In this document: positions 1 to 42,990 of the stretch, one piece after another
Numbering within the stretch: the stretch's first letter is position 1
Layout of the letters: each line of letters begins with the position of its first letter
From: Myxococcales bacterium
Lineage (GTDB): Bacteria; Myxococcota; UBA727; VGSZ01
Length of the DNA: 42,990 nt
Reading direction: 5' to 3'
Assembly: GCA_023248635.1 (NCBI GenBank)
Contig: JAHFED010000055.1
Span: forward strand, 1 to 42,990
Made by a program: the position numbers and the translations under genes
The notes under the pieces: model-generated
What the model was told of the DNA's origin: nothing
Seen by the model: the letters and a program-made list of their open reading frames with translations, nothing else
Databases searched by the model: none

Positions 1-96
1 CACCTTCACCTTCACCTTCACCTTCACCTTCACCTTCACCTTCGCCTTCGCCTTCGCCTTCGCCTTCGCCTTCGCCTTCTCCCTTCTCACCCTCGC
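1..96 (-). repeat. Hexanucleotide tract encoding (Glu-Gly)n
   Basis: Tandem six-base units (GAAGGT or GAAGGC on the coding strand) encode alternating Glu and Gly. The outer part is an almost pure run of a single unit, so the tract should be prone to slippage; every gain or loss of a unit keeps the frame. Confidence 0.9.
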
Positions 97-250
97 CGAC
101 GCCTGCTCCTTCTGGAACGGCACAGCCGCCGGCGACGCAGAGCGCGCCCGGGTCGCAATCGCTGTTGGCGATGCAGGTGCGGGGGCGCGAGCTTGGACAG
201 CCCACCACGGCCATGACCGCCGCCGCCAAAAGGAGTCGTGTGGATGCCAT
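1..250 (-). CDS. Lipoprotein with Cys-rich head and Glu-Gly repeat tail (partial, runs off left edge)
   Basis: The reading frame opens at an ATG read leftwards from 250 and is still open at base 1. The N-terminus (MASTRLLLAAAVMAVVGC) is a short positive, hydrophobic signal ending in a lipobox (VVGC), so the mature protein should be a lipid-anchored envelope protein. A short head with paired cysteines follows (TCIANSDCDPGALCVAGGC), resembling the C-x(5)-C-x(6)-C heads common in myxobacterial surface lipoproteins. It then enters a Glu-Gly repeat and leaves the window. The next minus-strand lipoprotein (1519-2034) has the same layout. The start rests on the signal peptide; the upstream Shine-Dalgarno match is weak. 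The function is unknown. Confidence 0.7.
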   Translation of the reverse strand, partial: MASTRLLLAAAVMAVVGCPSSRPRTCIANSDCDPGALCVAGGCAVPEGAGVGEGEKGEGEGEGEGEGEGEGEGEGEGEGEGEG

Positions 251-284
251 TGCCCAGCATCACCCGGCCGGCGCTGGGGACGCC

Positions 285-321
285 AACGAGAACAGCCCCG
301 GCAGGCGGGGCTGTTCTCGTT
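285..321 (-). terminator. Strong hairpin terminator after the secreted repeat protein
   Basis: A perfect 16-base inverted repeat (arms 285-300 and 306-321, loop gcagg) has a GC-rich core (CAGCCCCG/CGGGGCTG). It begins 18 bases past the stop of the 339-1490 gene and lies between that gene and the next minus-strand start at 250. Only a short T-rich end (TTCTCGTT) follows on the minus strand, so it is a near-canonical intrinsic terminator. Confidence 0.8.
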
Positions 322-338
322 CGGTGGGCGATGTGCGC

Positions 339-1490
339 TCAGAAGCTGACCGGCAAGAGCGTTCCCGCCGCCGTCACCGCGCAGGTCTTGGCGAGGGCGG
401 AGCCCCCGCAACTCCCATCGCACTCTGAGAAGATGACTTCGACGTCGTCGGCGACCCCTTTCGTGGTGGTGATGAGCCCCGGAGGCGCCACGCCGGTCAC
501 CACAGTCACGTTCGCGACATCCTCGTCACACACCACGGTCTTGCAGGAGGCATTGCCGACTTGGAGCCCGCCCCCGCACCCGGCCGGCCGCGAAAAGAGC
601 GTGATGAGGGTGCCATTGATCTTGGTGGCGGTGACGGCGTCATCGGCAAGCTCGGACGATGTGATGGCGGCTGCAGCAATGTCGGCACCGGTGACGCTGT
701 CGGCGGCGATGTCGGCGCTGGTGACGGCGTTGTCGGCGATGTCGACGCTGGTCACAGCGTTGTCGGCGATCTCGGACGTTCCCACGCAACCAGCGGCGAG
801 GTCGGCGGCGGTGAGGGAGTCGGCGGAGACCTCGGCCGAACCGACGGAGTTGTCGGCCATCCGGGCAAGGGTGACGCCGTTGTCTTCGATGGAAAAAGCA
901 TTGCCCGCAGTCTTCAAGCCGCCGCCAGCAAGAACCACAGCCACGGTGTCGTTGTCGACGCCGTCGGCGAAACCGTCCGGCACTGCTGCCAACTCTGCAA
1001 ATGAGACCACACGAGCAGCGACCGCGGCGGCAACATCGGCATCCGACGGGACGTCGGCGAGGGCGGCGCTGACTTCGTCGTCGGTGGCGACGTCGTCGGC
1101 GCTGAGTCCGGCGAGGCTTTCGGCATCGCGGGCTTTGAGCGCATAGGGAACCGCGCGCAGCGGCACCCGGGGCTCAAGGGTGTCGCCATCGATGGTCACG
1201 GAGAGAAAAAGATCAGCGCGGTCGAGCACGTCGTCGTCGAGGGCCTCGATGCTGCCGAGGTCGTGAACCAAGTCGCCATCGACGACGACGACGGAGGATA
1301 CCGTCTCTGACCACAGCGCTGCCCCCAACAGCCGGGACCCAAAGAGCTCGAAAGTGACAGTCACCGTCCCATCGAAGGCGCCGGCGTCGTTTTCGATGCG
1401 GGCTGCGTACGAAACCACCTCCGGCAGGGCAGCGGCCTGGGTGGCGCACAAGGTGACGGCGGCGACGAGCGCGAGGGTCATGGTCTTCAT
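339..1490 (-). CDS. Secreted protein with ADNAVTSADI-type repeats
   Basis: This 383-residue protein has a clear signal peptide (MKTMTLALVAAVTLCATQAAA). I chose the ATG at 1490 because an AAGGA-type ribosome site sits just upstream; an in-frame ATG at 1538 would only add a non-signal-like leader. The first ~120 residues match a domain seen in many bacterial surface proteins: an 'F-x-L-F-G... LWSE... LGS' sheet pattern ending in PRVPLRAVPYALKA. The middle holds about six imperfect repeats of roughly ten residues (consensus ADNAVTSADI), which probably form a regular fibre or coiled stalk. The C-terminal ~80 residues contain several Cys (AGCGGG, CKTVVCDED, CDGSC) and may be a disulfide-bonded cap. 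Its start is 28 bases past the stop of the 1519-2034 lipoprotein, so the two probably share a transcript. The role is unknown; surface attachment is a guess. Confidence 0.75.
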   Translation of the reverse strand: MKTMTLALVAAVTLCATQAAALPEVVSYAARIENDAGAFDGTVTVTFELFGSRLLGAALWSETVSSVVVVDGDLVHDLGSIEALDDDVLDRADLFLSVTIDGDTLEPRVPLRAVPYALKARDAESLAGLSADDVATDDEVSAALADVPSDADVAAAVAARVVSFAELAAVPDGFADGVDNDTVAVVLAGGGLKTAGNAFSIEDNGVTLARMADNSVGSAEVSADSLTAADLAAGCVGTSEIADNAVTSVDIADNAVTSADIAADSVTGADIAAAAITSSELADDAVTATKINGTLITLFSRPAGCGGGLQVGNASCKTVVCDEDVANVTVVTGVAPPGLITTTKGVADDVEVIFSECDGSCGGSALAKTCAVTAAGTLLPVSF

Positions 1491-1518
1491 GTTCTTTTCC
1501 TTTTCGATGTACAATAAA

Positions 1519-2034
1519 TCAGTGAATTGATGTCGCATTGAAAATCGATCCGATCATCTTCGTCGACGACACTGCCGCCGTGCGACCCTTCATTTGGATC
1601 GCATTTCCGCGCATCAGCGGCGTTCCAAGGATGATCTCTTGGCTGACGAGTCGGGGCTTCAGATCCAAAGGCGCGATCTCGACCTGCTCTTGGCCTTCTC
1701 CTTCTCCTTCGCCTTCTCCTTCGCCTTCTCCTTCGCCTTCTCCTTCGCCTTCTCCTTCTCCTTCGCCTTCTCCTTCGCCTTCGCCTTCGCCCTCGCCTTC
1801 GCCTTCGCCTTCGCCTTCTCCTTCGCCTTCGCCTTCTCCTTCGCCTTCGCCTTCGCCCTCGCCTTCGCCTGCTTCCGTGTTGCCTCCGCCGATGGCGACG
1901 CAGGCATGGCCGACGCAGATCTCCCGATCGGCGCAGTCGCTGTTGAGGTCGCAGCCACTTCGAGGGCTCTCGTTTGGGCAAGCGCTCGTCGCCAAAGCAA
2001 CGACGACGGCGAGGACGTTGATCTTGTTGAGCAT
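1519..2034 (-). CDS. Glu-Gly-repeat lipoprotein
   Basis: This 171-residue protein starts at the ATG at 2034 (MLNKINVLAVVVALATSAC), with an excellent AAGGAGGA site 4 bases upstream; longer in-frame starts upstream lack this. The signal ends in a lipobox-like TSAC. A Cys-rich head follows (CDLNSDCADREICVGHAC), closely resembling the partial lipoprotein at 1-250. Next come about 60 residues of uninterrupted Glu-Gly, then a tail of about 50 residues rich in hydrophobic and basic residues. The extended acidic linker probably spaces the tail from the membrane anchor. It is followed 28 bases later by the secreted repeat protein (339-1490). A hairpin covers its ribosome-binding site (see 2037-2057). 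The function is not known. Confidence 0.8.
   Translation of the reverse strand: MLNKINVLAVVVALATSACPNESPRSGCDLNSDCADREICVGHACVAIGGGNTEAGEGEGEGEGEGEGEGEGEGEGEGEGEGEGEGEGEGEGEGEGEGEGEGEGEGEGEGEGEGQEQVEIAPLDLKPRLVSQEIILGTPLMRGNAIQMKGRTAAVSSTKMIGSIFNATSIH
1692..1872 (-). repeat. Hexanucleotide tract encoding (Glu-Gly)n inside the lipoprotein
   Basis: About 180 bases of six-base units (GARGGY with some GAGGGC on the coding strand) encode a pure Glu-Gly run. Synonymous codon mixing (GAA/GAG, GGC/GGA) breaks up perfect identity, which suggests selection on the peptide as well as slippage. Confidence 0.9.
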
Positions 2035-2036
2035 GG

Positions 2037-2057
2037 GGTCCTCCTTTCGGAGGGACC
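2037..2057 (-). promoter_or_regulatory. Hairpin with GAAA loop covering the Shine-Dalgarno site
   Basis: On the minus strand the leader of the 1519-2034 gene reads GGTCCCTCC-GAAA-GGAGGACC, immediately before CC-ATG. The arms pair over eight base pairs with one bulged C, the loop is a GNRA tetraloop, and the 3' arm is the ribosome-binding site itself. It could lower or gate translation. No ligand-binding fold is visible upstream, so regulation is inference. Confidence 0.5.
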
Positions 2058-2145
2058 TCATCTCAGGGTCTGTGCCAGCGGGTTCAGCGCAGCCCAACGC
2101 CAGTCAAGCGGGGGACGGCTTCGCGAGGCTGTTCCAAGGGGAACG

Positions 2146-2300
2146 GTCGCGTTTCAAGACGCGCCCTGGTCTTGCAGTTTTGATGTTCAAGACGCGGGCG
2201 CGTCTTGAAGTTCCGTTGTTCAAGACGCGGGGCGTGAACATCCAGACTGCAAGGCGAGCCAGCGTCTTGAACCAACGGCCGTCAAGAAGTTCAAGGATCG
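2146..2300. repeat. Cluster of TTCAAGAC/GTCTTGAA palindromes (copy A)
   Basis: The 256-base gap between the lipoprotein at 2291-2926 and the one starting at 2034 is filled with copies of TTCAAGACGC and its complement. The best is a near-perfect hairpin, TTCAAGACGCG (2186-2196), gg, CGCGTCTTGAA (2199-2209). Further arms lie at 2155-2174, 2219-2230 and 2262-2271, and a GATGTTC/GAACATC pair lies at 2182-2188 and 2236-2242. Related clusters occur at 30654-30840 and 40400-40530. There is no coding potential of note. Confidence 0.8.
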
Positions 2301-2926
2301 AGCTCGAGCTCCAGGGCGGTGCCATCGAAGGCGTCCTGCTGGACGACGCCGACGTTGGGGGCGAGGCGCAGCAGGGCGCTCTCGATGGTCTCTTCGCCAT
2401 CGGGGGCCGTGCTGGTGCGACTCCAAGAGATGAGGAAAGCGTCGAAGGTGCCGGCGGCGACTGTGACTTCTTTGGGGCCGCTGACGGTGGTGCTGTGGCG
2501 CTCGCGGTGGAGCGTCGAAGTGCCATCGGCTTCGGACACGCTGACGACGGCCTCCCCTTCTGTGGTCTGGCCTTCCTCCAGGGGCCAGGAGAGGAAGGGG
2601 ATGGGGGCGTCGAGGGTGCCGCAGCGGGCGATGCAGTCGAACAGGCGGACGATCGAAACCTGCTCGATGTCGATGCCGAAGGTCAGCGTGCGCTCGTCCT
2701 GCACGAAGCCGTTTTGTTTGGCGAGGACGTCGACAGCGAGGCCGCCTCCAAAGAGGAAGCCCGAGTCTTTGACCTCGTGGGTTTCGCTCAGGCCGTTGCC
2801 GATCGAATAGGTGAAGGTGGTGCCCGACACCAGGCCGGTGTGCAGAGCGCCATCTTGGGCCGTGGGGCCCGCAGGTGCTGGACAGCCGGCCGCAGCAAGA
2901 ACAATTGCCAGGAGAGAAACGCGCAT
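2291..2926 (-). CDS. Small lipoprotein at the end of the hem operon
   Basis: This 211-residue protein starts with a textbook lipoprotein signal (MRVSLLAIVLAAAGC, lipobox AAGC). Its ATG overlaps the hemD stop by one base (TGATG), so it should be translated by coupling. A much longer in-frame reading upstream (to 3859) is just the antisense of hemD/hemC and is not credible. The mature part looks like an all-beta domain: it has repeated short strands, one cysteine pair in the middle (FDCIARCGT), and a stretch resembling periplasmic proteins that measure or bind a ligand (GTFDAFLISWSRTS). I do not recognise the family. Its place at the end of a tetrapyrrole operon does not by itself imply a role in haem synthesis. 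Confidence 0.75.
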   Translation of the reverse strand: MRVSLLAIVLAAAGCPAPAGPTAQDGALHTGLVSGTTFTYSIGNGLSETHEVKDSGFLFGGGLAVDVLAKQNGFVQDERTLTFGIDIEQVSIVRLFDCIARCGTLDAPIPFLSWPLEEGQTTEGEAVVSVSEADGTSTLHRERHSTTVSGPKEVTVAAGTFDAFLISWSRTSTAPDGEETIESALLRLAPNVGVVQQDAFDGTALELELDP

Positions 2927-3627
2927 CAGCTGTTCTTCTGCCGCTCCCGCAGGGCTTCGAGAAGTCCCTCCGGGCCCGGTTGGGCGGCCACGGCATCCAC
3001 CCGATGTCCGGCGCCCCGCAGCTCTCCCGCGGTCGTGGCCCCGATGGCGACGACGACGACGTCTTCGGGGATCTCGCTTCGTTCCCAGAGGGCGCGCGCC
3101 CGCCGAGGGCTGGTCAACACGAGGGCCCGTGGTCTCTGGGTCCGCGCAAAGACGGCAGCGACATCGACCTCCAGCGGCACTGATCGGATGACGTCGACGA
3201 CGACGACGACTGCGCCGGCCTCCTCCAGTGCGTGTTGGAGCTCGGTGTTTCCCTCTTGGGTGCGGGGCAGCAAGACGCGCAAGCCAGCGACGCCGTCTTT
3301 GATCAACGCGCCCGCCAGCGCCGCGCCGCCGGCGTCGCCGATGACGTCGACGTCGACGCCGCGCTCGATCAGGCGCGCGGCCGTCACCTTGCCCACTGCT
3401 GCCACCCGCGCTCGGCCCCACAGCTCGGCAGGCACCGCATCCACCGCATGGCGGGACGCAAAGGCGACGACGTCGAAGGGACCCGTGGGCAGCGAGAAGG
3501 CGAGGGGTTCCATGCGCATCAGTCGCAAAGGCACCACCTCGGCGCCGTCTGCGATCAGGGCGAGAGAAAGGTCGTCGTCGGGGGCGTCGTCGCGGGCAAC
3601 GATCACCGTCCAGCCCGCCAGGCTCAC
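2926..3627 (-). CDS. hemD: Uroporphyrinogen-III synthase
   Basis: HemD closes the linear hydroxymethylbilane made by HemC while inverting ring D, giving uroporphyrinogen III, the branch point to haem, sirohaem and corrinoids. This cytoplasmic protein is 233 residues, a little short of the usual 240-260. The family is poorly conserved, but the two-lobed pattern is visible: an N-terminal strand and turn (AGWTVIVARDD), a central 'FDVVAFASRHAVDAV' region typical of the 'vvfTSxxav' motif, 'VAAVGKVTAARL', and a second 'ALVLTSPRRARALW' with 'VVVAIGATTAGEL' near the C-terminus. The ATG overlaps the hemC stop by four bases (ATGA). The identification rests on both family pattern and position after hemA-hemC. 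Confidence 0.9.
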   Translation of the reverse strand: MSLAGWTVIVARDDAPDDDLSLALIADGAEVVPLRLMRMEPLAFSLPTGPFDVVAFASRHAVDAVPAELWGRARVAAVGKVTAARLIERGVDVDVIGDAGGAALAGALIKDGVAGLRVLLPRTQEGNTELQHALEEAGAVVVVVDVIRSVPLEVDVAAVFARTQRPRALVLTSPRRARALWERSEIPEDVVVVAIGATTAGELRGAGHRVDAVAAQPGPEGLLEALRERQKNS

Positions 3628-4559
3628 GTGACGTCGACCTCGGCCAAGATGCGCGCCCCGCCTCGTTCTTTGACGTCGAGAGCCAAGGCGCTGCCCAGGG
3701 TGACGGCGTCGACGGTGGCTCCAACCGCTGCCCCCTGAACCACCACCCGTCCATCGGGACGCGCCACCAGGCCGCGGAGGAAGAGGCGGTCGCCGTCGAC
3801 GAGGGCATGGGCCGCGATGGGCACCTGACAGCCCCCGCCCAGGCCCTTGAGGAAGGCACGCTCCGCCGACGTCGTCATCCGCACCATGGGATCATCGAGG
3901 AAGGCCAAGAGCGGCAGCACGCGGGCGTCGTCGCTGCGGGCTTGGATGGCGAGCACGCCCTGTCCTGCCGCCGGGAGCATCTCTTCGACGGAGAAGCGGT
4001 GGGTGATGGCCTTGGCGCTCTCCAGGCGATCGAGGCCCGCGCAGGCGAGCACGACGCAGGCGAGCTGCAACTCGTCGACCTTGCGCAGTCGGGTGGCGAC
4101 GTTGCCGCGCACGGAAACGATCACCAAATCGGGGCGTCGCGCGAGCAGCTGAGCCTGACGTCGCAACGACGAGGTCCCCACACGGGCACCACGGGCCAAC
4201 GACGACAAACCGCCCTGCCCGCCCTGCCCGTGGGGATCGGCCAAGCAGTCCCGCGCATCGGCCCGCGGAGGAAAGGCCACAAGTGCGGTGCCGTCGGGGA
4301 CGTCGGCGGGCATGTCCTTGGTCGAGTGCACGCAGAGATCGACGCGCTCCTCGAGCAGCGCCTGCTCGAGCTCTTTGACGAAGAGTCCTTTGCCGCCGAC
4401 TTTGGCCAGCGCGACGTCGAGAATCTTGTCGCCCTTGGTCTCGATGCCGACCAATTCGACGACGACGCCAGCGTGCTGCTGCTCGATGCGCGCCTTGACG
4501 TGCTCGGCCTGCCACAGCGCCAGCGGGCTCTTGCGGGTTCCGATGCGCAGCAGGCTCAT
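3624..4559 (-). CDS. hemC: Hydroxymethylbilane synthase (porphobilinogen deaminase)
   Basis: HemC polymerises four porphobilinogen molecules into hydroxymethylbilane in the cytoplasm, using a covalently bound dipyrromethane cofactor. The 311-residue protein has the family's usual length. It shows the N-terminal RIGTRKSPLALWQAE motif, the catalytic Asp in CVHSTKDMP (Asp82), RVGTSSLRRQAQL and VRGNVATRL for substrate phosphate/acetate binding, and the cofactor cysteine in GGGCQVPIAAHA (Cys244). A short Gly/Gln-rich insertion (around 111-117) is unusual but sits in a surface loop. The start overlaps the hemA stop by four bases; hemD follows the same way. All key residues are present, so it should be active. 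Confidence 0.97.
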   Translation of the reverse strand: MSLLRIGTRKSPLALWQAEHVKARIEQQHAGVVVELVGIETKGDKILDVALAKVGGKGLFVKELEQALLEERVDLCVHSTKDMPADVPDGTALVAFPPRADARDCLADPHGQGGQGGLSSLARGARVGTSSLRRQAQLLARRPDLVIVSVRGNVATRLRKVDELQLACVVLACAGLDRLESAKAITHRFSVEEMLPAAGQGVLAIQARSDDARVLPLLAFLDDPMVRMTTSAERAFLKGLGGGCQVPIAAHALVDGDRLFLRGLVARPDGRVVVQGAAVGATVDAVTLGSALALDVKERGGARILAEVDVT

Positions 4560-5905
4560 GCGGCCTCCTTCACGGCTTCGGCTGCCTCGGCTTCTTTGAG
4601 CGCGCGTTCGGCAGCGGCGGCAGCGCTGGCAGCGTCGTCGTCGATCTCGAGATCGAAGAGCAACGCCGCCGCAGCGATGAGGGCGTCGTCGTCGGCGGCG
4701 GCGGCGGCCTTGAGTCGGGTGAGGGGCTCGTGCAGGGCCTTGTTGATGATGGCCTGGGCCATGGCCTGCACCGATTTCTTCTGCTTCTCGCTGGTGCCCT
4801 CACCGAGGACGCCGAGGGTCTTTTGGGCTTCGGCTTCGGCCATGGCCGTGAGCTTTTCGCGCAGCGCTTTGATGAGGGGTACGGCTCGCTTTTCGGCGAT
4901 CTCTTTCTTTGCCTTGTGCAGCTCTTCTATGACGATCTCCTCGGCGCGCACGGCTTCGGCCAGGCGCTTCTGCCGGTTTTCGTCGACGACGGAGGCGAGA
5001 TCGTCGACGTCGTACAAGTAGGTGTTGGCGAGGGCGGCAGCACCGGGATCGACGTTGCGGGGCACAGAGATGTCCACGAGCAAGAGAGGTCGGTAGCGAC
5101 GGGCGCGCGCCACCGCGTGCACCATTTCGGCGGTGATCACAAAGGACGGCGCCGCCGTCGACACCAGCACCACATCGGCCTCAATCAACAAGCGGGGAAG
5201 CTCGGCGAGATCGCGGGCGACGCCGCCATGGTCTTGGGCCAGGCGTGCGGCCTTCTCCATCGAGCGGTTGGCCACCGTGAGCCGCGCGCCCGCCTTGCTG
5301 AAATGGCGCGCCGCCAACTCGGCCATGTCGCCAGCGCCGACGAGAACGCAGCCCAGTCCGGCCAGATCGCCAAAGATGCGCGTTGCCAACTGCACTCCCG
5401 CCGACGACACGTTTGCCGCCGACGTCGCCACGCCCGTCTCTGTGCGCACGCGCTTGGCCGCCGAGAAGGCGCGGTGAAAGGCGCGGGTCACGGTGCTGCC
5501 GACGGTGCCGCCGCGCACGCTGTGAAAGAAGGCTTCTTTCACCTGCCCGAGAATCTGGGGCTCGCCGACGACGATGGCGTCGAGGGCCGAGGCCACGCGG
5601 AACAAATGCAGCACAGCGTCGTCGGCGGCGCGGTGGATGAGGTGCTCGTCGAGTGCGCCGGGCGCCAGATCGTGAAAGCGATGCAAGAAGGCAGCGACTT
5701 CGGCGGGGGCGCGATCGGGATCGCCCGCGACGTAGACCTCGACGCGGTTGCAGGTGGAGACGACGACGACCTCATCGACGCCGGGCAAGCTCCGCAGCTG
5801 GGGGAGAGCGGTTTCGAGAGCGGCGACGTCGAAGGCGACCTGTTCGCGCAGCTCGACGGGCGCGCTCTTGTGGTTGACGCCGATGCAACAGAGGACGCGG
5901 CTCAC
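4556..5905 (-). CDS. hemA: Glutamyl-tRNA reductase
   Basis: HemA reduces glutamyl-tRNA(Glu) with NADPH to glutamate-1-semialdehyde, the first committed step of C5-pathway tetrapyrrole synthesis. The 449-residue protein has the N-terminal GVNHKSAPVELRE motif, the catalytic cysteine in VVSTCNRVEVY (Cys52), the GEPQILGQVKEAF region, and a Rossmann motif (VLVGAGDMAELAARHF, about 187-202) for NADPH. The C-terminal dimerisation helix domain ends in a long Ala/Glu-rich tail. The start overlaps the ccsA-like gene's stop by four bases. Presence of hemA tells that this organism uses the C5 route rather than ALA synthase. No frameshift or missing residue is seen. Confidence 0.97.
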   Translation of the reverse strand: MSRVLCCIGVNHKSAPVELREQVAFDVAALETALPQLRSLPGVDEVVVVSTCNRVEVYVAGDPDRAPAEVAAFLHRFHDLAPGALDEHLIHRAADDAVLHLFRVASALDAIVVGEPQILGQVKEAFFHSVRGGTVGSTVTRAFHRAFSAAKRVRTETGVATSAANVSSAGVQLATRIFGDLAGLGCVLVGAGDMAELAARHFSKAGARLTVANRSMEKAARLAQDHGGVARDLAELPRLLIEADVVLVSTAAPSFVITAEMVHAVARARRYRPLLLVDISVPRNVDPGAAALANTYLYDVDDLASVVDENRQKRLAEAVRAEEIVIEELHKAKKEIAEKRAVPLIKALREKLTAMAEAEAQKTLGVLGEGTSEKQKKSVQAMAQAIINKALHEPLTRLKAAAAADDDALIAAAALLFDLEIDDDAASAAAAAERALKEAEAAEAVKEAA

Positions 5906-6786
5906 AACCCGGTCCCCTCGACGCTGGATGGCACGCGCTGCAGGTAGGCCGGCACATTTTTTTCGCCGTCAAACTCGCCGCCGTGGCGCGTGCGCACCAA
6001 CACGTTCAAGCCCACCATGGCCAAGATGACGAGGACGACGGCGACGACGGTGAGCCAGGCCGCGCGACGTCCACGCCAGCCGATGGTGATGCGGGCGTGC
6101 AGAATGCCGGCGAAAAAGAGCCAGGTCATCAGGGTCCAGCACTGCTTGGGATCCCAGGACCAGTAGGCGCCCCACATCTGCTTGGCGAAGATGCTCCCGG
6201 CCACCATGGCGAGGGTGAGCAGCAGAAAGCCCGTCATGATGAAGCGGTTGCCGATCTCTTCGAGCACGTGCAGAGGCGGCAGCAGTCGAAAGGCGCCGCC
6301 GAGCTTCTTCTGCTTGAGCCGCCCTTCCTGCACGAGGAAGGCGCTCGCCGCGACCCCAGCGACGGCGAAGCAGGCGTCGGCCGAGATGGCCAAGAAGATG
6401 TGCACGGGGAACCAGGCCGAGCGCAACGCCGCGGGAACGACGCCGCTCTCGTCGGAGAAGGCCAAGCTGGCCGCCAAAGTCACAAAGACCAGCGGCGTCG
6501 CGAAGGAGCCCAACACCGGAACGCGGTAGCGGTGGGCGGCCCAGATGAACAAGATGGCGACGACGAGGGCCAAGGCGCCCAGGGCTTCTTGCCCGTCGGT
6601 GATCGGCAGGGTGCCGAGTGAGCTGAAGCGCAGTGCTTTGCCGGCGAAGTGCAGCCCCGTGCCGACGACGAGGGCCCGCAAAGCCCAGGTGGCCAAGCTT
6701 TGGCGGCGGCTCATCATATGGGCGATGAACAGCGCGGTGGCTGCGCCGTACGCACACAGGGCCCCCAGCAGGATCGTCGTCGCCAT
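5902..6786 (-). CDS. ccsA: CcsA/HemX-type cytochrome c assembly protein
   Basis: This 294-residue membrane protein has about eight hydrophobic segments. The tryptophan-rich [13 protein letters not shown] (205-217) is the 'WWD' haem-handling motif of the CcsA/CcmC/CcmF superfamily, and conserved-type histidines lie near membrane ends (around 46, 129 and 230). Family members move or present haem at the outer face of the inner membrane for attachment to apocytochromes c; HemX-like relatives are commonly found next to hemA. As the first gene of the hem operon, it links haem synthesis to cytochrome assembly. The ATG at 6786 has an AAGGA-like site some 13 bases upstream. The exact subfamily (System II CcsA or HemX) cannot be told by eye. 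Confidence 0.88.
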
Positions 6787-6870
6787 GAAGCTGAACCTAT
6801 CCTTTTGTGTGCGCTTGCAAGGGTGAGAAAAGGCGGGCCGCCGTCGGGCACAGATCCCTCTTCTGAGACC

Positions 6871-6897
6871 GCACTTCGACGCACTGGAGCGTCGTGC
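6871..6897 (+). promoter_or_regulatory. Inverted repeat in the hslV leader
   Basis: The arms CGACGC (6877-6882) and GCGTCG (6889-6894) flank a six-base loop and are extended by GCA/TGC across a small bulge. It lies 31 bases before the hslV start in the divergent ccsA-hslV gap. It does not match the CIRCE operator. It could be an operator or a leader hairpin; only the symmetry is observed. Confidence 0.3.
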
Positions 6898-6927
6898 GGC
6901 GCGTTACAACCCACGCCGAGGTCCGCC

Positions 6928-7458
6928 ATGTTTCACGCCACCACCATCGTCGCCGTCAAACGGGCCGGGACGCTCGTCATCGCCGGCGACGGCCAGGTGT
7001 CGATGGGCAACACCATCATGAAGGCCACTGCCCGCAAGGTGCGACGTCTGCACGAGGGCGGCGTCCTTGCTGGCTTTGCGGGCTCCACTGCCGACGCCCT
7101 CACCCTCTTCGAGCTCTTTGAAGCCAAGCTCAAGGAGCACGGCGGCAACCTTTCGAGGGCCGCCGTCGAGCTCACCAAGGACTGGCGCAAGGACAAGTTT
7201 CTGCGTCGGCTCGAAGCCCTGATGTTGATCGGCGATCGCGAGCGCATTCTCTTGTTGTCGGGCACCGGCGACGTCATCGAACCCGACGGCGACTGCCACG
7301 CCATCGGCAGCGGCGGCCCCTACGCTTTGGCTGCCGCGCGAGCTCTGTGCGCGCACACCGCGTTGAGTGCGCGCGAAGTGGCCACCGAAAGCCTCAAGGT
7401 CGCCGCCGACATCTGCGTGTTCACCAACCACAACATCGTGGTCGAGGAGCTCTCGTGA
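6928..7458 (+). CDS. hslV: ATP-dependent protease peptidase subunit HslV (ClpQ)
   Basis: HslV forms the two stacked hexameric rings of the HslUV protease, a bacterial relative of the proteasome beta subunit, and degrades unfolded or regulatory proteins in the cytoplasm. The 176-residue protein begins [14 protein letters not shown]: removal of a four-residue leader would expose Thr5 as the catalytic nucleophile. GDGQVSMGN and the basic residue in ARKVRRL are family signatures. The [14 protein letters not shown] motif near the C-terminus supports the call. I chose the ATG at 6928 because family members start right before TT(I/V); the longer open frame upstream is non-coding. The stop overlaps the hslU start (GTGA). 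Confidence 0.96.
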
Positions 7459-8834
7459 GCACGGGGCCAGCCGCCATCGAAAATTCCTTCACGCCCCGAG
7501 AGATCGTCTCCGAGCTCGATCGCTTCATCGTCGGCCAACACGACGCCAAACGTGCCGTGGCCATCGCGCTGCGCAACCGCTGGCGACGCAAACGGGTGGC
7601 GCCTCCGCTGCGCGACGAGATTGGTCCGAAGAACATCTTGCTGATGGGTCCGACCGGCTGCGGCAAGACCGAGATCGCCCGACGCCTGGCCAGGCTCGAT
7701 CGCGCGCCCTTCGTGAAGGTCGAGGCCACCAAATTCACCGAGGTCGGCTACGTCGGCCGCGACGTCGATTCCATGGTGCGCGATCTGCTCGAAGCCAGCA
7801 TCAAGATGGTGCGCGAAGAAGCCATGGCCGACGTCGTCATCAAGGCCCGGGCCGCCGTCGACGAACGCTTGCTCGATGCTCTCTTGCCCCGTCCCGCCGG
7901 CCGCGGTGTTCCCTTCGATCAGACGTCGTCGTCGTCGCCGCCGCAGGAGGATCGCAGCCGTCTGCGTTTTCGCGAGATGCTCGACAAAGGCGAGCTGGAG
8001 GATCGGGAGATCGAGCTCGATCTGACGGCGCAGGCGCCGGCGCTGCAGATGTTTGCTCCCGGCATGGACCAGGGTCAGATGGGCGAGCAGCTCGGCGGTC
8101 TGCAGGAGGCACTGGCGGCGGCCTTCGGCGGCAAGAAAAAGCGCAAGAAGCTCAGCATCAAAGACGCGCGTCCCCTGCTCGAAAAAGAAGAGGCAGCCAA
8201 GCTCGTCGACGCCGACGCCATCACCCGCGAAGCCATCCAGCGAGCCGAGCAGACCGGCATCATCTTCATCGACGAAATCGACAAGATCGCGGGCTCGGGG
8301 CGCAACGGTCCCGACGTCTCTCGCGAAGGCGTGCAGCGCGACATCCTTCCCATCATCGAGGGATCGACGGTGTCGACGAAGCACGGCCCCGTGCGCACCG
8401 ACCACGTGCTCTTCATCTGCGCTGGCGCCTTTCACATGAGCAAGCCCTCGGACCTCATTCCCGAGCTGCAGGGACGTTTGCCCATCCGCGTCGAGCTCAA
8501 GCCGCTCACCCGCGCCGACTTCGTCAAGATCCTCAAGGAGACCGAGGCCTCGCTCATCAAGCAGACGGCGGCGCTGCTGGCCACCGAAGGCCTCGAAGTC
8601 AGCTTCACCGACGACGGATTGGAGGCCATCGCCGAGGTCGCCGCCGCGGCCAACGAGCGTCAGGAGAACATCGGCGCGCGTCGGCTCTCGACGGTTTTGG
8701 AGAAGCTCCTCGAAGACGAATCCTTCGACGCCGCCGACAAACGGGGACAATCCCTCGTCGTCGACCGCGCCCTGGTCGAAAAAAGGCTCGCCCCCCTCTT
8801 GGGTCGCGAAGATTTGTCCCGCTACATCCTGTGA
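7455..8834 (+). CDS. hslU: ATP-dependent unfoldase HslU (ClpY)
   Basis: HslU is the AAA+ hexamer that unfolds substrates and threads them into HslV. The 459-residue protein has Walker A (GPTGCGKT, 65-72), the pore loop GYVG (98-101), an inserted I-domain (about 110-245), Walker B (IIFIDEID, 269-276), and sensor/arginine-finger regions further on ([28 protein letters not shown]). It ends LSRYIL, the C-terminal tail that docks into HslV. A GTG start overlaps the hslV stop by four bases, giving coupled translation and matched expression. The long upstream ATG in the same frame would run through hslV and is rejected. Confidence 0.97.
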
Positions 8835-8878
8835 GGTGCGGCCTTGCGCACGGGGCCCTCATCGGCAACGTTGCGCAC

Positions 8879-9340
8879 ATGCCCCTCTTCGACGACATCA
8901 CCGCTGGTTGGAAAGACGCCATGAAGGCCCGCGATCCCAAGAAGGACGCGCTCGCCTCCATTCGCACGGAAGTGAAAAACAAGGTGATCAACACCCGCAC
9001 CGAAGGCGGCGGTGAGATGGCGCCGACGGACGAGATGGTGCTCGAAGTGCTCGTCAAGATGGCCAAGCAGCGCAAAGAGTCCATCGAGGAATTCACCAAA
9101 GCAGATCGACAAGATCTGGCTGAAAAAGAGGTCTTCGAGCTCGGCGTCATCGAGTCCTTTCTTCCCAAGAAACTGGCACCAGACGAGGTCGCAGCGCTTG
9201 TGAAGGAAGCACTCGTCGAAGTCGGCGCCACCTCGGTGAAGGACCTCGGCAAGGCCATGAAGGCAGCCATGGCCAAGATCAATGGTCGCGCCGATGGCAA
9301 GGACGTTCAGAACCTTGTGAAGGCCGCTCTCGCGGGCTGA
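8879..9340 (+). CDS. GatB/YqeY domain protein
   Basis: This 153-residue protein matches the stand-alone YqeY family (MPLFDDITAGWKDAMKARD; RTEVKNKVI; a 'KQRKESIEEFTKADRQDLAEKE' stretch around 62-83; FLPKKL; GKAMKAAMAKINGRADG). YqeY resembles the tail domain of GatB, which contacts tRNA in the amidotransferase; the free-standing form is thought to act on tRNA or translation, but its job is unproven. It lies 44 bases after hslU on the same strand and probably shares its transcript. A terminator hairpin follows its stop. Confidence 0.92.
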   Translation: MPLFDDITAGWKDAMKARDPKKDALASIRTEVKNKVINTRTEGGGEMAPTDEMVLEVLVKMAKQRKESIEEFTKADRQDLAEKEVFELGVIESFLPKKLAPDEVAALVKEALVEVGATSVKDLGKAMKAAMAKINGRADGKDVQNLVKAALAG

Positions 9341-9361
9341 TCACTGCTGACGGATTGTCGC

Positions 9362-9388
9362 AACGCCCCGAGCCTCTGTCGGGGCGTT
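9362..9388 (+). terminator. Intrinsic terminator-like hairpin after the hslVU-yqeY group
   Basis: A perfect ten-base inverted repeat (AACGCCCCGA, 9362-9371; TCGGGGCGTT, 9379-9388) with a seven-base loop begins 21 bases after the YqeY-like stop. The 3' side ends in TTCTCG rather than a long T run. It ends 22 bases before the next start. Confidence 0.75.
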
Positions 9389-9410
9389 CTCGATCGCGCT
9401 ACGGACGCGG

Positions 9411-9863
9411 ATGGATTTCAGCATCGCCAAGCAGCTGTTGGAGGAAGGCATCGCCTTCGTGAAGCGCAGCGGCCTCGAAGTCGTCGAGCTGCGTCGCGGG
9501 TTCGTGCGGTGCCGCATGCCCTTTGCGGGAAACGAAAACCACATCGGCACCATGTACGCCGGCGCCCTCTTCACGGTGGCCGAGATCCCCGGTGGCGCGC
9601 TCTTTCTGTCCAGCTTCGACGCCGAACGTTTCTTCCCCATCGTGAAGTCCCTCGACCTGAAATTCCTCAAGCCCGTGACCAGCGACGTGACCATCTCCAT
9701 CGGCCTCGACGACGCTCTCATCGCAGCCATCGAAGCCGACGCGAGCGCGCGCGGGAAGGCCGAGTTCGTGCTCGACGGCGAAATCGTCGACGACGCCGGC
9801 CGGGCGGTGGCCACGAGCCGTGGCGTCTACCAACTGCGCAGCCAAGAGCGACCGCTCACCTGA
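9411..9863 (+). CDS. DUF4442/PaaI-like hotdog-fold thioesterase
   Basis: This 150-residue protein has the size and pattern of a single hotdog domain. It begins with an N-terminal helix, then 'NENHIGTMYAGALFTVAE' (about 42-59, the central hotdog helix with the conserved H-x-G-T), then strands including KSLDLKFLKPV and DGEIVDDAGRAVATSRGVYQL. Members of DUF4442 and the related YiiD/PaaI groups hydrolyse acyl-CoA or acyl-carrier thioesters. The specific substrate cannot be read from sequence or neighbours. The gene follows a terminator, so it probably has its own promoter in the 9389-9410 region or earlier. Confidence 0.82.
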   Translation: MDFSIAKQLLEEGIAFVKRSGLEVVELRRGFVRCRMPFAGNENHIGTMYAGALFTVAEIPGGALFLSSFDAERFFPIVKSLDLKFLKPVTSDVTISIGLDDALIAAIEADASARGKAEFVLDGEIVDDAGRAVATSRGVYQLRSQERPLT

Positions 9864-9971
9864 CGGCGACGACGACGCCTTGGTCCGCCGGATGTGATGC
9901 GCGCACGGAGTCGGCCTCGGCGCGTGCCTAGTTTTCGTCCATCACCGTCCACGAGGAGGACTGCACAGAAA

Positions 9972-10379
9972 ATGACCAAAGACGACCTTGCTGCTTCCGA
10001 CGCCGCTGGCCTCAGTTCTTCCGATGCCGATCGCGGGGTCGCCGCGCTGCTGCACCTCGCCACCATCGCGCTGAGCGTGTCCACTGCGGGCGTGCTGGAC
10101 ATCGTGGTGCCGGCCGTCGCCTACGTCGCTTTCGCCCACAAGAGTGCGTTCTTGCGCTCGCACATCCGGCAGCAGCTGAACTTCCAGCTGACCCTGCTGC
10201 TGGCCGGCGTCGTCGCCGTCGTCTTCTCCGTCGTCACCTTGGGGCTTGGGATGGTGGTGGCGATCCCCGTGTGGATCTTCTTGTGCGTCGTCGACCTGGT
10301 TTGCTCGATCATCGCGGCGGTGAAGGCCCGTGACGGCGAGGTCTACGAATTCCCCTTCGCTCTCGACCTCATCCGCTGA
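9972..10379 (+). CDS. DUF4870 family membrane protein
   Basis: This 135-residue protein has a short acidic N-terminus (MTKDDLAASDAAGLSSSDAD) and three to four membrane segments: LLHLATIALSV, then IVVPAVAYVAFAH, a long one (LTLLLAGVVAVVFSVVTLGLG) and VVAIPVWIFLCVVDLVCSIIA. The HKSAFLRSHIRQQLNFQ segment between the second and third helices and the KARDGEVYEFPF end are typical of DUF4870 (Tic20-like) small membrane proteins. No biochemical role is established. I chose the ATG at 9972 because it removes a basic, implausible 26-residue leader; an AGGAGG lies 12-14 bases upstream, longer spacing than usual. Confidence 0.8.
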   Translation: MTKDDLAASDAAGLSSSDADRGVAALLHLATIALSVSTAGVLDIVVPAVAYVAFAHKSAFLRSHIRQQLNFQLTLLLAGVVAVVFSVVTLGLGMVVAIPVWIFLCVVDLVCSIIAAVKARDGEVYEFPFALDLIR

Positions 10380-10498
10380 GACGTGACAGGAAGCACGGCG
10401 TGCCGGCCTGAGGCAGCGTGATAGGGCGGTTGACCGATGGGCTGGGTCCGCCGTCGCGAGATGCTCCGCCCGTTGGCTGGGTCGACGCCGGGAGCACA

Positions 10499-12040
10499 AT
10501 GAACAGAAGCCTGACGGGTCCCGCTCTTTTGCTTGGCGTTCTCAGCAGCTGGGGGTGCGCGCTCGAAGGCGACTTCGCCATGGGCGACGGGCTCTCGGCG
10601 GCCTTGCCCGGCACCCTCGAGCAAGCCGCCACCACCATCTGCGCCGACGGACCCACCACCAAAGGAATCGACGTCAGCAAATACCAGGGCACCATCGATT
10701 GGGACCAAGTCAAAGACGACGGCGTCGTCTTTGCCATCATTCGGGTCTCCGACGGGACTGGTTATTACGATCCCCAGTTCGACCGGAACTGGGCCGAGGC
10801 CCAGCGCGTCGGCGTCATCCGCGGCGTCTACCAATTCTGGCGCACCGACGACGACCCCACCGAGCAAGCCCAGCTCGTCCTCGACCACATGGGCGCCCTC
10901 GAGCCCGGTGACCTGCCGCCCACCATGGACATCGAAACCGACGACGGCATCGCTGACATCGGTGTGCGCCTGGATCGCATGCGCACCTGGATGGAGGTGA
11001 TGCGCGAGGGCACCGGCGCGGACCCGATGATCTACGGCGGCCGTTACTCGTGGGCCGAGCTCACCGACAACACCACCGAGTTCAACAACCACACCCTGTG
11101 GCACGCCCAGTACACCTCCGCCGCCTGCCCCACCATCGCCACGGGATGGGATCACTGGAACATCTGGCAGCACTCCTCGACGGGTCGCGTGCAAGGGATC
11201 GGCGGAGGCAACTCTGATGTCGACATGAACCGCTTCAATGGCGACCAGAGTCAGCTCGACACGCTGCGCGTGGGTCCCACGGTGTGCGGCGACGGACGCT
11301 GCACCGGCGACGAAGACCACGACGCCTGCGCCAGCGATTGCCCCATCTGCGAGCCCCTGCCTGCGGCGGGCGGCGTCGTCGACGAAGGCGGTCTGTGCTT
11401 CGAGGGCGGCGGTCCGCAGCAGTACCTGCGCCAGGTCGATGGCACCGGCAACGACGACGGCCTCATCTGGACCCACACCACCAGCAGTGCGGCCGAGGCA
11501 AATTTCGGCACCTGGAACCTACGCCTTGCCGAAGCCGGCCACTACCGTGTCGAGGCCTACACCGAAGCGGATTACGCCCAGTCGCGCCAAGCCAACTACG
11601 TGGTGCATCACGACGGCATCGATGACGACTTCCTCATCGACCAAACCGCCGCCGACGGCTGGACCCCGGTTGCCGCCGACCTCGTCTTCACCGCTGGTGA
11701 TGGCCAGTTTGTCCACCTCGCCGACAACACCGGCGAGCCCGGCACCACTCAGTTGGTGTTCGATGCCCTTCGTCTCACGCGCCTGGATGCCTCCGAAGGC
11801 GAAGGCGAAGGCGAGGGTGAGGGCGAAGGCGAAGGCGAGGGTGAGGGTGAGGAGGGCGAGGGCGACGACGGGGGCGAAGGCGAAGGCGAAGGCGAAGGCG
11901 AAGGCCCTGGGATCAAGAGAGTCGTGATCCAAAATGTGCACGACCCTGCGGGCTGCGCCACCGTTCCCATGGCCTTGCCGGCGACGCTGGTGGTGCTGGC
12001 GCTGGGTCGACGTCGTCGGCTCTGGCCCGCCGCCGTCTGA
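10499..12040 (+). CDS. GH25 lysozyme-like surface protein with Glu-Gly linker and MYXO-CTERM-like tail
   Basis: This 513-residue protein starts with a lipoprotein signal (MNRSLTGPALLLGVLSSWGC). Residues ~55-245 are a glycoside hydrolase 25 domain: KGIDVSKYQG with Asp58, and the catalytic D-x-E in PTMDIETDD (Asp144, Glu146), with GVIRGVYQFW and WDHWNIWQHS. GH25 enzymes cleave the MurNAc-GlcNAc bond of peptidoglycan. A Cys-rich segment (CGDGRCTGDEDHDACASDC) follows, then a ~130-residue beta domain resembling the golvesin/Xly C-terminal binding module (YRVEAYTEAD... VVHHDG... DALRLTRL). The end is a Glu-Gly linker, a lone Cys, a hydrophobic stretch and RRRR, as in MYXO-CTERM sorting tails. Two possible anchors in one protein is odd. 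It probably acts on prey or self cell wall from the cell surface. Confidence 0.88.
   Translation: MNRSLTGPALLLGVLSSWGCALEGDFAMGDGLSAALPGTLEQAATTICADGPTTKGIDVSKYQGTIDWDQVKDDGVVFAIIRVSDGTGYYDPQFDRNWAEAQRVGVIRGVYQFWRTDDDPTEQAQLVLDHMGALEPGDLPPTMDIETDDGIADIGVRLDRMRTWMEVMREGTGADPMIYGGRYSWAELTDNTTEFNNHTLWHAQYTSAACPTIATGWDHWNIWQHSSTGRVQGIGGGNSDVDMNRFNGDQSQLDTLRVGPTVCGDGRCTGDEDHDACASDCPICEPLPAAGGVVDEGGLCFEGGGPQQYLRQVDGTGNDDGLIWTHTTSSAAEANFGTWNLRLAEAGHYRVEAYTEADYAQSRQANYVVHHDGIDDDFLIDQTAADGWTPVAADLVFTAGDGQFVHLADNTGEPGTTQLVFDALRLTRLDASEGEGEGEGEGEGEGEGEGEEGEGDDGGEGEGEGEGEGPGIKRVVIQNVHDPAGCATVPMALPATLVVLALGRRRRLWPAAV
11795..11905 (+). repeat. Hexanucleotide tract encoding (Glu-Gly)n in the GH25 protein
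   Basis: Tandem GAAGGC/GAGGGT units are interrupted once by a GAGGGCGACGACGGGGGC stretch. They form the linker between the beta domain and the membrane tail. It is the third such tract in this window. Confidence 0.9.
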
Positions 12041-12046
12041 GTTGGC

Positions 12047-13030
12047 TCACGCATTTTCCCAGGTGAGGTAGCCGGCACCGTAGACGAGGCAACCGATGCC
12101 ATCGTCGAGCCGGGCCATGGGCACCAGTCGAGAGGGGCGGCTGACATCCCGCAGACCGTAGCGGCTCGCCAAGTCGAAGGCGAAGACGCCAACGGCACCC
12201 GGCTCATCGAGGCCCACCACCAGCGCGTGCACACGTGACAATCCGTCGTTTTCGTCGAAGCCGCGGCCCAAGGTGCAGCGTCGAGAGCGCCCGACCAGCA
12301 CGCCGCGCTGCAGATCACCGGTGGGGATGTCGACGCGCACGATGCCCGTGCGCGCGCGCAGCATCAGGCCGCCCTCGATGGGATCGTCGTCGTGGCTGTG
12401 CACCAAGGCGGGGATGGCGTGGCCCCCGCCCCCGGCGCCGTCGAGGGCCGGTCCAGCGATCGACGATACGGCGGTCCCCATGTTCCGCAGGGGGGCACCG
12501 ACGTGGAAGGCGAGCTGGCGGCCGGCGGGCAGGATCTCGAGCACATCGCCGGCGCCGGGGCCGTCGACGACGACGTCGAGGATGAAGCCGCCGAAGGCCA
12601 GCCGCAGGGCGTTCCAGGCCACGACGCTGCCGGTGGAGGTCTCGAGCCGGTCGATGGTGCCGACCGTGGGCGTGGCTGCGTCGACGGAGAGCACCGCGAA
12701 TCCACGATCAGGGTGCAGGGAGATCGCCCGCAGGAGGGTGCCGTTGGGCAAGGGCACGACGAGGATGGCCAGGTGGCGCGGCAGGAGCCCGTCGCCGGCC
12801 TGCGAGGACAGGCCCCCCGGCAGCGGCGCGGCGTCGCCACCGACGGCGACATCGACGCGATCCCCCGTTCCGACGACGAGGGCCCGGGGTCCCTGCCCGG
12901 CGACCCGCGTGCTGGCGACGACGGTGGCGGTTGCCGCCTGCAGTCCCGGCCGACGCACGGTGAGCCCGAGCGCGAAGCTCCGGCCCGGCCGACGGCGCTC
13001 GAGCGCATGCACCAAACGAAGCAGTGGCAT
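12047..13030 (-). CDS. Protein with a degenerate C-terminal FHA-like domain
   Basis: This 327-residue protein lacks signal peptide and membrane segments, so it is probably cytoplasmic. The last third resembles a forkhead-associated domain: GVLVGRSRRCTLG (start of the fold, G-R-S) followed by DGLSRVHALVV (S-R-V-H, matching S-x-x-H) and a later beta pattern ending in DLASRYGLRDV, close to the FHA 'S-x-N-G' position but lacking the Asn. FHA domains bind phosphothreonine peptides. The first 230 residues are beta-rich and Gly-rich and are not recognised. It ends six bases from the GH25 gene's stop (convergent), and its start is 77 bases from the divergent phospholipase D-like gene. Confidence 0.65.
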   Translation of the reverse strand: MPLLRLVHALERRRPGRSFALGLTVRRPGLQAATATVVASTRVAGQGPRALVVGTGDRVDVAVGGDAAPLPGGLSSQAGDGLLPRHLAILVVPLPNGTLLRAISLHPDRGFAVLSVDAATPTVGTIDRLETSTGSVVAWNALRLAFGGFILDVVVDGPGAGDVLEILPAGRQLAFHVGAPLRNMGTAVSSIAGPALDGAGGGGHAIPALVHSHDDDPIEGGLMLRARTGIVRVDIPTGDLQRGVLVGRSRRCTLGRGFDENDGLSRVHALVVGLDEPGAVGVFAFDLASRYGLRDVSRPSRLVPMARLDDGIGCLVYGAGYLTWENA

Positions 13031-13107
13031 GCAGAGAGCGTAGCCACCAAAGGGCCGCGGTGGCGCTCGGGAGACATCCGATTCGGTCTGGGCTACCTCC
13101 GGCGGCG

Positions 13108-15543
13108 ATGTTCTGTGGTGTCGTCGTCATCGCTGCCCTCGCCGCGGCTGGAGCCAGCCCAGTGCGGATCTCGGGTGTTCATTTCGACGGCTACTTGCCA
13201 GGCAACCCCGAGCCCGACAGCGCCATCCGGCTGAAGAACACGGACCCCAAAAAAGCAGCTTCGCTGAGCGGCTTTGTGCTCACCGAATCCTTCACACCCC
13301 GCAAGAAGAAGAAATCGACGGCGGAGCACGCCCCCAAAGACGAAGGCAGCGTCTCCGGGCTGCGTTTTCCCCAGGGGACGGTGTTGCCGCCGGGCGGCGA
13401 GCTGTGGGCGGCGGCGACGTCGTGGGGCTTTGTGCGGGTTTGGGGCCATCCACCTGACTTCGAGGCCGAGCCGACGTCGCCCGAGGTGCCCGACCTCGAG
13501 GGACCGGGATCGTTCTTGAAGCTCCCCGGCACCCGCGGCACCGTGGCCTTGGTCGACGACGGCGGCGACGTCGTCGATTTCGTTGCCTACGAGACCACCA
13601 AGGAGGAGGTCTACACCGCCGATGATTTCAGCGATCTCCCCTGGAAGGGCGGGCCGGTGCGGCTGGCGAACACCAGCTTCTACGGGTGGACGGGGCAGGT
13701 GTTGGCCCGGGACCACGACGAGATTGGCTGTCTGCTGAAGGAGAGCGACAGCGCCGCTGACTGGGATTCGGGCTTCTCCGAAAAACGCCTCGGAGAAGAG
13801 CCCACCCACCGCATCGAGCACGCGGGGCAGACGACCTTTTTGACCCAGCGCCTGCACACCAAAGCACGGGTGCTGGCGACGTCGGCGCCGGACAACAACC
13901 ACAAGGCATTGCTCGATGCTTTTGCCGAAGCGCGACGATCGATCCGCGTGCGCATTTACGAGCTCACCAACCCCAAGATCGTCGAAGGCCTGATGAAGGC
14001 GAAGGCCCGTGGCGTCGACGTCACCCTCTACCTCGAGGGTGCGCCGGTGGGAGGGATCGCTGACGTCGAGCGCTGGCTCCTCGATCGATGCAGCAAGGCC
14101 GGCATCGCCGTCTACTTCATCGGCGGCTCCGCCAAGAATCCGGTGAAGCCGCGCTACCGCTTCGACCACAGCAAATACGTCATCCTCGACGACGCGAAGG
14201 TCATCATCGGCAGCGAAAACTATGGCCGCAGCGGCGTGCCGGCGATCAACAGCTGGGGCAACCGCGGCTGGATGGTTCACATCGAGAACAAGGACTTCGT
14301 GCGCCAGCTGCGCGCCGTGTGGGACGCCGACCTCGCTTTCGATTCCAAAGACAAAAGAAAATCGCTGCTCGCCGACATCGTCGGCATCAATGACTCTGCC
14401 ACCGACGCCTACGGCCTGCCCTACCGCGATCCCGGCTTCGTGCCCGACGACAGCGTGCACAGCGGTCGCTACGACACCCCCCAAGCTCCCGTTGTCGTCG
14501 ACGACGTCATGGACCTCGAGCTGGTGCTGTCGCCCGACACCAGCTTGAACGAAAACAGCGCACTCATCGGGCTCATCGGCCGGGCCAAGACGACGCTTTT
14601 CGTCGAGCAGAATTCCATCCGTCGGCGCTGGGGGAAGAAAAATGACGACGCAGACACCGAAGGCGACGTCCCCAATCTGGCTTTGCAAGCCGTGGTCGCC
14701 GCCGCCCGGCGTGGGGTGCAAACGCGGGTGCTCTTGGACAGCACCTGGTACAATGTGCAGGACGACGAAGATCGCGACAATGATGATACAGCACTCTACC
14801 TCAACGAACTGGCCGAGAAAGAGGGTCTAGACCTTGTCGCGAAGGTCATCAATCTCGAGACGACCGCGCTGGAGAAGATTCACACCAAGGGAGTTATTTG
14901 CGACAGCAAAGAGGTCTTTGTTGGCTCTATTAATTGGACTGAGAATTCTTTCAAAGGCAACCGAGAAGTCGGCGTCGTGCTTTCCCACCCGAAGATCGCT
15001 GGCTACTACGCCCGCCTCTTCCACCGGGATTGGGCGCGCAGTCGCGTCTTCCAAGCGCCGGTTTCGGCGGTGAAGACGGAGGCCCACGCCACCGCCGACG
15101 ACAAGAGCCCGGTGGTGCTGCGCCTGGGACGCGACGATCAGCTCTTCGTGGTCGGCGAGCTCCACCGCCGCGATCGCACTTGGTTCGAGGTGCGCCTGCC
15201 CCAAGGGGACGTCACAGCCTTCGTCGATGCCACCGACGTCGGTACCCCCACCGCTTCGCCCGGCGAAGCCCTACACGTGATCGGCAAGGACGCCGTCGTC
15301 GAAGGCATCGTCGTCGCCACCAATGTGAGCGAGCGCCGCATCCAATTGCGTTTCGCCGACGAGAAACGGCCCCCCTTCACCGCGGTGATCTTCGCCAAAG
15401 ATCTCGAGAAGTTCAGCGCCGTCGGCGTAATGCCGGCCAGTGCATTTCAGGGGCGCATGGTGCGGGTGCGGGGCAGCGTGAAGGTCTTTCAGGGGCCTGA
15501 GATCGTCATCGGTGACCCCGCCCAGATCTCGATCCTGAAATAG
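13108..15543 (+). CDS. Secreted two-HKD phospholipase D/nuclease-superfamily protein with lamin-tail-like domain
   Basis: This 811-residue protein begins with a signal peptide (MFCGVVVIAALAAAGASP). Residues ~20-200 look like a lamin-tail-like beta domain (RISGVHFDGYLPGNPEPDSAIRL as 18-plus residue lead; LSGFVL; GGDVVDFVAY). Two PLD motifs follow: FDHSKYVILDD with GSEN (about 351-370) and KIHTKGVICDS with GSINW (about 589-610). Paired HKD motifs form one active site that cleaves phosphodiester bonds in phospholipids or nucleic acids. The end has an SH3-like stretch (~655-710) and an OB-like domain (~720-811). The mix of lamin-tail and OB domains fits a secreted nuclease better than a lipase, but this is inference. 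The start was chosen for the signal peptide; the Shine-Dalgarno match is weak. Confidence 0.85.
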   Translation: MFCGVVVIAALAAAGASPVRISGVHFDGYLPGNPEPDSAIRLKNTDPKKAASLSGFVLTESFTPRKKKKSTAEHAPKDEGSVSGLRFPQGTVLPPGGELWAAATSWGFVRVWGHPPDFEAEPTSPEVPDLEGPGSFLKLPGTRGTVALVDDGGDVVDFVAYETTKEEVYTADDFSDLPWKGGPVRLANTSFYGWTGQVLARDHDEIGCLLKESDSAADWDSGFSEKRLGEEPTHRIEHAGQTTFLTQRLHTKARVLATSAPDNNHKALLDAFAEARRSIRVRIYELTNPKIVEGLMKAKARGVDVTLYLEGAPVGGIADVERWLLDRCSKAGIAVYFIGGSAKNPVKPRYRFDHSKYVILDDAKVIIGSENYGRSGVPAINSWGNRGWMVHIENKDFVRQLRAVWDADLAFDSKDKRKSLLADIVGINDSATDAYGLPYRDPGFVPDDSVHSGRYDTPQAPVVVDDVMDLELVLSPDTSLNENSALIGLIGRAKTTLFVEQNSIRRRWGKKNDDADTEGDVPNLALQAVVAAARRGVQTRVLLDSTWYNVQDDEDRDNDDTALYLNELAEKEGLDLVAKVINLETTALEKIHTKGVICDSKEVFVGSINWTENSFKGNREVGVVLSHPKIAGYYARLFHRDWARSRVFQAPVSAVKTEAHATADDKSPVVLRLGRDDQLFVVGELHRRDRTWFEVRLPQGDVTAFVDATDVGTPTASPGEALHVIGKDAVVEGIVVATNVSERRIQLRFADEKRPPFTAVIFAKDLEKFSAVGVMPASAFQGRMVRVRGSVKVFQGPEIVIGDPAQISILK

Positions 15544-15599
15544 CTGTGGGCCTTGGTCGCTTCGGGCCAGTCACCGAGCAGCCACCGCGCGCGACCGGG

Positions 15600-15941
15600 C
15601 TACCTCAGGCGCAACAGACGGAAGTAGGCCTCGACCAGGTGCTCGCCCATCAGGCTGCCGTCGATGACGACGTCGACCAGGGGCAGGTGCGGATCGACGT
15701 CGTGGGCGCGGCGGGTGCCCTGATCGCGCAGCTGCCGGCGCCACCAGGTGCCCAGCAGCAGGGCAATAGGACCGCGACCGAGCGAGTGAATGACGTCGGG
15801 GCGCTGGCGATCGAAGAGCTCGGTCAGACCCGCCAGCGCCACGCCCGGACCGATGACGAGCACCTCGTGACCCAGGGCTCCCAGCTCACTGCGCAGGCGC
15901 GGAAGACGCGGGTCGCCGTCGTGGAACAGGGCGACCCTCAT
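15600..15941 (-). CDS. Half-length GT-B glycosyltransferase-like protein
   Basis: This 113-residue protein starts at an ATG overlapping the lnt stop by four bases. It looks like the first part of a family-4-type glycosyltransferase N-terminal Rossmann domain: MRVALFHDGDPRLPRLRSEL as an opening strand-turn-helix, LGHEVLVIGPG, and RQRPDVIHSLGRGPIALLLG, the usual 'P-D-v-i-H' element. The remainder of the donor-binding C-terminal domain is missing and the frame stops at a TAG. Either it is a truncated remnant kept by coupling to lnt, or a small protein with its own role. No frameshifted continuation was noticed downstream to 15544. Confidence 0.55.
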   Translation of the reverse strand: MRVALFHDGDPRLPRLRSELGALGHEVLVIGPGVALAGLTELFDRQRPDVIHSLGRGPIALLLGTWWRRQLRDQGTRRAHDVDPHLPLVDVVIDGSLMGEHLVEAYFRLLRLR

Positions 15942-17965
15942 GACTGAATCGCGGGCGGCTGGCGCAGCGCCGGGTGCTTGCGCGCGACGAGAAAGAGGAC
16001 GACGCCGGCGACGACGACGACCAAGCTTTGGGCCCCCGCCAAAGAGACCGCGATGAGGCCAAAGACCACGCACAATGCACCCAGCACCTGGATGGCCCGG
16101 CGTCCCCACTGGCGGTGGGAGAGCGCACCCACCGACACCAGGAGCCCGCTGATGGTCAGTAGCATCGATTTAGTAGACAGTGCTTCGTCGATGCTTCCGA
16201 TGTTCAACCACTGCCCCATACCGCCAAGCACCGCCGCAGCACCCATGAAGCCCAACACCAATGTCGTCGCTCCTTTGGGGCGGGCCAGGAGATCGCGCCC
16301 CCCGACCATCGCCGTGAACCAGCACCCGAGGGTGAAGAGCAAAGAGAGGTAAGCCAGCCAGTCGCCGAGCTTCAGATACAGAGTGTCAATATTCTTCAAC
16401 GGCACATTATCGACGACCAAATTCTCCTCATAGAGGCCGGTCTTTTTATGCATGCCGCCATGCACATCGACCCAGGCCGAGATGCCGGTGTTGGTCGAGC
16501 GGGCCACGGGACGCCCCGTCTCTGCGGCCCGCAGCGCGTACATGAGGAGGTGTTGGCTCGCCATGCCGCTGACGCCGTACCAGCGATCGTCGGTGAGGTT
16601 CGCGAAGAAGGTGGCCCCGTTGTTGGCCAAGGCGCGCGACACCTCAGGGAACACGCCCTCGTAGCAAACGGTGATGCCAATGCGGAGCCGCTGCTTCCCC
16701 CGCGTGGCGGCGCCGTCGACGTCGACGTCGATGGGCTGCAAGTGGTTCCCAGGCGTCGTAGTTCCCAGGGGAATGAACTGGCGCACGATGGCACCGAAGG
16801 GCCAAGGGACGTATTCGCCGAAGGGCACCAGGTGGGTCTTGTCGAAACGACCATGGACCTTGAGGTCTTGGTCGACGACGAAGCCGGAGTTGTGCCGCAC
16901 CGGGTGCATCTTGCCGTCGTCGCCGCGCTCTTTGCCGACGGTCACGACGCCGACGACGCTGGCCTGCGGGGGCTGCATCCCTTCGGGCACCAGCTTCACG
17001 TTGCTCAGGTCTTTGAGCTCACGGTTGAGACCGCGGGTGGGGAAGGAACCTTCGGGCCAGAGGATCATCTCGGCGCCCTGCTCGAGAGCCGAACGCTCGA
17101 GCTCGTGGAAGCGCTCGAGGATGTTGGCCTTGGGCTCGTGGGTCAGATCGGCGAGGCCTTCGTTGACGTTGGGCTGCAGCAGCGCGACCTTCACGCTGGG
17201 TCCGCCGAGCACATCGTCTTGCAAGCGCACGGCACCAAAGCCGCCCCACAATGCGAGAGAGGCGAGGACGACGACGAGGGGCCGGCGATCGAAGCGTTGG
17301 CCGCACCACCACGCGCTCAGCACGCTCGCCAGGCACGCGTTCACCAAGCCCGCCCCAAAGGTAAGCCCGGTGAGTCCGACGACGCTGGCGGCCTGCAGGA
17401 ACACCGGCACGGTGGCAAAGGAATGGCCGATCGATCCCCAGGGAAAGCCGCCGACGGGTCCGAGGTTTCGCAGCAGCTCGACGGCGGCGAGGGCCGGCGG
17501 AAAAGTGACCCACAGCGGCCAGCCAAAGAAGCGCGCCGTGATGCGAGAGACAGCGAAGGCGGCGGCGACGTAGGCCCCGATGGCCGAGGTCAGCAACAAG
17601 AGGGTGGGCACCGCCACGAGCAGGGGCAGGCCGCCGTAGACGTGGATGGTGGTGATCAGCCACTGGACGATGACGCAGAAGGCGACGAGCCAAGTCACGA
17701 AGCCAACGGCGTAGGCGCGCTTGGGTCCCACGCCGTCGATGGCGACGAGGGCTGGCACCAGGCCAACCAGGGCCAACAGACCCGTCAGGCCGCTGCCGTC
17801 GAGGGGAGTCTTGCCGGTCAGGCTCTCGACGACGATGGGCTGACTCAGACCCACCAGCAGGCCCGAGAGCAGGGCCAGCAAAGGCCAGGGCGGCAGAGCC
17901 CGCAGCGCAGGCGGCAAAGCAGGGGACGCGGCACTGGGGGCGGTCGCTGAGGTCTCGACGGACAT
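15938..17965 (-). CDS. lnt: Apolipoprotein N-acyltransferase with extra C-terminal membrane region
   Basis: Lnt transfers a third acyl chain from phospholipid to the N-terminal cysteine of lipoproteins in the inner membrane, needed for sorting of the lipoproteins seen in this window. The 675-residue protein has an N-terminal multi-span region (~25-245), then a periplasmic nitrilase domain with the Glu-Lys-Cys triad: WPEGSFP (Glu305), RFDKTHLVPFGEYVP (Lys376) and CYEGVFPE (Cys434). The family usually ends after one more helix (here DTLYLKLGDWLAYLSLL, ~528-545) at about 500-550 residues; this one carries ~120 more residues with three to four further hydrophobic segments. A short glycosyltransferase-like gene overlaps its stop. 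Confidence 0.93.
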   Translation of the reverse strand: MSVETSATAPSAASPALPPALRALPPWPLLALLSGLLVGLSQPIVVESLTGKTPLDGSGLTGLLALVGLVPALVAIDGVGPKRAYAVGFVTWLVAFCVIVQWLITTIHVYGGLPLLVAVPTLLLLTSAIGAYVAAAFAVSRITARFFGWPLWVTFPPALAAVELLRNLGPVGGFPWGSIGHSFATVPVFLQAASVVGLTGLTFGAGLVNACLASVLSAWWCGQRFDRRPLVVVLASLALWGGFGAVRLQDDVLGGPSVKVALLQPNVNEGLADLTHEPKANILERFHELERSALEQGAEMILWPEGSFPTRGLNRELKDLSNVKLVPEGMQPPQASVVGVVTVGKERGDDGKMHPVRHNSGFVVDQDLKVHGRFDKTHLVPFGEYVPWPFGAIVRQFIPLGTTTPGNHLQPIDVDVDGAATRGKQRLRIGITVCYEGVFPEVSRALANNGATFFANLTDDRWYGVSGMASQHLLMYALRAAETGRPVARSTNTGISAWVDVHGGMHKKTGLYEENLVVDNVPLKNIDTLYLKLGDWLAYLSLLFTLGCWFTAMVGGRDLLARPKGATTLVLGFMGAAAVLGGMGQWLNIGSIDEALSTKSMLLTISGLLVSVGALSHRQWGRRAIQVLGALCVVFGLIAVSLAGAQSLVVVVAGVVLFLVARKHPALRQPPAIQS

Positions 17966-18132
17966 GGCCCAGACCTATCCTGTCGACGTCGTCGCGTCAC
18001 GACCCGCGGCGGATCCCCGGGTCGCTTTGGGTCGCTCCTAGAGAGCCGAACCGCTAACGGGAAGCCGCCATCAGGTTGGCGACGGCTGCCGCGGAAGCGT
18101 GCAGCGACACAGAAACGACCCTGCGCGACCGC

Positions 18133-20355
18133 TCAGCGAATGCTGATGAGCCGCGCCGCGAGGGGGACCTCGACAGCAGCGACGACGACGTTGCGGTCTT
18201 CGAGGTCGAGCCGCCGCTGCACCACTGGGGTTGCGACACCGTCAATGGCCGCGCGCGTGAAGCCGGGGGGAACCCTCACCTCGATGGTGCGCTGGTGCGG
18301 TTGAAAGCCAGCGTCGTCGATCGAAAAACCCAGCACTAGCTCACCGTCGTCGTCAACGGCGTCGACATGGAGCTCCCAGGGGGCAGCAGTGCTGGTGCCG
18401 TCTTCGAGCAACAGCGACGAAGCTTGCTTTTGGATCGATGGCGCCAACAGCTCCAAAGCCAAGGCGCTGCGCAGGGTGTCGGCGGCGTTTTTACCGGCCG
18501 CCGCGAAGAAAAAAGGCACGCCGCCGCGCACGAACAGGGGGGGCTCACCCAAGGGAGCGTCGACGTCGACGACGCCGCCGTTGGCGAAGCAGTGCACCTG
18601 GGCGTTGCGCAGCTCGATCCACGATCCCGGGGGCAGCCACAGCGATCTCTTTCTCGCTCCCCGCTCGAGCACGGGCGCAAAGAGCAGGTCTTGCCCGACC
18701 AACACTTGGGTCGCTGCCAAGGCCGCGTGTTCCGCAGGCACCTCGTGGTGCAGCCAGAGGGGACGCAGGAGCGGCAGCCCGGTCGACGACGCGGCGCGGG
18801 CCAGCTTCAACAGCAAAGGCAACAGGCGGTAGCGACGACGCAAGATGCGTCGCGACAGCGTGGTCACCTCATCTGAAAAGCTCCAGGGCTCCTGCCGGGG
18901 TCCATAGAGCACCGAGTGCACGCGGCAGAAGGGCATGAGCGCGCCCAGCTCGAGCCAGCGAACGAAGAGCTCCGACGAGGGCTTGGTCTTGACGATGCCG
19001 TATTTGCCGCGGCGGCCGCCGAAGCCGCCGACGTCGGCGCCGCTCAGGGGCACCCCGCTGAGGCCGAGGTGCACGATCATGTACAGCCCCTCGCGCAGCT
19101 GTTCCCACGAGGAGAAATTGTCGCCCGTCCACAGCGCCGCATGCCGCTGGATTCCGACGAAGCCCGAGCGCGACAACACGAAAGAGCGCTCGGCAGGACG
19201 CGCCGCCGCCAACGCCGTCGTCGTCGCCGCTGCCATCTCGTTGGCGTAGAGATTGCGCTTGGCGGCGTGGCTGCCGTCGCTGTGCACGATGTCTTCGGCC
19301 AGGGGATCGTAGACGATCCCGACCTTCAAGACTGGATCGTTCATATCGTTCCAGAATCCGGCCACACCCGCATCGAGCAAGACACTGTGAAAGCGCGACC
19401 ACGCCGCAGAAACGCCCTCTTTGGCGAAGTCGGGAAATACCGTCGCACCCGGCCATACTTTGCCGACGTAGGTCTGTCCTTGCCGGGTCTTGAGGCATCC
19501 ATCGAGCCGCAGAAGCTCATCGTGGGGAAGGGCCGCGCCCACCGCCACGCCGGGATCGATGATGGCCATGGTGCGCACGCCGGCCGCCTCGAGACGTTGG
19601 TGCATCAACTTGGGCTCGGGAAAGCGCTCTGGATGCCAGCTGAATACCTGATATTCATCCATATAGTGAATATCAAGATGAACGACATCCAACGGGATTT
19701 CTTCCTTGCGGAAGCGGGCGACGACGGCTTCGACTTCGGCAGCGGTGCGGTAGCTCCAGCGCGATTGGTGAAAGCCCAGCGCCCAGGCCGGCGGCACGAA
19801 GCTGCGTCCCGTGAGGGCAGCGATGTCGGCGAGGATCTCCTGCGGCGATCCCGAAAAAACCACGACGTCGGCCACGGCCTCTGGGGGCCCGCGCAAGGTG
19901 ACGTTCTCGGGCGAAACGACGACGTCGAGCGGCAAAGCGGTCAGCACCAACACCGCGAAGGTCTCAGAGGTGCCCCGCACCCAAAAGAGCGGGAACGATG
20001 CGTAGAGCGCGCCGTCGATGCCGTAGAAAATCGTGTCGCGGTTCATCAGACGCAGACGCTGGCCCTTGCGCGTTGGGGCTCCCACGGCCCCCGCGCCAAA
20101 GCCCAGCACTTGATCACCGGGCTCGAGGGCGACGTCGACGACCAGAGGCCGAGACAGCAGCCGCAGCCGCGCCAACGCCGGCGACGACTTCGGTGGGAGG
20201 CGACCGACGATCCAAGACGGCGTCGGCGGAGCCAGGGCTGCGGCGAAAAAACGGGAAAGAGCCACCAGCGGTCTGTAGCCCAGGAAGGAATGCCGGCTCC
20301 ACAGGAATGAACCCTCCGCCCGTTGCCTTCTGCCTGAGCCTTTGACGGCGCGCAC
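18133..20355 (-). CDS. Glycoside hydrolase family 31 enzyme (alpha-glucosidase type)
   Basis: This 740-residue protein has GH31 signatures: an N-terminal beta region ending in FVPPAWALGFHQSRWSYR (~190), LDVVHLDIHYMD, the nucleophile motif GFWNDMNDP (around 337), and RHAALWTGDNFSSW, where the Asp is the acid/base (around 410). SGADVGGFGG and the 'RHEPW'-like YGPRQEPWSF follow. C-terminal beta domains complete the fold. GH31 enzymes release glucose (or xylose, sulfoquinovose) from alpha-linked glycans by a retaining mechanism. No signal peptide is evident, so it is probably cytoplasmic and may work on storage glycans. The start is uncertain: the ATG at 20355 lies only 24 bases from a divergent gene, and a GTG near 20260 is an alternative. 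Confidence 0.9.
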   Translation of the reverse strand: MRAVKGSGRRQRAEGSFLWSRHSFLGYRPLVALSRFFAAALAPPTPSWIVGRLPPKSSPALARLRLLSRPLVVDVALEPGDQVLGFGAGAVGAPTRKGQRLRLMNRDTIFYGIDGALYASFPLFWVRGTSETFAVLVLTALPLDVVVSPENVTLRGPPEAVADVVVFSGSPQEILADIAALTGRSFVPPAWALGFHQSRWSYRTAAEVEAVVARFRKEEIPLDVVHLDIHYMDEYQVFSWHPERFPEPKLMHQRLEAAGVRTMAIIDPGVAVGAALPHDELLRLDGCLKTRQGQTYVGKVWPGATVFPDFAKEGVSAAWSRFHSVLLDAGVAGFWNDMNDPVLKVGIVYDPLAEDIVHSDGSHAAKRNLYANEMAAATTTALAAARPAERSFVLSRSGFVGIQRHAALWTGDNFSSWEQLREGLYMIVHLGLSGVPLSGADVGGFGGRRGKYGIVKTKPSSELFVRWLELGALMPFCRVHSVLYGPRQEPWSFSDEVTTLSRRILRRRYRLLPLLLKLARAASSTGLPLLRPLWLHHEVPAEHAALAATQVLVGQDLLFAPVLERGARKRSLWLPPGSWIELRNAQVHCFANGGVVDVDAPLGEPPLFVRGGVPFFFAAAGKNAADTLRSALALELLAPSIQKQASSLLLEDGTSTAAPWELHVDAVDDDGELVLGFSIDDAGFQPHQRTIEVRVPPGFTRAAIDGVATPVVQRRLDLEDRNVVVAAVEVPLAARLISIR

Positions 20356-20379
20356 ACGACGACCGGGAGTTCATTGGCC

Positions 20380-21033
20380 ATGCTGCGGTTCATGAAGGTC
20401 CTCGCTCGCTGGTCCGTCCTGCCAGCCGTCGTCGTCGTCGCCGTCGGGGGCGCAGCTGTGCAGTCCGCGCTATCGCAGCCACCGGTCGGCTGCCGCACGG
20501 CCATCGCCTACCGCGACAACGTTCCGCTCGAGCAGCAGTTGGGAACCTGGGCCTGGACCCTGCCCTGGCTCGAGCTCAGCTATGACGAGGTCGAAACCTT
20601 CACGGCAACGGGCGGCAACAACAAAAGGGCCGAGCTGATCGAGGCCCTCGCCGAGGCCGACGACGACGCCTGCGAGGTCGATCTCTACTTCTTCGCCCAC
20701 GGCGCCGACTACGTCTCGTGGATCGAGCGAGCACCCCAGGTCCCCCGGCTGCGCCTCGTCTACGACACCGGGGCAGGCGACGCCCGTCAGGGTCCGCGCT
20801 GGATGAAAGCCGGAGCCAGCGCCTTCGTCGGCCACGGCGGCGACAACTTCGCCCCGGTGTTCTTCGCCTTCTTCCTGCCGGCGTGGATCACCGGATCCAA
20901 CGTCGACGACGCCATCGCCAGCGCCAACCGCAAGACCCTGGCCGTGCTCGAGCGACTTGGCATCGACGCCGACGGCCGGTTGTGGCGGGGCACCGAAGCC
21001 ATCGGCTACGGCAACCTCACGCGCACGCGCTGA
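20380..21033 (+). CDS. Membrane-anchored or secreted protein, possibly an inactive caspase-fold hydrolase
   Basis: This protein of about 217 residues has an N-terminal hydrophobic signal/anchor (SVLPAVVVVAVGGAAVQSALS). The body has the outline of a caspase/CHAT-like fold: VDLYFFAHGAD (His at the usual end of a strand), LRLVYDTGAGDARQG where active relatives would carry a catalytic Cys near this turn, then GASAFVGHGGDNFAPVFFAFFLPAW and an IASANRKTLAVLERLG helix. No Cys is present in the TGAG turn, so peptidase activity is doubtful. A TTG at 20374 and ATG at 20392 are other possible starts; GGGAG at 20364-20368 fits the TTG best by spacing. The fold assignment is my inference. Confidence 0.6.
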   Translation: MLRFMKVLARWSVLPAVVVVAVGGAAVQSALSQPPVGCRTAIAYRDNVPLEQQLGTWAWTLPWLELSYDEVETFTATGGNNKRAELIEALAEADDDACEVDLYFFAHGADYVSWIERAPQVPRLRLVYDTGAGDARQGPRWMKAGASAFVGHGGDNFAPVFFAFFLPAWITGSNVDDAIASANRKTLAVLERLGIDADGRLWRGTEAIGYGNLTRTR

Positions 21034-21091
21034 CCAGTTCCCTTGCGACCGGCCTTGCCGGACGCCCGGGACGTCAGGCACTGTCGGCGCC

Positions 21092-21652
21092 ATGAATCCC
21101 CTGCACGATCTCACCCCCGGACGCGGTGCCCCCCGCGTCGTCGACGCCTTCATCGAGATCAACAAGGGCGGTCGCGTGAAATACGAGGTCGACAAGGAGA
21201 GCGGCCTGCTGCGGGCCAGCCGCGTGCTTTATGGCGCCATTCACTATCCAGCGAACTATGGATTCATCCCCCGCACCCTCGACGACGACGGCGACGCCCT
21301 CGACATCCTCGTGTTCGCCCAAGACGACATCCAACCGGGCTGCATCGTTTCGGCGCGGGTGATTGGCGTGATGCCCATGGTCGATCAGGGCGAGACCGAC
21401 GACAAGATCATCGGCGTCATGGTCGGCGATCCTGCCTTCGAGGTGGTGCGTTCCCTCGACGACCTGCTGCCCTTCCGCATGAACGAGATCATGCGTTTCT
21501 TCGGCGACTACAAAGCGCTGGAGGAAAAAGAGGTGCGGGTCGCTGCTCCTCTGGGCACCGACGAAGCCATCCGCGTCGTCGAGAAATGCTGCGCTGCCTA
21601 CGACGCCAAATACGCACCCGCCGCCACCAGCGCGAAGGTCGGACGCGCCTAG
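21092..21652 (+). CDS. ppa: Inorganic pyrophosphatase, family I
   Basis: This soluble enzyme hydrolyses pyrophosphate to phosphate, pulling biosynthetic reactions forward. The 186-residue length is typical of bacterial family I. The signature metal-binding motif D-G-D-x-x-D is present (Asp66, Asp68 and Asp71 in DDDGDALDILV), along with IEINKGGRVKYEVDKESG, YPANYGFIPRTL, and the metal ligands in DDKIIGV further on. The ATG at 21092 gives the expected N-terminus; a longer upstream frame is not coding. Its stop is three bases before the next gene, so ppa and the microcompartment-domain gene form a pair. Confidence 0.95.
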   Translation: MNPLHDLTPGRGAPRVVDAFIEINKGGRVKYEVDKESGLLRASRVLYGAIHYPANYGFIPRTLDDDGDALDILVFAQDDIQPGCIVSARVIGVMPMVDQGETDDKIIGVMVGDPAFEVVRSLDDLLPFRMNEIMRFFGDYKALEEKEVRVAAPLGTDEAIRVVEKCCAAYDAKYAPAATSAKVGRA

Positions 21653-21655
21653 GCG

Positions 21656-22213
21656 ATGCCGCTTTCGGCGCTCCAGGCCCTGGCAGTGATCGAAACCTCC
21701 TCGATCGCCCGCGGCTTCGTCGTGCTCGACGCCGTCGTGAAGAAGGCACCGGTCACAGTGAAGGTGGCGCGACCTGTCTCCCCCGGACGCTTCCTGCTGG
21801 TCTTTGGCGGCGACGTTGCTTCGACCTTGGAGAGCATCGAAGAGGCCCGGAGCATCGCCGGCAGCGACGTCGTCGACGAGCTCTTCTTGTCCGGCGTGCA
21901 CCACGCGCTCTTGCCCGCCATCGACCGGGCCATCGTCGCAGAGCCGGGAGAGGCCATCGGCATCGTCGAGACGTCCACGGTGTCCGCCGCGATCCTGGCC
22001 GCCGACGCCGCCCTCAAAGCCACGGCCGTCGCGGTCTTGCGCCTGCATCTGGCGCTGGGCGTCGGCGGCAAGGGATGGTTCACCCTGGCCGGTCCGCTCG
22101 GCGACGTTGAGGCGGCCCTCGAAGCGGTCAAGCAGACGGCGAAACCCGATCGCCTGATCGCCGTTGAGCTCATCGCCCGACCCCATGCCGAAGTGCGCGG
22201 CTTCCTGAGCTGA
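21656..22213 (+). CDS. Tandem BMC-domain protein (BMC-T type, lone)
   Basis: This 185-residue protein contains two bacterial microcompartment (BMC) domains in a row. The first (~8-90) reads ALAVIETSSIARGFVVLDAV, then VKVARPVSPGRFLLVFGGD, with a linker GVHHALLPAI like the H-x-x-L-L-P-A-I of BMC-T shell proteins. The second (~100-180) reads EAIGIVETSTVSAAILAADA, then GVGGKGWFTLAGPLGDVEAA. BMC-T proteins form pseudohexameric trimers in shell facets and may have central pores or metal sites. No Cys for an iron-sulfur site is present. No other shell gene, pentameric vertex protein or encapsulated enzyme is in the window. It starts three bases after the ppa stop. Confidence 0.85.
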   Translation: MPLSALQALAVIETSSIARGFVVLDAVVKKAPVTVKVARPVSPGRFLLVFGGDVASTLESIEEARSIAGSDVVDELFLSGVHHALLPAIDRAIVAEPGEAIGIVETSTVSAAILAADAALKATAVAVLRLHLALGVGGKGWFTLAGPLGDVEAALEAVKQTAKPDRLIAVELIARPHAEVRGFLS

Positions 22214-22225
22214 TGACGGAGCTGA

Positions 22226-24310
22226 CTACGACGTCGTGATCGGCTCGGCCTTTTTCTGCGGCAGCACGAACTCCCAGGGCCTGCGCACGAAGCGTCCGAA
22301 CACGGCAGCCACCAAGAGGCGGAAGACCCTACCGTCGACGTCGCGGGCGCGCAGGGCGACGGCCAGCGCCAGCGCAAAGCTCACGGTGAAGTTCATGAGC
22401 GCGATGCCCCCCAGCCCGGCGACGGCCCACCCCAACTCGGCGCTCTCGAGGTGTCCAGCACCGAGCTCCGACAACGCGGCCAACACCACCGAGCCCGTCG
22501 CCAAGGTGACGTGCCGGATGTCCAGCGGCAGACCAAAGAAGGTGCTGACGACGGGTGTCAGGCCCAAGACCATTCCGAAAAAGACGCTGCCGAAGGCCCC
22601 GGCCCCGTGTTTGTCGACGACGCTGGCCAGCTTGTTGGCCGCGCCCACGCCCAGGACCCCGCGGATGCGTCGGTTGGTGGCGAGAGCCTCGGGCAGTCGG
22701 CGGTAGCGCACCCAGTTGTCGCACCAACCACCAGCCACCGAGGAGCTCCACAAGAAGACGCCGGTGAGCGCCGCGAAGAAGACCGAGCCGGAATGCCACA
22801 GGTGATGGGCCTGCAGCACATGGTCGGCGTCGTGGTCGTCGAGGAAGGGCTTGCCGCGCACCCCGAGGATCGCAAAATGCAGCGCGATGCTGACTGGGAT
22901 GATGGCGCCGATGTTGCCGCCGATCGCCGCCACCTGGGTCCGGGCGGTGCGGGCGATCAGCTCGACCAGACGATGCACGCCCGAGCGCCCGTGTTCATCG
23001 AGCGCACCTGCCAACGTCGCTGCGGTCATCGACGGCTGCTTCGTCGCCAGCGTCATGTGCAGGACCTGCATGAGCAGGAACGCGCCCGCATAGTTCAACG
23101 AGGCAGCGAGGCCCGAGAAAAAGGGCGGCAGCTTCCACCAAATGAGCAAGAACTTCACGGTGGCCACGAAGGCCATGAAGGCTCCACCGGCCGCCGCTGA
23201 TCGCCACATGGCGCGGTACTCCGACGACGACGACGCGATGTAGTGCTCGCCGGTGGAGCCCGTGGCCTCGACGATGCGGCGCGCCAGCAGCCTCGTGTTG
23301 TCGGCGAACAGGCCCCGCAGGCTCGTGTCGGATTCGCCGGCGTCGAGCAGCTCCTTCACGCTCTGCACGGCGACGGCGGCGCGGGCGTCGGCGCCGGGAT
23401 CGACGAGGGTGAGCAGGCGCTCGAGGCGGATCAGCTGACGATCAGCGAGGTCGAGGCGAAAGACCAGATCGACGCTCACCGATCCCGACAAGAGAGTGGC
23501 GTGGATCTTCTGCAGCTCCGCTCGACAACGACGCAGACACGTTTGGGCCCCGCCGATGCGGTGGCGCCCCTGGCCCCCCGGCCCGAGGGCGGCGAATCCC
23601 CCCTCGTCGCTGGGGCGTCGTTCGAGCACGAGATCGCACCAGCGCGGGAGATCGAGGAAGGGAGAATCCGCCAATCCGCCCTCGGCCCCGCGCGGGCGCA
23701 TGTCGACGGCGACACCCAGGTGAGCGACCCGCACCGCCAGCACCGAGATGGCGTCGCGCACGTCGCCGCCGGCCTTTGCCAGGCCCGACTCGAGCGTGGG
23801 GCTGTGCAGCTCGAGCAAGGCAAAGAGGTCGACGACGACGCCGGCGGGGGCGCTCTGCAGAAAGCGTCGTGCGGCCAGCCCGCGCCGCAGCACCAACGCC
23901 AGGTCGCTGTCGTCGGCGGGACTCGGCAGGGTTTTTCTCGCGATCCGATCGAAGAGCTCGGAGAAAAGTCGCGCCTCTCCCGGCAACCCGGTGCGCGCGA
24001 AGAAATCCAGCGCGCTCGCGTGCAACAAGACGGCGCCGACGACGTCACCCAGCGCTTTGGCGTCGTCGTGGTAGCGGGCGAGGTGCTGCCTGAGCGCCCA
24101 CAAGCGCGCGGCACCCGAGTGGCTGGCGACGGGTGCGGTGGCGGGCACAGCGAGCAGGGCGGGATCGTTCAGCCAGGCGATGAGCGGAGCGAGGTGCTCT
24201 ACGCGTTCATCGTCGGCAGCAAGGAGCCCGGCCCGCACGCGGCCGAGGGCGGCGCGCAGAGCATTGAACTCGCTTGTGGGCAGTGGCCTGGAAGCGGGGT
24301 CGTCGGCCAT
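22226..24310 (-). CDS. COG4389/SpecificRecomb family membrane protein ('site-specific recombinase' Gcr-like)
   Basis: This 694-residue protein has a soluble, helical N-terminal half (~1-370) and a C-terminal half with about six membrane segments. The stretch FLLIWWKLPPFFSGLAASLN followed by YAGAFLLMQVLHMTLATKQP and SMTAATLAG is the hallmark of the family labelled 'site-specific recombinase' (COG4389, Gcr). That label comes from early annotation; the protein is a membrane protein without any tyrosine- or serine-recombinase active site. The function is unknown. It converges with the BMC-domain gene (12 bases between stops) and starts 88 bases from the divergent small secreted protein gene. Confidence 0.85.
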   Translation of the reverse strand: MADDPASRPLPTSEFNALRAALGRVRAGLLAADDERVEHLAPLIAWLNDPALLAVPATAPVASHSGAARLWALRQHLARYHDDAKALGDVVGAVLLHASALDFFARTGLPGEARLFSELFDRIARKTLPSPADDSDLALVLRRGLAARRFLQSAPAGVVVDLFALLELHSPTLESGLAKAGGDVRDAISVLAVRVAHLGVAVDMRPRGAEGGLADSPFLDLPRWCDLVLERRPSDEGGFAALGPGGQGRHRIGGAQTCLRRCRAELQKIHATLLSGSVSVDLVFRLDLADRQLIRLERLLTLVDPGADARAAVAVQSVKELLDAGESDTSLRGLFADNTRLLARRIVEATGSTGEHYIASSSSEYRAMWRSAAAGGAFMAFVATVKFLLIWWKLPPFFSGLAASLNYAGAFLLMQVLHMTLATKQPSMTAATLAGALDEHGRSGVHRLVELIARTARTQVAAIGGNIGAIIPVSIALHFAILGVRGKPFLDDHDADHVLQAHHLWHSGSVFFAALTGVFLWSSSVAGGWCDNWVRYRRLPEALATNRRIRGVLGVGAANKLASVVDKHGAGAFGSVFFGMVLGLTPVVSTFFGLPLDIRHVTLATGSVVLAALSELGAGHLESAELGWAVAGLGGIALMNFTVSFALALAVALRARDVDGRVFRLLVAAVFGRFVRRPWEFVLPQKKAEPITTS

Positions 24311-24398
24311 CGTGCCCGAGCCTGTCAGCGACGACGACGACGAACAACGGGGACCTGGGTCACCGGCGGCCCGGTCGACGGCAAGCTACAGTCCCGCG

Positions 24399-24914
24399 AT
24401 GCGCCACCGCCCAAGCAAAGCCCTCTGTCATCGCCTGTCGACGGCGCTCATCTTTGCGCTTGGCGTCGTCGCCAGCATCGCGAGCACGGGTCCTGCCGCC
24501 GACCTTTCGGGCGCCAGCGACGAACAGACCGTGGTCCTCAACGGCGACAATCCCAGCGCCGTCTTCGGCGCCCTCGCCACCCTCCGGGCGCCCGACGCCA
24601 CCACCACCGGCGGCGAAGTGGGCCTGAACGTCGCCGTCGACGGCGCTGACGGCAGCCTGGTCTACACGCTGCGCAGCGAGACCACGGGTGAACAAACCAC
24701 CGGCGACATCGTCGACGCCCAGGCTCAGGGCTCAGCCCGCATCGGCATCGACGCCTTTGGCAACTGCGGCGACGGTTGCACCGACGAGTTGACCATCGAG
24801 TTCGAGCGCACCGATGAAGCGCTGGACGGCGACCTCGAGGTCACCTTTTCTCTCGACGCCTTCGCCACCACCGCTGCCGAAGCCACCGGCGACATCGAGC
24901 TCGTCATCGAATGA
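24399..24914 (+). CDS. Small secreted hypothetical protein
   Basis: This 171-residue protein has an N-terminal basic region and hydrophobic core (STALIFALGVVASIASTGPA) that look like a signal peptide. The mature part is acidic and rich in Thr, Ala, Asp and Gly, with beta-like alternation (LVYTLRSETTGEQTT; ELTIEFERTDEALDGDLEV) and a single close cysteine pair (GNCGDGCTDE). It is probably an all-beta secreted or periplasmic protein. No family is recognised. It ends 13 bases from the aglZ-like gene's stop (convergent), so it is not part of the motility operon. Confidence 0.6.
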   Translation: MRHRPSKALCHRLSTALIFALGVVASIASTGPAADLSGASDEQTVVLNGDNPSAVFGALATLRAPDATTTGGEVGLNVAVDGADGSLVYTLRSETTGEQTTGDIVDAQAQGSARIGIDAFGNCGDGCTDELTIEFERTDEALDGDLEVTFSLDAFATTAAEATGDIELVIE

Positions 24915-24927
24915 CGCGCCCGCTGGC

Positions 24928-27900
24928 TCAGCCTTTTTCGCTGGGTCCCCGAGCGAGGGAGGGGATGGAAGGGCGCTCGACCATCAGCGTCTTTTGGCCC
25001 TCGTAGGCGTCGCCGCCCATCGTGGCCGGGGCCGGGGCGTGCACCGCGACGGTGGGCGGATCGAAGGCCCCCTCGGACGAGAGCCCATCTTGGGGCGCGG
25101 GTCGGGGTGGGTTGACGGCGTGGGGAACCAGGGAGGCAGCCCCGACGGCCGGCACGGCGCGGGGGGCGGCGGCCACCGGCGGGAAGGTCGCGACCTTGGT
25201 CTGGGCCAGCCGCTGGGCCGCCATTTTCTTGATCTGATCGGCCTCGGCCTTGGACTGCTGGGCCTGGGCCACAGCATCGCGCTGCGCTTTTCGGGCCTCC
25301 AGCAGCTCGCGGCCGAGGCGGGTGAGCTCTGCTTGTTGGGCCTCGAGCGCTGAGGCCTTGTTGGCTTCGGCCTGGCCCTTCGCGGCTTCCAGCTCGAGGT
25401 CGGCGTCTTGTTTCTGCTTGAGGACCAGCTGGTTCTGCAAGACGGCGCGCTGCAGTTGCGCCCGCACATCGCTGAGCTGCTTGGCCTGGAGCTCGGCGTC
25501 GGCCCGCGCCTGGTGGGCTTGTTGGGCTCCTGCCTGGGCACGAACCTCGTTCATCTCTGCCCGCAGCTTTTCGACGTCGCCGAGGGCGAGCTTCTTTTCG
25601 CCGTCGATCTTCTCGACGATGGCCTTCAGGGTTTTGTTGTCGCCGACGATCTTCTCGGCCTGTGCCCGGAGCTTTTGGTACTCGGCCCGAACATGGGCTT
25701 CGCTCCTGTGCACCTCGGTGAGGCGTGCTTCGGCAGCGCGGGCGCCGGCGAGCTCGGCCTCTTTCGCCGCCAAGAGCTCCGAGACGCGGCGCCACTCGAC
25801 GCGAGCGTCCTCGGTCTTTTTGCGCTCATTGACGAGGGCTTCGCTGGTCGACGACGACGTCGTTGAGAGCTGCTGGTCTTTTTGCGCCAGGCTGGCCTGC
25901 AATTTCTCACGCTCGGCGGTGGCTTGGGCGAGTTGCTGCTCGAGCGTTCCGGAGCGGGCACCCAGGTTGATGGCCTGCTTTTTTTCGGCGTCGAGGGCCA
26001 GTTTGAGCTCGGCGATGCTCTGGTCGCGGGTCGCCAACCACTTCGCGCGCTCGTCGATGGAGCGGCGGGCGTCGTCGAGGGCCGCGCGCACATCGCTGAG
26101 CTCTTGTTCGCGCTCGCCCAGGAGAGCTTGTTGCTGGGAGCTCTGCTGCTCGGCCCGGTTGAGCACCTGACCTTGGGCCGAGATGCGACCCTCGCGATCA
26201 GCGACGACGCCTTCGAGCTGCCGGGCCCGCCCCTGCAATTCTTCGATGTGAGTGGCGGCGTCAGAGAGGCTCGCCGACAGGGAGCCGTTTTCGGTGAGCT
26301 GCTGCGAGAGCTGCTCCTCGAGCTCGCGCTTTTCTCCTTCGAGCTCGAGGGTCTGCTGCTCGAGACTCACGCGCGTCTGCTGCAGGGTGGCGCTGACCTG
26401 ATCGCGTGCCCGTTCGACGTCGGCGTAGGCCCGGGCTCGATCGCTGAGCTCGTTGCTGCGCTGGGCGAGGGCCTCTTTGGCAGCGGCGAGGTCCTTGCGG
26501 ATCTGGTCGGTGCGCTGGCCCGCGGCCTCGAGCTCGCCGAGCGAAGCCCGCAGTTTGGCGTCGGAGTCTTCGAGCGTGCGTCGAAGCTCGTTGTTGCGCG
26601 CCTCGGCGGATCCGAGCTGGCTTTGCAGCTGCTCAGCAACGGCGCTCCCGGCGTTGATCTCCGCCCGCGCGTTTTGCAGCTCCGCGGTGAGATTGCTGGC
26701 CCGACGCTCGGATTCGAAGAGCTCGGTGCTGCGGGCCTGGACTTCGACGCGACTCTGCTGCGTCTCTTCTCTCGACGACGCCAACTGCTTCTGCAGCTCG
26801 GCCAGGTGCGCATCTTGGCGATCGAGCTGGGCCTTGTGATCGAGCACCGACGACTGCGACTTCTTGAGCTCGCCCTCGACCAGCTCGAGCCGCCCATCGC
26901 GCTGGTTCAGCTTTTCGCTGATGACCGCGATGCGCTCGTCGCGGGCGATGATGGTGGACTCACGTTCGGAGTTGCTGGCATCGAGTCGGAAGATCTGCGC
27001 CTCGAGCTGCACCTGCTTCTCGTCGGCCTGACGCACGCGGTTCAACAGCTCGGTGATGCGCTCGTCGCGCGTCGACATGGTCCGGCGCAGGTTGCCGATG
27101 TCTTCTTTGGCGTCCCCGAGGTGGCGCTCGAGGTCGGCGACGCGCTGGCTGCGGTCGGCGATCTCGTTGTCCTTGCGCTCGACGATGTTCTGGACTTCGA
27201 GCTCGCGCTGTTGCCGGTTGTGCTTCTCGTGGGAGAGATCGTCGCGCGTCGTCGACAAATGCTGCTCGGTGGCCTGCAGCTTGTCGGTCAACCGCGCGCA
27301 CTCGCCGGTCATGCCCTCGAGACCGTTTTGCAGCCGCGTCTCCGTCGCCGCTGCCCGCTCACGGGTATGGGCGAGATCGCGCTCCAGCTCGTCGGCGCGG
27401 GCGTTTTCGGAGGCGTGATCCATCTCGGACTGGCCGAGTCGCGAGGTCAGGTCTTCGACGCTGGTCTGAAGGCGCGTGCGATCTTCGCTGAGCTCGGTGA
27501 GCTTGTGATCGCGCACGCGAATCTGCTCGCGGGCGACGAGCGACTTCCGATCGTCGAGGGCAAAGAGAGTCGCCGCGACGCTCTCGCCCAAGGCGTTGGC
27601 CTGGGACAGTGCGCCCTCGAGCTCCACCGTGCGGCGCCGGTAGATCTCGCGTTCGTCGCGCAGGCGAATTCGCTCGCTCTCGCCCTCACGCACGACCTGC
27701 GCGAGGCGGGCGATGTGCTTGCGGTGCTCGCCGGCGAACCATCCCAGCAGCTTCTGGTGCCTGCGCAGATCTTCTTCGACGACGACGATCGCGGCGCGGA
27801 GCTCGTACAGCTCATCTTGCACCAACCGGCGTTTCCGTTGTTCTTGCGCCAAGGCGGACTGGACGACGGCGACGGCGCGTTCTTGGCCCAGGGCGGCTTC

Positions 27901-29115
27901 GTGCCCGCTGGCAAAGAGCTCGGCCTTTTGCACCAGTTTTTGTTCGCGCAGCTTGGTGATTGTGTTGTCGCGATCGCGGACGTCGGCGCGCAGCCGGCCC
28001 TTGACCTGATCGCGCTGCTGCACCTGATCCTGCAAGCGCTGCACTTCGTCGACGGAGGCGACGACGACCTTCCAATGGTGCTGCTCGAATTCGGCGTAGG
28101 CCTTTTCCCATTCGAGGACGCGGTTGGTGAACTCCTTGCGTTCGGTGGCGGCGGCGTCTTCGGTCTTTCGGAGCTTGGTCTTGAGAGAATTGACCTCTGC
28201 TTCTTTGCCGGCGACCTGCTGGATCAGCTCGGCTTCATTGAGCGAGTGCTGGTCGTAGGTGTCGCCGATCTGCCGGCCCCAGTCGGCCTCTTTGTCGACG
28301 AGAGTCGCCTGGGCCAGCTCGAGCTCGCCCGTCAACTCGCTGATGCGCAGCCGCAGGCCTTCGACTTCGATGTCCTTCTGCTGGACCTTGGCTTCCTGCT
28401 GGCGCAGGTCTTCTTCGCGGGCCCGCCACAGCCGCGAGAGCTTGGCGAGATCGCGCTCGCGCTCCTTGAGCTTGGTGCGCAGCAGCGCGAGCTTTCGATC
28501 GGGGGTCTCGCCGACAACGGCGGGCGGCGGCTCCTGGATGGGCGCGTCGGCGTCGATGTGCTGGATCGATGAGAACACTTTCTCGACGAAGGTGAGGTCT
28601 TCGGCGGTGAGGACGGCTTCGCCCGAGCGTGGTCCGGCCTTGGGCAAGGTGGCCAGGGAGCGCAGACCCGCGGTTGGCAGTGGAGGTGGGCGGGAAGGAT
28701 CCCGCGCCAAGGGCCGTTCTTCTTCGGCGTCGGCGACGCTTGCGTCCAGCACCTGAGGCACGGCGCGGGCCGCACCCACCAGCTCGCCGCGGTCGGCAGG
28801 CAGGCGCAGGTACCAGTCGGGGTGCACCCGCTGTTTCTTGTTCTTCTCGATGGCGTCCGGCGTGAGATCGCTCGTCGTCAGCACGATGGCGGTGCCGGGG
28901 GCGACGCTCTTCAGTCGGGGCACCAGCGCCAGGCCTGTCTGCACACCCGGACGTTCGTGGCGAAGGACGACGACGTCGGGTTGGGTCTGCTCCACAAAGA
29001 GCACCAGATCGGCAGCGACGAAGACCTGGGCGTCGTAGCCGTCGTCTTTCAGGATCGCCGCTTGTCGCAGCGCTTCATCCTGGTCGGGCTCGGCGATCAG
29101 CGCACGCTTCGTCAT
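24928..29115 (-). CDS. aglZ: AglZ-like pseudo-receiver/coiled-coil motility protein
   Basis: This 1395-residue protein has two parts. Residues 1-~125 are a receiver-like domain (MTKRALIAEPDQDEALRQAA; QPDVVVLRHERPG). The phospho-acceptor Asp is replaced by Arg52 and the conserved Lys near YLRLPADRGEL is missing, so it is a pseudo-receiver. A linker rich in Pro follows, and residues ~200-1290 are a very long coiled coil of Glu/Lys/Arg/Gln heptads. The C-terminus is Pro/Ala-rich. This is the layout of M. xanthus AglZ, which (as I recall, of nearly identical length) binds MglA and marks gliding complexes in the cytoplasm; FrzS has the same layout but is much shorter. It is transcribed away from mglB, 324 bases apart. 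Confidence 0.85.
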   Translation of the reverse strand: MTKRALIAEPDQDEALRQAAILKDDGYDAQVFVAADLVLFVEQTQPDVVVLRHERPGVQTGLALVPRLKSVAPGTAIVLTTSDLTPDAIEKNKKQRVHPDWYLRLPADRGELVGAARAVPQVLDASVADAEEERPLARDPSRPPPLPTAGLRSLATLPKAGPRSGEAVLTAEDLTFVEKVFSSIQHIDADAPIQEPPPAVVGETPDRKLALLRTKLKERERDLAKLSRLWRAREEDLRQQEAKVQQKDIEVEGLRLRISELTGELELAQATLVDKEADWGRQIGDTYDQHSLNEAELIQQVAGKEAEVNSLKTKLRKTEDAAATERKEFTNRVLEWEKAYAEFEQHHWKVVVASVDEVQRLQDQVQQRDQVKGRLRADVRDRDNTITKLREQKLVQKAELFASGHEAALGQERAVAVVQSALAQEQRKRRLVQDELYELRAAIVVVEEDLRRHQKLLGWFAGEHRKHIARLAQVVREGESERIRLRDEREIYRRRTVELEGALSQANALGESVAATLFALDDRKSLVAREQIRVRDHKLTELSEDRTRLQTSVEDLTSRLGQSEMDHASENARADELERDLAHTRERAAATETRLQNGLEGMTGECARLTDKLQATEQHLSTTRDDLSHEKHNRQQRELEVQNIVERKDNEIADRSQRVADLERHLGDAKEDIGNLRRTMSTRDERITELLNRVRQADEKQVQLEAQIFRLDASNSERESTIIARDERIAVISEKLNQRDGRLELVEGELKKSQSSVLDHKAQLDRQDAHLAELQKQLASSREETQQSRVEVQARSTELFESERRASNLTAELQNARAEINAGSAVAEQLQSQLGSAEARNNELRRTLEDSDAKLRASLGELEAAGQRTDQIRKDLAAAKEALAQRSNELSDRARAYADVERARDQVSATLQQTRVSLEQQTLELEGEKRELEEQLSQQLTENGSLSASLSDAATHIEELQGRARQLEGVVADREGRISAQGQVLNRAEQQSSQQQALLGEREQELSDVRAALDDARRSIDERAKWLATRDQSIAELKLALDAEKKQAINLGARSGTLEQQLAQATAEREKLQASLAQKDQQLSTTSSSTSEALVNERKKTEDARVEWRRVSELLAAKEAELAGARAAEARLTEVHRSEAHVRAEYQKLRAQAEKIVGDNKTLKAIVEKIDGEKKLALGDVEKLRAEMNEVRAQAGAQQAHQARADAELQAKQLSDVRAQLQRAVLQNQLVLKQKQDADLELEAAKGQAEANKASALEAQQAELTRLGRELLEARKAQRDAVAQAQQSKAEADQIKKMAAQRLAQTKVATFPPVAAAPRAVPAVGAASLVPHAVNPPRPAPQDGLSSEGAFDPPTVAVHAPAPATMGGDAYEGQKTLMVERPSIPSLARGPSEKG

Positions 29116-29439
29116 GGCGGGGGCAGACTAGCCGATCATCGCTGCGCGTCGACCTTCACAGCGTCAAGCACCGCGGTCCAGGAATGCCTGATGAGGTGGG
29201 ATCCCAGGATCTGTTTCGTCGGCCGGATCTCGGGGCGGCACTCAGCACCTGCAAAGGCCCGCCCCGACTTTGTTTTTTTCCGGACCCCTGTGCTATCGAC
29301 GTCGGCGACGATGGGGCGCGGCTCGCCGCGTCATGCAGGAAGGTCAGGGCCGTGGCGGACCGCCTGCAGGGCAGAGAATTTCAGGTCACAAGGACCTGGG
29401 GCGTCAGCGGTCTTTTCGCTGACATAGAAGGCGGGGCGA
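29116..29439. promoter_or_regulatory. Divergent promoter region between aglZ-like gene and mglB
   Basis: No gene is seen in this 324-base gap. It should hold promoters for both directions. A candidate for the mglB side is TTGTTT (29270-29275) and TGCTAT (29291-29296), with a 15-base spacer that is shorter than ideal, after a T-rich run (GTTTTTTT). The TGCTATCGACG there resembles TGCTATCAATG before 39351 and TGCTGTCAATG before 39699. The mglB ribosome site (GAAGGCGGGG) is at the right end. No palindromes of the TTCAAGAC type are present. Confidence 0.35.
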
Positions 29440-29916
29440 ATGAGTCAGCAAACGGTGCTGTACGAGGCCGAGTACGAGCTGATCAAGAAGATCTGTGATC
29501 GCCTCGTGCGGGAGGCGAACGCCAAGGTGGTGTTCCTCGTCGACAAGAATGGCCAGCTCATCGCGAGCTCGGGCGAGACTGCTCACCTCGACACCACGAG
29601 TCTCGCCAGTCTCACCGCGGGCAACATCGCAGCGACTGGGGGCATCGCCAAGCTCATCAACGAGAAGGAATTCTCGCAGATCTTCCACGAAGGCGAGCGC
29701 GACAATCTCCACATCTCCATCATCGGACAGCGGGTCATTCTCGTCGTCATCTTCGATCAGCGATCGAGCCTCGGGCTGGTCCGCCTTCGCGTTCGCAAGG
29801 CCTCCGAAGAGCTGAACCAGGTCTTCAACGTCATCTCCCAGAAAGCGGAGCTCCCCGGCGCATCCCCTTTTGCCGAGATCTCCGACGACGACATCGACTC
29901 ACTGTTTTCCAGCTGA
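29440..29916 (+). CDS. mglB: MglB, roadblock/LC7 polarity protein and MglA GTPase-activating protein
   Basis: This 158-residue protein is a single roadblock/LC7 domain (about 8-125) of the MglB type: VFLVDKNGQLIASSGET is the characteristic early strand-turn, followed by SLTAGNIAATGGIAKLI and HISIIGQRVILVVIFDQRSS. The C-terminal tail is acidic (SDDDIDSLFSS). M. xanthus MglB is about the same length; it forms dimers that stimulate GTP hydrolysis by MglA and keeps MglA away from the lagging pole. It lies 89 bases before mglA on the same strand, the conserved mglBA order. All of this points to a working polarity switch. Confidence 0.95.
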   Translation: MSQQTVLYEAEYELIKKICDRLVREANAKVVFLVDKNGQLIASSGETAHLDTTSLASLTAGNIAATGGIAKLINEKEFSQIFHEGERDNLHISIIGQRVILVVIFDQRSSLGLVRLRVRKASEELNQVFNVISQKAELPGASPFAEISDDDIDSLFSS

Positions 29917-30005
29917 GGCGAGCCTCGAATCGCTCCTGCTTCCGCTGTGACGTCTTTGTCTTGCGGCCGGCCCATCAATAGTGCGTCTTATTCGAAAGAG
30001 TTGCC

Positions 30006-30647
30006 ATGTCCTTCATCAACTACTCATCTCGCGAGATCAACTGCAAGATTGTGTACTATGGACCAGGATTGTGCGGCAAGACCACCAACCTGCAATACGT
30101 CTACAATAAGACGTCGCCCGACGCGAAGGGCAAGATGATCTCGCTTGCCACCGAGACCGAGCGTACACTCTTTTTTGACTTCCTCCCCCTTTCCCTAGGG
30201 GAAATTCGCGGCTTCAAGACCCGCTTCCATCTCTACACCGTCCCCGGCCAGGTCTTCTACGACGCCTCCCGGAAGCTCATCCTCAAGGGTGTCGACGGCG
30301 TCGTCTTCGTGGCGGACAGCCAGATCGAGCGCATGGAGGCGAACCTCGAGTCTGTGGAGAATCTTCGCATCAACCTTGGCGAGCAAGGATACGATCTGGA
30401 TAGAGTTCCATACGTCGTCCAATACAATAAAAGAGACCTCCCAAACGCGGCGAGCCTGGACCACCTCAGGCGCGAGCTCAACCCCCGCGGCGTGCCCGAT
30501 TTCGAGGCGACAGCGACGACGGGTGTTGGGGTCTTCGACACGCTCAAGATGGTCGCCAAGCTGGTGCTGCAAGAGCTGCGGCGGGGCTCCGAAGCGCCGA
30601 CGGCGGCGGCTCCGTCGATGCCACCGCGGCGGGGTCCGGTCGGCTGA
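30006..30647 (+). CDS. mglA: MglA, Ras-like polarity GTPase
   Basis: MglA is the small GTPase that sets the leading pole and assembles gliding complexes in myxobacteria. This 213-residue protein keeps the P-loop GPGLCGKT (19-26), the switch residue Arg53 (TETERTLFF), Thr78 in LYTVPGQ where most Ras proteins have Asp, Gln82, and NKRD (141-144) for guanine. The positions of Arg53, Thr78 and Gln82 equal the M. xanthus numbering as I recall it, and Arg53/Gln82 are the catalytic pair there. The protein carries about 18 extra C-terminal residues, rich in Pro, Ala and Arg. A palindrome cluster follows its stop before the next gene. Confidence 0.96.
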
Positions 30648-30653
30648 TCGTGA

Positions 30654-30840
30654 AGTTCTGATGTTCAAGACAGCGCGTCTTGAAGTTTTGATGTTCAAGA
30701 CACTGGGGCGTCTTGAACGCTCGGTGGGTGCGGCTGTCGGAGAATTGGCCGCCAGGCCGGAAGGCAGAGAGTCTCCGGGGTGCGTGTGAGGTGCGATGTT
30801 TCAGGACGCCTGCCGCGTCTCGAAACAGAACATCCAACGT
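30654..30840. repeat. Cluster of TTCAAGAC/GTCTTGAA palindromes (copy B)
   Basis: The 261-base gap between mglA and the next gene holds hairpins TTCAAGAC-agcgc-GTCTTGAA (30664-30684) and TTCAAGAC-actggggc-GTCTTGAA (30694-30717), each after a GATG. A diverged, longer palindrome with ends GATGTT/AACATC spans 30795-30834 around a GGACGC/GCGTCTC core. GAGAATTGGCC at 30740-30750 recurs almost unchanged in copy C. A gene start with a GGGAG site lies downstream at 30909. Confidence 0.8.
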
Positions 30841-30908
30841 CGTCGCGTGGCACAACGAAGAGGACGAGCATGGCTTCGGTGCTGGGATGACTGCTGCGGG
30901 AGAGAACG

Positions 30909-31757
30909 ATGAGAGGTGATCTTCTTGCTGCCCATTGCCACCCCTCAGGAGAGGGGCATCGACCTGCAGGTGGAGGGCCCCGGTCGCTCGTCATCGTTGG
31001 CTTCTTGGGGCTGGTGTCCGTTGCCGCTGCTGCTGCCGACCCTGCTCCGCCCGCTGAGCCTGCTGCGCCCCCGACGACGGCGCCTCCCACCTCGCCTCCG
31101 ACGACGACGGCCGAGGCTCCGATGCCCAAGACACCGGCGAGCGTTTCGCCCGCACCGACAACGACGTCCGCTCCGGCGACGACGTCTGATGCTGCACCGA
31201 TCGCGATGAGCGCCGATCAAGAGTATGGCCTGAAGATGAAGGAGCTCGAGGACTCCGTCGCCGAGCTCAAGGAGCAGATCTTTCGCAGCAAGGCCAAGCT
31301 CACGCTGCTGACCGAGCAGGTGCAAGGCGGCACCGGCGCTGGCTCGCGCATCGTCATCACGCACAAGAACCAGATGGGCGGAAACTTTCTCCTCGTCGAA
31401 GTCGACTACTTCCTCGACGGCACCCCGCTGTGGCAGGAGCTGGACGAGAAGGGGACGAAGCTCACCGCGATGAAGGAGCATCCCCTGTGGGACGGCAACA
31501 TCATCGAGGGCAGCCACACCCTCACCGTCGAGCTGAAGTACACCGGCAACGGCACCGGCATTTGGCAGTATCTTTCCGGCTACGAGTTCAAGCTCAAAGA
31601 TTCAGTTACATTTACCGCTGAGCCAGGCAAGATGGTTACCATCGATGTCGTCGGGTTCGAGAAGGGAAATTTCACCACCGAGATGACCGAGCGCCCCGGC
31701 ATCCGGTTCGATCAGAGCGTGCAAAACGATAAGCCGATCAAGGGCAAGGCAAAATGA
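30909..31757 (+). CDS. Unrecognised exported coiled-coil/beta protein between mglA and gltC
   Basis: This 282-residue protein starts at an ATG with GGGAGAG five bases upstream. A long polar leader is followed by a hydrophobic core (SLVIVGFLGLVSVAAAAA), giving a signal peptide or membrane anchor. Residues ~45-95 are a Pro/Thr/Ala linker, ~100-140 a short coiled coil (MKELEDSVAELKEQIFRSKA), and ~150-282 an apparently all-beta domain with repeated strands (EVDYFLDGTPLW; HTLTVELKYTGNGTGIW; SVTFTAEPGKMVTIDVVG). The stop overlaps the gltC-like start (ATGA), so it should belong to the same periplasmic assembly. No enzyme motif is visible. Similar linker-rich proteins can be mislabelled dihydrolipoamide acetyltransferase, but there is no lipoyl or catalytic domain here. 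Confidence 0.75.
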   Translation: MRGDLLAAHCHPSGEGHRPAGGGPRSLVIVGFLGLVSVAAAAADPAPPAEPAAPPTTAPPTSPPTTTAEAPMPKTPASVSPAPTTTSAPATTSDAAPIAMSADQEYGLKMKELEDSVAELKEQIFRSKAKLTLLTEQVQGGTGAGSRIVITHKNQMGGNFLLVEVDYFLDGTPLWQELDEKGTKLTAMKEHPLWDGNIIEGSHTLTVELKYTGNGTGIWQYLSGYEFKLKDSVTFTAEPGKMVTIDVVGFEKGNFTTEMTERPGIRFDQSVQNDKPIKGKAK

Positions 31758-34180
31758 ACCGCTCGAACGCGGGAGCGCCACGCCACCCAGAAGCCCAGCA
31801 GTCAGCGCCGATCCGCTGCGCCCTGCTCGTCGCTGTGGCCATCGGCTTTTCTGCTGCTGCCGCCGTCGCCCAGCCCTCAACAGCGGTGGCGCAGATCGAG
31901 CGCGATGCGGCTACGGCGACCGCCGAGATGGATCGCATTGAAACGCAGTATCATGACATTCCCGATCTTTTCGCTGTCGGTGATCGGGAAGATCGGGCGC
32001 TCTGGGGTTCGATTTATTATCTAAATAAGGAATATCAGCGCGCTTCCCTCGCCCTGTTTGGCGCCATCGAGCAGCCCGAAGGCACGAGCGCCGCAGAGGC
32101 GACGGCGACGTACGCCGAGTCGATGTTCTACCTCGCCGACAGCCTCTACCAGCTCGGCAACGTCTCCGCCGCACGGCAGTACTTCGAGAAGGTCCTCAAG
32201 CTGCGCGGCCACAGCTTCCACGACGACGCCATCTTGAGGCTGATGACCATCGCCGCCGACGACCAGCGCTTCGACGACGTCGACGTCTATTACCGCGAAT
32301 ACCTCGAGGTGGCCGGCTCCGACGTGCCGGGCCAGGTGCGCTATTTGCGCGCCAAGAGCCTCTTTCGCGCGGGACGCGACGACGGAGCTCTCGAAGAGCT
32401 CGCCAAGATCCAAGCGCATGAGGCCTTCGACATGCGCGCGCGCTACTTGCGAGCCTCGATCCTCACGCGCCAGAACAAGCTCGAGGAGGCCTTGGCCATC
32501 TTCGACGAAATCGTGCAGCTGAAAAACGTCGCCCGCCAAGACGCCGCGGTCAAAGAGCTCACCCACCTGGGTCGCGGCCGTCTGCTGTATGAGCTCGATC
32601 GGCTCGACGAGAGCGTCGATGCCTACCAGGCCATCGACTTCGACTCCAAGTACCTCACGGTCATGCTCTACGAGGTCACGCTCACCTACGTGCGGCGGGG
32701 TCAGCTCGAGCTGCGCGGCCGCAAAGGCCAGACCAAGACGCTCAGCGAGCGCGTGGCCGCCGCCAAGATCGAATACAAGAAAGCGCTGCGACAGCTCGAC
32801 GACTTGCAGGCCCTCGATCCTGACAGTGAGCGCGCCGCCGACATCGACCTGCTCGCCGGCAACCTGCGGCTCCAACGCCTGGAGTTCGACGCCGCCGAAG
32901 CCAAGTTCGGCGACGTCCTCGAGCGGCACCGCGCGGCCGATGCCGAGCTCCAGCATCTGATCAGCGAGCCCGGTCTGCGCGACCTCCTCCTGCGCGACAT
33001 CCTCGCCCTCGAGGGGGATCCACACGCAGTGCTCCAGTCTCCGCTGCCCGTGATCGCCGCCCGCCGCGCCGCGCAGAACAAGGACGTGGCCGAGTCCCTC
33101 GCGGTGTTCAAGGACATCCAGGCCAGCCGCGCCGACGTCGAAAGCGCGCAGGGTCTGCTGGAGCAGCTCGAAGAGATGTTGTCGTCGGAGAACCGGGCGC
33201 GCGCTGAGCTCTTTCGGCCGCTGCAGTCGGGCGTCGAGCGATCGGCATCGCTGGCCAACACCGTCGCCCAGCTCACCACCAACGCCATCGCCGTCGAACG
33301 CAGGCTTGCTCGACCGACGGCCAGCCTGAAGGAACAGCTCGACGAGGTCGGCGAGCGCCTCACTGCCCTCGACGACCAGGTCAAGCAGCTGCCCAAAACG
33401 CCCGAGGAAGCCGCCGAGCGCAAGAAGCGCTTTCGCGATCGCGCAAACGCCGTCGACCACGACGTCCACGAGCTCGAGCTGATCAGCGCGAACCTGCGCG
33501 CCACCCTCGCCTCGGTCGACTGGATGGCGCGCCACGAGATGGAACCCGCCCAACAAGAGGTCATGAAGGTGCGGGTGCGGCAGACCCAAGACGAGCTCGT
33601 CGACAACGAGAAACGCGTGGCGGTGCTGCGCGGCCGTGTCGTCGACCTGCGGCGCCAGGTGCAAACCATCGGGGGGCGCGGATCCGGAGAAGATCTCCTG
33701 CGCACCGAGTGGGCAGACACTGCAGCCGAAGAGCGAGTGCTGCTGCGCTCCGCCCGCGATCCCGCAAACGCCGCCGTCTACCAACGGCTCGACGGCGTCA
33801 TCGAGCGGCTGGCCGCCGTCGCCGGGCGCAACGACGCCTTCCGCGACAACCTGGACCGGGGCGTCGAAGAGCGCCTGGCCGGCGCGCGAGCCATGATCGC
33901 CGCCGAACGCGAGTCCCTGGCCACCTATTCTCGCTCCCTCGCCGACGTCGACGCCCGCGCGGCCGGCTTGCGCGATGGAGCCACCGCCGCTGCCCTCGAG
34001 CGCGTGCGCGCCGACCTTTCGCGCACCGTGCTTCGCGCCGACGTCGGCATCGTCGACACGTCCTTTGGTCGCAAACAGGCAGAGACCGAGCACATCGGGG
34101 CACTGCAAAAGGGCCGAGCCGCCGAGCTCACCGACTTGACCCAGGCCTACGCCGACCTCACGCGGGACGAGCTGCCGTGA
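31754..34180 (+). CDS. gltC: GltC-like periplasmic TPR/coiled-coil gliding protein
   Basis: This 808-residue protein has a signal peptide (IRCALLVAVAIGFSAAAAVAQ). Residues ~60-480 contain TPR-type helical pairs (ESMFYLADSLYQLGNVSAAR, QYFEKVLKLRG; LRASILTRQNKLEEALAIFD), and the C-terminal part (~500-760) is a long coiled coil (RVAVLRGRVVDLRRQVQTIG). GltC in M. xanthus is a periplasmic TPR protein of the gliding machinery, somewhat shorter as I recall. The call rests on domain layout and on its place directly before gltD- and gltE-like genes. The ATG overlaps the upstream stop by four bases and its own stop overlaps the next start (GTGA). A generic TPR lipoprotein-like role in outer-membrane assembly is the alternative. 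Confidence 0.65.
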   Translation: MNRSNAGAPRHPEAQQSAPIRCALLVAVAIGFSAAAAVAQPSTAVAQIERDAATATAEMDRIETQYHDIPDLFAVGDREDRALWGSIYYLNKEYQRASLALFGAIEQPEGTSAAEATATYAESMFYLADSLYQLGNVSAARQYFEKVLKLRGHSFHDDAILRLMTIAADDQRFDDVDVYYREYLEVAGSDVPGQVRYLRAKSLFRAGRDDGALEELAKIQAHEAFDMRARYLRASILTRQNKLEEALAIFDEIVQLKNVARQDAAVKELTHLGRGRLLYELDRLDESVDAYQAIDFDSKYLTVMLYEVTLTYVRRGQLELRGRKGQTKTLSERVAAAKIEYKKALRQLDDLQALDPDSERAADIDLLAGNLRLQRLEFDAAEAKFGDVLERHRAADAELQHLISEPGLRDLLLRDILALEGDPHAVLQSPLPVIAARRAAQNKDVAESLAVFKDIQASRADVESAQGLLEQLEEMLSSENRARAELFRPLQSGVERSASLANTVAQLTTNAIAVERRLARPTASLKEQLDEVGERLTALDDQVKQLPKTPEEAAERKKRFRDRANAVDHDVHELELISANLRATLASVDWMARHEMEPAQQEVMKVRVRQTQDELVDNEKRVAVLRGRVVDLRRQVQTIGGRGSGEDLLRTEWADTAAEERVLLRSARDPANAAVYQRLDGVIERLAAVAGRNDAFRDNLDRGVEERLAGARAMIAAERESLATYSRSLADVDARAAGLRDGATAAALERVRADLSRTVLRADVGIVDTSFGRKQAETEHIGALQKGRAAELTDLTQAYADLTRDELP

Positions 34181-37100
34181 AGCTCCAAGGCCGGCGCCCA
34201 GGATCCCCGGCGCTGCCGCGCTCACTCCTGCTGTTGGGGCTGGTGGCGGGGACGTCGTCGTGGGCCCAGACCGGCGGCGTGAGCCCGTTGGCTCCCCAAG
34301 CCGAAGACAAGCCCGACGTCGGCGACCGCGCCGATGCGCCCCCGCCCCCTGCACCTCCCGCCCCGCCCCCCCCGCCGTCGGCGGCGGCCGCCTGGTCCGA
34401 CGACAGCGAAGCCGCCCGCTTCGAGGCCTACTCCGACGCCTTCCGCACCTACGAAGCACACCTGCGCGACGTCAAAGACCAGGTCCGCGAGCTCGCCGAG
34501 CGCAAGTACAAGGAACGTCGCGCCCAGATCGAGTCGAACTACCGACGGCAGCTCGACCCCGTGGTCATCGCCGAACGGCGGCGCCGCGTCGACGCCATCA
34601 AGGCCTTCGAAGAATTCCTCCTGCGCCACCCGACCGACCGCGAGTTCGTGCCCGACGCCATGTTCCGTCTGGCCGAGTTGTATTACGAAAAAACCGACGA
34701 CGAATTCCAGGTTGCGATCGCCGAGTATCGCGATGCCTATGCCAACTGGAAAGAAGCGGGCGGCAATGGAGAGGCGCCCATCGAGCCCACAAAGCGCTTT
34801 GAACGCACCATCTCCCTCTATCAAAAATTGATCGGTGGCTTTCCGGAATACCGTTTGCTCGACGGCGCCTACTACCTGCTCGGCTACACCCTCCGGCAGC
34901 AAGGGGACAACGACATCGGTCTCGAAGCCTGGCAGACGCTGGTGGCCAAGTACCCGAAGTCTCGCTTCTTCGCCGAGGTCTGGTTTCGCATCGGCGATCA
35001 GCACTTCGACGACGAAAAATGGAACGAGGCCATCGCCGACTTCTCAAATGTCGTTCCCATCAAGGATTCTGATTATTACGATAAAGGCCTGTATAAGTTG
35101 GCTTGGACCTACTATCTCGTGAATCGCTTCGACGAAAGCGTGGCGCGCTTCTTCGAGCTGCTCGACTTTTCCTTTGCCGGCAAGAGCGCCGGCGGCGAAG
35201 GCGGCTCCGTCCTCGAAGAAGAAGCGGTGCAGTACGTCGCCATCAGCTTCGGCGACGACAACTGGAAGCGCGGTCCCGAGTACAAGAAACTGGTCAAAGG
35301 CTCCTCGCTCTCTGATCCCGACGCCGAAGTAGAGACCGACTATGTGCGCTTCGCCAGCGACTGGTTCACGCGCGCCAGCTCCAACGGGCCCAAGCCCTAC
35401 GAGCGCGACGTCATGGCCAAGCTCGGCGACAACCTCTTTCGCCAGAGCAAGCACCTCCAGGCCGTCGCCGCCTTGGAGCGCGCCCTGGAGCTCGATCCCC
35501 TGCACCGTGATGCGCCCAAATTGCAGGACCAGGTGGTGCAATCGTGGGTGCGCGAGCGCCAGTTCGAAAAAGCGGCCGCCGCCCGTGACACCCTGGTCAA
35601 GACCTACGCCAAAGGCAGCCCCTGGGCGAAGCGCTTCGCCAACGACGCCGAAGCCCTGAAATTGTCAGAGGAATTTGCCCGCACCAACCTCTACAGCGCC
35701 GCCTTGTACTACCACCAGCAGGCGACCAGCTACTTCAACGCCGAGCGCCAGGACCTCGGGGTGCAATACTTCAGGCTCGCCTCTGACGCGTACAAAGACT
35801 ACCTCGAACGCTACCCGCACGACAAGAATGCCTATGAGCTAGCCTACTATCTGGCCGAAACATATTACTACTCATTGCGCTTCGACGACGCCGTGGCTGC
35901 ATATGAGTTCGTCCGGGATTCTACTGCTGGATCGAAATACCGCGCCGAGAGCGCATTGAACGCCGTTTACTCCTACGAGAAGATTCTCGAGGACGCCCAG
36001 ACCAAAGGCACACTGGAGAAGCGCGAGATCGCCGCCGGCGCCCGCGACCCCGCCCGCACGCCCGAGGAGATTCCGGCGCTGCGACGCTCTTACATCGCCT
36101 CCATCGACAAATTCCTGAACGGCGGCGAGGCCCACGAGATGGCCGCCGCCTTCGGCTACCGCGCTGGCGAGATCTTCTACGCCTACGGCCAATACGAGGA
36201 GGGAGTGAAACGCTTCCGCACCGTCGTCGACAAGTACCCCGACTCCGACGCCGCCCGCTTCGCGGCCAACCTCATCCTCGACGACCTGCTGGCCCGCAAG
36301 GACTGGAAAGCCGCCGCCGCTACTGCCGCTGCCTTTGCCGACAAAAAGGTCGGCGGCGCCGAGACTGAGCAGTACAATAAAATTCAAGGAGGTGCGCGCT
36401 TTAACATTGCCAAAGAGACGCTCGAGAATGGGCAGAAGATGATGGACGAAGGACGGATTCAAGACGGAATCGCAATGCTCGAGACCGGTGCTGACAGCTA
36501 TCTGAAGCTGTTGGACGAAGATCCCAAGCGCGAGTTCGCCGACGTCATGATGTACAACGCCGCGCTCAGCTTCGAAAAAGCCCGCCGACCCCTGCGCGCC
36601 GCCGGCCTCTACCAGCGTCTCTACCAGGAGTATCCGACGTCGGAGTACGCGCCGGAGGCCATGTTCCGCGTCGCCAACAAGTCCGAGCAGGCCTTCAATT
36701 TCGACACGGCGGTGTCGACCTATCTGGCCCTGGTGAAGAAATATCCGACGACAGAGCGGCGCGCCGACGCCCAGATCAATGCCGCGCTCGCGCTCGAGGG
36801 CCAGCAGCAATACGAAAAGGCGGCCCAGGAATTCGAGCGCTACGCCACGCTCTTCCCCGAGAAGCCCGACGCCGCCGACGTCTTCTTCCGCGCCAGCATC
36901 GTGCACAAAAAGAGGAACAATCCCGTCGCCGAAGCGGCGGTGCTGCGCCGCTTCATCGCCCGCTACACCGCCGTGGGGGCGCAGGTGCCCAAGGTCATCG
37001 AAGCCCACGCGCGCCTGGGCGACATCTTCGCCGAGCAAGCCAAGAAGTCTCCCGGCGCCAAGCAACAATCTGTCGATGCCTACCGCTCCGCCGTCGGTGG

Positions 37101-37734
37101 TTTCGCCCGCGCGGCGGACAGTCCCTCGGCCGCCTACTTCGCCGCCAAGAGCGCCTTCGCTCTCGCCGAAGACGACTTCGCCGCCTACGCCAAGCTGTCG
37201 ATCACCGCGAAGAAGAGCGACAAGCAGGTGAAGGAGCTCGAGACCAAGCTGACCCAGCTACAAAGAGTGGAAGAGATCTATAAGAAGGTCATTCTTACAT
37301 ATAAAGCCGGCGAGTGGTCCTTGGCATCGCTGTATCGCATAGGCTCACTGTACAACAACATGCAGGTAACGGTGCTCCAGTCGCCATGCCCCGACGACAT
37401 CAGGCGCGCCTACGGCGACGACGGCTGCGACGAATACGCCAATGCCATCGAAGACAAGGCCTTCGCCGTCGAAGAAAAAGCCGTCGCAAACTATAAGATC
37501 GCCTATGAGAAGGCCATTGAGTTCCGGTTGACCAATGTGTGGACCAAAAAGACACTCGAATCTCTGAATCTCTTGCGACCCGCAGAGTACCCCATCGACA
37601 AAGATCCCCTGACGAAGCCGTCGACGGAGCCGGTCGACGACGGCCTGGGCCTCGCTCTTCCGGACGGTGGCGCGCCGGAGCTCAAGCTGCTCGGAGCTGG
37701 TCCCGCCGAGCTCGCACAGCGGGGGGGCACATGA
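34177..37734 (+). CDS. gltD: GltD (AgmU)-like periplasmic TPR gliding protein
   Basis: This 1185-residue protein starts at a GTG overlapping the gltC-like stop; longer in-frame readings upstream run antiparallel logic through gltC and are rejected. A signal peptide (LPRSLLLLGLVAGTSSWAQ) is followed by a Pro/Ala linker (~45-70) and then many TPR-like repeats across the rest: FRLAELYYEKTDDEFQVAIA, YYLLGYTLRQQGDNDIGLEA, KLAWTYYLVNRFDESVARFF, and YELAYYLAETYYYSLRFDDA. AgmU/GltD of M. xanthus is a large multi-TPR periplasmic protein of similar size that moves with the gliding complexes. No enzyme motif is seen. Its stop overlaps the gltE-like start. Confidence 0.72.
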   Translation: MKLQGRRPGSPALPRSLLLLGLVAGTSSWAQTGGVSPLAPQAEDKPDVGDRADAPPPPAPPAPPPPPSAAAAWSDDSEAARFEAYSDAFRTYEAHLRDVKDQVRELAERKYKERRAQIESNYRRQLDPVVIAERRRRVDAIKAFEEFLLRHPTDREFVPDAMFRLAELYYEKTDDEFQVAIAEYRDAYANWKEAGGNGEAPIEPTKRFERTISLYQKLIGGFPEYRLLDGAYYLLGYTLRQQGDNDIGLEAWQTLVAKYPKSRFFAEVWFRIGDQHFDDEKWNEAIADFSNVVPIKDSDYYDKGLYKLAWTYYLVNRFDESVARFFELLDFSFAGKSAGGEGGSVLEEEAVQYVAISFGDDNWKRGPEYKKLVKGSSLSDPDAEVETDYVRFASDWFTRASSNGPKPYERDVMAKLGDNLFRQSKHLQAVAALERALELDPLHRDAPKLQDQVVQSWVRERQFEKAAAARDTLVKTYAKGSPWAKRFANDAEALKLSEEFARTNLYSAALYYHQQATSYFNAERQDLGVQYFRLASDAYKDYLERYPHDKNAYELAYYLAETYYYSLRFDDAVAAYEFVRDSTAGSKYRAESALNAVYSYEKILEDAQTKGTLEKREIAAGARDPARTPEEIPALRRSYIASIDKFLNGGEAHEMAAAFGYRAGEIFYAYGQYEEGVKRFRTVVDKYPDSDAARFAANLILDDLLARKDWKAAAATAAAFADKKVGGAETEQYNKIQGGARFNIAKETLENGQKMMDEGRIQDGIAMLETGADSYLKLLDEDPKREFADVMMYNAALSFEKARRPLRAAGLYQRLYQEYPTSEYAPEAMFRVANKSEQAFNFDTAVSTYLALVKKYPTTERRADAQINAALALEGQQQYEKAAQEFERYATLFPEKPDAADVFFRASIVHKKRNNPVAEAAVLRRFIARYTAVGAQVPKVIEAHARLGDIFAEQAKKSPGAKQQSVDAYRSAVGGFARAADSPSAAYFAAKSAFALAEDDFAAYAKLSITAKKSDKQVKELETKLTQLQRVEEIYKKVILTYKAGEWSLASLYRIGSLYNNMQVTVLQSPCPDDIRRAYGDDGCDEYANAIEDKAFAVEEKAVANYKIAYEKAIEFRLTNVWTKKTLESLNLLRPAEYPIDKDPLTKPSTEPVDDGLGLALPDGGAPELKLLGAGPAELAQRGGT

Positions 37735-39227
37735 TGAAGCCGCAAACGTCGTCGTTGGCGCTGGGCCTGCTCCTGGCTGCGTGCCAGACCGCACCGCCAA
37801 AACCCGCGGCGCCGGCGCCCATCGCCTTGGCCCAGCCAGCCCCCGCCCCGGTGGTGAAGGTGCCACCCAAGCCGGCGCCCCCGGCCCCGCCGACCCCAGC
37901 CCTCGTCGTGCCGAAGGCGGTTGCTGCGGCTGCTCCTGCCGCGCCTGGACCCAAGGCAGGCGATCGCACCGGCGATGGCATCGACGACGAGAACTGGCTC
38001 CCCCGCAAGGACACACCGGCCTACAGCGCCTTCTTGGCCGCCGTCGAGGTCGCGCGCAAAGACGCCGCGGCTGCAGTTCCGCGCTTTGTCGATGCCGCCA
38101 ACAAATCCACGGGTTTCTACGCCGCGTGGTTCAACGCCGGTGCCGCCGCCGAAGCCGCCCACGACGACGGATCTGCTGAGCGCCACTACCGACAGGCCTT
38201 GGCAGTGCGACCCGACTACGGCCCCGCCCTGGCCAACCTGTCGTCGCTGCTGGTGCGCAAGGGCCGTGCGCTCGACGCTGGGCAGCTCATCGACGATGCG
38301 CTCCGCAGGTTTCCCGAGAAAGCCGGACCCCACCTTGCCGCCGCCACCGACGCGCTGGCCAACCGCGAGCTCGTCAAGGCGGAAGAAGAGGCCCGCGCGG
38401 CCATGCGCTACGACGAGCGCAACGTTCCCGCCATGTTGTTGATGGCCCGCGTGTTTCGCGCCCAGGCCCGCTACGACACCGCGCGCTTCGCCGTCGACAA
38501 CGCCCTCGCCCTCGAGCCTGGCAACGCCCTCTTGCACCTCGAGCGCGGCAGCATCTTGCAGCTCCAAGGCGAAAACAAAGACGCCGTCGTCGCCTTCGAG
38601 CGGGCCGCACGCCTGCGTCCCAACCTCGCCGAGGCCCAAGAGGGCTACGGGTCCATGCTGCTGCTCTTGGGTTTCGGCAACGAAGCCCGGGGCGCCTTCG
38701 AAGCCCTGGTGCGCCTCGAGCCCAAGAGTGCGGCAGCGCAACTGCACCTCGGCAACGCCTATCGCGCCACCAAGATGTACTCCCAGGCAGAGGTGGCCTA
38801 CCGCAGGGCCCTGGACCTCGACAAGACCCTGGTCGAGGCCCGCTTCAACCTCGGCGTGCTCTACATCGACGACGTCATGCCGGGGGTCGAGGAGAGCGCC
38901 CGCTTGCGCGCCGCGGTGCGGGAGCTGAAGCTCTACAAGGAGCAAGCGCGTCCTGACGCAGCCACCGGCAAACGCCTCGACGACTACCTCGAGGCCACCG
39001 AAAAGCGGATCGTCAAAGAGCAGAAGCGCAAGGAGCGCGAAGAGAAGCGCAAAATGGAAGAGTCGCAAAAGCCTCCCGTCGACGCAGCGCCCAAGTCCAA
39101 AGACGCCGCCGCTGCCAGCGACGTCAAAAAGTCCGACGGCGAAAAGTCTCCGGCGCCGCCGACGACGACAGCTCCCAAGGCCTCGAGCGGGAACCCGGAA
39201 GCCCCCAAGGGGGTCGATGACAAATAG
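37731..39227 (+). CDS. gltE: GltE (AglT)-like TPR lipoprotein
   Basis: This 498-residue protein begins MMKPQTSSLALGLLLAACQ, a lipoprotein signal with a perfect LAAC lipobox. A Pro/Ala linker (~20-75) is followed by TPR repeats (~100-400), for example FNAGAAAEAAHDDGSAERHY, NALLHLERGSILQLQGENKD and LHLGNAYRATKMYSQAEVAY. The end is a highly charged Lys/Glu helix and a Lys/Pro/Ala tail. This is the layout of AglT/GltE, an outer-membrane-linked TPR lipoprotein required for adventurous gliding. It overlaps the gltD-like stop by four bases; the following gap is 123 bases. The ATG at 37734 is an equally possible start. Confidence 0.78.
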   Translation: MMKPQTSSLALGLLLAACQTAPPKPAAPAPIALAQPAPAPVVKVPPKPAPPAPPTPALVVPKAVAAAAPAAPGPKAGDRTGDGIDDENWLPRKDTPAYSAFLAAVEVARKDAAAAVPRFVDAANKSTGFYAAWFNAGAAAEAAHDDGSAERHYRQALAVRPDYGPALANLSSLLVRKGRALDAGQLIDDALRRFPEKAGPHLAAATDALANRELVKAEEEARAAMRYDERNVPAMLLMARVFRAQARYDTARFAVDNALALEPGNALLHLERGSILQLQGENKDAVVAFERAARLRPNLAEAQEGYGSMLLLLGFGNEARGAFEALVRLEPKSAAAQLHLGNAYRATKMYSQAEVAYRRALDLDKTLVEARFNLGVLYIDDVMPGVEESARLRAAVRELKLYKEQARPDAATGKRLDDYLEATEKRIVKEQKRKEREEKRKMEESQKPPVDAAPKSKDAAAASDVKKSDGEKSPAPPTTTAPKASSGNPEAPKGVDDK

Positions 39228-39350
39228 GACCGTCACGGCTCCGTCGAAAGGTGCGCTGTCGACGTCGGCGCTGCTATCAATGCCCTGCGCTCAGGCGACG
39301 TCGACGGGGGCTCGTGCGGGGAGCGGTGAGCACCCAACCTGGAGGTCCGG

Positions 39351-39587
39351 ATGCAAAGACTCGTGAGCTTGACCCTGCTCGTCGTCGTTGTCGCCGCCCT
39401 GGCCAGTGATGGGGCCCGGGCCCAGCGCAAGAAGATCACGCTCGAGGACCTGGTGATCGAGGGGAACATCCAGAAACCCGAGGCCTTCTTCATCCTGCCG
39501 CGCACCAACTTGAACTTCGCCGACCTCGAGCGCCACGAGGATCTCAAGAAGCGCGTGGTGGAAGCAGTGGATCAAGAGCCGTTCTGA
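39351..39587 (+). CDS. gltF: Small exported protein in the gltF position
   Basis: This 78-residue protein has a signal peptide (MQRLVSLTLLVVVVAALASDGARA) and a mature part of just over 50 residues: an acidic-basic beta/loop segment (KKITLEDLVIEGNIQKPEAF) followed by FFILPRTNLNFADLERHEDL and a charged helix. The 'IEGxIQKPE' phrase is what I recall of a small conserved protein next to TolQ/ExbB-type motility genes in myxobacteria. M. xanthus GltF has the equivalent position after GltE, but I am not sure of the sequence match, so the symbol is tentative. It has its own leader (TGCTATCAATG at 39272-39282) and an AGGTCC site before the ATG. Confidence 0.5.
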   Translation: MQRLVSLTLLVVVVAALASDGARAQRKKITLEDLVIEGNIQKPEAFFILPRTNLNFADLERHEDLKKRVVEAVDQEPF

Positions 39588-39698
39588 CGGCGTCGTCGAC
39601 GTCGACGCTTTCAGCTCCGCCGCCGCGCTTTTCTTTCTGGCCGCTTTGCTGTCAATGTGCGGCCCGGTTGGGTCGGTTGGTGTTTCGGAGGTCATGAC

Positions 39699-40352
39699 AT
39701 GGACGCCGTTGTTCGTTTTTTCAAAGAAGGTGGCCTGTGGCTGGTGCCCATCGCCTTCGTGTCCTTCCTCGTGCTGGCGATAGCGATTGAGCGCGTCATC
39801 TTCGTGGTGTTCCGCTTCAACTTGAACGGCGCGGCGTTCATGGCTCAGATCCAAAAGCTGGTCATGGCCAACAACATCGACAGGGCCATCAAGCTCTGCA
39901 ACGCCGCTCCTCACGCCGCTCTGCCCAAGGTCATCAAGGCCGGCCTGACCCGCGCCAACAAGGGCGAGCTCGAGATTCAAAATGCCATCGAAGAGGCCAC
40001 CCTCGAGGTGATGCCGCCGCTGACCAAGAGCTCGGGCTCGCTGGCCACGCTGGCGTCGTTGTCGACGCTGCTGGGGCTGCTCGGCACCGTCATGGGTCTC
40101 ATCGGCGCCTTCCGCGCCGTCGCCAAAGCAGACCCGGCGCAGAAGTCTCAGATCCTGACGGAGTTCATCGCCGAAGCCATGAACTGCACGGCCTTCGGCT
40201 TGATGGTCGGCATCCCCGCTCTCTTCGCCCACATGTTCTTGGCTGGCATGATCAAGAAGATCACCGATGAGATCGACATGTACTCGGTGAAGCTCGAGAA
40301 CCTGCTCATCACCCGTGGCAAAGGCGGGCTCGACGGGAGCAGCGAGGGCTGA
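39699..40352 (+). CDS. aglR: AglR-like TolQ/ExbB/MotA motor subunit
   Basis: This 217-residue inner-membrane protein has three membrane segments: LWLVPIAFVSFLVLAIAIER, then LATLASLSTLLGLLGTVMGL, and CTAFGLMVGIPALFAHMFLA. The LLGTVMGLIGAF and 'N-C-T-A-F-G-L-x-V-G-I-P' stretches are the conserved TM2/TM3 motifs of TolQ/ExbB proton-channel proteins. With two ExbD-type partners it would form the proton-driven stator that powers gliding (AglRQS in M. xanthus). I chose the ATG at 39699 because GGAGG lies seven bases upstream; the frame continues upstream without support. The next gene is 192 bases away across palindrome copy C. Confidence 0.9.
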   Translation: MDAVVRFFKEGGLWLVPIAFVSFLVLAIAIERVIFVVFRFNLNGAAFMAQIQKLVMANNIDRAIKLCNAAPHAALPKVIKAGLTRANKGELEIQNAIEEATLEVMPPLTKSSGSLATLASLSTLLGLLGTVMGLIGAFRAVAKADPAQKSQILTEFIAEAMNCTAFGLMVGIPALFAHMFLAGMIKKITDEIDMYSVKLENLLITRGKGGLDGSSEG

Positions 40353-40399
40353 GCCTCAGGCGCCGGCCTTGGAAGCCTGCACCGCCGTCGTGAACCAGA

Positions 40400-40530
40400 A
40401 CCTTCAAGAGCGTCTTGAAGTTTGGATGTTCAAGACGCTGGCGCGTCTTGAAGAATTGGCCCCGACCAAAGGCGCGCCAGCGTCTTGACCCCCTGAACTT
40501 CAAGGCGCTGGCCGTCTTGAGAAGTGCCCC
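40400..40530. repeat. Cluster of TTCAAGAC/GTCTTGAA palindromes (copy C)
   Basis: In the gap between aglR and the first ExbD-type gene, hairpins are TTCAAGA-gcg-TCTTGAA (40403-40419) and TTCAAGACGC-tggc-GCGTCTTGAA (40429-40452, preceded by GGATG). Further half-sites lie at 40469-40530 (GCGTCTTGA, CTTCAAGGCG, CCGTCTTGAG). GAATTGGCC (40454-40462) and the downstream GGAAGCAGAGAG echo copy B. The copy ends just before the ribosome site of the 40545 gene. Confidence 0.85.
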
Positions 40531-40544
40531 GAGGAAGCAGAGAG

Positions 40545-41099
40545 ATGGCCAAGAGAAAGCCGACGGAGCGAGGGCACGGTCAGGGTGCCAGCGAGGATCC
40601 CCTGGACCTCGACGTCACCCCCTTCCTCAACATCATGTTCATGCTCATCTTGAGCATCCTGGCCATGACCGCCTGGACCCAGCTCGCCATGCTCAACGTG
40701 CAGGCACCTCAGATCGGCGGCGGCGGCGGCGGCGCCGCCCCCGTGGAAAACCTGTCGACCCTCAACCTGACGGTCTTCGTGCTCGCCGACGGCTTCAACG
40801 TCGGTGCATCGGGTGCCACCCTCGACGGCAACAGCGAAGGGCGCACCGGCGAGCCCCTCATCACCAAGGTCGAAAAGACGGCCTTTGGGAAGAAAGCCAT
40901 CGACTACGACTACACGCGCCTGCAGCAGAAGCTCATCGAGATCAAAAAGAGCTTCCCCGACGAAGAAAGCATGATCGTCTCCGCCGACGGCAACGTGCCT
41001 TATGAAGTCATCGTGCGGGTGATGGACGCCGCGCGCCGCTCCGCCGACGGCAAGATCTTGTTCCCAGCGGTTGCCTTCGCCGCCGGCGTGGTGGGCTGA
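40545..41099 (+). CDS. ExbD/TolR-type motor subunit lacking the usual Asp (AglQ/AglS family)
   Basis: This 184-residue protein has a short cytoplasmic N-terminus, one membrane helix (~25-45) and a periplasmic domain (~60-184) of the ExbD/TolR type. The motif DLDVTPFLNIMFMLILSILA aligns with ExbD 'DINVTPFIDVMLVLLI': Asn29 stands where the proton-carrying Asp normally is. A poly-Gly stretch (~64-70) leads to the periplasmic part, which ends in 'MIVSADGNVPYEVIVRVMDA', the ExbD C-terminal signature. I chose the ATG at 40545 for its GAGGAAG site; a longer frame exists. One of the two ExbD-like genes should be aglQ and the other aglS, but I cannot say which by eye. Confidence 0.85.
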   Translation: MAKRKPTERGHGQGASEDPLDLDVTPFLNIMFMLILSILAMTAWTQLAMLNVQAPQIGGGGGGAAPVENLSTLNLTVFVLADGFNVGASGATLDGNSEGRTGEPLITKVEKTAFGKKAIDYDYTRLQQKLIEIKKSFPDEESMIVSADGNVPYEVIVRVMDAARRSADGKILFPAVAFAAGVVG

Positions 41100-41100
41100 C

Positions 41101-41799
41101 GTGAGCGATCCAACGATTTCCGACGGCTCGGAGCCCGCCTATGCAGGGTGGTCCCAGACCGTTGCGGCGGACGGCCAGGCGAAGAAGCGCAAGTCGAGCC
41201 GCGGACGACGCAAGCACATTCACACGCCGCCGCTGTCGATCACCTCGCTTACCGACGCCGTCACGCTGCTGCTCGTGTATTTGCTGAAGACCTTCGCGAC
41301 CAACCCCATCGAGGTCAAAGACAGCTCCATCGAGCTGCCTCGATCGGTGTGTCGGCCCGAACCCGGCAGCGGGGCCCGCGAACGCGAAACGGGATCCTCG
41401 CCCCGCGACGGCTGCGGCGAAGTACAAGAGACTGTGATCGTGATGATCACCGGACCGATTCGCAAAGCCACCGGCCACCCCGAGGGTCTGCCGAACACCC
41501 CCCGCATCGCGGTGAACAGCGAGCCCGTCGTCGAGCTCGACGCCGCGACCTACCGCGTGCCGGACTCCGCCAAAGACCCCGCTTCCAACGGCTGGGTCAT
41601 CGCGCCCCTGCGGGATGCGCTGCGGCGGGCGAAGGAGCTGAAGGAGGTCAGCTCCTTGCGTGACGACAAGAAGTTCGACGGCAAAGTGGTCATCCTCGCC
41701 GACAAGCAGACGCCCTATCGTGTGCTCTCGGAGGTGTTGGTGACCTGCGGCGAGTCGGGCTTCGCCGATTTCCGCTTCGCGGTGATCAAACCAGACTGA
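41101..41799 (+). CDS. ExbD/TolR-type motor subunit with conserved Asp (AglQ/AglS family)
   Basis: This 232-residue protein starts at a GTG one base after the previous stop. A basic cytoplasmic N-terminus (AKKRKSSRGRRKHIHTPPLS) precedes a single membrane helix with SLTDAVTLLLVYLLKTF, in which Asp52 occupies the proton-carrying position. The periplasmic part is longer than in the partner and includes a polar insertion with two Cys (SVCRPEPGSG; DGCGEVQETV), then the ExbD-like end 'KVVILADKQTPYRVLSEVLV' and FADFRFAVIKPD. With the Asn-bearing partner and AglR it would make an asymmetric stator. A 99-base gap separates it from the gltG-like gene. Confidence 0.85.
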   Translation: MSDPTISDGSEPAYAGWSQTVAADGQAKKRKSSRGRRKHIHTPPLSITSLTDAVTLLLVYLLKTFATNPIEVKDSSIELPRSVCRPEPGSGARERETGSSPRDGCGEVQETVIVMITGPIRKATGHPEGLPNTPRIAVNSEPVVELDAATYRVPDSAKDPASNGWVIAPLRDALRRAKELKEVSSLRDDKKFDGKVVILADKQTPYRVLSEVLVTCGESGFADFRFAVIKPD

Positions 41800-41898
41800 C
41801 GCCGAGCCACGTCCGGGCAGACCGGAACCGGGCGCAGCCCGTTGGTGTCGAGACCAGAGCCACAGCTTAGGCAGCAACAGGCAGGGGAAGAGGACGCC

Positions 41899-42990
<1,092 letters not shown>

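What the first reader, a model, noticed from the sequence alone, without database searches (positions are those of the whole stretch)
21092..22213. Lone tandem BMC (BMC-T-like) protein coupled to pyrophosphatase
A two-domain microcompartment shell protein starts three bases after ppa, with no other shell, vertex or core enzyme gene nearby. Either it forms shell-like sheets on its own, completes a compartment encoded elsewhere, or has taken a new role linked to pyrophosphate.
Basis: partly seen in the sequence, partly recalled or inferred. Interest (0 to 1): 0.65.

Follow-up and report, generated by a model that had tools for sequence, protein, structure and literature searches.

The report
Microcompartment shell protein with dedicated pyrophosphatase
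The gene makes one facet tile of a bacterial protein organelle whose other parts are scattered over the same genome, and in a few related myxobacteria this tile is always encoded right behind a soluble pyrophosphatase found nowhere else in those genomes.

Summary
In detail: a family I pyrophosphatase gene (ppa, 21092-21652) is followed three bases later by a true tandem BMC protein (21656-22213; Pfam BMC 102.7 bits over two domains). The protein is lone only within the window. The same genome encodes T2-H-P-aldehyde dehydrogenase on one contig, two further pentamer genes (one with a class II aldolase), an EutL-type trimer and EutBC. The shell set matches the Haliangium ochraceum (HO) metabolosome, and the window protein is its BMC-T1 tile. 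In most Myxococcota loci read here T1 directly follows the dehydrogenase. The window gene is therefore a displaced (satellite) T1, not a stand-alone sheet former.

The new part is ppa. In one order, all four genomes with a soluble pyrophosphatase keep it next to T1: in one it lies inside the intact operon (T2-H-P-AldDH-ppa-T1); in three the ppa-T1 pair sits apart from the rest, in different neighbourhoods. The other 12 genomes of the order show none. So ppa looks like a dedicated accessory of this metabolosome. Which PPi-releasing step it serves, and whether it is inside the shell, is not shown; no encapsulation peptide was found.

The parts
21092..21652 (+). ppa: family I soluble inorganic pyrophosphatase (186 aa)
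   Evidence: PF00719 174.4 bits; best solved relatives are pyrophosphatases 4lug/5ls0, E 1e-52; the only PF00719 match in the genome; dN/dS about 0.2 against G002 and G003
21656..22213 (+). BMC-T1: tandem BMC shell protein (185 aa), orthologue of HO-5812 by sequence and locus order
   Evidence: two BMC domains; PDB matches 3pac and 5dih; groups with the order's other T1 proteins
21677..21889 (+). first BMC domain (PF00936)
   Evidence: 51.7 bits, over the curated cut-off
21953..22183 (+). second BMC domain (PF00936)
   Evidence: 60.9 bits, over the curated cut-off
21650..21658 (+). TAG GCG ATG junction: ppa stop, three bases, T1 start; expected to couple their translation (inferred)
   Evidence: also 4 bp or less between the genes in G002 and G005

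Best explanation
The BMC gene encodes BMC-T1, a tandem-domain trimer (pseudohexamer) that tiles the facets of an HO-type metabolosome. The rest of the organelle is encoded elsewhere in the genome: T2, H, P1 and the aldehyde dehydrogenase with an encapsulation-peptide-like N-terminus on contig C5; pentamers on C9 and C64 (with a class II aldolase); an EutL-type trimer on C96; ethanolamine ammonia-lyase (EutBC) on C42. The enzymes inside most likely oxidise acetaldehyde or another short aldehyde to acyl-CoA (inferred from AldDH, EutBC and the aldolase). An ancestor within this order had ppa in the operon between AldDH and T1 (T2-H-P-AldDH-ppa-T1, still seen in G005). In the window's family the ppa-T1 pair came apart from the operon together. 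The pyrophosphatase is therefore a dedicated accessory of this metabolosome, made with T1. It most likely removes the PPi of a step tied to the organelle's carbon or cofactor supply, or provides phosphate there. Shown: gene identities, order, conservation and exclusivity. Inferred: shell incorporation, translational coupling, and the PPi role. Not shown: where the pyrophosphatase sits and which reaction makes the PPi.
For: T1 identity; its C-terminus (RPhaEvRGfL) aligns with HO-5812 (RPvdElRGrL), beyond the end of the PduT alignment. The rest of the compartment matches HO parts: C5 T2 to HO-5816 E 1e-70, C5 P1 to the HO pentamer 5v74 E 1e-32, C5 H to HO-5815 E 3e-41, the best natural protein. 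AldDH (PF00171), aldolase (PF00596), two more pentamers, EutC and the C96 BMC protein confirmed; EutL match E 1e-50; EutB. Locus order: T2-H-P1-AldDH-T1 in G006, G019, G187, G185, G177, G104, G193 and G095 with 16-72 bp between AldDH and T1; T2-H-P1-AldDH-ppa-T1 in G005 with the AldDH stop overlapping the ppa start. ppa-T1 kept in G000, G002, G003. No window gene other than ppa and T1 matches the fetched flanks of G002, G003 or G005. Exclusivity in the order: ppa found only in G000, G002, G003, G005; none in the other 12 genomes; all four also have a membrane pyrophosphatase. The T1 tree groups the order's genomes as the AldDH and T2 trees do, with moderate support. Literature: H, T1 and P suffice for 40 nm HO shells (PMC10853475).
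Against: Only four ppa-T1 pairs were found in 195 genomes of the phylum; G006 (same order) has the same operon without ppa, so ppa is not essential to this type. No clear encapsulation peptide on ppa, and its C-terminal tail is not conserved. No obvious PPi-releasing enzyme lies in any of these loci. The window's genome is a draft, so contig links between the scattered parts are not known.
Confidence: 0.8

Rival explanations
1. ppa is the cell's ordinary soluble pyrophosphatase and merely shares a transcript with T1; the two have no functional link.
For: It is the only family I enzyme in the genome and no family II enzyme was found; its sequence is that of an ordinary pyrophosphatase without a targeting extension.
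Against: All four genomes also carry a membrane pyrophosphatase. In the order ppa is absent wherever it is not beside T1. The pair stays together across different neighbourhoods, and in G005 it is inside the BMC operon. Seven other genomes of the phylum with both genes have them on different contigs, so this is not a general arrangement in the phylum.
Confidence: 0.2
2. The tandem BMC protein has left the organelle and works with ppa alone, for example as a sheet or scaffold for the pyrophosphatase.
For: In the window, G002 and G003 the pair sits apart from the other shell genes.
Against: The C5 main locus of the same genome shows no T1 of its own and T1 has no second copy in the genome. T1 is under purifying selection and keeps both BMC domains. 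In G005 the pair is in the intact operon.
Confidence: 0.05
3. The other BMC contigs are contamination, so the window protein really is an orphan.
For: The assembly has 135 contigs and 2.9% estimated contamination; C5 is only 6.2 kb.
Against: C5 proteins are closest to those of the two other genomes of the same genus and of G003 (68-92% identity), and G003 and G005 carry the same genes and ppa-T1 on one contig.
Confidence: 0.03

Closest known systems
HO-type metabolosome of Haliangium ochraceum (Sutter et al. 2021, PMC8217296), BMC-T1 = HO-5812 (PDB 5dih)
   Same: T1, T2, H and P1 match HO shell proteins of the PDB; three pentamers; an AldDH in the main locus; satellite loci with pentamer plus aldolase and an EutBC/EutL module, both described for HO in that paper.
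   Different: ppa in the operon or beside T1; T1 displaced from the main locus; pentamers and EutL further scattered, as in the FRAG types of the same paper.
PduT (propanediol utilisation shell protein; PDB 3pac)
   Same: Tandem BMC protein, alignable over 174 residues, E 4e-36.
   Different: NCBIfam PduT model 120 bits against a cut-off of 250; Ser at the position where 3pac has Cys (KTICPG versus RPVSPG), so no iron-sulfur site is expected.
Family I inorganic pyrophosphatase (closest solved: 4lug/5ls0)
   Same: Match over nearly the full length, catalytic positions kept in the alignment.
   Different: Genomic position: beside a shell gene; in this order found in no other place.
Satellite BMC loci (Axen et al. 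2014, PMC4207490)
   Same: A locus with PF00936 only, in a genome with another BMC locus.
   Different: Carries an enzyme gene not mentioned for BMC loci in the texts I could read.

Membership tests
BMC-T (tandem BMC shell protein) | two PF00936 domains over the curated cut-off in one chain | tested here: met
   51.7 and 60.9 bits, cut-off 24.5
BMC-T (tandem BMC shell protein) | trimer with a central pore | not testable with these tools
   single-chain prediction with four sequences was of low confidence (pLDDT 39.6) and was not used
HO-type BMC | shell proteins of HO kind (T1, T2, H, P1) | tested here: met
   best or near-best PDB matches are the HO proteins
HO-type BMC | BMC-P triplet | tested here: met
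   three PF03319 genes
HO-type BMC | AldDH in the main locus, of the HO branch | tested here: inconclusive
   PF00171 enzyme present in the main locus with an EP-like N-terminus; its branch relative to the H. ochraceum enzyme was not tested
HO-type BMC | T2-H-P-AldDH-T1 in one locus (as seen in the relatives read here) | tested here: inconclusive
   met in relatives (G006, G019 and others); in the window's genome T1 is elsewhere
PduT | NCBIfam equivalog TIGR02526 score over 250.3 | tested here: not met
   120.1 bits
PduT | pore cysteine for a [4Fe-4S] cluster | tested here: not met
   Ser at that position in the alignment to 3pac; that this Cys binds the cluster is from my own knowledge
Satellite BMC locus | only one kind of shell domain at the locus, and another BMC locus in the genome | tested here: met
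Family I pyrophosphatase | PF00719 over cut-off, catalytic residues kept | tested here: met
   174.4 bits against 23.5; residues checked on the alignment with an E. coli sequence recalled from memory and against 4lug
BMC cargo enzyme | terminal encapsulation peptide on ppa | tested here: not met
   no N-terminal extension, unconserved C-terminal tail; hydrophobic moments do not discriminate

The most novel reading that the evidence does not exclude
The pyrophosphatase is a working part of the organelle, held in the shell or bound to T1, so that PPi hydrolysis inside or at the shell drives a PPi-releasing step or supplies phosphate to the lumen. That would be a kind of metabolosome chemistry not described in the papers I could read.
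Probability: 0.25. Interest if true: 0.65.

Novelty: new variant of a known kind. Interest (0 to 1): 0.45.

Why it matters
The HO shell is a main model system for shell structure and engineering, yet the organelle's own function is called enigmatic (PMC8217296). A soluble enzyme that these bacteria keep only with this organelle is a direct biochemical clue: a model for the HO metabolosome in this order should account for a step that makes or uses pyrophosphate. It also shows that a shell gene can be moved away from its operon while the rest of the compartment stays in the genome, so a lone shell gene on a contig is not evidence of a new role.

Tried and rejected
PduL as a partner that would use the phosphate: only a weak partial match in the window's genome, in a gene with no BMC gene around it. 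A link of ppa to the EutBC module: rejected, since G005 has ppa but no EutB. A different enzyme in the same slot of other genomes: G017 and G176 have short lipoprotein-like reading frames there, no pyrophosphatase. Hydrophobic moments of the termini did not separate likely encapsulation peptides from ppa. Papers linking pyrophosphatase to microcompartments: none found. Supplementary tables of the BMC catalogue could not be read, so an unremarked PF00719 in its HO loci is not excluded.

Full report
Observation. The window is contig C94 of a 6.5 Mb, 135-contig draft genome. The phylum is probably Myxococcota; that name is my inference from relatives titled Deltaproteobacteria and from the make-up of the phylum sample. 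The window holds ppa at 21092-21652 and a 185-residue protein with two BMC domains at 21656-22213, three bases apart. The protein aligns nearly end to end with PduT and with HO-5812. I noticed no other BMC gene when reading the reading frames of the window; the gene upstream (20374-21033) has no Pfam match.

The rest of the compartment is in the same genome. Contig C5 (6.2 kb) carries, in one direction, T2, H, P1 and an aldehyde dehydrogenase with an encapsulation-peptide-like N-terminus. T2 matches HO-5816, H matches HO-5815 and P1 matches the HO pentamer. Two more pentamer genes lie on C9 and C64, the second followed by a class II aldolase. C96 has an EutL-type protein and C42 has EutB and an EutC with an EP-like N-terminus. 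Sutter et al. 2021 describe for HO-type BMCs a pentamer triplet, satellite loci with pentamers and an aldolase, and EutABC/EutL modules. So the window protein is the T1 tile of an HO-type metabolosome, in a satellite locus. In laboratory systems H, T1 and P suffice for HO shells (PMC10853475), so T1 is expected to be a structural tile here too; this step is inferred.

What relatives show. T1 is present at full or nearly full length in 69 of 195 genomes searched in the phylum (my count). In the intact main loci I read, T1 follows the dehydrogenase directly: eight genomes have 16-72 bp between them (G006, G019, G187, G185, G177, G104, G193, G095), and a ninth, G181, has 30 bp but its T2 lies beyond the contig end. 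In G005 the gap is filled by ppa: the AldDH stop and the ppa start overlap (GTGTGATG), and T1 starts right after the ppa stop. In G003 ppa-T1 lies 4.3 kb beyond AldDH, with other genes between. In G002 and in the window's genome the pair is on a different contig from the main locus. No window gene except these two matches the fetched flanks of the pair in G002, G003 or G005, so the pair has been kept while its surroundings changed. In 30 other T1 loci whose flanks were read there is no ppa beside T1 (some of these stretches are cut by contig ends).

ppa is tied to the organelle in this order. A family I pyrophosphatase was found in four genomes of the order, always beside T1, and in none of the other twelve. 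Of those twelve, ten have no BMC-T1 match at all, G006 has the BMC operon without ppa, and G001, a very fragmented assembly, has the main locus but neither ppa nor T1. All four ppa genomes also have a membrane pyrophosphatase, and a family II enzyme was not found in the eight genomes tested. The order's other ppa proteins are 68-79% identical to the window's, and the next in the phylum about 49%. Elsewhere in the phylum, seven genomes (G020, G043, G049, G051, G185, G187, G193) with both T1 and a ppa match have them on different contigs. Both genes are under purifying selection (dN/dS roughly 0.16-0.4 by a simple count). The T1, T2 and AldDH trees all group the order's genomes, as expected for inheritance by descent, though support on the T1 tree is only moderate.

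How it probably works. T1 forms part of the shell; AldDH inside turns an aldehyde into acyl-CoA; EutBC and the class II aldolase are the candidate sources of the aldehyde in this genome. The pyrophosphatase is made with T1 and removes PPi, or supplies phosphate, for a step linked to the organelle. I could not find that step: I recognised no PPi-releasing enzyme in these loci, and ppa bears no recognisable encapsulation peptide. I therefore put the dedicated-accessory reading at about 0.75, and residence in or on the shell at about 0.25.

Fission. On C5 a dispersed repeat overlaps the end of AldDH (84-209), just where T1 or ppa-T1 follows in relatives, and further copies lie upstream of the operon and on C9 and C42. 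A second repeat flanks the EutL gene on C96, with a copy just after eutC on C42, whereas in G003 eutB, eutC and eutL are contiguous. This fits repeat-mediated break-up of the loci but was not tested further; no such repeat lies at 21-22 kb of the window.

Verdict. The 'lone' shell gene is ordinary in the sense that it is a displaced member of a known metabolosome. The pyrophosphatase coupling is real, conserved and, as far as the papers I could read go, not described; it makes this a new variant of the HO type.

Noticed in passing
L009 (contig C5) 84-209 and 4751-4926; L011 6342-6559; L115 13278-13496 and 14887-15100: A dispersed repeat of about 80-220 bp, 80-97% identical, overlaps the stop codon of the BMC aldehyde dehydrogenase, at the place where T1 or ppa-T1 follows in relatives, and recurs upstream of the operon and on other contigs.
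   Followed up: partly
L010 (contig C96) 3411-3641 and 9102-9335; L115 (contig C42) 10893-11039: A second repeat flanks the EutL-type gene (L010 7814-8512) on both sides, and a copy lies just after eutC on another contig; in relative G003 eutB-eutC-eutL are contiguous (L117 6462-9478).
   Followed up: partly
L115 8352-10627 and L010 7814-8512: The genome has ethanolamine ammonia-lyase (EutB, EutC with an EP-like N-terminus) and an EutL-type trimer, but no ethanolamine-type main BMC locus was seen; this looks like the EUT module described for HO-type BMCs.
   Followed up: partly
L009 3319-4536: A DDE transposase gene (Pfam DDE_Tnp_1) lies directly upstream of the BMC operon on contig C5.
   Followed up: no
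window 20374-21033: A 219-residue, probably exported protein without any Pfam match, same strand as ppa and ending 58 bases before it; it may share the transcript.
   Followed up: no
L012 6019-7512: An ACT-domain, malic-enzyme-like protein directly upstream of the pentamer-aldolase satellite pair on contig C64.
   Followed up: no
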